A stretch of 63,686 nt of DNA from Mycoplasmataceae bacterium. Its GTDB lineage: Bacteria; Bacillota_I; Bacilli_A; Mycoplasmatales; Mycoplasmoidaceae. The position numbers and the translations under genes are program-made. Shown here piece after piece: positions 1 through 63,686 of this stretch (position 1 is the first letter of the stretch; each line of letters opens with the position of its first letter). A model generated the notes under the pieces. It saw nothing but the letters and a program-made list of their open reading frames with translations, did not search any database and had not been told where the DNA came from. The DNA lies in contig JAITXG010000018.1 of NCBI GenBank assembly GCA_031284865.1, forward strand, positions 1 to 63,686, written 5' to 3'.

Positions 1-424
1 GAACTTGTTCAGGTTTACCTAATCTATCACGAATTTGATATTTTGGTTTCTTCAGAATAAATGGAAACCATCAACAGGCTAATAATACGGTTAATACTAC
101 ACCACCTTCGACCGCTAGCCCGCCTGATGCAAAATCAAAAAAACTAGTCCATTTTGCGTCACCTAACATACATGATCAAATCCTTGCACCCAAGATAGCG
201 GTTGGAATTCCCATTAGACAAAATCAATAAAAAGGTTCAATTGGCGCTTTATAAAGTTTTCATAATTTCATGACGCCTATTAAAATAGCCATCATAAATC
301 CTAGAAAGATAAAGATACTATATCAACGTACTCCGAAGCTGCCAAGAAAAAAGGCAATTTCAGAACTACCTTCTTTCCATGGATGAAGAGGTGCTGGGGG
401 CATCGCTTGTAATACATCTAACAT
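1..424 (-). CDS. lgt: Prolipoprotein diacylglyceryl transferase, partial (C-terminus beyond window)
   Basis: Lgt moves a diacylglyceryl group from phosphatidylglycerol to the lipobox cysteine of prolipoproteins in the cytoplasmic membrane. About 141 residues are visible from ATG at 424. They include hydrophobic helices, the early stretch HPWKEGSSEIAFFLGSFGVR, the GARIW segment that follows helix 3, and the motif GGLAVEGGV, which corresponds to the conserved GG-x(3)-x-GG motif of Lgt. Tryptophan is encoded by TGA in the codon after FGVR, showing genetic code 4. The gene starts 8 bases after the hprK stop, so the two are co-transcribed; hprK-lgt is a common Firmicute/Mollicute pair. It matters here because the window is rich in lipoproteins. 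The glutamate in GGLAVEGG, where many homologues have histidine or another residue, is a small oddity. Confidence 0.85.
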
Positions 425-432
425 ATTAATAT

Positions 433-1368
433 TTATTTCCTTTTGCTAACCATTGTAAAGTTAGTCAAATAATCGTCACCAGAATTGTACCCGTGTTGTT
501 TCAATTTCCAATCAACAACAGCAGTTTCAATTAAATCACTCATTTTACGACCAGAAGTAATTGGCAAACGATAATATGATACTTTTACTTTTTCTACAAC
601 TTTGGTATAAGATTTATTTCCAATTCGTTCAAAATCAGTTTTATTTAAATTGTCATCACGAATTAATTCCACAATGATATCGATGTTACTAGAATCGGCC
701 GTCTTTTCAATTCCAAACATACGAGCAATGTTCAAAATACCTAATCCTCGTACTTCAATGAAGTTATTTGCTACAGCATTAGGTTTACCAAATAATCGGT
801 CAGCAAGATTAGTAACATCAACTGCATCGTCAGCCACGAAGATGTGTCCTTTTTTCACTAATTCCATAGCAACTTCGGATTTACCAACACCAGATTTACC
901 TTCGAGTAACACTCCAACACCATAGACATTAATCAATGTGCCGTGGACTGTTTTATATTCAGCTAAATTTTCATTAATTCATGCAGCAACAGTGACATAC
1001 AACTGAGCCGAAGGTAAAGAGGAGTGCAAGATTGTTGTTTTATATTTGCGTACCGCCTTCAATAGAATGTCTCTATATTTAAATTGATCAGTCACAATAA
1101 TTACAGGTGGAGTCAATCTTAAAACATTTAGCATTGATGCCATACGTTCTTTATCCGATGATAGTTGTGATAAAAAACGACTTTCGTTATTGCTCCATAA
1201 TACGGCTGAAATAATGTTCTTGAAAACAATCTTTTTACTTGCTAATTCAATCCCAGTACGATTTAAACTCGGAATTAAAATACGATTCTTAAATCCCTCT
1301 TTATAGAGAACATCAAAATTAAACTTACGTACCAACGCTGCTACTGTAATATATTTTTGATTTGTCAT
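433..1368 (-). CDS. hprK: HPr(Ser) kinase/phosphorylase
   Basis: Bifunctional enzyme that phosphorylates and dephosphorylates Ser-46 of HPr, linking the PTS to carbon regulation. The 311 residues match the family length. The N-terminal domain (about 1-130) is followed by the P-loop EGKSGVGKSE at about residue 156, the capping motif DDAVD, and the HPrK signature EVRGLGILNI, which is diagnostic. One TGA tryptophan lies between the two halves (VAAWINEN). Start ATG at 1368 has an AAGGAG ribosome site 7-8 bases upstream. It is the first gene of the hprK-lgt unit. The HPr substrate gene is not in the window. Confidence 0.95.
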
Positions 1369-1530
1369 GCGTGCTCCTTATATAGGGTAAACTATATTAA
1401 TGATGTAATAACCACTATTTAATTTTAATTCAATATATTGATATATTATCTTTTTTATCTATCTTATTGATGTTTTCGTAAAGCGAATATTAAAGGTAAT
1501 TAATTAAAATCAAACAAAGCACCTATTTGT

Positions 1531-1550
1531 TATAATTAGTTAAAAGAGGA
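1531..1550 (+). promoter_or_regulatory. Promoter -10 and ribosome binding site of the rubrerythrin gene
   Basis: TATAAT at 1531-1536 is followed by AAAAGAGGA ending at 1550, six bases before the ATG. No convincing -35 hexamer was seen, which is usual in mycoplasmas. The 188 bases between hprK and this gene hold nothing else I can name. Confidence 0.6.
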
Positions 1551-1556
1551 ACAATT

Positions 1557-2108
1557 ATGAAAAAATTAGATATTAAGGGAACAAGAACAGAAAAGAATTT
1601 AATGGAGGCATTTGCGGGTGAATCAATGGCTCGTAATAAATATACTTATTATGCTTCGCAAGCCAAGAAAGATTGATACGTATTAGTTCAAAAGATCTTT
1701 GAAGAAACTGCTGGCAATGAAAAAGAACACGCTGAGTTATGATTTAAAGCACTACATGGCGGTGCAATGCCAACTACAGCTGATAACTTATTAGATGCTG
1801 TGAACGGTGAACACTATGAATTTACTGATATGTATAAACGTCACGAAAATGATGCACGTAGTGAAGGTTTCATTGATTTAGCTGAACAATTTAAAGGCGT
1901 AGGTCAAATTGAATCTACTCACGAAGCACGTTACCGTGCATTATTAGAAGATGTTAAATTAAAAAAATTCTTCAAACGAAACACGGAGATTATTTGACAA
2001 TGTCAAAATTGTGGGCATTTGCACAAAGGTAAAACGGCTCCACTAGTATGTCCTGTTTGTAATCATCCCCAAGCATATTTCCAAGAAAATCCAACAAAAA
2101 ATTATTAA
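1557..2108 (+). CDS. Rubrerythrin
   Basis: Non-haem di-iron peroxidase that reduces hydrogen peroxide using electrons passed through its rubredoxin domain; typical of anaerobes and microaerophiles. The 183 residues form a four-helix ferritin-like domain with the metal ligand motifs GESMARNKY (E22), EETAGNEKEH (residues 49-58) and GQIESTHEARY (E119, H122), followed by a rubredoxin-like domain with CQNC (149-152) and CPVC (165-168). TGA encodes two tryptophans. It is monocistronic, with its own promoter and a strong terminator. Rubrerythrin is uncommon among the well-known mycoplasmas, so it points to oxygen-poor habitats. Confidence 0.95.
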
Positions 2109-2122
2109 TTTTGTTTCTTATT

Positions 2123-2161
2123 AAATGTCCTTCGAATCGCAAAGATCCGAAGGACATTTTT
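2123..2161 (+). terminator. Rho-independent terminator after rubrerythrin
   Basis: Perfect 12-bp stem: AAATGTCCTTCG (2123-2134) pairs with CGAAGGACATTT (2148-2159), loop of 13 bases, ending in a T-run. It is one of the few clear intrinsic terminators in the window. Confidence 0.85.
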
Positions 2162-2217
2162 AAGTAAAATGACACAGTCTCATTGTCAAAAAAACTATAC
2201 TAAATATAGAGGTTAAA

Positions 2218-2802
2218 ATGAAAAGACAAATTAAAAAAATAATTAATATATATAAAACTAGACGTAGTATTTATAACTTTACTGGCGATTGTCCAATTGG
2301 CGAAGAGGATCTATTAAGTTTTCTGCAAGGATGTTTACTTACATCGCCTTCGCCTTGAAATTATCAATCGCAGCGACTGGCTGTATTTCTAGGTGAAGCG
2401 CATGCAAAATTATGAAACATTATTAATAAGCGCTTATCGGCATCTGAACAATCAAGAATAAAACCATTTGCCAATGCTTATGGCACTATTTTGATTTATT
2501 ATGATAATAAATCTACTGAGCGAATGAAAAAGAATCACGCCGAAATGGCTGATGGCTGTGTGGAGTGAGAAATTGAAGCTAATGCTATGACACAATATCA
2601 AATATGAACAGGACTTAGCTATTTAGGGTGTGGTGTCAACATTCAGCACTTTAATTCATTAATTCAAAAAGATGTAGCTAAAGAGTTTAATACCCCCTCT
2701 AGTTGAGTATTAAGAACCCAAATGGTCTTTGGTGAATTAATATCAATCCCTGATGAACACGAGCATCTTGATGCTAAAACAAGAATAATCGTTGAACATT
2801 AA
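2218..2802 (+). CDS. Nitroreductase family flavoprotein
   Basis: Predicted FMN-dependent NAD(P)H oxidoreductase of the nitroreductase fold (194 residues). Evidence is the N-terminal motif KTRRSIYNF typical of the family, the SPSPWNYQSQR segment that corresponds to the FMN-phosphate-binding S-x-x-N-x-Q-x-x region, and the C-terminal half with GLSYLGCGVNI, equivalent to the G-x-G flavin-contacting region. Several tryptophans are TGA. The physiological electron acceptor cannot be told from sequence. It lies between rubrerythrin and nagA on the same strand, each apparently its own unit. Lineage partners in anaerobic Mollicutes suggest a redox-balance or detoxification role (inference). Confidence 0.8.
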
Positions 2803-2841
2803 TTCGTTATTCATCTAGTTTTTACAAAATATAATATGCTT

Positions 2842-2847
2842 TATAAT
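2842..2847 (+). promoter_or_regulatory. -10 box of nagA, six bases from the ATG
   Basis: TATAAT at 2842-2847 is followed by only TAAATT before the nagA ATG at 2854. With the usual 6-7 base distance to the transcription start, the mRNA would begin at or next to the A of the ATG. A second TATAAT at 2830-2835 could serve instead. No ribosome binding site is present. Confidence 0.5.
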
Positions 2848-2853
2848 TAAATT

Positions 2854-3984
2854 ATGAAATTACTAAAGCAAACTGTTGTAACACACCAAGAAATATATGT
2901 TGCCAACATTACTGTTGAGCGTGGTTTAATTACCGAGATTACCCGTTTAAATCTTTCCCCTAACTTAAACCAAGTTTTAATGCCTGGTTACATTGATGTC
3001 CATACACACGGTGGATACGGTTTTGATTTTAATGATCTTAAGAACGATCGTTATCGTCCTAGCTTTAAAAAGTATCTTAATAAAATCCATAGTGAAGGTG
3101 TAACTAGTGTAATGGCGACAACAGTAACATGCCCAATGCAAGATTTAAAGAACATCGCTAAGAACATTGTTAATATTCATCGCTATGATGCTAACAACGT
3201 AATTGTCGGTTGAAATATGGAAGGACCGTTTATTTCTCCCGAAAAAAAAGGTGCTCATGATGAACATAACATTGTTCCTGTTGATAATGCTTTGCTTAAT
3301 CTAATCAAAGGGATGCGTAAATTTAACGTGTCTGTTGTGATTGCACCTGAATATAAAGGCAATGTTGAAAAAATCTCACAGATTAAATCATATGCCGATG
3401 TAGCCATCGGTCATTCGTTAGCTTCGGCTGACTTGACAATGCAAGCAATTCAGCTAGGTGCCAATAAAATTATTCATTTGTATAACGCGATGTCTGGTTT
3501 TAATCACCATAATCCTGGCGTGGTAAATGCTGCTTTTATGGATAAACATGTTTTATGTGAACTAATTTGTGATAACGTCCATGTCAATCCGGTTGTCGTT
3601 CGAAACTCCTTTGATATCTTAACGCCTAAACGCATTATTATCATTAGCGATTCTTTAGTTTGCAAGGGGTTAAAGAATGGTGACTACATGTTAGGTACAT
3701 TACCAATCACCAAGCATAACCAAATTGCTACGTTAACTAATTCTGAGACTATAGCTGGTTCGATTACAGGGTTTGACGTGAATGTTCGTAATATGTACAA
3801 TGATGTTCAATGTTCACTACATGACATTGTGCAGATGAGCTCTTACAATGCGGCGCGATCATTTCATCAGGAACACAATCTTGGTGTTATTGAAGTTGGT
3901 GCCAAGGCTAACTTTGTACTTGTTAATAAAAAAATGCATGTATTAAAGACATATATCAATGGTAAAATTGTATACCAAAGATAA
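2854..3984 (+). CDS. nagA: N-acetylglucosamine-6-phosphate deacetylase
   Basis: Amidohydrolase that removes acetate from GlcNAc-6-phosphate, feeding amino sugars into glycolysis through NagB. The 376 residues match the E. coli enzyme (382). Visible motifs: the metal site DVHTHGG (H50, H52), the catalytic-site WNMEGPF (E123; its W is TGA), GHSLA (H187), HLYNAMSGFNHHNPG (H208), and the ISDSL segment carrying the catalytic aspartate. No nagB or GlcNAc PTS gene lies nearby. Its stop codon is one base from the stop of the convergent ABC ATPase gene, with no terminator between them. Confidence 0.95.
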
Positions 3985-3985
3985 A

Positions 3986-4819
3986 TTACTTTATTTTTAA
4001 ATAATTACTCATAAATCTTTCAAGGCTGCCGAAGTGTTGGATGATTGATTTAATGGTAGTATCTAAAACAATGCTACCATCACGTAAAATGATGACACGT
4101 TGGGCAAAATGAATAATTTCACGAACGTTATGGGAAGATATTAATGTAGTGATTTTATTTTTATTGATGTAATTTTTGACATATTTAAACATTCATAATT
4201 GCGCATTAATATCTAATGCTGTTGATAATTCATCCAAGAATAGAATCTTGGGGTCAGACATGACAGCTAAAAACACATTTAATCTTTGCTGTTGGCCCCC
4301 CGATAATTTGTGTGCTTGTTTGTTCAACATTTGATCCAAACGAAATGTTTTTAGTAGTTTGGCTAAATCGGCTTCCGATATTTTATAACGATTAATGGAA
4401 TTCTGAAAAGAGATAATATCAAATACTTTTAAACCACGAGGACATGAAGCATCTTGAAATTGAATACCAATTCGTTCTTGTGGTGAATATTTAAAGTCAT
4501 AATCGTAATATATTCGTCCTGACGAAGGAACCACACTACCTGATAGAATTTCTAATAGTGTGGTTTTACCAGCTCCATTAGTCCCAAGAATAGCTACTTG
4601 TTCTCCTTCATAGACACTAAAACTAATTTTACTCAATACCTCTTTAAATTTATGATGAACAAAATATTTCTTTGTTAGATCCTTTACCTCAATAATTGGT
4701 CGTTCGTGATCAGCATGTTTTTCGATAACTGGTTTAAAATTTTTTAATTGTGCTGAAAAACGAGGGTCGATTGCAATATGATTGGTGGCAGTGGGCTTTT
4801 TCTTATTAAAAAATCACAT
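3986..4819 (-). CDS. ABC transporter ATPase, module copy 1
   Basis: 277-residue ATPase, last gene of the six-gene operon. An N-terminal extension of about 60 residues precedes the nucleotide-binding domain with Walker A GTNGAGKTT, Q-loop IGIQFQDAS, signature LSGGQQQR, Walker B LFLDELSTALD and H-loop SSHNVRE. The usual DEP after Walker B is DEL. The closest relative in the window is the 277-residue ATPase at 7533-8366, with the same length, extension and YYDYDFKY.P.E.IGIQFQ region. TGA tryptophans occur at residue 2 and near the C-terminus. It starts 2 bases after the stop of its permease. The CcmA-like domain with an ABC-2 permease suggests export; the substrate is unknown. Confidence 0.88.
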
Positions 4820-4821
4820 AG

Positions 4822-5694
4822 TTAATCTCTCCGGTTCCATCTAAACGTAGCAATATCTAATACGCCCAAGGCAAACGTAATTCCAACTGGCATAAATAGC
4901 GCCATATATTTATCAAATGAGCCCAAAATATCGACGATAGCAAAACTTGTTCCGAGTTTAATCGTAAGTAATGTAGATGGATCAAACATTGATGAACCAT
5001 ATATATTAAACACCGAGTGGGAATGAGCAAATCATGCTTGGTAATTTAAGCATGAAGTATACCAAAATGGATCGACATAAACAACTTTAGTCAGCAATGG
5101 CATACCGACTCCTGTCGTAACATTATGAACCACTCCGATTGGTACTCCTAAGCCTCCCAAAACGAATGAAACGACTATCACAGCAATTGATATTAATTGA
5201 ATTTGAAAATTACGACGACAAACAACCATCCAAATAAAGCCAATGGATAATGACATAACATAAGTCAAAGTAATAGCATACCACAGATACAAGTAATTTG
5301 CTCCCGTTAACATATCCGATATAAACCCACGATAATTTCAGAGTATTAAATATGATCACAATATTTGTCAAATGTAACTCACGAAGACAACAATGTAATA
5401 GTAAACAATAATAGTCATCAAGAAAACAATTGGTTTAACTGGTGATGACCCCATTCGTTTCAATAACATTGAAGTTCTTAAGTCATTAACGGATATTGGA
5501 ATGACAATCATTGTTAAACTTAAAATAACAGTGGTGTAGCACCCCGGTAGAACCATATTCGGAATAATTTCTCCAACTAAATTCCAAACCGATGAAACGA
5601 TGAAAAGAAAAACAAACGACAAGCCGAAAGCAAAAAACGGCCCATAAAAGGATTTTCAGAAATATATATTTACTAATTTAATGGTTCCGCGCAT
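4822..5694 (-). CDS. ABC-2 type permease, module copy 1
   Basis: 290-residue integral membrane protein with about six hydrophobic helices and no enzyme motif. It starts MRGTIKLVNIYFWKSFYGP, and residues before the last helices read VYVDPFWYTSCLNYQAW, matching YFDPLRYSSFLSFESW in the second copy (8381-9247). It starts three bases after the LRR lipoprotein stop and ends two bases before the ATPase start, so translation is likely coupled. The fold is that of ABC-2 exporters by hydropathy and partner, not by a named family motif. I infer that it forms a homodimeric channel with the ATPase at 3986-4819. Confidence 0.8.
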
Positions 5695-5697
5695 AAA

Positions 5698-7533
5698 TTA
5701 TTCCTTTCGATCCTTAGAAAATTTATCTCTCTTAGCGATAAAAGCATTCTTGCGTGTCTTATCGTCTCGCTTGCGTAAGTAAATACGAATTAAATAAAAT
5801 GAAATAACTGAGGCAGCCATTGTACTAAATATGGTAGCGTTCAATATGAAAATGATATTATTCCTTTTAAAAACATTGGCATTAGTACAATAACTATTGT
5901 GCATATCAAACAAACTTAATATTCTGTTTGTAATGTCAGCAATACCACCTGATAAATCTAAATTTGTAGGTAGGTAATGATCAATTGATAAGTCAAATCT
6001 ACAAACAATAATATACCTCCCCAAATTTCGTGAAAATTCCGAAGCTAAGCCTGATTTACTTGCAATTAAAGAAGTTCATGATTGTCCAGTCTGCTGTGAT
6101 CACCCATTGTTTTTTTCAAAATAATCAAAGCATATTGATTCATTACCATAAGCAATAATATCATCTATGTATCTATTCCTAAAATCAGCTGGAAATTTTG
6201 CCTTCATCATGTTGGTAAGATCTTGATCGGTAATAATAACTGCATCTGTTTGATAACAGCCTAATTGCAATACCATTTCTAAAACATCAACGAGCAGCGT
6301 TGTTCCATCTACTCGACTGTAATTAATATAGAAGTATGAATCATCAATAAGATCTACGCCTGCAGTTTCTAGTTCGCCCCAAATTGACTGTCCTGTTTTT
6401 GCATAAGTAGCATACTTTTTTAGTGAATATATATAAGGCATATAATTGTAATCTAACATTAATCCATCTGATCCAGTAGATTGAAAAAGCCAATTTCTAA
6501 ACGGTTTTACTATTGATGCTAATCCAGGCACATATATCTCTGTGTATGCATCGGCATCATCATCATCAGATGGTGCTGGATTCAAATTTAAATATGTCAA
6601 ACAATTATGTTCTAAATTAATACCGTCTAAGAATGTTGGGTCAGTATCTTCCCCTAGTGGAGCGGTATATCGATATCCTTCAAAGGAATAATAATCACGA
6701 TTATATCCCGTTCCTACATATGTATCTTTTTGCGTCATAAAATGAAGGCCACGTGTGGGTCCCTTAAGAGATGATCAATTTGGAACATTACGTAGATGGT
6801 TATTAGATAAATCTATATAGCTTATGTGACTGTCACCTAGAGGGCCAATAAACGTTGACCCAGTAAAATTATCATATGAACTGCCACTGAGATAAGCGGC
6901 TTCAAAACTAGTGGTTCGATCCAACAAAATATTTCATAGCATTGGATTTAAAAGGGCCATAACGCTGTTATCACGCTCATAATCACTTGAATACAAACCA
7001 CTTAAATTTAAAATCCCATGCATGTTGTGTTCTACAAAATTTTTTAATTTTACCGTAGTCACTATTCCATTGATATATTGTCGGCCACCCGCAAAATAAG
7101 CTGCAACATCAGGATTGATAAAGAAATCACGGTAAGTATTAGCATAAGTTGACTGGGTATTCTCATCTGCAACTAAAGTAGCAAACCCTTGTAAATCTCA
7201 TCAACCATTATTATTCTTGGCTTGATCCATATCATTGTTATAAATATGCGTACCGTGTGGATAAATCGGGGCAGCCAAGTTAATTCCATGCTTATCATAA
7301 GTAGCGCCATCGACATCATTGAAGAATGAAATATCATCCTGATAAGTATAGTAATATTGTTCATATTGGTCGCGAGACAAGGTATGATAATCACCAACAT
7401 CGTTACCTGCTGGTATAGTGCTTAACTTAGTAGCATTAGAAGAGCAAGAAGAACCGACCAAAAGTGCTGGTGCTGCAATACTAGCAACTAGTAAACCTGA
7501 AAATAGAATTTTATGTATTTTAATCATAACCAT
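5698..7533 (-). CDS. LRR surface lipoprotein with C-terminal membrane anchor, module copy 1
   Basis: 611-residue exported protein. An N-terminal lipoprotein signal ends in VGSSC, so the mature N-terminus would be lipid-anchored outside. A leucine-rich-repeat patch SYIDLSNNHLRNVPNW lies around residues 240-255, with ILNLSG earlier. A large polar ectodomain follows, then a transmembrane helix at about 559-583 and a basic tail (RKRDDKTRKN...). It is therefore held at both ends, an unusual design. The ATG overlaps the stop of the preceding ATPase gene by one base (TAATG). It is similar in plan, but not closely in sequence, to 9250-10794. Possible roles are substrate capture or sensing for the ABC pair; function unknown. 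Confidence 0.8.
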
Positions 7534-8366
7534 TATCCCCCCATGTATTTCTGCAAGAAGGTCTCAACCGAACCAAACTTCTTATGAATGACATCAATTC
7601 GAGCATCAGCCATCACATAACCATTACGAATCATGATTAAACGGTTACATAATGTATCCATTTCACGAATAGAATGAGATGACATGATCGTAGTGATCTT
7701 ATGTTTATTTAAGAAAGCCTTTAAATAACTTAATATTTGATTTTGACTTACAATGTCTAAACCGGTGGTTAATTCATCTAATAAAAGGAATTGGGGTTTG
7801 TGTAAAATACTTAAGACGACATTCACTCTTTGGCGTTGACCACCTGATAAATTACGAATATTCTCTTTCGCTAGATCATTTAAGCCAAATGCATGTAAGA
7901 GTTCCTTACGTTCAGCTAGTGTTAGTTTAATCTTATGAGTATCTAAAATGAAATCAATGACATTATTAACTGTAATGCCTGTAGGATAACTTGACTTTTG
8001 AAACTGGATTCCAATTTTCTCTTCGGGATAGATTTTGTAATCAAGATTGTAATAAATTTTGCCACAAGAAGCTTCACGTACGCAGGCTAAGATTTCAATC
8101 AATGTACTCTTACCAGAACCGTTAGCACCAACCAAAGCAATGCAATCACCTTGAAATACCGTGAAATTAATATCCCATAGTACTACATGTTGTCGCGATG
8201 AGAACTCGTTATAAATCTTTTGTAAATGTTCAACTTTAATTAATGCTTGTGCACTTTTTTTATCATAATGTCCAATTTTCTTTTGAATCTGCTTAGACAT
8301 TGCCAAATCAGAATCAGTTTTCTGATTGAACGATACCTGCGATAAGACTTTTCTTTTCTTTAACAT
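7533..8366 (-). CDS. ABC transporter ATPase, module copy 2
   Basis: 277-residue ATPase paralogous to the one at 3986-4819. Motifs in order: Walker A GANGSGKST, Q-loop IGIQFQKSS, signature LSGGQRQR, Walker B FLLLDELTTGLD and H-loop SSHSIRE. As in its sister, DEP is DEL. The N-terminal 50 residues are polar and basic, perhaps docking on the permease. A very strong ribosome site (AGGAGGAGG) lies before ATG 8366. Its stop codon shares one base with the start of the next lipoprotein gene, joining the two modules into one operon. Confidence 0.88.
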   Translation of the reverse strand: MLKKRKVLSQVSFNQKTDSDLAMSKQIQKKIGHYDKKSAQALIKVEHLQKIYNEFSSRQHVVLWDINFTVFQGDCIALVGANGSGKSTLIEILACVREASCGKIYYNLDYKIYPEEKIGIQFQKSSYPTGITVNNVIDFILDTHKIKLTLAERKELLHAFGLNDLAKENIRNLSGGQRQRVNVVLSILHKPQFLLLDELTTGLDIVSQNQILSYLKAFLNKHKITTIMSSHSIREMDTLCNRLIMIRNGYVMADARIDVIHKKFGSVETFLQKYMGG

Positions 8367-8380
8367 ATTACTACCTCCTC

Positions 8381-9247
8381 CTATATTTTATATAGCAACA
8401 GTGCTGCGCTAGTGAACGAGATTGTGAATGCAAAAGGAGCAAAGATATTTGCGATCTTATCTGGCACACTTAAAATCGTCACTGGAATCGCTAATTGTGA
8501 AACAACCCGAGCCATGTATGGTGTCGATACATCAAAAATCGAAGATTGATATGTATTGAATTCACTGGCTTTACCAAACCATGACTCAAACGACAAGAAA
8601 GAACTGTAGCGCAATGGATCAAAATAAGTCAGTGTCCATAAAGGGTGATTAGACCAACTACTAAGTTCAATTGGCAAAATAAATCCAGCTAGAACTAATG
8701 AAGCGATCACGATAGAAAACCCAACTAGCGGTACAACAATCGGCTTTTTTGCCACTGAAACAACAAACATCGCAATTGATCCAGATAAAATGATATGAAT
8801 AAAGATAGTATAAAAAACACTACCTCAGTTAGCATCATAAAATATTTGCTGCATCGCTGCTCTTAAATCGGCGCTCATTCCAATTCAAGGATTCATTAAA
8901 GCACCAATGAAATAGGAAATTAAAGCCAATACTGCATAATATAAGAATGACGTAAATAAAACGGTCGTTTTTCTAATTGATGTGGCTTTTAAAAATTTCA
9001 TTAGAACTGAATCATTCAATTCATATAACGCCTGAGGAAACATTACTAACATAATAACCGTTGGCGCTAATAAGAAGGCATTAGGCAAAACTAAAGTCGA
9101 AAGCGATATCGCTACATTACCCATTGGTTTAATAAAAAATGTGGCACTAACAATTCAAACATAAAGAATTGGGAATATAAAAGTAATCGCTGGTCCAAAC
9201 ACTGATTTTCAATAACCGATATTAATAATTCGAAAAATCGCACGCAT
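8381..9247 (-). CDS. ABC-2 type permease, module copy 2
   Basis: 288-residue membrane protein, paralogue of 4822-5694: both begin MR-x(2)-x-[IL] followed by NI-x-[YF]-x-W-KS-x(1,2)-GP, and both carry the DP-[FL]-x-Y-[TS]-S motif before the final helices (here YFDPLRYSSFLSFESW). About six transmembrane helices are predicted from hydrophobic stretches. Several TGA tryptophans (GYWKS, YVWIV, NPWIG, NWGSV). It begins two bases after the TAG stop of its LRR lipoprotein gene. It presumably assembles with the ATPase at 7533-8366. Substrate not inferable. Confidence 0.8.
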
Positions 9248-9249
9248 AA

Positions 9250-10794
9250 CTACTTAGTCCCCATCGATTTTGCAATTTCACGAATCGTACGCTCTTTATG
9301 ACGACGTGCAAGGTATTTTCTAATCCAGATGAAATAGATAATTATAAATACAACAGCCAGGCCTAATAAGACACTAAACGCTATTAACACGCCTCGGACA
9401 ATCAATGATTTAGCAAATCCGCTAATGGTGTATGAATAAAACATTTGGCTACTTTTACTATACTTTATGCTTGTTCCATCATATAATTGTCAATCAGTAA
9501 AATCAAAGGCTAGACGCATGCTACCATTCATTCAATCAGATTGGGCATACAGATAAGAGTGAATGTGATTATCACCCATTGTTAAACCAATTCCTAATGG
9601 ATCATTACCACCTTGCACAGAATAAACAATGCTTGAAGCAATGTTATTGCGAATGAAGAAATTACATAATAGTATTGCAACGTTATCACCAAGAATTTTG
9701 TTAATTTGGATGGGATCGTGATCCACCAAATAATATGAACTAATATCAATATTTCATTTTTGCATATAGTAATCTTTAACAAAATTCATGAGAATATTAC
9801 GGTCATACCATAAAGCAGTAGATTGTTTGTGTAGCTTAGTTGCAGGATCTATTTCACCATAATCAATGTTATTAATATAAGCATATGGTGTATATGTCAC
9901 GAATAAATCAGTAGCGTTATTTGTAGGATCTTGTACAAGGTAGTTATCGTCAAGTTTAATTTTACATATTGGCTTAGGCGGAGTCTCAGAATTCATTTTA
10001 CCAATAGTCGTTAAATCAACACTATCATCTTCTTTGCCTTTCACATCAATCGCTCTTGAAACGGTGGTGATGTGATTGTGTTGCAGGTCAAGTTCCTCTA
10101 ATTTTGTGAAGCCAACTTTCTTTCATGCACCTCATTCACCGCTTTTGCTCACATATCCGAATAAAGGAACATGTCATAGTTTATTATTGGAAAGATCAAG
10201 ATGTGCTACATTAGCAAATGCTTCATTACCATCGGGAAATAAACAAGGATTATTTAAAGTGCGAATAACATCGTCAGCATAAATATCGTTCTCTAGTGTC
10301 TTTGATAAATCAAGAGTGTCAGTAGACAACGTTTTTAAATCACTTAATTTAACAATATCCCCTGTATTTTTACCAGCCGATGTAGCAATCTTATTAGCCA
10401 AATTAGAATCTAAAAAAAATTGTTCATAAGTTAGTGCATTAGGTGCACCTAATGCACTGTCATTTAACCAGCCTGTGGTTTTATCATAAATGGTGTCTCA
10501 ATTTGGTACGACATCATTAGGGTGCAAGGCACTATAAATTTCTGGATAAGGTAAACCATAATCATCGGTTGATCATACTTGTTGAGTAATATCTAATTTA
10601 TGAACACCCTGTACTGACCATGTTCTAGGAGTAAAATCGGCTAGTTTGGGTCGTGCACTATTCATTGAACTAGCGCCGGCATTTTCGTTAGCACAACCAC
10701 TAATTATTCCCATCATTGGAATGAACAAACCTACTAGAGTTGCAAGTCCTACTTTTAGTCTATTTTTCTTCTGTTTTTTACTATGGTGAACCAT
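9250..10794 (-). CDS. LRR surface lipoprotein with C-terminal membrane anchor, module copy 2
   Basis: 514-residue protein, first gene of the six-gene operon. The N-terminus is basic (MVHHSKKQKKNR), followed by a hydrophobic stretch and lipobox IISGC. Two canonical LRR units are visible: VAHLDLSNNKLWHVP (about 193-207) and LEELDLQHNHITTV (about 222-236). After a polar ectodomain comes a transmembrane helix at about 466-494 and a basic cytoplasmic tail (RKYLARRHKER). Same plan as 5698-7533 with weak sequence identity, so the lipoproteins have diverged faster than the transporter parts. The -10 box sits seven bases before the ATG. Confidence 0.8.
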
Positions 10795-10801
10795 TAGTAA
10801 A

Positions 10802-10807
10802 ATTATA
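10802..10807 (-). promoter_or_regulatory. -10 box of the six-gene LRR/ABC operon
   Basis: On the minus strand TATAAT lies seven bases upstream of ATG 10794, with no Shine-Dalgarno sequence between them, so the operon mRNA probably starts at or just before the ATG. The 199-base gap to the divergent lipoprotein gene also has a 12-base palindrome AACTCATGAGTT near 10955. Confidence 0.5.
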
Positions 10808-10993
10808 CATGACTAAATATGATAATTTAGTGAAAATGTAATTAAAACATATAAGCTATTTCATTACGTGCTTACAGGATAATTTAAGACACTAATTCAA
10901 AAGTATTCAGGGAATGCAAATTTCCACTGCTTTCTCCCATACATAATAAAATCAACTCATGAGTTTGTTTTTTCATTATGTAAATATAACGCT

Positions 10994-11716
10994 ATGAAGA
11001 ATATTAACAATGGATTAAGACCTATGAAAAAGTGAAAACTAGTGCTTTTATCCAATGTTACCATCGTAACTAGCGGTACTATTATCATTCCGTGAGCAAG
11101 TTCTTGTAAAAAAATTAATTCAGTCGAATTATGAGGCATGAAGATCAATAATTTATGGGATTTAGCAAACGGAGGTAATGGCATTTTACTTTCTAAAAGT
11201 GTCACAAATTTGTCAGGTGAATTTTCTAAATCGGTTACTGATAATGATATGCTGCAAAGCATTACAACAGCAATGAATGTCTATTCATATGCCTATGCTT
11301 TTTGCATTTGTATGGCCTCTGCCACATGGCAAGTATGAAATGAAATACCACAGATTGTTTTTAGCAATGTTTGCTTTAAAACAGAAGTTGTAAATGGGAA
11401 ATTAACATCCAATACTCACTTAAATTTTGATTTAATCTATAAAGATGAAATTGGACGTTTTACCTTTGCTGTGAATGGCAATCAAAGTTTATGTGCTGCA
11501 GGTGAAGGATTTGGTGAAATAGGCGACAACGCTTTGGTTTTTGGCCAATACGGTGAGGAGTATGTTGGAGCACACAACTTTCATCTATCATTAGTTGGGC
11601 TCGGGGACTATGACTTTGATACATATGTCAGTTCACTTGAATGTTTTATGAACACCACTAGGGGTGACTTATTTCAAATCATGTTCCCTAAAGTTACTAC
11701 TTGACCTAGCAAATAA
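10994..11716 (+). CDS. Predicted lipoprotein of unknown function
   Basis: 240-residue protein with an N-terminal hydrophobic segment ending in the lipobox-like WASSC (residues about 35-39), then a polar, mostly beta-like domain (FDLIYKDEIGRFTFAVNGN). I recognise no family. Six or more tryptophans are TGA. The start is uncertain: ATG at 10994 or the in-frame ATG at 11024 (MKKWKLVLL), which gives a more typical signal peptide; neither has a good ribosome site. It diverges from the LRR/ABC operon across 199 bases, so it may share regulation with it, but this is only context. Confidence 0.65.
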
Positions 11717-11757
11717 GAATAAGATACTATTGATTGATTTATTTAATCTTTAAGTAG

Positions 11758-13836
11758 CTATTTCTGCTCTTTAGTCTTAGCAGCAACGATTTCTTCAACT
11801 ACTGATTTTGGGGCTTGAGCATAATGGCTAAATTGCATGGTGTAATTACCACGACCTTGGGTAAATGATCTTAAATCTGTCGCATAACCGAACATGTTCT
11901 TTAACGGTACTTTAGATTTAATGATTTGCGCATTACCACGTTGTTCAGTTCCTTCAATACTACCACGACGCGATGAAATATCACCCATTGCATCACCAAA
12001 GTATTGTTCAGGCACAGTAACATCCACTGACATGATTGGCTCTAGTAAAACTAGTCCACATCGCTTAGCGGCACTTTTCAATGCCATGGAAGCAGCAATC
12101 TTATAAGCCATTTCTGATGAATCGACATCATGGTATGAACCGTCATAAAGACTAGCTTTAATATCGATCATAGGGTATCCAGCTAATGGACCAGACTTCA
12201 TGGCTTCTTGTAAACCCTGATCAACTGGTTTAATGTATTCACGTGGCACTTTACCACCAACAATGTCATTAACGAATTCATAACCTTTTTCTGGGTTTGG
12301 TTCAAACTTAATCACACAATGACCATATTGTCCACGACCACCAGATTGCTTAATATATTTACCCTCGGCATCACCAGGAATCGTAAACGTTTCACGGTAA
12401 GATACTTGTGGCGCACCAACATTAACCATAACATTAAATTCACGACGCATACGGTCAACAATGATATCCAAATGTAACTCTCCCATTCCTGAAATAATGG
12501 TTTGTCCCGTTTCTTCATCAGTATGGGTCTTAAAAGTAGGATCTTCTTCAGCTAATTTATTTAAAGCAATCGCCATTTTTTCTTGATCAGCTTTAGTTTT
12601 AGGCTCAACTGCTAGTGAAATAACTGGTTCAGCAAATTTCATTGATTCAAGTTTAACGTCATAGCCTTCTTCGGCCAATGTATCACCAGTAGTGGTAGAC
12701 TTTAAACCAACAACGGCACAAATATCACCGGCACGGATCTCAGTAATTTCATTTCGATTATTCGAGTGCATCTTTACTAAACGTGAAATACGTTCTTTAA
12801 TATCTTTATTAGTGTTTAGTAAATATGAACCAGCTTTTAAAACACCAGAGTAAACACGTAAGAATGTTAATCGACCGATAAAAGGATCAGTGGCTACTTT
12901 AAATGCTAGACCACAAAACTTAGCGTCATCGCTCGCTTTGATTTCAACTTCACTACCGCCACTGTTATATCCTTTAATTGGAGGAACATCTAAAGGAGAA
13001 GGTAAATAATCAACGATGGCATCCAACATAGCCTTCACACCCTTGTTCTTAAAAGATGAACCACATATAACTGGAAAGAAAGTACCTGTTAATACACCTT
13101 TACGGATACACATTTTAATTTCGTCTTCTGTTAACTGTTCGGCGTTTAGGAATTTCTCCATGCATGTATCGTCAAAGTTAACAGCTTCTTCTAACATAAT
13201 TTGACGAAAATGATTAGCTTTAGTAATTAAATCAGCGGGAATATCAATGATTTGGAAATTTTCATTTTGTTGCCCGTCGTATGAAAAAGCCTTCATGGTA
13301 ACTAAATCTATAATCCCGGTGAAATCATTTTCAGAGCCAATCGGATATTGAATGGCTACACCATTAGCAGCTAAACGCTCTTTCAAAGAACGAACTGACA
13401 TTTCAAAATCAGCTCCAACTTTGTCCATTTTATTGACATAAACAATTCGTGGAACATTGTAATTAGTGGCTTGACGTCAAACGGTCTCCGTTTGAGGCTC
13501 AACACCATTTTGGGCGTCTAATACAGTGACCGCTCCATCTAATACTCTTAAACTACGTTCTACTTCCACAGTAAAGTCAACGTGTCCTGGTGTATCAATC
13601 AAATTTAATTCATAACCTTTTCAAGTAGCATACGTTGCAGCTGAGGTAATAGTAATGCCACGTTCTTTTTCTTGCTCCATCCAGTCCATGGTTGCACCAC
13701 CATCATGAACTTCGCCAATTTTATGCGTTTTACCAGTATGATATAAAACTCGTTCGGAAGTTGTGGTTTTACCCGCATCAATGTGCGCCATGATTCCGAA
13801 GTTACGGTATTTCTGCATTGGATATTCTCTAGCCAT
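11758..13836 (-). CDS. fusA: Elongation factor G
   Basis: 692-residue translocase GTPase. G1 is AHIDAGKTT near the N-terminus, G3 is DTPGHVDF, G4 is NKMD; domains II to V follow, with [14 protein letters not shown] and the RGQYGHV-like [15 protein letters not shown] region. Start ATG at 13836 (MAREYPMQ) is chosen because GGAGGT sits five bases before it; the in-frame ATG four codons upstream would place that site inside the gene. Third gene of the str operon after rpsL and rpsG; tuf is not next to it. Two TGA tryptophans lie in the G-domain. Confidence 0.97.
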
Positions 13837-13848
13837 AAATACCTCCAA

Positions 13849-14316
<468 letters not shown>

Positions 14317-14330
14317 ATATCTCTCCTATA

Positions 14331-14759
14331 TTAAGCAGCAGGTGCTGTACCTTTAGTTTTTTTAGCACCATAAGCTGATCTTTGTTGTTGACGTTTAGCC
14401 ACGCCTTGGGTGTCAAGAACACCACGGACAATGTGATAACGCACACCGGGTAAGTCTTTAACACGACCTCCACGAATCAATACGATACTGTGCTCCTGTA
14501 AGTTATGTCCCTCACCAGGAATATAAGCTAATACTTCTTGACGGTTAGTTAATTTAACCTTAGCATATTTACGTAAAGCGGAGTTAGGCTTCTTTGGTGT
14601 CATTGTTCCCACACGGGTACAAACACCACGCTTTAACGGATTAGATTCACCACGTTCAACGTTTTTCAAAGAATTAAAATTCTTACCTAACGCTGGTGAT
14701 TTCGATTTTTTATTTTTCGATTTTCTTTCTTTACGAATTAATTGTGATATGGTTGGCAT
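14331..14759 (-). CDS. rpsL: 30S ribosomal protein S12
   Basis: 142-residue decoding-centre protein. [33 protein letters not shown] and the [11 protein letters not shown] stretch are diagnostic. Start ATG at 14759 is fixed by AAGGAGAAAC just upstream; a longer frame to 14816 exists but starts inside the leader. In the streptomycin-associated site the motif is TPKKPNS with lysine, the sensitive-type residue in E. coli numbering (K42). First gene of the str operon. Confidence 0.97.
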
Positions 14760-14840
14760 GTTTCTCCTTAACATTTGCGCATCTCTCATTTCCGACAACT
14801 GTGACGGGTGTATCATGAGGATCTTTTGTGAAAGTTATTA

Positions 14841-14869
14841 ATAATAACATATATGCTTTGATTTGTCAA
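14841..14869 (-). promoter_or_regulatory. Consensus promoter of the str operon
   Basis: On the minus strand TTGACA (14869-14864) and TATTAT (14846-14841) are separated by exactly 17 bases. It is the only promoter in the window with a perfect -35 hexamer, fitting a highly expressed ribosomal operon. The leader to rpsL is about 80 bases. Confidence 0.8.
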
Positions 14870-14887
14870 TAAAACATTTTAAAAGCG

Positions 14888-15793
14888 TTAAGCGAAAATA
14901 TTTTTATTACAAGAAAATCAAGTGTAAAATTCGCCGTCACTATTACCACCATGGCCTCTTTTACCGTTACCGCCATGATCAGTAGTCATTACTATCATTC
15001 AGTCTTCGTTATCTCTAGATTCGACGGTAGAAATCAGTTCTTTGGCCTTGGCATCCGTCTCTTTAAGTGCATCCATATATTGGGAGTTGTCAGGGTCGAA
15101 ACCCGTTCTGTGACCATTGTGGTCAACATCATCGAAAATACAAAAAACTGCAGGATAATCTTCACTAATGCGTTGTTTGGCGTCAATAAGAATATCGGCA
15201 TCAGAACTTTTACCATGATAATCGACAGTTGAATTTTCCATTATGCTATTTCAAACCCAACCAAATTCACAATTTCCAAAATATGTTTCAATACCGCGAT
15301 TGGCTAATGTGCTTTGGATAATTGGTTTTTTCAATACTCCGTCTGAGTCATTATTTTTAATACCATTCTCACGACCTCACACACCAGTAAAAACACTACA
15401 TCATCCCGGATTAGATGATGTTTTTTGATTACCACGTTTTGCTCCACCACAATGAGCAAAATATGGGTGTCCATTATATGCATTTGAGAAAATGGCACTG
15501 TCTTCAGACAGTCTCGCCGCAGCATCTACTCGTGTACCGTCGTAACCCAATAACAATAATTTATGTTTGTTTTCAGCATTAGAACCGTTCATTCAATTTA
15601 TCATCGGTTGATATGCGGCGGTTTGCGGAAGGGGATTTTTTAACGCATTGGCAAATTGATTAATTTGCTCTGACGTCATTTTAAGTGGGACAGTTGCACC
15701 ACAACTAGTCGGCATCAGTAAGCAAGTAGTAATCGCACAGGCAGAACTAGTGGCTATTAATATTTTATAAAATACTTTACGAGAGTTATTCAT
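14888..15793 (-). CDS. Surface lipoprotein of the alkaline phosphatase/phosphodiesterase superfamily
   Basis: 301 residues. A signal peptide ends in lipobox-like MPTSC. The metal-site signature of the alkaline phosphatase superfamily is in order: LLGYDGTRVDAA (metal Asp, Thr nucleophile), IFDDVDHNGHRTGF (Asp/His pair) and TTDHGGNGKRGHGG (Asp-His, then final His). This resembles type I phosphodiesterase/nucleotide pyrophosphatases. The protein is short, with little after the last histidine. I infer an ecto-enzyme releasing phosphate or nucleotides from host substrates, useful to an organism that must import nucleotides; the exact substrate is unknown. Four or more TGA tryptophans. Confidence 0.8.
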
Positions 15794-15801
15794 AAATAAA
15801 A

Positions 15802-16170
15802 TTATTTACCATCATTCCATTCAATGCCTAATTTTTTATAAATAGGTTTTAGCATCGTATTGAATTTACTATCAACGTAATCAATTGTTGCATATTTTGC
15901 TTGCTGATTCAAAAATAACGCAGTTAACCGCGTTTCCATATCTTGCATATTATTTGTAAGTTTCATCTCTACAGACTGCATGCTGTTCATGATCTTTATT
16001 TCAAGATTTCTTATTTCTGTGGAATTTCCTGTCTTAAACTCATTAAAAGTTTTAATAGTTAAATACTTTTCCTTTGGTGTCGATTGTTTCTTAACCTTCT
16101 CCAACGTTATTTCTTGTCCAATTAATTCTTTATTCTTTGTCATATCTATAATCTTATGTTTGATTGGCAT
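15802..16170 (-). CDS. Short coiled-coil protein of unknown function
   Basis: 122 residues. A charged N-terminal half contains KKQSTPKEKYLTIKTFNEF; from about residue 50 a heptad pattern (EIRNLEIKIMNSMQSVEMKL...METRLTAL) predicts a coiled coil, then DYVDSKFNTMLKPIYKKLGI. No TGA codons. Ribosome site AAGGAG precedes TATAATATATG. The same start motif occurs at two other short coiled-coil genes (43463-43757 and 61208-61459), which suggests a small family. DUF16-like coiled-coil families of mycoplasmas come to mind, but I cannot confirm homology. It lies eight bases upstream of the phosphodiesterase gene and may be co-transcribed. Confidence 0.65.
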   Translation of the reverse strand: MPIKHKIIDMTKNKELIGQEITLEKVKKQSTPKEKYLTIKTFNEFKTGNSTEIRNLEIKIMNSMQSVEMKLTNNMQDMETRLTALFLNQQAKYATIDYVDSKFNTMLKPIYKKLGIEWNDGK

Positions 16171-16350
16171 ATATTATACTCTCCTTGATCTGTATTTTTG
16201 TTTTGCAATGCGAATTATATGGAAGTTTAATCGTTAATAATTTTGAAAAAATTATTGTATTATTGCATTGTTTTTCCTGTTCGATGAATATCGCTCAAAA
16301 ATATTTTTAATTTTTACACCAAAAACATTAATAAAAAAATAATTTTTATT

Positions 16351-16356
16351 TATAAT
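16351..16356 (+). promoter_or_regulatory. -10 box of the HAD-pot-tsaD operon
   Basis: TATAAT at 16351-16356 gives a leader of about 40 bases with an AGGA ribosome site before ATG 16401. The 230-base gap to the divergent coiled-coil gene is AT-rich with nothing else evident. Confidence 0.5.
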
Positions 16357-16400
16357 ATATCGCATTTGAAAAGATGCAACAAAAAATAGGAAAAAAATAG

Positions 16401-18128
16401 ATGTTAAAATATAAGCTGCTTGCTGTCGATTTGGATGGGACGCTGTTAAGTAAAAGTAAACGAATTTCAACTAATAATTTGGATGCTTTACAACGTTATA
16501 CAAGTAACGGCGGAACATGTGTAGTCATGACTGGCCGCTCAATTACTTCAGCCGAGCGCTATACAAAACAAATTGATGATTTTGCGCAAAATCAAAGTAA
16601 GTACATAATCGCTTTGAACGGTGCATATATCAAAAATTTATTAACTGGTGAGACCATCACAAATTTAATTGACGCTGATATCGTTAAGGATATTTATGCT
16701 TATGGCAAAGAACATCATTTAACGGTATGAATATACAGTGAAGAGGCTGTTGCAAAAAAAGGTGTAGTCAGTTCATGATCATTAATGGCTATTATTTTAA
16801 AATATCTACACTGCCTAAAATTGTTTCGCTTTAAACACAGTGCAAATTTAGCTTCCTTTAAAATTAATTTATTGTCGTTTCGTAAAAATAAATTAAAAAA
16901 AGCATACAAATGATTAGAAGAAAAATATGGTAGTCGATTAACTGTTTGTCTCTCATCTCCTCGCCATATTGAGATTAATAATTTAAATGTTAATAAAGGC
17001 ATGGCTTTAACTAAGCTTATGCAATGGTATAATGTTAATCCTGAGCAAACAATGGCTATTGGCGATAGCAATAATGATTTAACAGCTTTTAAAACCGCTG
17101 GGGCATCAGTTGCTATTAAATCGCGTAGCTCTGCTTTATTAGCGCAAGCAACACACAAGATCAATTTTAAAAAAGATGCTGTGGCACACGCTATTGATTC
17201 ATATGTAATTTCTTCAAAAAAAGGTGATATCACTTTAATTGCTTCAGATTTAGATGGCACATTATTACAATCATCTACCAAAGACATTGTAGAATCTACA
17301 AAGCTCTCAATTCAAAAAGCTGTAGATGAAAAAGGTATGATCTTTGTAATCAGTACAGGACGAGCTGTAGATGATTGCCTGGTAGTATTAAAAAATTTAG
17401 AAATTAAGGATCAATCCAAGCTCTATGTAATTGGTGTTAATGGTGGATGCATTTATCATGTTGCTAAACGTAAAATTATCTACATTAATTATTTACCTAG
17501 TCCACTAGCATCGCAAGTTTATGGTAATTTCTTAAGAATTGCTAATGATGTCAATCGTAAAGGTGAAATGTCATGTCAGCTTTTTGCACTTGGTGATGCT
17601 AAATTAAATCATCCTCAACCTTTATACTGATACAACCAAGAATATTTATATAACAAGTTCCGTGAAAAAATTCCTGGTATGCTAGTTAATAATTGGGCCC
17701 CAAAGGAAGATCACTTGATTGAAGATGTAAATAATATCAAGAATATTTTCAAAATGGTTTTTCACTTTGAAAATCTAGATGATCGCGCTCGTGTTATGGC
17801 TTTATTTGAAGCATTTAAAGATCAAGTTGAAATTACTCCTTCGGCCCCTGATAATATCGAAATAATGCCTAAGGATTCAAATAAAGGTAGCGGTTTGACT
17901 CGCTTATGTGCTTATCTTGGCATTGATGTGAAAGACACAATGCCGGTGGGTGACGAGAAAAATGATATCTCTATGTTAGCATTGTCTAAGCATAGCGTTA
18001 CTTTGAACAGTGCCCCAGAGATTGTTCGTAATGCGGCGGCTTTTGTTCTAGATACTAAACCTTCTTATTTAACTGGACAAGCCATTGATGAGTTGATTCT
18101 TAAGCCAAAGGTGGAGTATGCCGAATAA
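16401..18128 (+). CDS. Fused double HAD (Cof-type) phosphatase
   Basis: One open frame of 575 residues holds two complete Cof-like HAD units. Unit 1 (about 1-275) has motif [12 protein letters not shown], motif II VMTGRS and motif [13 protein letters not shown]. Unit 2 (about 276-575) has [18 protein letters not shown] and [11 protein letters not shown]. Each has a lysine before motif IV (NKGMAL, NKGSGL). In-frame TGA occurs between them but no true stop. Cof proteins dephosphorylate sugar phosphates, FMN or PLP. Separate Cof genes are common in Mollicutes; a tandem fusion is not usual. The stop overlaps potA by 11 bases, so it is translated with the polyamine operon. Confidence 0.85.
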
Positions 18129-19746
18129 AAGAAATTACCTCCAACTAATTGGTTTGACGAAAGCATATGATAATGGGTATGTTGTTGTTAAAGATATCAA
18201 TATTAACATTGATAAAGGTGAATTCGTAACGCTACTTGGTCCTTCTGGTTGTGGTAAGACTACCATTTTAAAGATGATCGCAGGTTTTGAATTACCAACT
18301 AATGGTCAAATCAAAGTTGATGGTATTGATATAAAGGAGCTTCCTGTAAACCAAAGACCAACAGCGACTGTTTTTCAAGATTATGCTTTATTCCCTAACA
18401 TGACGGTTTATCAAAATATTACTTATGGTTTAAAAGCCATGCGTAAACCATTGCGCAATATTTCCCCTAAAGTAAAAAACGACGGTCACAAAATTTATAG
18501 CAATGCCACTAAAAAAGCGGCGGGTGAAATTAAGAATATCCAGAAACAACAAATGAAATTACTTCGGGAAATTTCTAAAGTTGAAAATATGTACTTGATT
18601 TATCAAGAAGTAGAAAACATCAAGAATATGCGATACGCTCAATTCATGATGAAGAGCGAATATTTTTTAAAGAAACTACATAACGCATTGGGCAATAATA
18701 CTGTTTTGAAGATTTCACTTAAAAATAGATGATTAGAATTTATAAATCGTCTTTCGCGTAAAATGTTCCATACTAATAAACCGGTGAAGTATGATGTACG
18801 TCGATTAGACAAATGAAGTAATTTATATTTAGAACTACGTAAATGGTATTTTTTTAAACAACCATTTGATAACCGTATTGACAAATTAACAGCACATTAC
18901 AACAGTTTAGATCAATTAGCCTCTTACTGGCAAAACTTTCCGCAAACTTCAAGAGAAAATTATGAGAAGCACTATATCAACCGTAAATTAACTAAATCGG
19001 AAATCAAAGTCAAAGCTGATGAAATGGTAGAGCTAGTCGATCTTAAGGGCAGCGAGAATAAATATCCAAGCGAACTATCTGGTGGAATGCAACAAAGAGT
19101 AGCGTTGGCACGAGCCCTAGTGGTTGAACCTGATATCTTGTTACTTGATGAACCACTTTCAGCATTAGATGCTAAAGTACGTCAGCAAATGCAATTAGAA
19201 TTGAAACGACTTCATAACCGATTAGGTTTGACTTTTATTCTAGTTACACATGACCAAGAAGAAGCTTTAACGCTTTCTAACAAAGTTGTTGTTATGTCCA
19301 AAGGACGTGTTGAACAAATTGATAGTCCTAAGAAAATCTACGATAACCCACGTAGTGAATGAGTAGCTAGCTTCATTGGTAAAGCTAATCTCTTCAATGG
19401 CAAGTACCAAGGTAATTGCAAAGTGGAATTCAACGATGAAATATTCACAGTTAGCGATCAGGCTGTTCGTAAATTTAACAGGGACACTAATGTTAAATTC
19501 ATGATCCGTCCTGAGGATATTAGAATTGTTACCCCTGAGCGCGGTATCATTAAAGTGCGTATTACTTCTACGATCTATAAAGGGTTGCTAAATGAAATTC
19601 ATTGTCAATGAAAAAATCATGAAATCTTAGTCGAGACTACACTTTCGGCGCATGTCGGACAAAAAGTTGGCTTAGATTGAGATGCCAATGCGGTCCATGT
19701 CATGCTTGATAAGATGAAAGGAAATCCAAATGAGTTCCGTTTCTAA
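18118..19746 (+). CDS. potA: Spermidine/putrescine ABC transporter ATPase with large insertion
   Basis: 542-residue ATPase of the polyamine importer. Walker [11 protein letters not shown]-loop [16 protein letters not shown], signature LSGGMQQR, Walker [13 protein letters not shown]-loop VTHDQ, and a C-terminal TOBE-like domain. About 190 residues (about 110-300) are inserted in the helical subdomain between the Q-loop and the signature: basic, helical, with several TGA tryptophans. Enlarged PotA proteins are known from Mycoplasma (M. genitalium MG042 is similarly long), so this is lineage-typical. It overlaps the HAD gene by 11 bases and potB by 17. Confidence 0.93.
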
Positions 19747-20587
19747 ACGTAGTGTTTTTTCTAGTCACAAATCAAAACGTTGAGCGTTATTGACTCCTTT
19801 TATTTTATTAACAGTGCTTTTAGTAATTGTCCCAATGACAATGGTTATTATTAAATCGTTCTTGCCTTCAGCGGATGGAACGGTAAAGGATAACTGGTCA
19901 ATTATTAATAATTTCATTCTATCTAAAATCGTTTCATCATTAATCATTGCTGTCATTGCAACTGCGGTGTGTGTCATATTAGCTTATCCTTTTGCTTATT
20001 TTTTAGCCATGAGCAAAGGTACCGTTTTCAAAACGCTAGCTATTTTCGTAGCGACAGCTCCAATTTGAACAAGTTTTTTAGTCAAGCTAATCGGACTTAA
20101 AACTTTTTTCGATTTAATGTATGGTATGAATAATTCAACGTATGGCAATATTTATACCATCATCGGTTTAATCTATTTATATTTCCCTTTTATGCTTATG
20201 CCACTATATTCAGTATTAAATGATATGCCACGTAATTATATTTATGCTAGCCATGATTTGGGTTATGGCGGCTGAAAAACTTTTTGAAAAATTACCGTAC
20301 CTTATTCCAAAATCGCTTTAGCTTCTGGTATCACATTAGTCTTTCTACCTGCTCTCACTACTGTAGCTGTACCACAATTCTTAAACAATTCCAATGACAA
20401 TTCCATGATCGGCGATATCATCGTCCAAGAAGGTGAACAAGGTATGACTAGCGATATCGCATTAGCACGAGCTTCAACCTTATCTTTAGTTTTATCATTA
20501 ATAATTCTTGGTGGCTATGGAATATTTGTTTTCTCAACCAAAGTAGGTGGTAAAATTTATCGTAAATATAGGGAGCACCATGTATAG
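19730..20587 (+). CDS. potB: Spermidine/putrescine permease subunit B
   Basis: 285-residue inner membrane permease with about six helices. The cytoplasmic coupling loop YIYASHDLGYGGWKTFWKITVP is the EAA motif of binding-protein-dependent importers. N-terminus SHKSKRWALLTPFILLTVLLVIVPM. It overlaps potA by 17 bases and potC by 8. It pairs with PotC as a heterodimer. Confidence 0.92.
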
Positions 20588-21449
20588 ACATAAGTTTTGA
20601 CTTTCACTTCCTGGAAATATGGGCCGCATTTTAAAACGCTGGTATATTTACATTATTTTATTCTTGATATATGTTCCTTTGGTTGTGATTATCTTATTAA
20701 GTTTTAATGGGCAAACGACACGTGGTAACATTGAATTAAATTTTGGTGTCCCTACAGTTGTTAATTACATTGAATTATTTAAAAATGATGAGTTTATCAA
20801 TGCCTTATTAAATTCTGTTATCCTTAGCGTCTGTGTTGTGCCAGTAACCGTTATGATCGCAATCATCACTTGCTTTGGTTTATGAAAATCGAAACCATAT
20901 CAATTAAATTCTGTGATGTTCGCTACGAAATTAACAATCGTTAATCCCGAAGCAATTACGGGAATAAGTTTGGCGCTGTTATTTGCTTCTACTTGAGTAT
21001 CGCTAGGCTTTGATCTGGGTTTCTTCACTGTATTCCTTTCACATATTTCCTTCTGTGTCCCCTACGCAATTGTTGCTATTTATCCACGAATGGCTAAAAT
21101 GAATCAAAATCAAATTCTAGCAAGCTACGATTTGGGACATTCACGCGTTAATACCTTCTTTAAAATTACTATCCCTCATTTATTGCCAGCAATTCTATCA
21201 GCCATCGCCATTACTTTAGCGATGTCATTGGATGATTTCATTATTACTAATTTAGTAAATGGTTCGTTCCAAACTGTGGGAACGTTAATTTATACAACAC
21301 GTAAAGGTATTAAAGCGTGGGTTGTTACGTTTGGTGCCATTGTTATCATCATTACATTAGTATTGATACTGGCATTTGGTATTAAAAAATATTACAAGTT
21401 ACGTTCACAAAATAAACAAAAAGCCACTAGTAGCGAAAGGAATGCATAA
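20580..21449 (+). CDS. potC: Spermidine/putrescine permease subunit C
   Basis: 289-residue permease, second half of the channel. EAA loop LASYDLGHSRVNTFFKITIP; typical PotC features are MSLDDFIITNLVNG and the final helix before a basic tail. ATG at 20580 overlaps the end of potB. Its last stop base is the first base of the potD ATG, so translation is probably coupled. Confidence 0.92.
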
Positions 21450-22846
21450 TGAAAAACCGTGGTTCTTTTAAGTTTACTTCACTAATATTGGGGATGGGTT
21501 GCATTACCGTACCATTAATTTTATCCTCTTGTTCTGCACGTAAAGGCATTAACTTTGCTAACTTTGAAAGTTATATGTCCCCTGAATTAATTGAAAAACT
21601 GCGGAATACAGGAACTAATCCGGTTTCTTTCCTTTATTACCCCACAAACGAAGACATTGAAATGAAATTTAAGAACTATTATGATTTAGCTATCCCGAGT
21701 TCGTATGAGGTAATCACTTTATTGGAAAAAGGCGAACTTGCTAAAATTGATTGAACACAGTTTGCTCAATTCGATGAAAGACATCCCGATGAATGAAGCG
21801 ATATTAAAGATGGCACTTCAGCGCTTGAAAGTGGCATGTTTAGCTCAACCGCTGAAGTGACTATTTATCAAATTGATAGTTATTTAAAAAATCGACATAT
21901 CATAAAGGATGATGAATCCCTTTTAGATTATGCAATCCCATATTTCTTGCAAGATTGAATGTTTGCTTATAAAGATTTTGAAAATAAGGGAGAAATTCCT
22001 AATTTAAAAAATCCTGAAAATTGGGATGACATTCTAAAGGAGATTAGTCCTGTACAGAATAAAAATCTTGATCCTCGTTTTAAACCAAAAGCTGGTCGTC
22101 GAATTGGAATGGTTGATGATTCTCGTTCGGTTTACGATATGTGCCGTTTAATACAAACTAATGGGCAAGATGTCAATCCGCCCGATGGTATTAACACGAT
22201 TAGTGATTATAAAAAAACCTACCAGGAATTAACTTCTAAATTTACTGAGAATGATAATTACTTCTATATCAATAGTGACTCTTATCAAATTCTATATGCG
22301 CTCGCTGATCCTTATGGGCTATCTTCTTCAATTGCCTACAATGGCGATGCTTTATATGCTGCTACAGGTGCAAATGTTCCGGAATGAGAGCAAAAGTATA
22401 ATCAAAATAATTTCTTTGTATCTAAACCTAAGCAAACGCTTGTGGCAATGGATATGGTTGTTTTAAATAAAAACATTAAAAAAGCCAGTGAAAGCAAAAA
22501 AAAGGATATGTACCATTTACTTTATAAAACGGTTTTGGATGGCTGCTTCGAAGAAAACAATAGTGATGGCATTGGTAAGGAAGAAAACGGTTCTTATGCG
22601 TATGGACCCATGATCAATTTTGACTATACCTTTTACACTTCCCCACTTTATAATCTCGATAGCTATATCTTGGATGATGGTGATGGATATTTCAAGACTA
22701 ATTTCCCTGATAAGTATAAATTGTTGAGTAAAATTTACACAATTTCTGACGACATGGATGAAAAAAATTTTCTAGAAAAGCCGCTTAGTAATTTAAATAA
22801 ATCTAATATGTATCATGCTTATATTGAAGAAAAAGGAAAAATTTAA
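21449..22846 (+). CDS. potD: Polyamine-binding lipoprotein
   Basis: 465-residue substrate-binding lipoprotein. The signal peptide ends in ILSSC. Features of the PotD/PotF fold: NFESYMSPELIEKL near the N-terminus, the DLAIPSSYEV segment, then EISPVQNKNLDPRF and a C-terminal lobe. It is longer than E. coli PotD (348), as is usual for mycoplasma homologues. Located last in potABCD, it starts in the stop of potC (TAATG) and its stop overlaps the tsaD start in the same way. Confidence 0.88.
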
Positions 22847-23793
22847 TGCGTATTACTAACTGTATTTTGGCCGTTGAGACATCGTGCGATGATACGAGTA
22901 TTGCTGTTATTAAAAACGGAAGACTATTAGCCAATGTGACTGTTTCCTCTTTGAAAGAGCACAAAAAATATGGCGGTGTTGTTCCAGAATTAGCAGCGCG
23001 TGCTCACGAAAAAAATCTTTATATAGTGGTTAATCAAATATTATCTCGAACTAAACTCAAATTAAGCGCAATCACACATGTCGCTTTTACATCCGAACCC
23101 GGTTTACCTGGATCGTTGCACATTGGTAAAATTTTTGCTAAATCACTTGCCTACTTATTACATGTTCCTTTAATACCAGTGAACCACATGATGGGTCATA
23201 CATTTTCATTTGCGATTAATTCCAAAAAGAAAATTAGTTATCCGTTCGTTGCCCTAATTGTGTCCGGAGGACACACAGCAATTTATTACTTCAAAAATTT
23301 AAAACAATATAAATTATTAAATGAGACTAAGGATGATGCTGTCGGTGAAACTTTAGATAAAATTGGTCGTGTGCTTGATTTGCAATATCCCGGTGGAATT
23401 AGTATTGATCAAATTTATAACCACAGAAAAACTTCTTTTAAGCTAATTCATCATTACTTACCTAAAGATAATTTTAGTTTCTCTGGCATTAAAACACATA
23501 TTACCAATTATGTCAACCATGAAAAGATGTGCTCTACTAGCGTAGATAAAGTCACTATTGGCAGTTCTTTGTTAAAATGAATTGTTGATGAATTAATATT
23601 GAAAATTAATTATTATGCCAAAAAATATAAATGTAATACTCTTGTTATTGGTGGTGGTGTTTCTGCTAATAAATTATTAAAGAAAGAAATTAATAAATTA
23701 CCTTTCAGTACATTTATACCTTCTCACGAATACTCCGGTGATAATGCTGCAATGATCGCCAATTACGCTTATTTAGAATTAATGAGTAAATAA
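22846..23793 (+). CDS. tsaD: tRNA threonylcarbamoyladenosine transferase
   Basis: 315-residue ASKHA-fold protein that transfers threonylcarbamoyl to A37 of ANN-decoding tRNAs together with TsaB/TsaE. Motifs: LAVETSCDDTSIAV, PELAARAHEKN, metal-binding HMMGHTFSFAI, VSGGHTAIYY, DDAVGETLDKIGR and GGVSANKLL. Start ATG overlaps the potD stop by one base. It ends one base from the metK stop. No TsaB or TsaE gene is in the window. Confidence 0.95.
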
Positions 23794-23794
23794 A

Positions 23795-24925
23795 CTATTT
23801 ACTGTTTTTGATTAAAGCGTCGACTTTATTAGTCTGCTCTCATTCAAGTTTTAAATCTGTCCGTCCAAAATGACCAAAGACTGATAAAGCATGATAAATA
23901 GGGCGATCTAATTTCAGTGTTTTTACAATGCTGTATAAATCAAAATTGAATGTCTTTGTAACTGCTTGATAAATTTTATCAATCGGCACAGAATTAGTAT
24001 CGAATGTTTCGATCAACATAGAAACAGGTTTAACAGATCCAATCGCAAAAGCCAATTGTATCTCACAACGCTTAGCAAGTCTAGCAGCAACAACATTCTT
24101 TGCAATGTATCTAGCAAAGTATGCCCCCGTACGATCAACTTTAGTGTAGTCTTTACCACTAAACGCACCGCCACCGTGGCGAGCAGCACCGCCGTATGTA
24201 TCTACAATATTTTTACGACCAGTTAAACCAGTGTCACCAACTAATCCACCAATAATAAAGTCCCCAGCATGATTTATAAAAAATTTAAAATCAGTATTAA
24301 GTTTATAACTTTTCGCTGTTGGTATCATAATTTTATTTAAGACAAAATTTTTAAAATTATCACGTTTAACTTTATCTGTATGTTGAATGGACATAATCAT
24401 CGTATCAATACGAGGGGTCGTATGAGTTCAATCAACCGTCACTTGTGACTTCATATCGTATTTTGCCCCAGGAAATTTATGTTGATCAATTAATTTAGTG
24501 GCAGTTTTTACTAAATCGTTAGCTAAGACCATCGACAATGGCATCATGCTATTGGTTTTATCAGTCGCATAACCAAATACAATTCCTTGATCTCCCGCTC
24601 CTAAAGTTTTATCACTACGGTCTACCATTCGATTAATATCTGGCGATTGCTTATTGATGTTCGCCAATATCTTAAGATCATTTTCACTATATCCTAGCGG
24701 CTTTAATACTTTTCAAGCTACTTGAACCACATCTACATAAGCTTTAGTGGTAATTTCACCACTAATAACAATTAAACCATTGCTGCCCAATACTTCACAA
24801 GCCACACGTGAATTAACATCTTGTTTTAAACATTCATCCAAAACAAGATCAGCAATCTGATCACATATTTTATCAGGATGTCCTTTACCAACTGATTCAC
24901 TTGTAAATAATTTATTGAAATTCAT
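23795..24925 (-). CDS. metK: S-adenosylmethionine synthetase
   Basis: 376-residue enzyme forming SAM from methionine and ATP. Motifs: [33 protein letters not shown], and the P-loop-like [21 protein letters not shown]. Start ATG (MNFNKLF) at 24925; TTG three codons upstream is less likely. TATAAT lies nine bases upstream of the ATG, so the message has almost no leader. It diverges from pflA, a SAM-dependent radical enzyme, across a palindrome-bearing region. Confidence 0.95.
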
Positions 24926-24934
24926 AGTTAGCAA

Positions 24935-25026
24935 ATTATAAATGTTTTTATTTAGTATTTATAAATTTATGGCGTGTCTAACTTGCACATTACATCTACA
25001 AGTTACATTATTAATGTAAGTATAAT
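24935..25026. promoter_or_regulatory. Divergent metK/pflA promoter region with two inverted repeats
   Basis: metK -10 box: minus-strand TATAAT at 24940-24935. pflA -10 box: TATAAT at 25021-25026, six bases before its ATG. Between them are AGTTACATTA (25001-25010) and TAATGTAAGT (25012-25021), a 21-base near-perfect palindrome ending on the pflA -10 box, and ACTTG (24981) paired with CAAGT (24998) across 12 bases. The palindrome occupies the -35/spacer zone of the pflA promoter, as expected of a repressor operator. No riboswitch is visible. Confidence 0.55.
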
Positions 25027-25032
25027 TAGAAC

Positions 25033-25764
25033 ATGTCAATTGTGGCTCCATATTTTAAAATTGAAACATTTGGCGCAGTCGATGGTCCTGGAGTACGTTT
25101 AGTAATTTTTTTACAGGGTTGTCCAATGCGTTGTTTATATTGCCATAATCCTGAATCATGAACAATGAATAGCAATAAAAGTATCTCTGTTGATGAAGTA
25201 ATAGCAATATATTCTAAAAATAAAACATTCTATCGTAATGGTGGCATTACTTTAAGTGGGGGTGAACCCCTCATTCATCAAGCCTTCTGCTTGGGTCTTG
25301 CTGAAATTTGCTACAAAAACAAGATCAGTTTGGCCTTAGATACATCCGGCGTTACATTTACGAAACAAAATTTATCTTTTTTTAATAAGTTATCTACTTT
25401 TCATCCTTTATGAATCGTTGATATTAAACAAATCAATCCAGCAAAACATTTAATACTCACTGGTATCAAGGCGCAAAACGAATTAAAACTAATTAAGTTC
25501 CTTGAAGAGAAACATGAACAATATTGAATGCGTCAGGTTCTATTGCGTGGTTATACTGATGACAAGAAAGATCTTACTAAGTTAGGATTATTCATAAGAA
25601 AATTGAAATACCTATCTAATTTTGAAATATTACCATATCACACATTAGGTGTTAAGAAATATCAAACACTTAAGATTCCATATAAACTAAAAGGCATAAA
25701 TGATACTACTAAAATCGATGTGCATAATGCCAAGTTGTTAATTACAACATCGAGAAAGAAATAA
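25033..25764 (+). CDS. pflA: Pyruvate formate-lyase activating enzyme (radical SAM)
   Basis: 243-residue radical SAM glycyl-radical activase. The 4Fe-4S motif [12 protein letters not shown] (C-x3-C-x2-C) is present, preceded by [31 protein letters not shown] is the SAM-binding GGE motif, and [10 protein letters not shown] and the late ILPYHTLG segment are typical. It activates an oxygen-sensitive glycyl-radical enzyme, presumably PFL; pflB is not in the window. TATAAT lies six bases before the ATG, predicting a leaderless mRNA. The MATE gene follows two bases after its stop. Confidence 0.93.
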
Positions 25765-25765
25765 T

Positions 25766-27436
25766 ATGACAGCTAGCGAACTTAGACAGAAACGTTTATT
25801 CCATGACTATCACATTCTGAAATCAGTTTTAATTGTATCGCTTCCTGCAATGGTCTTAGGATTGATGGCCGGACTATATGCTTTTGGCGACCAATTAATG
25901 ATGATAAAACTAATTCCTAATTTTTTATCATCTGATAGTATTTTTCATAACTTAAATTACCAACATTTCTTGGAATTGCAAAAGGCCTACGCACAACAAA
26001 TAACCTATTATGATACGGCTTCCATTATTCGTACAGCTGTAGCGTTTAGCGCACCAATCACTGTATTTATTAATGCGGCTGCACTACTAATGGGTAATGG
26101 AACAGCTGTTAAATATTCGCAAAACATTGGACGAAAAGATACAGTGTCTGCTGAAAAAGCATGAACATTGGGATTCTATTCCAATTTAATGTTCTCAATA
26201 TTAATCACAGTTCTTTGTTGTGGCTTGGCAATTGTCCTAGTTAATATTGAGCAAGGTAATTCGTTACAATCGGCCATTAAGAGAATTCCTGAAGGATTAA
26301 GTGCTGATGACAAACTGCTTGTAAAAAATATTTATGAAGTAGCTAGCCAGCAAATTAGAACTTTTACTTTAAACTATATTTATGTTCTTGGGTCGTGTGC
26401 TACCTTTGCCATTTATACCCAATTTTTTTCATTACTCATTATTGCTGAAGGGAAACAATTGTTTGTTGTGATCGTTGCTATTGCTTGTAATGGCTTAAAT
26501 TTATTTTTAGATTGAATATTCATCCAATATGCTCACTTAGCTATGATCGGAGGAGCCATTGCCACAGATATTGGTTGATTATTCAATACCTTGTTGTATG
26601 TTTGGTACATCTATTACTTAGAAAGACGTCGTCAAAGTAACTTACATTTAACTGCCTTAAAGCATATTAATTACAATCCTTCTAATTTTTGAGGCATCTT
26701 CTCTTTAGGGTTGCCGTCATTTCTCCGTAATCTTTCCATGGCAATTGCTGCGACAATTCAAATTAGTTTATTAATCGCTGTTGTTAACAAAGCAGGTTCT
26801 GGTGTCAATGCTGATCAATTCCAGAATATCTATGGAGCTGTAAATCCTATTTACAACTTACTTTACACTGCGGAATTTGGCATTATCAATGGAGCTAGAG
26901 TAGTATGCTCCTATAATTACGGTGCTAAAAACTACAAGAGAGTACGTTCCTCTCAATGAATTGTTAATCTTTTGTCATTAATTTATGGCGCCATTGTCTT
27001 TGGTGTGATTGGTTTTGCGTTAGCAGATCCTATTCTAGGTTTATTCAATATTAATAATAAACTACCAATTAATGAATTCAATAGCGCACATTTAATTCTG
27101 CGTATTGCCATTTTACAAATGCCGATGATTGCCATTGGAATTGGTGGAATGATGATGTTCCAAGCCACTGGCCGTTGATGACAAGCATCAATTTGCGGTT
27201 TGATGCAAGGCGTCATATGTTGTATCCCCATTTCATTCTTAGTTCAATTTATTGCAATCAGCACTCACAGCGTCACTTTGTTCTTGTGATGTCCTTTTAT
27301 GGTACTAGCAACTTCAGCCTTAGCTATGCTTACATGAAGCCTTATTTATACTAGATTACATCTATCGCCAGATATTAAAGGACGTAAATTGCGTCAGAAG
27401 TATGATCAATATCTAACTAAAATTGGAATGAAATAA
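25766..27436 (+). CDS. MATE family efflux transporter (copy 1)
   Basis: 556-residue multidrug/toxin exporter-like protein, about 12 hydrophobic helices in two halves. The N-terminal helix reads PAMVLGLMAGLYAFGDQLM, matching PGLIMAFMIAVYAFTDQIM in the second MATE (52805-54508). A polar loop (residues about 50-85 and 170-205) is inserted between helices in both. Many TGA tryptophans. Mollicute MATE proteins are often longer than the 450 residues of E. coli NorM. It overlaps the 3' end of the SRP RNA gene on the other strand by two bases. Confidence 0.85.
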
Positions 27437-27516
27437 AAAACCGTTACACACAAGAATCAAGCGTAGTGCTGCTATATTTCTATCCTGACACGATTAGCAA
27501 TCCATGTTGTAACGGC
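27435..27516 (-). ncRNA. ffs: Signal recognition particle RNA (small bacterial type)
   Basis: Read on the minus strand, a terminal stem CCGUUACA/UGUAACGG (27508-27515 with 27441-27448) encloses the SRP domain IV core: GUCAGG (27489-27484), a GAAA tetraloop closed by AUA/UAU, then AGCAGC (27473-27468). This is the conserved Ffh-binding internal loop. Length about 80 nt is right for Mollicute scRNA. The RNA ends in UUUUUU, so the terminal stem doubles as terminator. Exact ends are inferred. Confidence 0.88.
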
Positions 27517-27522
27517 TCAGTA

Positions 27523-27528
27523 ATTATA
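27523..27528 (-). promoter_or_regulatory. -10 box of the SRP RNA gene
   Basis: Minus-strand TATAAT placed six to eight bases before the predicted 5' end of the SRP RNA. A weak TTCATT stands at the -35 position. Confidence 0.6.
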
Positions 27529-27617
27529 TTTACTTTTTATATATCAATGAATATTAATATTTAAAAATCACTACAGAACTATAAAAATATAAACCTTGAT
27601 ATTTTTCTAATAAAAGA

Positions 27618-27623
27618 TATAAT
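27618..27623 (+). promoter_or_regulatory. -10 box of the nusA operon
   Basis: TATAAT at 27618-27623 predicts a transcription start near 27630, three bases before the terminator-like hairpin in the leader. No other -10 candidate lies between that hairpin and nusA. Confidence 0.6.
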
Positions 27624-27632
27624 ACATTATCA

Positions 27633-27666
27633 CAAGGGTAACCGCTAGGTTACTCTTGATTTTTTT
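27633..27666 (+). terminator. Intrinsic terminator/attenuator in the nusA leader
   Basis: CAAGGGTAACC (27633-27643) pairs with GGTTACTCTTG (27648-27658) over 11 bp (one G-U) with a four-base GCTA loop, followed by seven T. It lies downstream of the nusA -10 box and upstream of its ribosome site (AGAAGGA), so transcripts must read through it to express nusA-infB-rbfA-truB-ribF. Confidence 0.75.
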
Positions 27667-27680
27667 AGAAGGACCAAAAT

Positions 27681-29072
27681 ATGAGTACATTAAGTACAGA
27701 ATTAATTCAGCACATCAAGTTGATTGCTGATGAAAAAAAGATTCCACGTGATACAGTAGCTGAAAGCTTAAAAGATGCTATCGTGAAAGCTTATAACAAG
27801 GAATTCCCTGATACGGAGATAGAAGTAATCGTTGATATTGATCAACAGATTTTAACTGTCAACCGTTTATTGAAAGCAGTTGAACCTTATAGTGATTTAA
27901 ATGATTACACCGAAATAGCTTTAGACGATGCTAAGAAATACAATAAAGATGTTGTTGCTGGTGATATTCTCCGTTTACCAGAAGAATTGGCTAAATTAGA
28001 AAGACCAATGATCTCACATATTCTACAAGTTTTCAAACATAATATTTCTAATCAATCTAATAAAGAAATATTTAAAGAATGACAACCACGTATCGGTGAA
28101 GTTGTTTTTGCTGAAGTCGAGAAAGTTGATTCACGTAGTGGCTTTGTTACTGTTAACCTTGGCGATACATTTGGATTCTTAAGTCACCAGGAAAAAATTC
28201 CTGGTGAAATGTTAATTCCTGGACAAAAATACAACTTCTATATTAAGGATGTTAAGGAACAAACTAAAGGTTGACCTATTATTCTTTCTCGTGCAGATGC
28301 TGGCTTAGTAAAATATCTACTTAAAATTCAAATTCCTGAAATTCAGGAAAACATCATTGAGATTAAAGATATCGCTCGTATCGCTGGTTTCAAAACTAAA
28401 CTTTCAGTTGTTTCCCACCAAGGTGGTGTGGAACCAATCGGAACCATCGTTGGTCCACGTGGATCTCGCATTAATTTAATCCAAGACCAAATTCACCGTG
28501 AACACATTGAGGTAATTGAATATACTGATGATTTTACTCGTTATATTGTTAATGTTTGTTCTCCCGCTGAAATTGCTGGAGTAGCCATCATTGAGCCAGC
28601 TACCCCCGATAAACGTCGTCAAATCATTCTTGTTGCCAAAGGCGACAAATTAGCTCTACTTATTGGTAAAAAAGGTACAAATGTACGTTTAATTTCGGAA
28701 ATGTTGAAAGCCGATGTGGAAATTCGTACAATTGAAGATGCTCATGCTGGCAATTTAGAATACCAACACATTGATATGCAATCGTTACGTCAACAAACAT
28801 TCAATTCGTCATATAACAAATATCGTGTACGTGGCGATGTTTTAAGTGGTTTTGAAAAGGGTCGTTCAAGTTTCAACCGTCGATCTGATAAAAACTTCTC
28901 TAATAATCGTAATGTTGGCGATGTTAAAAATAAAAAGGAAAAATCTTCTATTCTTTCTGACTTCCAAGGAATGAATAAAGAAGATTTACTTAACGAATTA
29001 TCAAATGTTAACTCTTCCGACGATATTGCTAGCGATATCGTAGATAACTACGACGAATATAACAACAAGTAA
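27681..29072 (+). CDS. nusA: Transcription termination/antitermination factor NusA
   Basis: 463 residues: N-terminal RNA polymerase-binding domain (1-about 130), S1 domain (about 135-205, around VFAEVEKVDSRSGFVTVNLG), then KH1 and KH2 with GPRGSRINLIQ and IGKKGTNVRLI. The tail is short, basic then acidic. TGA tryptophans at EWQPR and GWPII. RimP, which normally precedes nusA, is missing here. The hairpin just upstream could let NusA set its own level, since NusA stimulates pausing at such hairpins (inference). Confidence 0.95.
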
Positions 29073-29112
29073 AATAATTTAAACAAATGACATTTTACAG
29101 AAAGGAGCCTCT

Positions 29113-30933
29113 ATGAAGCCCAACCATCATAAACGTAAAGATACAAGAGAAAATCTCGATCTTAAGTCGCAATTCAAAAAAGTTGATACTGGTATCAAGA
29201 ATGGTGTTTTCATTTTTAGTGGCCCTTTATCTGTTGAACAATTTGCCACAAAGATTCAAAAACCAGTCTCAGAAATTTTAAAATACTTTTTCATCAAAGG
29301 TAGAATGATGAACTTGAACACCATTCTTTCAGAAGAAGAAATTGGTGAATTGTGTTTAGAATACAATTACGATTTTGAGAAACGCGTTGAAGTCAATGAA
29401 ACCAATCTATTGGCCAACATCAAAGTGGAAGATGATGCTAAAAGTTTAAAACCCCGTCCACCCGTTGTAACTATTATGGGACATGTTGATCATGGTAAAA
29501 CAACTTTACTAGATTACATTCGTAAAACTCAAGTTGCTAGTGGTGAGGCTGGTGGTATTACCCAGCATATTGGTGCTTATCAAATCGAGCACGATAAAAA
29601 GAAAATAACCTTCATTGACACGCCAGGTCACGCTGCTTTCACCGAAATGCGCGCACGTGGAGCAAACATTACTGATATCGTTGTTTTAGTTGTTGCTGCT
29701 GATGACGGTATTAAACCACAAACCGAAGAGGCAATTGATCATGCAAAAGCGGCTGGCGTCCCTATTGTGGTATTCATTAACAAAATGGATAAACCTAACG
29801 TTAAACCTGACCATGTGATGTCACAATTAAGTGAAAAAGGCTTAACATCGGAAGAGTGGGGGGGAACAACCATTACTTTGAAAGGTTCAGCCTTAAAAGG
29901 TCAGGGCGTTCCAAAATTATTAGAAGCTATTTTAACTATTGCTGAAATGAACGAATATAAGGCCAACCCTAGTCGATTAGCAATGGGGGTTGTGATAGAG
30001 TCAAACATGGATAAAGGTTTTGGTCCGGTTGCTACTGTTTTAATCAAAAACGGAACATTAACTAAAGGTGATTTCATTATCGTTGGTAGTGCTTACGGGC
30101 GTATTCGTGCCATGTTTGATGAAAATTCTAAAGAAGTGTTGATTGCTTATCCTTCCCAACCAGTAAAAATTACTGGTTTATCAGAAACACCAAGTGCTGG
30201 TGAATATTTTGTCGTGAGCACAAACGAAAGAGATATTAAAGAAATTGCTAAGAAGATTAAAGTGCATAATACCTCCATGTCATATAACAATGATGTTTCG
30301 TTGGATAATGAAGAAGGTATTAAGCGTTTTAACATTATTTTAAAAACTGATGTCCATGGCTCATTAGAAGCAATCAAAAATATGTTGGGCAAAACTGATA
30401 TCAAGGGGACTAAATTATCATTAATAAGAACGGCTGTTGGTGGTATTAGCGAATCTGATATCCAATTAGCGAAGGCTTCTAATGCTATCATTATTGGTTT
30501 TAATGTCAAGCCAGTTCGCGCAATTAAAGATTTAGCTGATAACCAAAAAGTACAAATCTTATTCTTTAACATCATTTATAAACTTAATGAAGATATCGAA
30601 AAAATGTTACTGGGTACTCTAGATCCAGTACTGGTTGAAAAAGAAATGGGAGAAGCCATCGTTCAACAGCTATGACGACACTCTGCCATTGGAGTTATTG
30701 CTGGTTGTTTGGTACAAAGTGGTGAAATTAGTCGTAATGATAATGCACGTCTTTTACGGGATGGCGTTGTTATATTTAATACTAAAGTAGGATCACTCAA
30801 ACGTTTAAAAGAAGTCGTTAACAAAGTTGCTACTGGTATCGAATGCGGTATAACTTTAGAGAATTTCAATGATTTAAAAGTAGGCGATATCGTGCAAGCT
30901 TACCGTATTATAGAAACTAAGCAAGGAGCATAG
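29113..30933 (+). CDS. infB: Translation initiation factor IF-2
   Basis: 606-residue GTPase that brings initiator tRNA to the 30S subunit. A short N-terminal region precedes G1 [10 protein letters not shown]2 [10 protein letters not shown]3 DTPGHAAF, G4 NKMDKP, and domains II-IV with a single TGA tryptophan (QQLWRHSAIG). The long variable N-terminus of other bacteria is absent, as in other Mollicutes. Ribosome site GGAG before ATG 29113. ylxR, often found between nusA and infB, is absent. Confidence 0.96.
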
Positions 30934-30935
30934 TT

Positions 30936-31268
30936 ATGAATCGTAAAATCGAACGAATTGAATCGGAAATTCTAAATATTTTAAACCATACTTTGATTCA
31001 CGATATCTATGATGAATATATTAAAAAAGTTTCTTTTACTGCGGTTCATTTAACTAGTGATTTATCCACCGCCTATGTCTATGTTGATACTTATGATCGC
31101 AGCGAAATTGATCAAAAAATTGATAAGTTAATGATTGCAAAAAGTGTCTTCAAAAATGCTATGGCTAAGGCAATGCAGATTAGAAAAATACCGGATCTTA
31201 AGTTTCTAAAAGACGAAACTATAGACAATTCATTGAAAATTGATAAAATATTGGATAAAATTAAATAA
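30936..31268 (+). CDS. rbfA: Ribosome-binding factor A
   Basis: 110-residue KH-like protein for late 16S rRNA maturation. N-terminus NRKIERIESEILNILNHTL and the segment VHLTSDLSTAYVYVDTY are typical, as is ALRIRKIPDL-like AMQIRKIPDLKFL at the end. It begins two bases after the infB stop, the usual order. Confidence 0.92.
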   Translation: MNRKIERIESEILNILNHTLIHDIYDEYIKKVSFTAVHLTSDLSTAYVYVDTYDRSEIDQKIDKLMIAKSVFKNAMAKAMQIRKIPDLKFLKDETIDNSLKIDKILDKIK

Positions 31269-31272
31269 TACT

Positions 31273-32100
31273 ATGAGCGATACTAATAAAAAAGAGACAC
31301 TGGGCAACCAGAATCAATCAGATGATCGAGGCATCAAAATTGACTTTAAACCTTCGGGTGATAAGGTTGATCCTTTTGTTGTCAAGAAAAGTTCTGAGCA
31401 AATCAGAATTGAAGCTAATAATACTTACAACGATAATGATGGGACCGATATTAATGCTGCTAACCTAGGTGTCTTTGGTGATGATGCTACAGCTGGCGAC
31501 TCATTCGCCCCTACTCAAACAATTACGCCAGCTACAGAAGCCGAGAAAAACATGAACACTAGTGAAATACAAATGTTATCAGCTATTGAAGCTAAAAAAG
31601 AAAAAGATGATTCAACGGTAGATAAACGCCACAAAAATACTAAAATTGATTTTGAAAAATTTGAACGAACCAAACAATCCAAATCAACTGGTAACGGTTT
31701 AGGTGTTAAATTTGATATCTGATTAAGAACTCCTAAAAAATTATTATTAATTTGACTGGTCGCAATCGCTACAATTATTGTTATTCTTGCTGTACAGATA
31801 ACATTAGTCATACTTAATACCAAAGTTATTAAATTAGGTGGCGGTCACGGCATGATTTCGTGGCCACCAGTCCACCATTGTGGTATTGCTGGTAATGTTT
31901 TTAGTTATATTTCTATTTTTGCTACAACTCCTACCTTCTTATTCTTATTAACATCTTGGGTAATTGGAATCAACGGCGTATATCGTTCACGTGTTTTCCA
32001 TACATTTTTGTGAAGTTTAATTTTTGTTGCCTTGATCAGTATGATCTTGAGCTGTGTTCTTTCCGGTATTGATTTATATTGATATTACAACTGACATTAA
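31273..32100 (+). CDS. Uncharacterised membrane protein in the infB-truB operon
   Basis: 275 residues. The first 150 are hydrophilic, low in complexity, and contain three short KIDF-like motifs (IKIDFKPSG, TKIDFEKFER, GVKFDI). The remainder has three hydrophobic helices (about 160-185, 205-230, 240-265) and ends WYYNWH with TGA tryptophans. I recognise no family. It starts four bases after rbfA and its stop overlaps the truB ATG by one base, so it is expressed with translation and ribosome-maturation genes. It could be a cytoplasmic tether bound to the membrane, but this is only a guess from layout. Confidence 0.7.
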
Positions 32101-32756
32101 TGCAATATCCCAATTTATTAATCGTTAATAAACCAAAAGGTTTTACATCTAATGACATTGTGCAAATGATCAAAAAACATTTCCATTATCAAAAAGTAGG
32201 ACACGGTGGCACATTAGATCCTAATGCCACCGGTGTATTGGTCATTGGTATTAATGAAGGGACTAAAGCCCTGCATGGTTTAACTAATGATCATAAGCAG
32301 TACATTGCTGAAGTTAAATTCGGGGCAAGTACTGATACCTATGATGTCGAAGGAAAAATCACCAAGCACGCTTCATTTGAACATATTAAATTGGAAGACA
32401 TCCGCTCAATTTTTGAACGATTGAAAAAAGAAGGATACCAACAAACTCCCCCTATTTACTCAGCTATTAAAATTAAAGGAAAAAAGTTGTATGACTATGC
32501 CCGTCAGCAACAAACAGTGGAAATTATTCCCCGTGCGACCCAAATATTAGATTATGAAATAAAAGAATTTCATGACGGTTCATTGACAATTAAGATAGAT
32601 GTACCCAAGGGCTTTTATGTTCGCAGTTTAGCTCACGATTTAGGTGTTTGATTAAACTCCGCTGCCTTTTTAAATAATTTAATCAGAACTAGAAGTGGAC
32701 AATTTGAAATTACCCAGGCTGTCGATTTCGCTGAATTAATGAAAACATCAGTTTAG
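32100..32756 (+). CDS. truB: tRNA pseudouridine(55) synthase
   Basis: 218-residue enzyme that makes pseudouridine 55 in the T-loop of tRNAs. The catalytic motif GGTLDPNATGVL is present with the aspartate, and NKPKGFTSND and the KGFYVRSLAHDLG region are typical. It lacks the C-terminal PUA domain of E. coli TruB (314 residues), as in other reduced genomes. ATG 32100 is chosen as it overlaps the previous stop (TAATG). Confidence 0.94.
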
Positions 32757-32765
32757 AATAATAGT

Positions 32766-33614
32766 ATGGCACAAATCACTTTCATCCATCAATGCTATAA
32801 GAAATTTTCGCCCTTGCCACTGGTAATAGGCTTCTTTGACGGTTTACACCGTGGTCATTCAGCTTTATTCAAACAAGTTAACAAAAATAAATTTAATATC
32901 TTGACATTTATCAATGTTCCTTCAAAGAATAAAGATTTTATTTACAGTGCTGATACACGTCTGGAAGACCTAAAAACAATGTCTCCCCAGCATATTTTTG
33001 TTTTGGACCTAAAAAATAATAATATGCCAATGTCCCAGTTTATTGTTTTTCTCCGAAAGGTTGTGAACCCTAGTTGTATTTATGTGGGTAGTAATTTTCG
33101 CTTTGGCAAAAATCGTTTAGGCAATATAAATGAATTAAAGCAAGACTTAAAAACGATTATCATTAATGTTATTAATAAATATAGCACTAGCGATATTAAG
33201 ACGTTATTAAGTAAGGGTGATTTATTGAATGCCAACAAGATGTTATTACAACCTTATCACCTAACCGGCAAGGTAATTAAAGGTAATCAATATGGTAGAG
33301 TCTTAGGTTTTAAAACAGCCAATGTTTACAATGACGAACACACACTAAATATCAAAGCTGGTATATACGCCGGATATGTATTCATAAAGAATCATAAATA
33401 TCCAGCCGCAATCTTTGTTCATGCTAACAACCCTAAAGGTCAATTATTTGAAGCGCACTTGCTTAATGGATTCAATACCAATATTTACAATAAAACCATC
33501 ACGATTGAACCAACTAAATTTATAAAAGTTCAACAAAAAACCAATTCTTTTAAAGAATTACAAACCGTTATTTGTAAAAGCGTTAAACAAGTTAGTAAGA
33601 TTTTAAAGGTTTAG
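32766..33614 (+). CDS. ribF: Riboflavin kinase/FAD synthetase
   Basis: 282-residue bifunctional enzyme making FMN and FAD. The N-terminal nucleotidyltransferase domain has GFFDGLHRGHSALF (H-x-G-H) and VGSNFRFGKNRLG; the C-terminal kinase domain has GNQYGRVLGFKTANV. TruB-RibF is a common operon pair. No flavin riboswitch or riboflavin synthesis genes are in view, so the riboflavin must be taken up. Its 3' end overlaps the convergent HIT gene by 23 bases. Confidence 0.94.
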   Translation: MAQITFIHQCYKKFSPLPLVIGFFDGLHRGHSALFKQVNKNKFNILTFINVPSKNKDFIYSADTRLEDLKTMSPQHIFVLDLKNNNMPMSQFIVFLRKVVNPSCIYVGSNFRFGKNRLGNINELKQDLKTIIINVINKYSTSDIKTLLSKGDLLNANKMLLQPYHLTGKVIKGNQYGRVLGFKTANVYNDEHTLNIKAGIYAGYVFIKNHKYPAAIFVHANNPKGQLFEAHLLNGFNTNIYNKTITIEPTKFIKVQQKTNSFKELQTVICKSVKQVSKILKV

Positions 33615-34017
33615 CAGCCTTCATGATTTGTTTATAAATATTGTCAATATCTTCCACACAATGGGCACCCATTGTCATATTTAAACCTTCTCGTTTAGCG
33701 TACTTAGGGATAACGTGAACATGGAAGTGCATAATTTCTTGTCCAGCAACATTGCCTTCATTAGAAAGATAGTTAAAGCCTCATGGTTTAAGTTTGGAAA
33801 ACATAATAGTATTAGCGACTTCTCGTACTAACGCAAAGACATGGATTAATTCCTCAATTGGGCACTCACTTAAATTTTTATAGTGCTTTTTAGGAATAAT
33901 AATAGCGTGTCCATCACTAATTGGTTGCACGTCAAGAAAAGCAATTGCGCCCTCGTTCTCAGCAATAACTTTTGCTGGTATTTTTTTATCAACAATATCA
34001 CAAAAAATACAATTCAT
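33592..34017 (-). CDS. hit: HIT family nucleotide hydrolase
   Basis: 141-residue Hint-type purine nucleoside phosphoramidase. N-terminus MNCIFCDIVDKKIPAKVI; GHAIIIPKKHYKNL; catalytic histidine triad MHFHVHVIPKY (H-x-H-x-H). One TGA tryptophan (KPWGFNYLSNEG). The tail MKAAKPLKSY is encoded on the reverse of the ribF 3' end. Cellular role uncertain across the family. Confidence 0.93.
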
Positions 34018-34133
34018 TTACACTTATTCCTTTGCTTTTCATTGTATTACTTTTTTAAAGCGAAATGTAAAAGAATGAAACTTTTTTGTATCGCTTTAAC
34101 TACTATTTAAACTTCCTTCTTGTAATATTAATG

Positions 34134-34139
34134 TATAAT
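34134..34139 (+). promoter_or_regulatory. -10 box of the 67-residue protein gene
   Basis: Extended -10, TG one base before TATAAT (34134-34139), with a leader of about 20 bases and AAGGAG ribosome site before ATG 34165. Confidence 0.65.
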
Positions 34140-34164
34140 GTGGTAACCAAATAAGGAGAATAAC

Positions 34165-34368
34165 ATGGAACATAATGAAAACATGGCAAGTCCCGAAGAA
34201 ATTCGTAACATGTCTGAAGCAGAATGGCAAGATTACCGTAATAAATCGTGATTAAAAAAACGCGAATATTACAATAAAGATATGCCAGAATGATATCTAA
34301 AGAGCCAAGATGGCTTTGCGTCTTTTCTTGAAAGACAAGAAGCTCGTCGATCTCGTCGAGGCCAATAA
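34165..34368 (+). CDS. Small highly charged protein of unknown function
   Basis: 67 residues, with acidic N-terminal half (MEHNENMASPEEIRNMSEAE) and a basic end (RQEARRSRRGQ). Includes three TGA or TGG tryptophans, evidence that it is translated with code 4. It has its own promoter with an extended -10, a good ribosome site and a terminator, the layout of a real, possibly abundant, small protein. I do not recognise it. Confidence 0.7.
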
Positions 34369-34370
34369 TT

Positions 34371-34398
34371 AAAAAATCACCTACGCGGTGATTTTTTT
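34371..34398. terminator. Bidirectional terminator between the 67-residue gene and thiT
   Basis: AAAAATCACC (34372-34381) pairs with GGTGATTTTT (34387-34396), loop TACGC. T-runs on both strands, so it can end transcription from either side. Confidence 0.85.
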
Positions 34399-34401
34399 AA
34401 T

Positions 34402-34983
34402 CTATGCCCTCCCTAATCCGTTCAATTTCAAATGACTAATCGATGGGTATAAAATAATTATGATTGGTAAAGTTATTCCCAAATTAATGCCAATAATGGG
34501 AGCATTAATAATTAGTGATCCCGTTCAATCGCCTTGTACTCATCACCAAGTACCTGCCACAACATGTATTAATAATTTAACACCAAAGCAAATGATCAGT
34601 AACAAACTAAATATGATAATTTGCACTGTAATGCCTATTTTCTTATTTTTAATTCGCTTGTTCAGACATTTCACAATAAGATCAAAGTAGATAAATCCTA
34701 GGAAAACATAAAGTGTCAGTACATATTCAAATATTAAATCAACAATATTTGCACTACTAGATGGGATAATTAATAATACTCACGGTGTAATAATGCCGAA
34801 TGTCCATTGTCAATAACGTTGATTAATTAAGAGTAATGCCAATATATAAAAAGCTATATAGAAATCTAATGGATAACCATTAATTATTGGAATGAAATTG
34901 AAAATAGCCTTCACGGCAATAACCAAACCCATTAAGATACCAGTTAATGCTAAATAATAGATTGATGTTCTCTGCTCTTTCAT
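34402..34983 (-). CDS. thiT: Thiamine transporter, ECF substrate-binding subunit (ThiT-like)
   Basis: 193-residue membrane protein with about six helices. KLLIHVVAGTWWWVQGDW matches the H-x(3)-G-x(2)-[FW]-W thiamine-binding segment of ThiT, followed by NAPIIGINLGITLPII. All of this is behind a TPP riboswitch, which is the stronger evidence for thiamine. It would need the shared EcfA/A'/T energising module, not present in this window. TGA tryptophans are in the binding motif. Alternative: another thiamine or thiamine-precursor permease. Confidence 0.85.
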
Positions 34984-34985
34984 AG

Positions 34986-35115
34986 AAAAAGTCCTCCTTG
35001 TACATATGACAACGGAGGACTAGTTCAATTTTAAACTGCCTCCGCGAGCATTACCTCGATCAGGTCATAGGGTATTTCTCAACCAGCCTTTATAGGCTAG
35101 TACCCCTGTTATTTG
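34986..35115 (-). promoter_or_regulatory. TPP (thi-box) riboswitch with terminator/SD-sequestering expression platform
   Basis: Minus strand. The aptamer (about 35112-35027) has GGGGUAC, the P3 hairpin AGCCUAUAAAGGCU, the UGAGAAAUACCC core, the ACCUGAUC box and GAGGUAAUGCUCGCGGAGG, all diagnostic for THI elements. Expression platform: GUCCUCC (35020-35014) pairs with GGAGGAC (34997-34991), followed by UUUUU; the right arm contains the thiT ribosome site AAGGAGG. The aptamer 3' strand GCGGAGG (35045-35039) can instead pair with CCUCCGU (35018-35012), freeing the ribosome site. So TPP should turn thiT off. Confidence 0.93.
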
Positions 35116-35124
35116 TTTTTTTTA

Positions 35125-35202
35125 TGGGGCGGATAGTGGGGCTTGAACCCACGAGTGCTTGATTCACAGTCAAGTGCGTTAGCCAGCTTCGCCATATCCG
35201 CC
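35125..35202 (-). tRNA. trnH: tRNA-His (anticodon GTG)
   Basis: Full cloverleaf on the minus strand: acceptor GCGGATA/TATCCGC, anticodon loop CTGTGAA with anticodon GTG, T-arm GTGGGTTCAAGCCCCAC. It has the G-1 opposite C73 typical of tRNA-His and a genome-encoded CCA. Twelve bases separate it from the TPP aptamer, without a terminator. Confidence 0.97.
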
Positions 35203-35255
35203 ATGTGGCATAATTATACCTAAAAACATATTGTTCTTAATGGTTTTAATATTGA

Positions 35256-35864
35256 TTACTTAATACGTCACAAACAAAAAGTGAGAAGTGTTAAATAATT
35301 ATTAAATTTATGAGTAATCTCATCAATGAAGGGTTGATCCACGGTTTTATCGCCAAAGAGCTTCTTTAATCCTTGTTGCACACCAAAGTCATTAATTGGG
35401 AACACATTATTACGATAATAACTAAAGATCAGCATCATATCGACTGTTCAATTACCAATATATTTATATTGTGTCAATGTTTGACGAATCACTTCATCAT
35501 TCTGTTTCCCCAACTTTTTCAAATTAAGTTTATGATCGACAATGTCATAACTAATCTTCTTAATAGCCGAAATTTTATTAGGCGATAGACCAATGGCGTT
35601 CAATTGTTCGCTTGTCGCAGCAGCCATTGTCTTTGCACTAATCTTTTTAAAACTAAATACGAGTTTATTTCAAATCGTATCAACAGCGGCATTAGATGCT
35701 TGTTGACTAATAACTGTATGTATTAAGCATTGAAAATGATCGGGCATTAGTCTTATATTAAATGACTTATCAAAATTAATTAATTCTGCTAATCTAGGTT
35801 CTAATTCGGCTAATTTACGCGTCTCTTCTAGCGGAATCTGTTTGTAAACAAAAAAATCTTTCAT
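35256..35864 (-). CDS. DNA-3-methyladenine glycosylase II-like (HhH-GPD)
   Basis: 202-residue base-excision glycosylase. Helix-hairpin-helix-GPD motif: QYKYIGNWTVDMMLIF followed by FPINDFGVQQGLKKLFG, in which the aspartate is the likely catalytic residue, as in AlkA. There is no iron-sulphur cluster, unlike EndoIII/MutY. Start ATG at 35864 (MKDFFVYK) is preferred to one nine codons upstream because the -10 box lies seven bases before it. Diverges from purB-nfo; Nfo could complete the repair of the abasic sites it makes. Confidence 0.85.
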
Positions 35865-35866
35865 AC

Positions 35867-35886
35867 AATTAATTATATAATTAATT
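35867..35886. promoter_or_regulatory. Palindromic bidirectional promoter
   Basis: Perfect 20-base palindrome AATTAATTATATAATTAATT. Overlapping -10 boxes are read outward: plus TATAAT 35876-35881 (eight bases to purB ATG) and minus TATAAT 35877-35872 (seven bases to the glycosylase ATG). Both messages would be leaderless or nearly so. No ribosome sites are present on either side. Confidence 0.6.
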
Positions 35887-35889
35887 ATC

Positions 35890-37185
35890 ATGATTAAACG
35901 CTATAGCCGCCCCTTAATGTCAGACATTTGAACAGCGGAAAATAAATTCAATGCCTATCTACAAATTGAAATATTAGCTGCAGCTGCTTGAAATAAACTA
36001 GGTAAAATTCCTAAAAAAGATTTGGAATTAATCAGAAAGAATGCCAAATTCAATGTTGAACGTATCAATGAGATTGAAAAGGTTACCCACCATGATGTCA
36101 TTGCTTTTACACGAAGTGTTAGTGAATCATTAGGTAAAGAGAAACAATGAATCCATTTTGGTTTAACATCCACCGATGTAGTTGATACAGCTAATGCTTA
36201 TTTATTGAAGCAAGCTAATAATATTATTGAAACTGATCTCGCTGCTTTTGCGAATGTCTTGAAGCAAAAAGCAATAAAGTATAAAGATATCCCTTGCATT
36301 GGGCGTACACACGGTATCCATGCTGACATCACTAGTTTTGGTTTGAAATGAGCATTATGATATGACGAGATGCAAAGAAATATTGCCCGTTTTAAACAGG
36401 CGCGTCAACGAACCGAAGTTGGTAAATTATCTGGTGCTGTTGGTAACTTTGCTAACAATGAGCCATTTGTACAAACTTATGTGTGCAAAGAGTTAGGAAT
36501 TAATGAGGCCAATATCTCTACACAGGTAATTCAACGAGATGTTTATGCCGAATATTTTAGTGTCCTTGGACTTATCGCATCAACTTTAGAAAAAATTGCA
36601 ATCGAAGTACGCCATTTACAACGAACAGAAGTCCATGAGTTAGAAGAATTTTTTGCTAAAGGACAAAAAGGATCTTCCGCAATGCCTCACAAACGTAATC
36701 CTATTGCTAGTGAGAACATTTGTGGCTGTGCACGAGTAATTCGTGGCTATATGCTAACAGCTTTTGAAAATATCCCTTTATGGCATGAGCGAGATATTTC
36801 GCATTCATCAGCCGAACGAATTATCTTCCCTGATGCCACAATCTTAATTGATTACATGTTGGATCGCTTTACACAAGTACTAAACAATCTAGTTATTTAT
36901 CCAGAGCAAATGCTAAAAAATATTTATTTAACTAATGGTGTCATTTTTGCACAAAATGTTATGAATGCACTTATTGAACATAACTTATCACGTGAAAATG
37001 CCTATGATCTAGTTCAACCCATTGCTATGGAAGCGTATAACAACCACAAACAATTTAAAGATTTACTATTAAAGAATAAGACCGTTACTGGTAAATTAAC
37101 AAAGAGTGAGATCGAACAATGCTTTGATCTTAAGAAATATTTCCGTCATGTTCCATATATATTTAAAAAGGTTGGCATTAAGTAA
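35890..37185 (+). CDS. purB: Adenylosuccinate lyase
   Basis: 431 residues. Splits adenylosuccinate to AMP and fumarate, and SAICAR in purine synthesis. Motifs: [10 protein letters not shown], the family signature [11 protein letters not shown] and the histidine sites (TRHGIHA-like [10 protein letters not shown]). N-terminus [13 protein letters not shown] is typical. Two TGA tryptophans near residue 15. No purA in this window. It overlaps the nfo start (TAATG). Confidence 0.95.
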
Positions 37186-38051
37186 TGCCAGAAATTTTAA
37201 TTGGCTCGCATGTTAGCATGAGTAAACCTGATTACTTATTAGGTAGTGCTCAAACAGCTTTAAGTTATGGTGCTAATGTTTTCATGATTTACACTGGCGC
37301 TCCACAGAATAGCATTCGTACACCTTTAGGTGAATTAAAAATTGAACAATTCCAGAAATATTTACATGAACATAATATTGATCTTCGTAATGTTATCGTG
37401 CATGCCCCTTATGTTATGAATCTTGGTTCGGGCGATCCTAAAAAACATGCCATCAGTCTGCAAACATTGAAAAATGAAGTCCATCGCACTTGTACTATTG
37501 GTGCTAAATATTTGGTTGTTCATCCTGGCAATGCAATTGAAATACCGCGCGAACAAGCCATTATTAATATTGCAAAAGCAATCAACGCTATTAACAAAAT
37601 AAATAAGAACGTTGTTATCTGTTTGGAAACAATGTCCGGCAAAGGTACAGAGATAGGCAAAACATTTGAAGAATTAGCCAACATTATTAAATTAATCGAT
37701 AATAAATCTTTCATTGGTATTTGTTTAGATACTTGCCATATCAATGACGCAGGCTACTCTGACAAGGACATTGAGAAAACACTTATGGACTTCGAACGAA
37801 TCATCGGTCTTAAGTATCTAAAAGTAATTCACCTTAATGATTCTAAGAATCCTCAAGGTTCTAGTAAAGATCGACATGAAAATATTGGCTATGGCACCAT
37901 CGGATTTGAAACACTATTGAAATGAGTACATGATCCGCGCCTTATTTCTATTCCTAAGATACTAGAAACGCCATATTGAAAAGATAAACCATTATATAAG
38001 GAAGAAATTCAGGTACTTCGAAATAAAAAATGAATTAATTTCCGTGTTTAA
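37185..38051 (+). CDS. nfo: Endonuclease IV (AP endonuclease)
   Basis: 288-residue TIM-barrel AP endonuclease with three zinc sites: GSHVSMSKPDYLL, VHAPYVMNLGS, LVVHPGN, CLETMSGKG (E), ICLDTCHINDAGY and VIHLNDSKNPQGSSKDRHENIGYG, all conserved metal ligands. Ends ETPYWKDKPLYKEE..W. Its TAA overlaps the grpE stop on the other strand. Confidence 0.96.
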
Positions 38052-38713
38052 TTCATTTTTTTAGCAAGGATAACAATTGCTGGTTTAATTATACGATCGT
38101 ATAATTTGTAACCTTTAGCTACAATCGAGATAACTTTATTTTCTTCTAGTTCAGTGCTATGCTGAAACTCAAGACATTCCATTATTAATGGATCAAAAGT
38201 GTCGCCTTTTTTGACTTCAATCACATTAATGCCTAATTCACCAAGTAAATTTTGAAACATGGTTAAGAACATTTTAAATCCAGTTTGATAATTTTTAATC
38301 TTCTCATCTTCGATTTTATGTGAAACAGCAACATCAAATTGATTAATAATTTCAATTAATTCAGCTGCTGATTTTTCAATGGCATATTTCTTATGCGTTG
38401 CTAATTCTTGATTAGCCTTATGTGTTAATTCCTCAACCTTAAGTTTTAATTGCTCATTTGCTTGATCTGTTTTCTCTTTAACTTTGTTAACATAATCAGC
38501 ATTGATTTGGGCAATTTGATTTTCTAAACTAGCAATTCGCGAATCTTTCTCAGCCAATTTAATGGTCAGAGCTTCAATTTCTCTAACTAGTTTCTGTTCT
38601 AATACTTCAGCTTTAGGCTCAACATGAGCAGTTTTTGCTTCGACTGTTACTTCTTCCTTTGCTTTATGAGCAGGTTCATTGTGTGGCACTGTGTGTTTTT
38701 TATTATTAGGCAT
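38048..38713 (-). CDS. grpE: GrpE nucleotide exchange factor
   Basis: 221-residue cochaperone of DnaK. A long coiled coil (about 45-130, rich in E/K/A) precedes the C-terminal beta-wing domain with GINVIEVKKGDTFDPLIMECLE and the final AIVILAKK. It begins one base after the dnaJ stop. Gene order dnaJ-grpE is opposite to the common hrcA-grpE-dnaK-dnaJ, and dnaK is absent. Confidence 0.93.
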   Translation of the reverse strand: MPNNKKHTVPHNEPAHKAKEEVTVEAKTAHVEPKAEVLEQKLVREIEALTIKLAEKDSRIASLENQIAQINADYVNKVKEKTDQANEQLKLKVEELTHKANQELATHKKYAIEKSAAELIEIINQFDVAVSHKIEDEKIKNYQTGFKMFLTMFQNLLGELGINVIEVKKGDTFDPLIMECLEFQHSTELEENKVISIVAKGYKLYDRIIKPAIVILAKKMN

Positions 38714-38714
38714 A

Positions 38715-39917
38715 TTATTGTGTTAACTCCTTTTCAATTAGTTTATTGTATTCTTCAACATCTGGATTAATTTGGTTGTTTATTTGTCTTAGTTTTTCAA
38801 TATCAGCTTTTGAGTACTTAATTGGTCGTGCATATACGATGGTAATGACCAAATCACTATTATCATGCCCACCAAACATCTTCTTACGACCATTTTTAAT
38901 ACCAAACCCAGAGACAGTAATCTCTTCACCATTGGCTGTGTTTGATTTTAATTCAATTTCTTTAGTACCGTGAGGCGTCGGTATTTTAATGCGTCCACCA
39001 GTAATTGCCACAATCGGGTCAACTAATACATTGGCGTAAATAATGTTTTCCTTACGCTTGAAAATCTTGCTAGGTTTAACAAATACACTGAGATATAAAT
39101 TACCGGTTGTACCTTTAATCGAATTACCTTTGCCAGCGAATTCAATGGTTTGTCCGTTGCTGATACCCGGTTGTATTTGCAAATCAACCGTTTGTTCCTC
39201 ACTAATATATTTCTTTCCGTGACAAGTAGGACAGGCCTTGGTAATAATCTTACCACTGCCGTGGCATTCAGGACAAACTTCTTGTGACTCCATAATACCT
39301 AAGATGGTACGAGTGCGATTGATAACAAATCCATTTCCCTTACAGTGTGGACATGTTTTAATTGAATTTTCATCAGCCGCCCCACTACCGTTGCATGCTG
39401 GACAAGTTTTCTTAGTATCAATTTTAATCTTTTTGCTTATCCCCATGACACTGTCTAAAAAACTAATGGTTAACGTACCTTCAATGTTCAAATCATAAGG
39501 TGCTCGTTCGCCCCTTGTGTTCCTTGATGAACGTCTTGTCCCTCCACCACCAAACATATTACCGAAGATATCGCCAAAATCTCCGCCGTCGCCACCAAAT
39601 GAGAATTTAACTCCCCCAGTTGAGCCATTGCCACCTTTAAAAAATTGGTTAAAAATATCAAATGGATTGACATTACCATCAAATCCCTGCTGATTTAACC
39701 CTTCGTGACCATACTGATCGTATGTTGAACGTTTAGTTTGATCACTTAATACTTCATATGCTTCATTAATTTCTTTAAATTTACTTTCAGCATCTGGCTG
39801 TTTGTTACGATCGGGATGGTATTGCATTGCTAAACGTCTAAAAGCACGTTTAACTTCATCTGCACTTGCGTTCTTATTTATACCTAAAACTTCGTAATAA
39901 TCTCTTTTACTTGCCAT
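38715..39917 (-). CDS. dnaJ: Chaperone DnaJ (Hsp40)
   Basis: 400 residues. J-domain with YHPDRNK (HPD), G/F-rich linker (about 75-140), four CxxCxGxG zinc motifs ([32 protein letters not shown]) and C-terminal substrate domain. Start [12 protein letters not shown] at 39917; the longer in-frame start would include the -10 box. Regulated by CIRCE directly upstream. Forms an operon with grpE. Confidence 0.97.
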
Positions 39918-39926
39918 AGTTTGTAT

Positions 39927-39968
39927 ATTATACAAGATAAATTAGCAATTACAAGTGGTAAGTGCTAA
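39927..39968 (-). promoter_or_regulatory. dnaJ-grpE promoter with CIRCE operator
   Basis: TTAGCAATT (39942-39950), nine-base spacer, AAGTGCTAA (39960-39968): the CIRCE inverted repeat bound by HrcA (consensus TTAGCACTC-N9-GAGTGCTAA), with the left arm degenerated. Minus-strand -10 TATAAT at 39932-39927 lies nine bases before the dnaJ ATG. hrcA is not in this window. Confidence 0.85.
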
Positions 39969-39986
39969 TTTATGAATTTAGTGGAA

Positions 39987-41204
39987 CTATATGTAACGTA
40001 CAGTTCATCCGTCTGTAAGACCAATACAGAGAGTCGTAGGTTCTCATTCTTTATATAAATTAATATGTCCACCAGATGTTCCGACAAAACTTTCATTACC
40101 GAAACTTATTGAATCGGGTGCGGCTCCATTACTGAAAAATATGTCTCTAATTGAAGAGTTATAAAATGCGTATCCATCAAAACTAATATCTTGTGCATTG
40201 TTAAAAATGACATAGTGTGTCATGCTTCCGTTAAAATAGCTAGTCTTAAAATGACTAAAAGCAGTTACTCGTGAATAATCTAATGAAGGTGCGTTTATAT
40301 TTCCGGTCCTGACATCATAACCAGACTGACGATCTGAACCATCATCTGTAAAACTTCCTGGAAATATCAAATCATTCATTATTCTGGCGCCCGTAAAGCA
40401 ATGTCCGTATCGAGAAATCTCGAATGGTAATTTTTCTACTCTCGTATTTTCAAAATTTTCAATATCTAGTGTGCAACCGTCAAATATTTCCCAGCCTAAT
40501 GTAAGCAAATTATTTGGCAATCCTATATATTCTAAAGTTGATGATTGAAAGGCAAAACTACCAATATAATTACAAACAGAAGAAGCGGCATTATCAAACT
40601 TAATTGCATACAACCCGTTGGTGTTTTGAAAAGCGTTATCTTGTATTGCCGTTACATTATCTGGAATTATTAATGTGTTTCCATAATCAGCAATAAAACC
40701 ACTCTTTCAACCGATAATTTCATTATTGACTTCATTAACATATGTATTATAAGGAATTATTAGTTCAGTTATTGCCTTAACACCGACCTTATAATGAAAT
40801 CCCCCACGGATTTTTTTACTAGACGATCTTGCTGTAATATCTAGTGTCATGTCGCAAAAATTAGTAAAATCTTCAACCTTAGTTTTCTCAACAACTATAG
40901 TATAATCGATATTATAAACCACATCAACACCCAACATATCTTTTATTGTATCTTCAACAACATCTATAACTGTACCGTTAGTGGCTATTCTATTTTTTTC
41001 AGCCAGAGTCACATGTGCTTTATTTCCGACAAGTATCTCAATTTGATTAGGAGCGCCTTGTTTCAAATATATTCCTACTGAGCTGATATCTAACCTAGCA
41101 TCGTCAGGAACGTTATTATTAACGCACGATGTAACTACTATAACTGGGCCTAACCCAATTCCCACAATACCGACTAATGCAGTAATTAATTTTATTTTTT
41201 TCAT
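39987..41204 (-). CDS. BspA-like leucine-rich-repeat surface lipoprotein A
   Basis: 405 residues. The signal peptide MKKIKLITALVGIVGIGLG ends in VVTSC. After an N-terminal beta domain (about 25-165), there are BspA/LRR_5-type repeats with the patterns NAFQNT..LYAIKF, SFAFQSSTLEYIGLPNNL and YAFYNSSIRDIFFSNG. The C-terminus ends DGWTVRYI. LRR_5/BspA proteins bind host matrix or cells in other bacteria (family knowledge). The signal peptide nearly repeats that of 42143-43213. A 16-base poly(A) lies in its promoter. Confidence 0.82.
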
Positions 41205-41237
41205 ATCTTTTCCCCTAAAGTTACTATTTTGTTTAGG

Positions 41238-41277
41238 ATTATATTTTACCAAAAAAAATGCTTTTTTTTTTTTTTTT
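41238..41277 (-). promoter_or_regulatory. Promoter with 16-base poly(A) tract, candidate phase-variation switch
   Basis: Minus strand: an uninterrupted A16 (41277-41262), then an 18-base spacer that includes eight T, then TATAAT (41243-41238), about 33 bases before ATG 41204 with an AGGGGAA ribosome site. The A-run covers the -35 position. Homopolymer length changes at promoters switch vlp lipoprotein genes in Mycoplasma hyorhinis. Confidence 0.65.
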
Positions 41278-41357
41278 CTTAAAAAAAGCGAGCAGTACCA
41301 TCGTTTAATGAATCTATCATCTTTTACAATAGAGTCTCACTTAGAATAATTGTGGTA

Positions 41358-42044
41358 TTAGTGTTCTTTTACTGCTACAGACGCTGTGTTAGAATCTACG
41401 TACCCTATCACATTAATAATTTTCACATTTAGTGTCGTATTTTTAGATGGACAAAGAATCACAGTATAGGTATTGTCTCTTTCATATACTACACTGTGTA
41501 TTTCTAACGCGTCATCTCCAGTTATACTCATGTTTTCCTTAGTAAGTTCCCCTATATATTTTCCACCATTAATAGTAAGTGAAATTCCATAAGTGTGATC
41601 GTTATCATCAAGATTAGTAGGATTTTCCAAATTAATGCTAATACGATCACGATAAACATTCACATCTTTAGTCCCAGTTACTTTATGCCCTGATACATTA
41701 ATAATTTCAACAGCTATTTTCTCATTATTACTAGTAATATTTGAAATAATAATAGTGTATTTACCGCCGGTGTTATCGGTCACATCACCTTTGGTTAAAG
41801 CGTCATCACCAGTAATTTTCACATTATCCGCTGTGAGTGAACCAATAGATTTCCCACCACTAACAGTAAATTCAAGCGCAGTAGTCTGTACATATTCTTC
41901 ACTACCTCCCACTTGCTTTACTTCTGATAGTGCAACAGTACTGACATTGTTACTGCTACAGTTCGCTGAAACACCAGCAGCAGTTCCAGTAAATAAGACT
42001 GCTCCTATCGGTGCTAATAATTTTAATAATTTAACTTTTTTCAT
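41358..42044 (-). CDS. Surface lipoprotein B with two tandem beta-domain repeats
   Basis: 228 residues. The signal peptide MKKVKLLKLLAPIGAVLFTG leads to a cysteine in SANCSS (the -1 asparagine is atypical for a lipobox). Two repeats of about 85 residues follow: FTVSGGKSIGSLTADNVKIT plus GDDALTKGDV, and LTINGGKYIGELTKENMSIT plus GDDALEIHSV. These look like Ig-like surface repeats (similar to Trichomonas/BspA accessory domains only by general feel). No cysteine other than the lipid site appears in repeat 1. TATAAT at 42089-42084 with TTGCAT 18 bases upstream. Function unknown. Confidence 0.75.
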   Translation of the reverse strand: MKKVKLLKLLAPIGAVLFTGTAAGVSANCSSNNVSTVALSEVKQVGGSEEYVQTTALEFTVSGGKSIGSLTADNVKITGDDALTKGDVTDNTGGKYTIIISNITSNNEKIAVEIINVSGHKVTGTKDVNVYRDRISINLENPTNLDDNDHTYGISLTINGGKYIGELTKENMSITGDDALEIHSVVYERDNTYTVILCPSKNTTLNVKIINVIGYVDSNTASVAVKEH

Positions 42045-42142
42045 GTTCTATCATTTATCCATAAATTATGGTATTAAGACAATATTATATTGTTTTGTTC
42101 AGCAAAATGCAATAAATAATGGTTAAAATAATTTATTTCAGA

Positions 42143-43213
42143 TTAACTCTGTCCATTAATAGTCCATTTCTCAGGTAAACCTTTTTCAGTTAAAAATAAT
42201 TTAACATTCGATGTATCTGCCCCTCAATCATCACTTACAGTAACATTCCCAACTTTAGCAACCGATTGAAAGATATCTGCACCAAAGAATTCAGGCTCAC
42301 TATCACGGTTCCCCAAATCTATTGCCGCCAATAAAGAACAGCCAACAAAAGCATCATCACCTATTTGAAATGCTGACGTTAGATTAATCGACGTAAAAAT
42401 GCCAGAGTAAGAAAAAGCACTCTTACCAATTGCCATTAAACTTGGAGAAACAATTGATGTAATATTATTGCAGTAACGAAAGGCATTTTCACTTACGATA
42501 GCCACTCGATTTAAATCGAGTTGTCCAATGGAAGTGCATCCGTCAAAGGCTGCAACACCAACGGTGTTCACATTTTCTGCAAATTTGATATCACCACACG
42601 CTAAACCGCCATCATTACCAGCTGTAGCTGATACCTTGCCAAACTCATCGTTTACTCGGTGTAAATAACCATTTTCAGTACTAGTAACTGGTAAGCCAAA
42701 TGTTGCTCCGGCAGTTGAATCAATTAGTTGATATATTGAATTATCAATGGCTATATCCATATGTGATAACCCCGTACATTCAAAGAAAGCATTATTATCA
42801 ATAGCCGTAACGTTCCGTAAACTAATTGATTCAATACCAGTGCAGTAAGCGAAAGCAAAACCTCCAATATGTGCAACGTTAGCAAGATCAATCGACAAAA
42901 GCGAATGACAACCATAAAAAGCTTCATATGGTATGTCATTTTGTTTTGGTGAAAATGTAACCTTGCTGATAGTAGATTTATTGTAACTAACATTATTGTA
43001 AGTAAAATAATTGCCAGTATTAGCAAATGTCTTAAACGGAACGATTGCATTAATTAATGCATCCTCAGACGATGCATCAATTCTAAATTCGTCCAAGTTA
43101 GGAACTGGCTTTGGCTTGGGGGTTGGTTTCACATTACTACACGAAGTAACAACAGTGGTTGCTCCTAACCCAATAATCCCTACTAATCCCGTAATTAATT
43201 TAATTTTTTTCAT
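42143..43213 (-). CDS. BspA-like leucine-rich-repeat surface lipoprotein C
   Basis: 356 residues. Signal peptide MKKIKLITGLVGIIGLGATT with lipobox VVTSC, then a proline-rich linker KPTPKPKPVPN, then BspA/LRR_5 repeats with the pattern A-F-x-x-C-x-x-[IL]-x-x-[IL]-[DS]-L: AFYGCHSLLSIDL, AFAYCTGIESISL, AFFECTGLSHMDI, AFDGCTSIGQLDL, AFRYCNNITSIVS, AFVGCSLLAAIDL. Ends LPEKWTINGQS after one TGA tryptophan. Surface adhesin candidate. Promoter TATAAT at 43259-43254. Confidence 0.85.
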
Positions 43214-43462
43214 AATTATGCCCCTTATAGCGAACTGGTTTTACTATAATTGCATTATATTTTCTCATGCATAACAGTGTCAAAAAGTGCCTATATATTT
43301 TGCAACATGAAACCTAACTATAAAAATGAGAAACTAACAGTATGGTTTAGCATTTTTGCATATTTTACCTAGATATTTATCACGCTATCTATAGATATGT
43401 TAAAAATAATAAGAAAAAAAATATTTTTTCGGCAATATATAGTTAGGAGGCCAATATAATAT
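43214..43462. promoter_or_regulatory. Intergenic region with long-range inverted repeat
   Basis: 249 bases between divergent genes. CCTAACTATA (43313-43322) is the exact complement of TATAGTTAGG (43438-43447); the right arm overlaps the AGGAGG ribosome site at 43445-43450. If transcribed together, the pairing could hide that site. A run GAAAAAAAATATTTTTTC near 43412-43430 can fold into a short A-T hairpin. Confidence 0.35.
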
Positions 43463-43504
43463 ATGGATAGAGAAAAAGACAAAATAAGGTTGCTAAATGA
43501 ATAA
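43463..43504 (+). CDS. Possible 13-residue leader peptide
   Basis: ATG 43463 follows AGGAGG (12 bases upstream) and TATAATAT. It encodes MDREKDKIRLLNE and stops at 43504, overlapping the ATG of the next gene by eight bases (ATGAATAA). Either a coupled leader or the 5' remnant of a longer gene. The other two short coiled-coil genes have the same start motif at their true first codon. Confidence 0.35.
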   Translation: MDREKDKIRLLNE

Positions 43505-43757
43505 AACTGAATGAGATAAATGTAAAATGGGTGAACGCTTTAATGTTGATATTATTACCAGTACTGGCAAAGAACCTACCACCAAGGATTTACTTAAGAT
43601 AATTATTATACGTTTGGATAGCGTTGAAACTCGTTTAACACGTTTGGAATCTGATGTGACCGGTTTAAAAGTCGATATGGCTAATGTAAAAGCTTATCTG
43701 AAAAAACAGGATGTATTAAACGCCACTTTTGTTGATTACATGCGCAAGCATCCCTAA
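43497..43757 (+). CDS. Short coiled-coil protein of unknown function (second)
   Basis: 86 residues from ATG 43497 (a later ATG at 43527 would give 76). One TGA tryptophan in NKTEWDKC supports the earlier start. KEPTTKDLLKIII is followed by a heptad-rich stretch RLDSVETRLTRLESDVTGLKVDMANVKAYLKK. Layout matches 15802-16170 and 61208-61459: charged head, K-x-[ST]-T-x-K motif, coiled coil. Function unknown. Only a weak AAGG precedes this start; translation may depend on the overlapping leader peptide. Confidence 0.6.
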
Positions 43758-43778
43758 TTAAAATACAATATGGGGCGC

Positions 43779-46358
43779 TTATTTATTTTCTTTTGCTTGA
43801 CGCATTTTTTCTAAAAGCGCTTCCTTAGCATCAACTTGTTTTTGTTCGGGTTCAACATGAGGGGCATCTTTGGGCGAAATAGGCTGAACATTAATCCGCA
43901 AGTTAGGCTTGACGTTAAAAGCATTAGCAATAACTTGATCTGGTAATTTAGCACTATCTTCACTCTTATTAGTCAATTCCGGTAGAATTTTCGAAAGTGA
44001 ATTATGGATTTCTTCATTCACTCTTGGAATGTAAATACGGTGCAATGCTCCCACCACCTGGTGCGCAACATTCTTTTTCATCTCGCTAAAATGTCAATCA
44101 GCCTCTTCAACGTAAATATTAAGTGGTGAACGTTGTTCTAATGAACGCAAAGAAACACCTTCACGAATCTTAGTCATACGATCTAAATGATTAGTTCATT
44201 GGAAATCTAAGTTTTGAATCATAATATCACGAATCATATTTAATGATTGTTTACCCCCAAGCATTTCAATTCGCTTATCAATGCTTAAAGATAATATCTC
44301 ATGTAAGATATTGCGTGCATCGTCTAATGTTGTCTCGCGGAAGAAATCTGGGCTAATTAAATTGGCATTTAATAATTTAGTGTTAAGTGCTGTAACCAAA
44401 CGTTCAGGGTCAACATAAACACCGTTTTTTTCTGATTTAAATAAATTTACTAAGTCACGTGCCACAATTCCGGCCATGTTTTTAATAATGGAAGTGTTAT
44501 CAAGGTTCTTTAAGACTTGATCACGTTGTTTATAAACTAATTCTCGCTGACTGGACAAAACGCTATCATAGTCAATTAAATTTTTACGCGTATCAAAGTT
44601 AAAACCTTCAATTTTCTTTTGACTGGCATTAACTAAACGTGTTCAGAATCAAGCGTCAAAATACTCATTATCAATTTTGTTATCTGCTTTATCTAGCTTC
44701 TCAGTTGCGAAACGACGGAACAATGTATCTTGCAAAGAAATAAAGAAACGTGTAATGCCTGGATCTCCTTGTCGTCCACTACGTCCACGTAATTGGTTAT
44801 CAACTCGTCGTGCTTCGTGACGTTCGGTCCCAATAACATAAAGTCCACCTAATTGCGTGACACCGGCACCCAGTTTAATATCCGTACCACGTCCTGCCAT
44901 GTTAGTCGAAATCGTAATCGAACCTTTTTGTCCGGCATTAGCTACAATTTCAGCCTCACGGGCATGATTTTTAGCATTAAGTAATTCGTATTTTAAACCC
45001 TTGTTGCGTAAAACCTTAGTCAACTCCTCAGAATCTTCTACTGATGCTGTACCAACTAGAATTGGTTGTCCAGTTTTGTGAATACGCTCAATTTCTGCAA
45101 CAACGTGATTTCATTTGCTAATTTTGTTAGCAAAGATATAGTCATTCATGTCTTTACGAATAACTTGACGATTTGTTGGAATTGGCACAACTACCATGTT
45201 ATAAATCTTAATAAACTCTTCGGCTTCAGTAAACGCCGTACCAGACACACCAGCTAGCTTACGATATAAACGGAAAAATGATTGGTAAGTAATAGTGGCG
45301 ACAATTACGTTTTCTGGTTCAATCTTCACATATTCTTTCGCTTGAATAGCTTGGTGTAAACCGGCGTTATAACTTCTTCCTTCCAAGATACGACCTGTAA
45401 ATTGATCTACTAAACAAATCTCATCGTTCTTCACAATGTATTCCACACCATTTTCAAAAACGAAGTTAGCCATTAAAGCATTCTTAATCTTGTGAATTAA
45501 ATCAGAGTTTTCAATCGCAAATAAGTTTTTTAACTTATAGTGCTCTTCGGCTTTAGAGACACCACTATTTGTTAAAGTAATAGAATTTGATTCTGGATCA
45601 ATTTTATAATCTTCCTTCTTTAATGTCTTAGTAAAACGATCAACTTCAATGTACATTGATACATCACGTTTGGGTTGTCCTGAAATAATCAAAGGTGTAC
45701 GTGCCTCATCAATTAAAACAGAATCACCTTCATCAACAATGGCGAAGTTCAGCCCACGGATTACCTTTTCTTCGTAACGGTGTACCATATTATCTCTTAA
45801 GTAGTCAAAGCCTAGTTCTGCGTTGGTGGTGTAAGTAATATCTCTAGCAAACATCTTACGTTTTTGATCGGAAGACAAATCAGCTGCATTATAACCAATG
45901 GTAATACGCAGTGGGTTTAATGCTTGAGCACAGAACTTAGCATCACGTTGCACTAAATACTCATTAACAGTAACAATGTGTACCCCTTGCTTCAATAAGG
46001 CATTTAAATAAGCAACAATGACTAAAGTAAGGGTTTTACCTTCGCCCGTGTACATTTCGGCGAAATCACCATAATGTACAACGGCTGCACCCACAATTTG
46101 CACTTTATAAGCGAATATCTTGTGAACACGATAACAAGCTTCACGCGCAACGGCGAAAGCATCAGGCATAATGTCATCTAGTGATTTACCTTTTTTTAAC
46201 TCACTTAAAAAAACATTTGTCATGTTTGACAAATCTTTGTTGGGCATTTTGCGATACTTGTCCTTTAATGCATCGGTTTTATTAGCAACCAATTTTGCTT
46301 TTTTCAAAATACGACGATATGGGGCAAATATGTTTAAACGAGTAAGACCTTTGGACAT
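43779..46358 (-). CDS. secA: Preprotein translocase ATPase SecA
   Basis: 859-residue motor of the Sec pathway. Walker A is in [16 protein letters not shown]-like box [14 protein letters not shown], the preprotein crosslinking domain, and [14 protein letters not shown] and [13 protein letters not shown] in NBD2. Four TGA tryptophans in the helical wing. The C-terminus lacks the zinc-binding SecB site, as in Mollicutes. Exports the many lipoproteins seen here. Minus-strand -10 at 46378-46373, 14 bases upstream. Confidence 0.97.
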
Positions 46359-46440
46359 ATTTTGCGTTGTTAATTATATATTAAATTAAAAATGAGAGCA
46401 AGGTTATAATTTCTCGCTACAAATAGGTACATTCAATTAG

Positions 46441-47808
46441 TTAATTACTTCATTTAAGCTGTTCAACTTTTTTAGGAGTTTTATTTTTAATAATGTCAGC
46501 AATTTTTCCATCTGCCACTTTGACAACAGTGGTTGCAAGATCAGCAAAAATCGGGTTGTGTGTGACAATGATAATGGTTGTGCCAAATTTTTTGTTAATA
46601 TCGACAAACAATTGCATGATATTCTTTGACATAGCTTCATCAATCGCTCCAGTTGGTTCATCACCAAAGATAATCGTGGGATTCTTTGCCATACTTCGTG
46701 CAATCGAAACTCTTTGTTGTTGTCCACCAGATAATTCATGTGGATATTTGTTACGCTGATCAAAAATATTAATTGTTTTTAGTAATTCATCAATATTGAT
46801 ACGTTTTTCAACGTCTTTTTGCAAGTTGTAACCAATTTCTACGTTTTCACGAACAGTTAAATTAGGTAATAAACCATACTGTTGAAAAATGTAACCTAGA
46901 TTGCGACGACGAAAATCAGTTAACTGTGCAGAATTCATTTTAATTAAGTTTTCTTTTGCCACAATTGTGTACCCATATGAAGCGGTATCCATGCCTGAAA
47001 TAATGTTTAAAAGTGTCGTCTTGCCTGATCCTGAAGGACCAAGGATAACAACAAATTCACCGTATTTAATTCGTAGGTTAATATCTCTTAATACTTTAAC
47101 GGCTAGTGATCCATTGTTGTAATACTTAACTACATTGCGTAGCTCTATGATATTACGATTATCCGTACTCTTTTTCTGCCCACATCTTGATTTAATGTAT
47201 TCAAGACGTTTCACTAAACGCGCATGAAACTTGGAAGCGTAAGAACTCTTTAAATCCACAATATAGTTTTGATGGAACTCAATGTCGTGTGTTAATTGGC
47301 TGATACGTAATTTTCAATAACGTTTACGCACAATACTTCTTGTTTTTTTCAAAACAATTCCTTGCAAATAGTCTTTCTTATTTTTTTTATTATATAACCG
47401 TCTAATTGATGAATTAATACGAGAAATATCATATTGGCTTAAAGGTATTAAATTAGAACGGTCTGTATCCTCGATGAATTTAATATATTCATACAACTGA
47501 TATGGTGATAAAGCCGATACCTTACGATTGGCAGAGAGCTCGGTTAATTTAATTAAATATTTTGTTTTAGTGATTCTGGCTTCTTGATGATTGTTTTCAC
47601 AAATAAGATTAACTAATTTCTTAGTAGCACGTTTTTTAAAATGATAACGTTCACGAGAAGTGGGAACTTGATACTCGGTGCTGGTGGTTAATGATTTGAT
47701 TTCTTTTTCGTTCTTATCAAAAATCGCCATATACAGCGCCAACTTATTACGAAGTGCGTTAATCTTCATACTAGCAATAACTGGATTGTGGTTTCTATTT
47801 CTTTTCAT
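46441..47808 (-). CDS. ABC transporter ATPase with N-terminal helical extension (MacB/LolD type)
   Basis: 455 residues. Residues 1-215 are basic and helical (many K/R/N), then an ATPase domain: GPSGSGKTT, FQQYGLLPNL, LSGGQQQR, IFGDEPTGAID, VTHN. GDEP is typical of the MacB/LolD/SalX group. The extended N-terminus is seen in mycoplasma homologues of the MG467 type. It starts two bases after the stop of the giant FtsX-like permease, its partner. Role in lipoprotein handling or peptide export is unknown. Confidence 0.85.
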
Positions 47809-47810
47809 AA

Positions 47811-50800
47811 CTATTTAATCATATCGATTAAACGATCCTTTTTCAATGCGCGATAACCAACCATACCTGAGGCCAACAAGACAATTGCTACGAACCCCAG
47901 TCCTATTAGGAAATACCATCACTTGATGGTTGTGGTTAACAGTATCCCCACACCATTAAAGATAGCTAATTGGAACGCCGCCACTATGCCAATTGTTAGT
48001 GGAATAGCAATTGCTAATCCAAAGATTATAACTGGAATATAAATCGCCAAGAAGGAAGCGATATTCTCGCCATCAGTATAACCAAGTGATTTTAAGATAG
48101 CTGCTAAACGTTTGGAGTCTCCAATTAACATAACCGTAATCAATATCACAATAATTACTACCATTAATGAAATAATAACAAGCACTGTAATTTCGATTTG
48201 GTTAATGGTATTAGACAGGTTAGTGAATACCAATTGTGTGGACATTTTATCAAAAGCACCAGTGACAAGCGAAGTAAAAATAGTGTTACCGTAGTAATGT
48301 TGGACAGCTGCAACAAACTTATCAATCTCGGCAGCAAGAGCTTCATGAGTAGATACCATATCACCATCGCCAGTAGCGCTAATTCAATCATTAAATTTCT
48401 CGTTAATTTCTTTTCCTAAATCAGTACCTGCTTTAGTCTGAGGGTTATAGAAACCTGCCATGATGCTTGCTAATTGTAAATTACCGCCAAATTGTAATAT
48501 ACCCTTCACGGCTTCACCATCAAAAAGATCATTAGCAGCATAAATACCACTAGGCGAATATAAACTAAATCCTTTTGATAAGATCGAACTACCGTCTTTT
48601 TGATCAGTGAATACTCCATTAAATCCGTAAGGAGTAATATTACCATTAGGTGAATCAGAAGGTTTGTTAATTATTCCGTCATCTCCATCGTTAGACAAAT
48701 CATGTAAATATGGTAAATCAGTAGAACCTTCTTCCGCCTCTCAATTTCCATTTGCCGGTAAATCATGTCCATCATTTTCAACTAAATCATCAATACCATC
48801 ATAACCTAATGTCACATAACTATCGTTATATCAATCATGTAAATTGACATTGCTTTGATAATGATTTTTAAGTCCTAGAATATAATTTGCCAAGTCTTGA
48901 TTGGTGAAATATTCTTCGCCTTCATATGTTGTACAAATGCCTGTTACAGTGAAGTCTATGCTTTTAGGCATAACTTTGTCATCATGGTCAATTGCTTGTT
49001 GCACACGATCTGCTGTATTGGTAACGTTGAAATGAACATGACTGCCCACGTGCAAATTATGCTTCTTGGCAGCAAAGGCATTTACTACTAACGGATGATA
49101 ATTTGGATCATTTAAATTAACACCAATTTTATCAATAAGGTTATTGTTATTAACATCACGCAAATCAACATAATGACTATTAGGTTTTAACCCTAATATT
49201 CTTTGATTCTGATCAGTCATCAAATATGTATATGTTTCATCTTCTGGTTTTAACTCAATCTTATTGTAATTAATAGTGTAATCATTGTCTTTAGCGCTTG
49301 GCTGACTCAAGTTAGCCATATCCTTAAAGTCACTACTATATAAAGAAAACAAGAATTTCATGAATAACGGACTTAAACCTTCACCGAGCGTATGGGTACA
49401 TGCTACATCATTGAATGTATAGCTATATGGACATCCATCGGGTGAATTTTTGTTATCTACCTTATTGAATAGATCTTTGTATGGTAATGGATTCGTTATT
49501 TGTCAATTATTTACTTTTTCGCTTCCATCGGAATTGTAATTATATGGATTAAGTTTCTGTGTGTCCTCGTCTCTTGTCCAACAAGCTTTTTCTCCAGCTT
49601 GTTGCATTAATCCCTGAGTCCTACCGTCACAGAGGTTTTTATTATTCTCTGGCATCAATGATTCAACAATATCTCATGGATTAGATTGTAAATTTAGGAG
49701 TGCCAGACCAACAACGTGATTAAGCGCCATTTCATTCATACTGCGGTTTTTTAAAAACTGGATATCACCTTTTTCACCAGCCACATCACTTAATGTCGGT
49801 ACAAAAGCTGTTCCATGAATATTATCACTACTATCAATGAATTGCTTTTGAAGGTAATTATCTGGGGAGAGTGTTTCCATCGCATCATAAAGATCATAAG
49901 TCATTTGGTAATATGTTTTATTAATGAAATATTTGGCATCGTTACCATCTTTAAATACTTCTTTAAACGAATTGTCTTTGGTTGCAAATTCGCCTTTATA
50001 TAGCCCACCTGGCTGGTTATCATAATAAACGTTAGGGACAAAGTTCTTACCCTCGCTTTTGGTCGGAACAAAACCCGAATCACCAAAGCCTTCGCTATTT
50101 ACTGGAATGTATTGACCACCTTGTACTGTAGGCGTATACAAATCAACAGCATAACTATAGTTACGACTACCAAAGGTGGCATCTTTCGAAGTATCAAATT
50201 TATGGAAGACTGCCATACCAAAGACCAAAGAAGACATAGAAAGGGCTGTCATGACACATAGAATAATTAATTTCCAAATAGAATTGAAAGCTACCGATAT
50301 TCTAAATCGTGTCATGATACCTAAATTACCTAAAGGTCTTTTAATATTACGAGCAATGATATTGGATTTATATTCGCTGCCAGTTTTCATTAAATCAACA
50401 GTCTTTTCCCGCAATAAAATGAAAGTTGCCACAATTGAAACGAGCATGAAGATTAAGAATGGTATGAAAATAGCTACTACTAATGATAACCACGAAAAAG
50501 AGGCAAATGGTGTTGGCAACATCCAATAATTACTAAATAAACCAAGCGCTGCTTTTTGTAACAACGTTCCAATTAAATAACCACCGACGCCACCAATAAT
50601 TGCAGGAATAAATGCAAATGGTGTCAATGAAAAGGCAATCTGTCTTTTCTTAATACCATTAGCCTGCATTACCCCAATTTGTACACGACTATTAGTAATA
50701 TAACGGCGAATAATAATAGAACAGATTAATAAACTAAGTATCACAATGAAGACAGTCAACGAATAGTCAATAATAGAAACTTTCTTAATAAGTTGTGGAA

Positions 50801-52580
50801 TAAAAGCAATACGGAAAGCACTAGCATTTAGAATATTGCTTGTATCATTGGCATAACACACCGGCTTGATATTCTTGGGTCAATTCATTTTTTCACTTGC
50901 TGCATTGTTCATCTGCTGCATTAATGTATCATGATTGCCACCACTTTTAAATTTACCGACTAGATAATTTTCGGTGGGATTCGCACGGAAACCATCATAA
51001 ATACGTTCATAACCATTGCTGTTAGCAAAAACAATACATTGGTTCTTCGTGTTAGGTGTCGTGTGTTGTAAATCAAGAATGGGATAGGCAAAATCAGCGG
51101 TAATTCCTGCAGCTAAAATAAGGAAAGGTGTTCCACTACCTGGATTCACAACATATGAAGGGAAATTAGTCGTCGTGGATTTAAATCATTCGACTCGGGC
51201 ATCTTCTTGCAATGAATTCATTCATCCAATAAACCTAGCGTATTCGGTTGTGATGTTTTTGTGTGCCACTACCCACGCTTGGTATCCAGGATTGTTAACA
51301 AATACTTCGTTGCTCATTGGTTGTAAATGGTTAGCTTGTAAATATTCGGGATTAACTACAGCAAATTTGGCAGTTCAGTCTTCTAACGATCAATCCGTGG
51401 GAGCCGTCGTCTGCCATTGAATGGTATAACGGTATCCCTTGTTATAAAAGATTTCCTTTTCGTAGTATGAATTGCTTCCATTACGATATGCGTTATAAAG
51501 ACCCTTATAAGTATCAGGATTTAAATCATAATCGGTATTAGCCAAAGCATCAATTGCCTCTTTAACTGGATTTACCGTAGAAGTTGGGAAATGTCCTAAA
51601 CTTAATAAAATAAATCTTGCCTCAATTTTCCTAATTGATTCCTCATCATTAGGAAATGTAGCTGGCAAACGGTAATTAAGTATATCAAGTACTGTTAATC
51701 CCTTGAACTTTTCAATTGAAGCAAGGGGGTTAAATGAATCATTATCAAGATTGTTATCAGTGATAGGCATTTTGTTACCTTTTGATGTGTCAAAACTTAC
51801 CATTTTATCCACAATGTCATACGGATTAGACTGTACAACTTTATACATGACATTATCTGGGGAATTGCTAATATCCAATGACTTAAACTGGCGATATTCA
51901 ACCTGATTATTTATACCGTCAAGATATTGTTGAAAGGGTGTATGATCATTAGAAACAATTGATAATAGCTGAGTAGCGAGTTCGTTTTCTTTATTAGCAA
52001 CATAAATGTTGTCACCTGAATCATGTAGTTCTTCCATTATGAGTTCAAAGTCTTCAGCAGATTTATGAGGAGCAGACGCGTTGTTTAAATAAGTTAATTC
52101 GGTTGTAGACTTATCAATTGAAATGGTTGGTCAGAGAATATTCTCATATGCTTTATCAGCGTGATAAGTATTCCAAAATTGAAATAAAGCATCATTTGAT
52201 GTAAGATTATGGGTATCCAATTTAAGTGAATACGTTCGAGTTCATGGGTTTGTTCCTGTTTGTGCTGGTCAAGGAACTGTCACAAAATCACTTGATTCTC
52301 CAATGCAGTTAGGCTCTGCGCCTCAATCAACTGGTCATTCTTCATCATCGCCAGTGCAATATGTATATGATATTTTACCTACACTATAGTTTTCAGAAGC
52401 CGTAAAATCATGTAAACGCCCGCTAGTAGCAACACGATCATAGGTGTTTTGCATATTCGAAGTCACCGAATTCAAGATAGTGAATATAGCGGTAGACAAG
52501 AAAACCAAAAATGTCAATCCAACAATGGCAACCTTGTTTTTTGAAAGTGAACGAAAGACATTTTTAATAAGGTTTCACAT
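47811..52580 (-). CDS. Giant FtsX-type ABC permease
   Basis: 1589 residues, the largest gene in the window. Helix 1 (about 17-38, VAIVGLTFLVFLSTAIFTIL) is followed by a very large extracellular domain (about 40-595), then four helices (about 603-800) with MacB/FtsX features (RYITNSRVQIGVMQANG, a coupling helix), a second extracellular domain (about 800-1455) and the C-terminal FtsX unit (about 1460-1580) ending GYRALKKDRLIDMIK. More than 15 TGA tryptophans. It resembles the M. genitalium MG468 type permease by size and partner. The ectodomains show no family I recognise. Leader is nearly absent. Confidence 0.85.
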
Positions 52581-52588
52581 AGTTTATA

Positions 52589-52594
52589 ATTATA
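52589..52594 (-). promoter_or_regulatory. -10 box of the giant permease operon
   Basis: Minus-strand TATAAT, eight bases before ATG 52580, no ribosome site; a second TATAAT at 52599-52594 overlaps. Leaderless or nearly so. Confidence 0.45.
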
Positions 52595-52753
52595 TTATAA
52601 ATGTTACAATACCCAATGCTTATTGTCCTACTATAACCATACCACTGAATGGTGACTATTTTGGCAAAATTGTAGTTTTTCTCTAGAATTTATTGCCATA
52701 ATTACGCAAAATTTACCGTTATTTATAAATATGTAAAATCTTAATAACTGTCA

Positions 52754-52759
52754 TATAAT
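52754..52759 (+). promoter_or_regulatory. -10 box of MATE copy 2
   Basis: TATAAT gives a leader of about 38 bases and an AAGGAAAG ribosome site before ATG 52805. The 11-base ATAATTACGCA at this box (52755-52765) is repeated at 52698-52708. Confidence 0.5.
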
Positions 52760-52804
52760 TACGCATTATCTAAAATCTTGTTTTCCTTAAGGAAAGAAAG
52801 CGTT

Positions 52805-54508
52805 ATGGCAAAGAATTTCGTTGAGAATCAGAACACTTACAATTTGTACGTCAAAAAGCCTTTGCTACGTGCTCTTTTAATTGTAATTATTCCTGGTTTA
52901 ATCATGGCTTTCATGATTGCTGTTTATGCTTTTACTGACCAAATCATGCTTTCAACCTTCATTCCAAAGGATATCGCTAATCGCCATATTCATTTATTTG
53001 ACAATTGGGATGAGGTCGAGAAGGCATGTACTGCTAACCACTGAGTCTACTATGATGTGGGTTCCGTTGTAAAGGGCGCCCTATCTATATCGTCACCTTT
53101 TTCTACAATTTTTACTACAGTCCCTTTCTTTATTGCAGGTGGGGCTGGTGTTATGTTCACCCAAGCCATTGGGCGAGGAGACCGTCAACGTGCATATGAG
53201 ATATTTAAAACAGGATTATTCGTTGTGATTGTTTTGGCTTTAATTTCGACTTTGATTATTTTATTAATTGCTAAACCATTATTAACTGTCCTTGCTGGTC
53301 CGGCTGCAAAATTAGATGTAGCTGTCCAAAATGATACAACTCGTATGGTCCAAAACTATTACAATCAAGTTCATAACACTGAAATTGAATTTGCCTATCA
53401 ATATGTCCGTGTATTAGGATCAGCCATGATTATGCCGATGTTGATCTTTTATTTCTCAGCCTTGATAAAATCAGAGGGCAGATTCAAAACTGTCGCACTC
53501 TTTAGTGTCTTTTGTAATCTGTGTAATATTCTAGCCGACTACGTTATGGTGATGTTTGCTCACGAAGGGATGACTGGCGGAGGTCTCGCTAGTGTAGAGT
53601 GCTACGCTATTAACATTGTAATGTTAGCTGTTTACTTATCGTATTTAAATGCTAAGAATAAAACCTGATTGAAATTTAATGCCTTAGTACCTTTTTCCAA
53701 GAAAGTTCAAGTACGTGGTTTCTTCATTAAACCCATCGTATTAATTGGTTTGGCAGCTTTAATGATCGATTTAAGTTATTCGATTTCTATGATGTTCTTT
53801 ATTCCAATCTTAGCTCATTTCTCAACTCATTATCACCCCGCCGGTGCTGAGGGTGCTACCTATTTCCAAACAATTTCTGGAGCCGTCATGCCCATCATCA
53901 ACTTAGCATTCATGACAGTCTATGGTATTGTCGAGGGAGAGCGCATTGTTGTTTCGTATAACTATGCCATTGGTAACTGAAAACGTGTTAGACAAACATA
54001 TAAATATACTATTTTCATTTCATTAGCATTTGCATTACTCTGCATGTTATTTTTGGGCGTTATCTTCGGACAAGATATTATTAAGAACTTGTTCCATGTC
54101 GAACCATCCATGTTAAAGAATGCGCATATCTATTTAATGATTGTAATGGTCATGATTCCTATCTATTCATTCCAAGTAGCTTCGATGTCCATGTTTTTAG
54201 CCACCAACGAGGTAGTACTTTCTAATATTGCGGCTATATTACAAAACTTCATTACCTATTTCCCTGTTCTAGGTATCATGATTGGCGTCACTTGTTGACA
54301 ACATAATATTTGATACTTAGTTGCTACTATCCCAATCAATGCCCTAGTATCAACTGTCATCTTAACATTCTATTCTTTATGATGATTACGTAACCGTTTT
54401 GAAAAAATAAAAATCAAAGCAAATGTCAATGGTCGTAAAATGATAATTCAAGCCGCATATACCAAACCAAAAATGTCAATTGCACAAATGGCATTAACCC
54501 ATGTATAA
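52805..54508 (+). CDS. MATE family efflux transporter (copy 2)
   Basis: 567 residues, about 12 helices in two halves, paralogue of 25766-27436. It shares PG-x(4)-FM-x-A-VYAFTDQIM in helix 1 and the ITFTTVPFF-like motif IFTTVPFFIAGGAGVMFTQAIGRGD. A long polar loop sits before helix 2. TGA tryptophans are present. Start ATG 52805 (MAKNFVEN) with AAGGAAAG. Substrate unknown; monocistronic. Confidence 0.85.
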
Positions 54509-54609
54509 TTTGTTATTGTTTCATTCTGGAAATTGAACTCACTAAAATTAATTTTCATATTTCAATTTTCATATACAATTAAAATGTTGCAAGCAGGAGC
54601 ACAGTTGAC

Positions 54610-56226
54610 ATGAAAGCGAAAGTTATAGTAATTTTTGGTGGAGTATATAGCTCCTTAGGCAAAGGTATTATCGCTTCCTCCATTGCTCGTATCCTAACTG
54701 AATTCGGTAACAAAGTATCTATGTTGAAATTTGATCCTTATCTAAATGTGGATCCAGGTACACTTTCGCCATTACAACATGGTGAAGTGTTTGTAACGCA
54801 AGATGGTGGTGAAACTGATTTAGACTTAGGTAGCTACGAAAGATTCTTGGGTCGTAAAATTACAAAACTTTCCACCGTTACTTCAGGTCGAGTGTTTCAA
54901 GAAGTAATTGAACGCGAGCGTGCTGGTGGATACAATGGTAAAACTGTACAAGTAATTCCTCACATCACGAATAATGTTAAGTCAAAGATCACTGGCATCA
55001 TTGATGCTGAGAACCCCGATTTCTTAATCATTGAAGTTGGTGGTACTGTTGGTGATATTGAATCCGTTCCTTTCGTGGAAGCTTTGGGACAATTCCGTGG
55101 TGAATATGGACGTAATGATGTTCTCTATATCTTATGCTCACCCTTAATTAAATTAGCCACTTCTGGTGAATTAAAAACTAAACCTACGCAACACGCTGTA
55201 AGAGAAATTGGTAATATGGGAATTGTCCCAGCCATGATGGTTCTACGTACTGATGTTGTCGTAGACAAAAATACGATAGATAAAATTAGTATGCTTTGCC
55301 ACATCCCTGTGGAAAACGTTTTTATTTCATCTGACTTACCTTCGATCTATTATTTACCAACTGAACTATATAAACAAAATATTCATACTCAGCTTTATAA
55401 ATATTTTGGTTTGACATTAAATAAAAAACAAACACTAACCAAATGAAATCGATATATTAGTCGTATTAAAAAAATTAAACATCATATTAAAATTGCCATT
55501 GTTGGTAAATACATTGACTTGCACGATTCATACGCTTCATTAATTGAATCATTACGATTAGCGTCTTGAGAACACGATCGTCATGTGTCGATTGAATGAG
55601 TTAATTCTGATGGACTAGAGAAACATGTTAATCTCAAACATATTTTTAGAGGTTGCCATGGTATTCTTGTGCCAGGCGGTTTTGGTGGACGAGGCGCTGA
55701 TGGTAAAGTATTAGCTATTAAATATGCTCGTGAAAATAACATTCCTTTCTTAGGCATATGTTTGGGCATGCAAACTGCAACCATTGAATTTGCACGCAAT
55801 GTTATGGGTTGAACAGACGCTAATTCAGCTGAATTTGATCCTAAATCTGAATATAAACTTTTCAACTATATTGATGGTCGTATGCGTTTGGGTGAACAAG
55901 GCTGTAGCATTGTTAATAAAAATTCATTAGCCTATAAACTATATAAAACTGATTTAATATTTGAACGCCACCGTCATCGTTTTGAATTCTTTAATTCATA
56001 TATCCCCGAATTTGAGAAACACGGTTTCTTGTTCTCTTCTTTTTCTAACGATAAAGAAAAAACTGTTGAAATTGCTGAAATCCCAAGTCACCCATTCTTC
56101 ATCGGAGTACAATTCCACCCTGAATTTAATTCATGACCAGGTAAACCTGATCCTGTGTTTGACGGCTTTATTAGTGCCGCTCTTAATCACGAGCGCAAGA
56201 AAAAGCACTCATTAATTAAAAGATAA
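54610..56226 (+). CDS. pyrG: CTP synthase
   Basis: 538-residue amidotransferase making CTP from UTP. Synthetase domain: [12 protein letters not shown] (consensus GGVVSSLGKG), [32 protein letters not shown]. Glutaminase domain: [23 protein letters not shown] (nucleophile cysteine) and the end [13 protein letters not shown]. Five TGA tryptophans. Two 11-base repeats AATTTTCATAT (54550, 54564) and TACAAT (54574) lie in the promoter. Ends two bases from the gyrA stop. Confidence 0.96.
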
Positions 56227-56228
56227 AT

Positions 56229-58766
56229 TTAATCTTGTGCTTCGCCTTTTAATTGTTCTTCGTTTTCAATGGCGCTTGTATCAATCGGAGCAGTTGCATC
56301 ATCAGCTAGATTTTCTGGTTTGAATATAGCAATTGATTGAATTCGTTCATTTTCTTCAACGTTCATTAGTTTAACACCGGAAGTGCTGCGTCCAATGCAA
56401 TTCACTTGTTGCAATGAGAAACGAATTACTTTACCGGTGGTGGTAATCATAAGAGCATCTTCATCACCATTAACGGCGCTCACAAAGATTAATTTACCAG
56501 TCTTAGGAGTAATTTTAAGTGTTCGTACTCCCTTGGCGTTTCGCTTGGTTAAACGATATTCTTCGGTTGGTGTCATTTTACCCACACCACGTGTACCCAC
56601 CGATAAAATTAATTTACCCTCTAATGAAGTTGATAATCCAACAACAGTATCTTTACCACCTAAATTAATACCATGCACTCCAGCAGCATTACGGCCCATT
56701 GGGCGTACTTGGGTTTCCACAAAACGTACCATGTTACCGTTGGAAGCACCAATGTAAACTTCTTGACCTTCATGAACTTTAACAACTTTAAATAACTTAT
56801 CATTATCTTTTAATGAAATGGCAATTTTACCTGACTTGTTAATACGCTCAAATTCTGTTAAAAGTGTTTTTTTAGTAATACCATTGACTGTCGCAAAGAA
56901 CAAACAAGCATTTTGATAATCATCTACTGGTAAGATTGATAAAATTCTTTCAGTCTTCTCAATGTTAATAACATTAATGGCAGGGATACCTTTAGATTGA
57001 CGTGAGCCTAATGGTACTTGGTGTCCACGAATACGATAAACTTTTCCTTCATTAGTAAAGAATAAGAGATCAGTATGGGTAGAAGTAGCAATAATCTTCT
57101 CGACATCATCATCGTTGTGGGTCTGTAAACCAATCACCCCTACACCACCACGTTTTTGAACACGATAAGTGTCAATTGGCATACGTTTTAAATAACCACG
57201 TGATGACATAGTAACAATGATATCTTCAACCGGAATTAAATCTTCATCATCAATATCGGCACTAGCACTTAATTCAATTAAAGTTCTTCGCTCATCACCA
57301 AATTTTTTCACTAATTTGTCTAATTCTGTTTCGATGATAGCGATTTTACGTTCATTCTTATTTAAGATATCTTTGTAATCAATAATGGTTTTTTCGGTTG
57401 TTGCTAACTCTTCCTCAATTTTTGCACGTTCCATATTAGAAAGTGATTTCAAACGCATATCTAAAATAGCTTTGGCTTGAATTTCACTTAATTTAAATCT
57501 ACGCATTAAATCAGCCAGTGCTTCATCATTATCAGATGAACCACGAATTAACTTAATGATTTCATCAATGTTGCCAGTAGCAATATGTAAACCACGTAAA
57601 ATGTGTTCGCGTTCTGCCGCTTTCTTTAGTTCAAAAGAAATCCTACGTGTCAAAACGTCTAGTTGGTGTGCTAAATAAATTTCTAATACTTCTTTAACGT
57701 TTAGTAACTTAGGCTCGCCACCTACTAATGCCAGCATGTTGACACTGAAATTAGTTTGCAAAGCAGTGCTCTTATACAATTGGTTCATTAATACTTCAGG
57801 GATTACATCACGTTTAGTTTCAATGATTAAACGCATACCATCACGGTTAGATTCATCGTAAATATTAGCAATACCATCAATATTACCCAATTTAACTAAC
57901 TCAGTAATACGATCAATTAATGTTTTTTTATTAACGATATAAGGCAATTCACTTACGATAATAGTGGATTTACCGTTATCAGCCGTTGTGTAAGTATGCT
58001 TTGCTCGGATGGTTATTGAACCACGACCGGTACGGAAATATGAATCAATTCCACTAGCTCCAATAATTGTTCCATATGTAGGAAAGTCAGGACCTTTTAA
58101 AACGGTCATGATTTCTTCAAAAGAAACATCTTTGTTATGTGCGACTAATTTAACTGCAGCAACAATTTCTGATAAATTATGTGGTGGAATATTAGTCGCC
58201 ATACCAACGGCAATACCGCTTGAACCGTTTGCTAATAAATTAGGGAAAAGTGTTGGTAATACTTCTGGTTCGCGCTCACTACCGTCGTAATTGTCCATAA
58301 AATTGACGGTATCTTTGTCAATGTCCATCATCATCACATCACCGATTTTTGATAAACGTGCTTCCGTATAACGCATGGCAGCAGCGCTATCGCCATCGAC
58401 TGAACCGAAGTTACCATGTCCATCAATTAGCATATAACGCATAGAGAAGTCTTGAGCCATACGAACCATTGTTTCATAAGCGGCAGTATCTCCGTGTGGA
58501 TGATACTTTCCAATTACTTCACCGACTAATCGTGCAGATTTTTTATGTGGACGATCAGAAGTCATGCCTAAACCATAAGCAGCGTACAAGACACGACGGT
58601 GAACCGGTTTAAAGCCATCACGCGCATCCGGTAAGGCTCTTGCCACGATAACCGACATGGCATATTCTAAGAAAGAAGTTTCAAGTTCTTTCGAGATATT
58701 ACGATCCTTAATTGTGGTTTTACTAAGATCTTCTTTAATTTGATTAAGTGTTCTACTACCAGCCAT
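56229..58766 (-). CDS. gyrA: DNA gyrase subunit A
   Basis: 845 residues. Breakage-reunion domain with the catalytic tyrosine in [13 protein letters not shown] and the quinolone region [17 protein letters not shown] (positions equivalent to E. coli 83 and 87 are Thr and Glu). C-terminal beta-pinwheel with the gyrase-specific GA box variant [13 protein letters not shown]. The pinwheel and adjacency to gyrB argue for GyrA rather than ParC. No TGA codon, start [10 protein letters not shown] at 58766. Confidence 0.96.
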
Positions 58767-58778
58767 ATTTACTCCAAA

Positions 58779-60743
58779 TTAGATATCCAAATTCTTAACG
58801 TATTTAGCGTTCTTGCTGATAAAATCTTTACGTGGTTGGACATCATCACCCATCAAGAATGAGAAATCTTGATCAGCCTTAATGGCATCGTCTAATGTGA
58901 CACGATGCAAGATACGAACAGATGGATCCATGGTGGTTTCTCATAGTTGTTCAGGATTCATTTCACCAAGACCTTTATAACGTTGCACGTTGTAACGTTG
59001 GTCTTTATGTTCGTTTTTAAAATCTTCTAATTCTTGATCAGAATAAGCGTACTTCACTAATTTATTGACTGAAAATTTATAAAGTGGCGGTTGTGCTGCA
59101 TAAACGTGTCCTTGTTCAATCAGTGGACACATATAACGGAAAAAGAAAGTTAATAATAAAATACGAATATGTGCACCATCTACGTCAGCGTCGGTCATGA
59201 TAATGATTTTGTTATAACGAATTTTTGTCATATCGAATTCAGGATTTACCCCAATCCCAATCGCGGTAATCATTGCTGTAATTTCTTCGTTCTCAAAAAT
59301 TTTGTTAGTCTTGGCTTTCTCAACATTTAATATTTTTCCACGAAGTGGAAGAATAGCTTGGAATTCACGACTACGGCCAGTTTTAGCTGAACCACCTGCA
59401 GAATCACCCTCGACAAGAAATAATTCACAAATCGAAGCATCTTTCCAAGTGCAGTCTGCTAATTTACCAGGCAAAGAAGCCGAATCAAATGGTGAATTAC
59501 GACGTGTTGCTTCTTTAGCTTCTTGTGATTTACGTCGTGCTTCTTGTGCTAACATGACTTTTTTAATGATCAAGATAGCTTCTTCAGGATTTTCTAACAT
59601 ATATTTTTCAAAAATGTTAGAAGTGATATCGTTTACTAATGGACGAACTTCGGTATTACCTAATTTACGTTTAGTTTGTCCTTCATACTGAGGGTTAGGG
59701 TGTTTAACAGAGATGATAGCTGTTAAACCTTCTAACACATCTTCTTTAGTAAATTTCTCATCAACATCTTTCATGAATTTCTTTTCAATGGCAAAACGAT
59801 TGATGATTTTAGCAATTGCTAATTTGAACCCGTCTTCATGCGTGCCACCTTCAGTGGTATTGATGTTATTACAAAAAGAATAAGTGGAATTGTTATAAGT
59901 ACGATTATATTGAAAAGCCACTTCAACACGAATATTGTAATATTGATCTTCGCTAGAGTTAGGAACTTTTACTTTCTTTTCCTCTTCACCATATACAACC
60001 GATTTAACTAAGTTTTCTTTATCACGGTTTAAATCAACAATGTATTGTTCAAGTCCACCAGCATAGCATCATTCTTGTGTAGTATCATCTTGCTTATTAA
60101 TGAAGACGATTTTAATACCTTTGTTTAAATATGCTAATTGTTGCAAACGTGCAGCAATTACCGCTGCATCAAATGGAGCTTGCTCCATGATAGTGAAGTC
60201 AGGGTAAAACTCAACAACAGTTCCGTGTTGTTTTTCACATGGTCCCAACTCTTTTAATGGCGCAACAGTGTGACCACCATTAGCGAATTCGACAAAGTAA
60301 TTAATAGACTTACGTGCTACTCATACTTTCATTCATTTAGAAAGTGCATTGGTAACCGAAGCACCAACACCGTGTAATCCACCTGAAATTTTATAAGAGT
60401 TATTATCAAACTTACCACCAGCATGCAAAACAGTTAAAACTGTTTCCACGGTGGATTTACCAGTCTTTGGATGAACGTCAATGGGAATACCACGACCATC
60501 ATCGTCAACAATAATTGTGCCATCATTTGTTAATGTCACAATTACCCTGGTCGCAAATCCACCCATGGCTTCATCAATAGAGTTGTCAACAATTTCCCAC
60601 ACCATGTGGTGTAAACCTTGAACACCAGTGGAACCGATATACATACCGGGACGTTTACGAACGGCTTCTAAACCTTCTAAGATCTTAATGCTGTCAGCAT
60701 TGTAACTATTATTGTCGATGGGAGTATTTTTGTTGTCAGACAT
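58779..60743 (-). CDS. gyrB: DNA gyrase subunit B
   Basis: 654 residues. GHKL ATPase motifs [13 protein letters not shown] and [32 protein letters not shown] motifs [11 protein letters not shown] and DADVDGAHI. About 60 residues after [11 protein letters not shown] complete the protein. TGA at several tryptophans. Twelve bases from gyrA, three from the S4 gene. Confidence 0.96.
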
Positions 60744-60746
60744 ATT

Positions 60747-60971
60747 TTATCCTTTGGTTTGTATTTGGTAATTTGTGGCGTTAATTTGAATTTGATCTTG
60801 TACGTATAATTTTTTACCACGTCGTTGTTCAATCACACCATTAACCATCACAGGGGTGTCATGTAAAATTGTTTTTACCTGACCACCATTTGGTGCGATT
60901 CCGGTATATTTAAGAAATTGGCCTAAAGTGATATATGGCGTTTTAATATACACGGGAACGGTGTGATTCAT
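60747..60971 (-). CDS. rlbA: S4-domain RNA-binding protein (YaaA/RlbA type)
   Basis: 74 residues. S4-like motif ITLGQFLKYTGIAPNGGQVKTIL, then VMVNGVIEQRRGKKLY, as in the YaaA protein found between recF/dnaN and gyrB in many Firmicutes. Start ATG 60971 (MNHTVPVYI) is preferred over an upstream frame because TATAAT at 60989-60984 lies 12 bases upstream. First gene of the rlbA-gyrB-gyrA unit; dnaA, dnaN and recF are not beside it, so oriC is not here. Confidence 0.8.
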   Translation of the reverse strand: MNHTVPVYIKTPYITLGQFLKYTGIAPNGGQVKTILHDTPVMVNGVIEQRRGKKLYVQDQIQINATNYQIQTKG

Positions 60972-61207
60972 ATTAACTAAAACATTATATATTAATAATA
61001 TATATAGTGTGATAGAAGTCGTCATTTAACGCACACTTTTCTTAAAAAAGTCCAAAATGTATGACTAATGGCTAAAAAAGGGTAAAAAATGGCTATTTTA
61101 CGCTCACAAGGGCCAAAATGACTATGTTAACTTTTACATAGTAAAAATTTTACTAGTTAATGTATTTGATGTATATATGTAATTACAATCAAAAAACAGG
61201 TGTCGCC
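60972..61207. other. Intergenic stretch with A-T hairpin
   Basis: 236 bases without a gene. TAGTAAAA (61139-61146) and TTTTACTA (61148-61155) form a hairpin with a one-base centre. It may end transcription of the coiled-coil gene at 61208. The gyrB operon -10 box is at 60989-60984. No DnaA boxes (TTATCCACA) were found. Confidence 0.35.
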
Positions 61208-61459
61208 CTATTCTTTTAAATTATTAATTTTCACTAAATTATCTAGTCTCTGATCAATTTTATCCAAGCGATCAACAATAGGTTTTATCGCTGCATTTAT
61301 CATCCCAGGCAAAATATCTTGCAGAACATCAACTACAATCTCTATAGTGCTACGTTTTGCTGTGGATGATTTTTTAGTATTTAATGACTGAGCTGCAATA
61401 ATCAAATTATCCTTGTCAATACGCTTTTCGATTTTCACTTCGTACATTTTCTTACTCAT
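61208..61459 (-). CDS. Short coiled-coil protein of unknown function (third)
   Basis: 83 residues. Basic head MSKKMYEVKIEKRIDK, K-x-SSTAKRSTIEIVVDVL motif, amphipathic helix with ILPGMINAAIKPIVDRLDKIDQRLDNLVKI (coiled-coil heptads). No tryptophan. Ribosome site GGGAGGGATATAATATATG, the same motif as in the other two. Conserved layout of the three genes suggests they are diverged paralogues; function unknown. DUF16-like proteins of M. pneumoniae are a possible relative. Confidence 0.65.
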   Translation of the reverse strand: MSKKMYEVKIEKRIDKDNLIIAAQSLNTKKSSTAKRSTIEIVVDVLQDILPGMINAAIKPIVDRLDKIDQRLDNLVKINNLKE

Positions 61460-61503
61460 ATATTATATCCCTCCCCTGCCTATATTTAGTGAATCTTTTC
61501 TGA

Positions 61504-61529
61504 AATTTACTGAAATATTTCAGTAAATT
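61504..61529. promoter_or_regulatory. Perfect 26-base palindrome between divergent genes
   Basis: AATTTACTGAAAT (61504-61516) directly followed by its complement ATTTCAGTAAATT (61517-61529). Located 45 bases upstream of the coiled-coil gene start and 145 bases upstream of rpoE. A dyad operator is the simplest reading; with no T-run outside the arms, a terminator is less likely. Confidence 0.5.
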
Positions 61530-61673
61530 CATGGAAATGGCTATTTTCCAAATAATATTAGCCACAATTATTTCTCAATATGTACCACGCAACAGCAGAT
61601 GTACTAACTTCCGTATGATAAAATACTTTAAATAGGTTACAATTAACTAATTAACATTTAGGATTTATATAAT

Positions 61674-62105
61674 ATGGCTAGAATGCAACCAATCGATATC
61701 ATTTACGAAGCAGTTAAAGAAAAGAAAAATAAACCTTTTACTTTTGATGAAGTATGAAAAGTATTAACTAAAAAAGGTAGTGGTTATAAGAAAGAAGAAC
61801 CAAACTTAATCGGCGTGGTTTACACTGACTTACTACAAGATTCACGCTTTATTTACCTTGGTAACAAAAGATGAATGCTACGTGAATATGTTAGCCAAAG
61901 AGAAATTGCGAATTTACAAAATGCACTATATGACTTTAACCAAGAAGTTACTGAAGAAGGTTTTGAAAAAGTAGCTGAAGAACCAAACACTGACTTGCCA
62001 ACTAAAGAAATTGAAACTGGTGAATTAGATGTGGAAGATGAAGAAGTATATGAAGATATTAAAACTAATATTTCACAAAAAATTGATAAGGATGAGGAAG
62101 AATAA
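61674..62105 (+). CDS. rpoE: RNA polymerase delta subunit
   Basis: 143 residues. N-terminal HARE-HTH domain (MARMQPIDIIYEAVKEKKNK, FTFDEVWKVLTKKG, YTDLLQDSRFIYLGN) followed by a very acidic tail (DVEDEEVYEDI.. DKDEEE). Increases RNAP recycling and specificity in Firmicutes. TGA at two tryptophans. It is immediately followed by fba (13 bases). Confidence 0.88.
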
Positions 62106-62118
62106 ATAAGGTAAAAAT

Positions 62119-63018
62119 ATGTTTGGATTTAAAAAGAAAAATACGACAAGATTAGTAAACGCCGTGAACATGCTAGAAAAAGCACGTGCTGGTAAATATG
62201 CTATTGCGCACATTAACATTAATAACATGGAATGGATTAAGGGTGTCTTAATGGCTGCACAAAGCACTAACACCCCTGTCATCCTGGGTGTCTCTGAAGG
62301 AGCTGCTAAATACATGTGTGGTTTTAAAAACGTAGTTGATATGGTTAACAACGTAATGGAAGCAATGGATGTTAAACAACCAGTCGCTGTACATTTAGAC
62401 CACGGTTCATTTGATGGTGCAAAAAAAGCTTTAGAAGCGGGCTTCACATCTGTCATGTTTGATGGTTCAGCTCTACCGTTTGATGAAAACGTAGCAAAAA
62501 CTGAATACATCATTAAATTAGCTAAGCAAAAAGACGCATCAGTGGAAGCCGAAGTGGGCGCTATTGGTGGTGAAGAAGACGGCCATGCATCTGGTGGTGA
62601 ATTAGCCGACGTTAATCAATGTCGTACACTAGCAGCTTTACCTATTACTTGTTTAGCAGCAGGCATTGGTAACATCCATGGGATTTATCCAGCAGATTGA
62701 AAAGGTTTAAATCTAGAACGTTTAAAAGAAATTAGTCAAGCTACCAATAACAAACCTTTGGTTCTACATGGTGGAACAGGTATTCCTGACAAAATGGTTC
62801 AAGATGCAATTGCTTTAGGTGTTAACAAAGTTAATGTTAACACTGAATGTCAATTAGTTTTTGCGGAAGCAACACGTAAATACTTTGAAGAGAAGAAAGA
62901 CCTTGATAATAAAGCTAAAGGTTTTGATCCTCGTAAATTATTAAAACCAGGTACAGAAGCAATTAGAGATAAATGTATTGAAAAATTTAACGTCTTCGGT
63001 TGTTTAGGCAAAGCTTAA
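62119..63018 (+). CDS. fba: Fructose-bisphosphate aldolase, class II
   Basis: 299-residue zinc aldolase of glycolysis. HLDHGSFDGAKKALEAGF (zinc ligand histidines), VEAEVGAIGGEEDG, GNIHGIYPADW and LHGGTGIPD motifs are all conserved. One TGA tryptophan (ADWKGLN). Shared operon with rpoE, as in B. subtilis where rpoE-pyrG-fba lie together; pyrG is also nearby (6 kb away). Confidence 0.96.
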
Positions 63019-63027
63019 TCGTTCATT

Positions 63028-63686
63028 ATGGGGTTATCAGCGGGGATAGTTGGATTACCCAATGTTGGTAAATCCACTTTATTTAATACCATTACAAATT
63101 CAATGGTGGAAGCAGCCAACTATCCTTTTGCCACGATTGAACCTAATGTTGGTGTAGTTAAAGTGCCAGACAAGCGTTTAGAAGCGCTAGCAGCTTTAAT
63201 TAATCCTGATAAAATTACCCCTGCTGTTTGTAAGTTTGTGGATATCGCTGGTTTAGTTAAAGGTGCTTCGAAGGGTGAAGGACTAGGTAATCAGTTTCTT
63301 TCTAATATCCGCGAAGTCGATGCCATATGTCACATTGTGCGTTGTTTTGAAGACAAACAGATTACCCACGTTTATGATGGTGTTGATCCTGTTCGCGATG
63401 TGGAAGTTATTAATTTAGAGTTAATTCTAGCAGACTTAGATTCAATTGAACGCCGTTTTTCGAAAGTAGTCTCCAAGGCAAAAAACGGAGACAAACAAGG
63501 CATGTTTGAAGAAGATATTTGTCGTCGATTATTAACGGCTTTAAGAGCGAGCCAATTTACCAAGACGATTGACTTCCAACATGAAGAATTGATGATTGTC
63601 AAGAACTATAATCTATTGACAATGAAACCAATTCTATATGTTGCCAATGTAAACGAGGACGATATTGCCCAAGCCGAGAATAATGT
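63028..63686 (+). CDS. ychF: YchF/OLA1-type ATPase, partial (C-terminus beyond window)
   Basis: About 219 residues visible from ATG 63028. Obg-like P-loop [12 protein letters not shown], then [12 protein letters not shown]3-like [29 protein letters not shown] and an alpha-helical domain. YchF hydrolyses ATP rather than GTP and acts near the ribosome. Start is nine bases after the fba stop. Confidence 0.93.

Follow-up and report, generated by a model that had tools for sequence, protein, structure and literature searches.

Two paralogous lipoprotein-permease-ATPase triads of a Mycoplasmataceae bacterium may encode one type V ABC-2 machine

Six genes in a 63,686-nt stretch of DNA (the window) make up two paralogous lipoprotein-permease-ATPase triads, and we tentatively favor the reading that they encode one heteromeric type V ABC-2 machine with two ectodomain subunits. 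The pump is of a familiar type, whereas its pairing with double-anchored LRR surface proteins, found in two species only, is unfamiliar. A few systems are known in which an ABC-2 exporter has accessory ectodomain subunits, but none with double-anchored LRR proteins was found in the literature searched (on LRR lipoproteins with ABC genes in mycoplasmas and on ABC-2 systems with a lipoprotein in Mollicutes), in line with the initial annotation, which knew of no described system with this layout.

Organization of the locus

All six genes are intact, lie on the minus strand, and are read with genetic code 4. The lipoprotein-permease-ATPase order occurs twice, as listed below, with orthologues from the second species, G009, named by contig.

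9250..10794, minus strand: lipo1, 514-aa double-anchored lipoprotein with three LRR motifs (ORF and translation; G009 C19 orthologue, E = 1.5e-16)
8381..9247, minus strand: perm1, 288-aa six-helix ABC-2/type V permease (AlphaFold pLDDT 89.4; Z = 22.3 to ABCH over 245 residues)
7533..8366, minus strand: atp1, 277-aa ABC ATPase, catalytic motifs complete, D-loop TTGLD (Pfam ABC_tran, E = 1.1e-24)
5698..7533, minus strand: lipo2, 611-aa double-anchored lipoprotein with three LRR motifs (ORF and translation; G009 C19 orthologue, E = 5.6e-31)
4822..5694, minus strand: perm2, 290-aa six-helix ABC-2 permease, paralogue of perm1 (G009 C18 orthologue, E = 2e-69)
3986..4819, minus strand: atp2, 277-aa ABC ATPase from the ATG at 4819, D-loop STALD (Pfam ABC_tran, E = 3.1e-28; G009 orthologue, E = 4e-84)

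The two triads had been proposed as paralogous on first inspection, and the comparison bears this out for the ATPases (37% identity, E = 3e-65) and the permeases (27% identity, E = 4e-29). The genes had also been described as joined by one- to three-base junctions. This holds for four of the five (2 nt; a 1-nt overlap, TAATG; 3 nt; 2 nt), but the perm1-atp1 junction is 14 nt long, with GGAGGAGG. A promoter and terminator scan of the locus scored no better than shuffled sequences, so the operon is called from gene spacing. The source organism is a wall-less gut bacterium.

ATPases and permeases

Walker A, the Q-loop, LSGGQ, the Walker B glutamate, and the H-loop (His switch) are kept in both ATPases. 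Both proteins have the length of 277 residues and the N-terminal extension of about 40 residues that had been noted, but the extensions, thought to be the same, differ in sequence. The DEL after Walker B is present in both, but it is not specific to the triads: within the genus it is the rule for this family of ATPases, also where a plain permease-ATPase pair stands without a lipoprotein. Similarly, the DP-[FL]-x-Y-[TS]-S motif is found in both permeases, but it sits in a loop common to the whole permease family and is not preserved in the perm1 orthologue, which has DFIRYGT instead.

The AlphaFold model of the permease (pLDDT 89.4) shows a complete ABC-2/type V exporter fold, with Z scores of 16 to 22 over about 230 to 260 of 288 residues against ABCH, ABCA, ABCG, KpsM, and NosY (ABCH, 22.3; ABCA3/ABCA4 and KpsM, 18 to 19; NosY, 16.3 to 16.5). 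The likeness to NosY is not specific, since the fold is common to all type V transporters. By its predicted permease fold, the locus belongs with the ABC-2/type V exporters. Known bacterial members of this fold export or extrude, and transport by the lipoprotein-permease-ATPase locus would probably be outward as well. A PDB sequence search with the permease profile returned nothing, and no NCBIfam model, the LanE and LanG families included, matched perm1 or perm2 at E = 0.1.

Double-anchored lipoproteins with LRR motifs

As initially annotated, lipo1 and lipo2 each carry a lipobox at the N terminus and a membrane helix with a basic tail at the C terminus, and the Lgt and LspA genes were found in the genome. 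Three LRR motifs occur in the same order and at the same places in all four homologues (lipo1, lipo2, and both G009 orthologues).

10693..10695, minus strand: lipo1 lipobox Cys34 (IISGC), from sequence, with Lgt and LspA encoded
10177..10200, minus strand: lipo1 LRR motif 1, LDLSNNKL, then WHVP
10069..10092, minus strand: lipo1 LRR motif 2, LDLQHNHI
9937..9960, minus strand: lipo1 LRR motif 3, IKLDDNYL
9304..9426, minus strand: lipo1 C-terminal membrane helix region, then a basic tail of about 20 residues, from hydropathy
7444..7446, minus strand: lipo2 lipobox Cys30 (VGSSC), from sequence
6793..6816, minus strand: lipo2 LRR motif 1, IDLSNNHL, then RNVP
6598..6621, minus strand: lipo2 LRR motif 2, INLEHNCL
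6439..6462, minus strand: lipo2 LRR motif 3, LMLDYNYM
5797..5859, minus strand: lipo2 C-terminal membrane helix, then a basic tail, from hydropathy

Among 49 lipoprotein-like proteins in the retrieved genome, a single membrane helix plus basic tail at the C terminus is limited to these two, and their predicted double anchoring is unusual. In the G009 orthologues the lipobox Cys is kept but the motif is degenerate (Leu or Ile/Cys precedes the Cys), so lipidation is uncertain there. The LRR signatures noted earlier recur among the shared motifs; in Pfam the LRR signal is weak (sub-threshold LRR_8/LRR_1 for lipo1, zero for lipo2), and the motif spacing of 36 to 66 residues is longer than usual. 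When the lipoprotein profile was searched against PDB sequences, LRR matches were at chance level only (E = 0.38 or worse). The AlphaFold model of lipo1, made with four homologues, reached a pLDDT of 41, too poor to show an LRR fold or docking, and was not used for fold claims. Neither protein matched a solute-binding-protein family in Pfam or NCBIfam, or the NosD-type right-handed beta-helix family in Pfam, the structure model being unreliable on this point. LRR_5 (PF13306) likewise gave no match to lipo1 or lipo2, in contrast to strong matches for other lipoproteins in the window, e.g., those at 39987-41252 and 42143-43213. These BspA-type proteins are LRR-bearing mycoplasma lipoproteins too, but they have neither a C-terminal helix nor linked ABC genes.

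Pairwise BLAST found no significant similarity between lipo1 and lipo2 (E = 0.02), whereas a comparison of lipo1-type and lipo2-type profiles, two sequences against two with the second-species orthologues, gave a probability of 95% and an E value of 2.5e-8.

An old split retained in a second species

Sequence comparison and a tree place all six genes nearest to their respective counterparts in G009, another Mycoplasmataceae MAG, which indicates that the split is old and that both halves were retained. A recent duplication is ruled out, as cross-species orthology puts the split before the two species. Thus, the "duplicated module" of the initial annotation stands as a pair of paralogous triads, but it is to be read with caution, as an old heteromer-like pair and not as a fresh copy. 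Both halves occur together in both species having either. Synteny, suggested earlier as a check, is largely kept: five genes are contiguous on C19, both lipoproteins included, but the perm2 orthologue has moved and lies alone, intact, on C18. The moved gene keeps the perm2-type coupling motif LRTSxxLKRxGSS, which matches DASCP, the segment that follows the Q-loop in the atp2 type; in both species, perm1 and atp1 carry distinct versions of the two. A relocated perm2 with its subtype motif kept would fit a protein that continues to work with the others, and the conserved cognate motifs would fit two separate homodimers equally well.

Between the two species, the lipoproteins share 23 to 26% identity, the ATPases 44 to 46%, and the core gene fusA 82%. 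By these values the lipoproteins are the fastest-changing part of the locus, in agreement with the first impression that they had diverged more than the transporters. If they are real subunits, the locus would be a compact case for asking how recognition is added to a generic exporter in a minimal wall-less cell, and why ectodomains outpace ATPases and fusA.

Across the order (320 genomes), the permease family occurs in 150 genomes and the lipoproteins in two species only, which makes the triad an elaboration confined to its lineage rather than a conserved system. Homologues without a linked lipoprotein, which the initial annotation had named as evidence against its reading, do exist in the transporter family at large. 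G009 keeps both lipoproteins with the transporter. Weak order-wide lipoprotein matches (E of about 1e-3 to 1e-2) were discarded, as they span just the signal peptide, the helix, or a single repeat, and so was one LRR fragment match at E = 3e-5 with the same partial coverage. One contig scan with permease queries gave G009 records only and was set aside. No relatives of lipo2 were found in viral contigs, and a search of plasmids found none either.

Related operons and known systems

Operons of a type that we call type A occur in eight genomes of the same genus and at one locus on contig C25 of the source genome itself, in the order permease-ATPase-permease-lipoprotein. They share with this locus homologous ABC-2 permeases, an N-terminally extended ATPase, two different permeases, and a linked lipoprotein. 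Unlike it, they have a single ATPase, one permease in which about 170 residues are inserted between helices 5 and 6, and lipoproteins without a C-terminal helix and without LRR motifs. The two different permeases around one ATPase suggest that heterodimeric permeases are usual in the genus; plain permease-ATPase pairs without a partner are common.

NosDFY and KpsMT-KpsE act in Gram-negative envelopes. They resemble the proposed machine in the type V permease fold (Z = 16 to 18) and in an extracytoplasmic partner that docks on the permease (PDB 7o0y and 7znq; 8tsh and 8tun), but the partners belong to families other than those of lipo1 and lipo2.

Proposed machine and alternative readings

In the machine that we tentatively propose, lipo1-perm1-atp1 and lipo2-perm2-atp2 would be two non-identical halves, with perm1 and perm2 paired in the membrane and atp1 and atp2 paired beneath. 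Each lipoprotein would be fixed to the outer face at both ends, by an N terminus that is lipidated or hydrophobic and by a C-terminal helix packing against its permease, placing a diverging LRR ectodomain over the pump exit. ATP hydrolysis could then drive the export or extrusion of a surface-active substrate (a lipid, glycolipid, or amphipathic peptide) that the ectodomains may accept, hand over, gate, or select. A transporter-coupled LRR ectodomain is a plausible hypothesis. In favor of one machine are the full type V fold, the intact ATP sites, the retention of both halves, the two different permeases of the sister operons, and the C-terminal anchoring seen only in lipo1 and lipo2 among the 49 proteins. 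Another genus offers an independent parallel: G190 and G192 have a BspA-type LRR protein, with a helix at each terminus, next to two fused permease-ATPase genes in tandem, whereas G191 has a single fused gene and lacks such a protein at that place. That only two species have the system is a weak point of the one-machine reading.

The triads might instead be two independent transporters, each an ABC-2 homodimer with an LRR lipoprotein of its own, that took on different substrates after tandem duplication. Both triads are complete, their permease and ATPase subtype motifs pair within the triad, and the common plain pairs presumably work as homodimers; nevertheless, the sister operons of the genus combine two different permeases and both halves are kept together wherever either occurs, and we consider this reading unlikely, if still of some weight. 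It is decidedly less probable that lipo1 and lipo2 are surface antigens or adhesins of an ordinary, fast-changing kind that just share a transcript with two ABC-2 exporters. Mycoplasmas are rich in lipoproteins (49 lipoprotein-like proteins here) and the majority of homologous transporters have no linked one, but the junctions are very tight, the order is the same in both triads, the C-terminal helix is restricted to lipo1 and lipo2, and both proteins stay by the transporter in G009 despite 23 to 26% identity and rearrangement.

An E-loop in the ATPase, a candidate mark of LanF, was set aside because no paper on it was found in the literature searched. An antimicrobial-peptide protection pump like LanFEG or CprABC, in which a LanI-type lipoprotein would capture the peptide for the ABC-2 pump to clear from the membrane, is likewise quite improbable, although the parts lists agree: a pair of similar-sized six-helix ABC-2 permeases, one ATPase type, and a neighboring lipoprotein, with two different permeases there as in perm1 and perm2 here. 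The part of the source consulted gives CprB-CprC as a heterodimer and places a lipoprotein next to CprABC; it describes LanI as a lipoprotein, with no mention of LRRs or a C-terminal anchor (PMC5786555). Rapid ectodomain divergence would suit a changing ligand. On the other hand, the permeases match no LanE/LanG model at E = 0.1, the locus has two ATPases and large LRR ectodomains fixed at both ends, and neither a two-component system nor a peptide gene was recognized beside the operon. The importer with an LRR capture subunit, the function first suggested, is the reading we find very improbable: the permease has the type V exporter fold, the lipoproteins match no solute-binding-protein family, and its fixation at both ends sets the ectodomain apart from a ligand-shuttling binding protein. 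Some type V ABC proteins do import (ABCA4), and ABC-2 ATPase-permease units adjoin a GH85 lipoprotein in two genomes of the order and one that we take to be GH18-like in a third, which could suit glycan uptake.

A bolder form of the one-machine reading, which we hold to be rather unlikely, is a receptor-coupled type V ABC machine: the double-anchored LRR proteins would be integral subunits of an ABC-2 transporter made of two halves, outside recognition would be mechanically linked to ATP hydrolysis, and the same idea would have arisen independently in a second mycoplasma genus, that of G190 and G192, with its BspA-type LRR protein next to the tandem fused permease-ATPase genes.

Organization of the six-gene operon

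Translated with code 4, the window, which is contig 10 of a genome of 654 kb (54 contigs, 81% complete), carries two lipoprotein-permease-ATPase triads, together termed the LRR operon.

10794 to 3986, minus strand: lipo1-perm1-atp1-lipo2-perm2-atp2, encoding 514, 288, 277, 611, 290, and 277 amino acids, respectively
2854-3984: nagA (identified by reading the sequence), convergent with the end of the operon
10994-11716, plus strand: lipoprotein gene standing between the operon and fusA

All six reading frames are unbroken, with TGA read as Trp. The junctions measure, in order, 2, 14, -1, 3, and 2 nt; the one- to three-base junctions of the initial annotation thus held except for the 14 nt ahead of atp1, a gap that contains GGAGGAGG. 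Since a promoter and terminator scan of the operon yielded sites not in excess of those in shuffled sequence, it is from the spacing that we infer co-transcription of the six genes.

The transporter part of the operon is of the ordinary ABC-2 type. The claim of two paralogous units was borne out by atp1 and atp2 (37% identity, E 3e-65) and by perm1 and perm2 (27% identity, E 4e-29). Both ATPases keep every catalytic motif, and the solved ATPase closest by sequence is that of ABCA3. DEL after Walker B, noted in both ATPases, proved to be common in the family, occurring also in plain pairs without a lipoprotein, and hence does not mark out the LRR system. A confident permease model (pLDDT 89.4, pTM 0.90) was obtained from an alignment of 33 relatives, and its full-length structural matches were type V ABC proteins, with Z values of 22.3 for ABCH, 18.7 for ABCA4, 18.2 for both KpsM and ABCA3, 17.4 for ABCG2, and 16.5 for NosY, the best E in Foldseek itself being only 0.0076.

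Lipo1 and lipo2 are related, double-anchored lipoproteins

BLAST related lipo1 to lipo2 at an E of 0.02 only; comparison of profiles that included the orthologues of a second species (G009, another Mycoplasmataceae MAG) gave a probability of 95% and an E of 2.5e-8 across some 200 columns. Three LRR consensus motifs recur in identical order in the four proteins, namely [LI][DN]LSxNxLxx[VI]P, the LxxN-type [LI][DN]LxxNxxTx, and LDDNYL or LDYNYM. Because a single shuffled protein can attain this motif count by chance, the weight of the evidence lies on common order and position. Given that the Pfam LRR models scored under cut-off and that the AlphaFold model of lipo1 was poor, their LRR identity is likely but not proven.

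Hydropathy, the sole basis of our topology calls, agreed with the proposed double anchoring: a signal sequence with a lipobox (IISGC in lipo1, VGSSC in lipo2) precedes a large ectodomain, and each protein ends in a C-terminal membrane helix plus basic tail. Genes for Lgt and LspA are present in the genome. Among the predicted proteins from nearly all of its contigs, a single C-terminal membrane helix plus basic tail was found in 2 of the 49 complete lipoprotein-like proteins of at least 150 residues, lipo1 and lipo2, which were also the only proteins of at least 250 residues whose sole helices are one at the N- and one at the C-terminus.

Distribution and related operons

The lipoprotein pair is narrowly distributed. 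Within the genus (36 genomes), it occurs besides the window genome only in G009, and the permease family is present in 18 genomes; order-wide, full-length lipoprotein matches were obtained in 2 of 320 genomes versus 150 for the permease. In G009, lipo1-perm1-atp1-lipo2-atp2 are contiguous (L063), and the perm2 orthologue stands alone on a separate contig, with an lspA region on one side and hisS on the other (L062). Identities between the two species are 23% for lipo1, 26% for lipo2, 33% for perm1, 36% for perm2, 44% for atp1, and 46% for atp2, compared with 82% for fusA. All six genes are nearer to their G009 counterparts than to their own paralogues, and the orthologue groupings in the ATPase tree received support of 100/98 (atp2) and 92/84 (atp1). 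Because the two species are not sisters in the fusA tree, the distribution of the LRR system is patchy, implying that it was repeatedly lost or transferred, subject to the incompleteness of the genomes.

The genus also has two sister kinds of this transporter. Type A comprises a permease in which an insert of about 170 residues separates helices 5 and 6, an N-terminally extended ATPase, a second permease, and a lipoprotein whose exact position differs between genomes; it was found in contig C25 of the window's own genome and in at least eight others (G027, G005, G020, G023, G003, G018, G033, and G011). Type B is a plain permease-ATPase pair. In G023 (L068:6002-14249), a type A operon adjoins fusA and so takes the position that the LRR operon has in the window, a hint that the place beside fusA is an exchangeable slot.

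Beyond the genus, about 50 loci were examined; they hold plain or fused permease-ATPase units, some in tandem, and none has a linked lipoprotein of the lipo1/lipo2 kind. One exception, in another mycoplasma genus, is a BspA-type LRR protein that has a helix at each terminus.

L187:5705-10789 (G190) and L213:5677-10785 (G192): divergent BspA-type LRR protein adjoining two tandem fused permease-ATPase genes

At the corresponding place, this protein is absent from G191, which has one fused gene, and G194 carries a shorter double-anchored protein with no LRR match. Other lipoproteins were seen beside such transporters.

L088:3503-7727 (G057) and L090:3620-7880 (G039), another family of the order: large GH85 (endo-N-acetylglucosaminidase) lipoprotein linked to an ABC-2-type permease and ATPase
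L084 (G045): GH18-like lipoprotein (by reading of the sequence) after a permease-ATPase pair
L182:8837-11830 (G196): 997-residue lipoprotein with a transglutaminase-like domain after a permease-ATPase pair

Specialized halves and a possible heteromeric machine

In both species, atp1 has the D-loop TTGLD and [KI]S[SH]YP past the Q-loop, and atp2 has STALD and DASCP; the coupling segment reads DSxLxKxLK in perm1 and LRTSxxLKRxGSS in perm2. At the sequence level, these paired conserved differences show the halves of the operon to be fixed and distinct. The perm2 gene of G009 has moved yet kept its subtype, suggesting that the encoded protein continues to function with the other components.

We favor a reading in which the operon encodes a type V ABC machine that is heteromeric and includes two ectodomain subunits. 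In it, the two different permeases would work together, as suggested by the two permeases in type A operons of close relatives; two separate homodimers are a serious rival on this point. The C-terminal helix of lipo1 and lipo2 would dock to the permease, as suggested by its being exclusive to these proteins, and here plain co-transcription of the lipoproteins with the transporters is the serious rival. For the heteromeric machine, transport direction, substrate, and LRR function are things that we infer. Similar working principles are known from LanFEG/CprABC, which have a lipoprotein (PMC5786555), and, among the matched structures, from NosDFY and KpsMT-KpsE, whose type V permease carries a docked outer partner. 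We do not assign the system to the LanFEG family, since the permease models of that family do not match perm1 or perm2. As far as shown within the literature searched, the novelty lies in the addition of two LRR lipoproteins, each anchored at both ends.

Other features of the window

39987-41252 and 42143-43213: BspA-type (LRR_5) lipoproteins of the usual mycoplasma kind, with no C-terminal helix; the former has an additional Spiralin-domain match under cut-off
16401-18128: 575-residue protein of two fused Cof-type HAD hydrolase domains
14888-15793: lipoprotein matching type I phosphodiesterase and sulfatase families weakly, though above cut-off
1-424: part of lgt, inside which the window starts

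Contig C7 begins with the remaining part of lgt and therefore probably adjoins the window.
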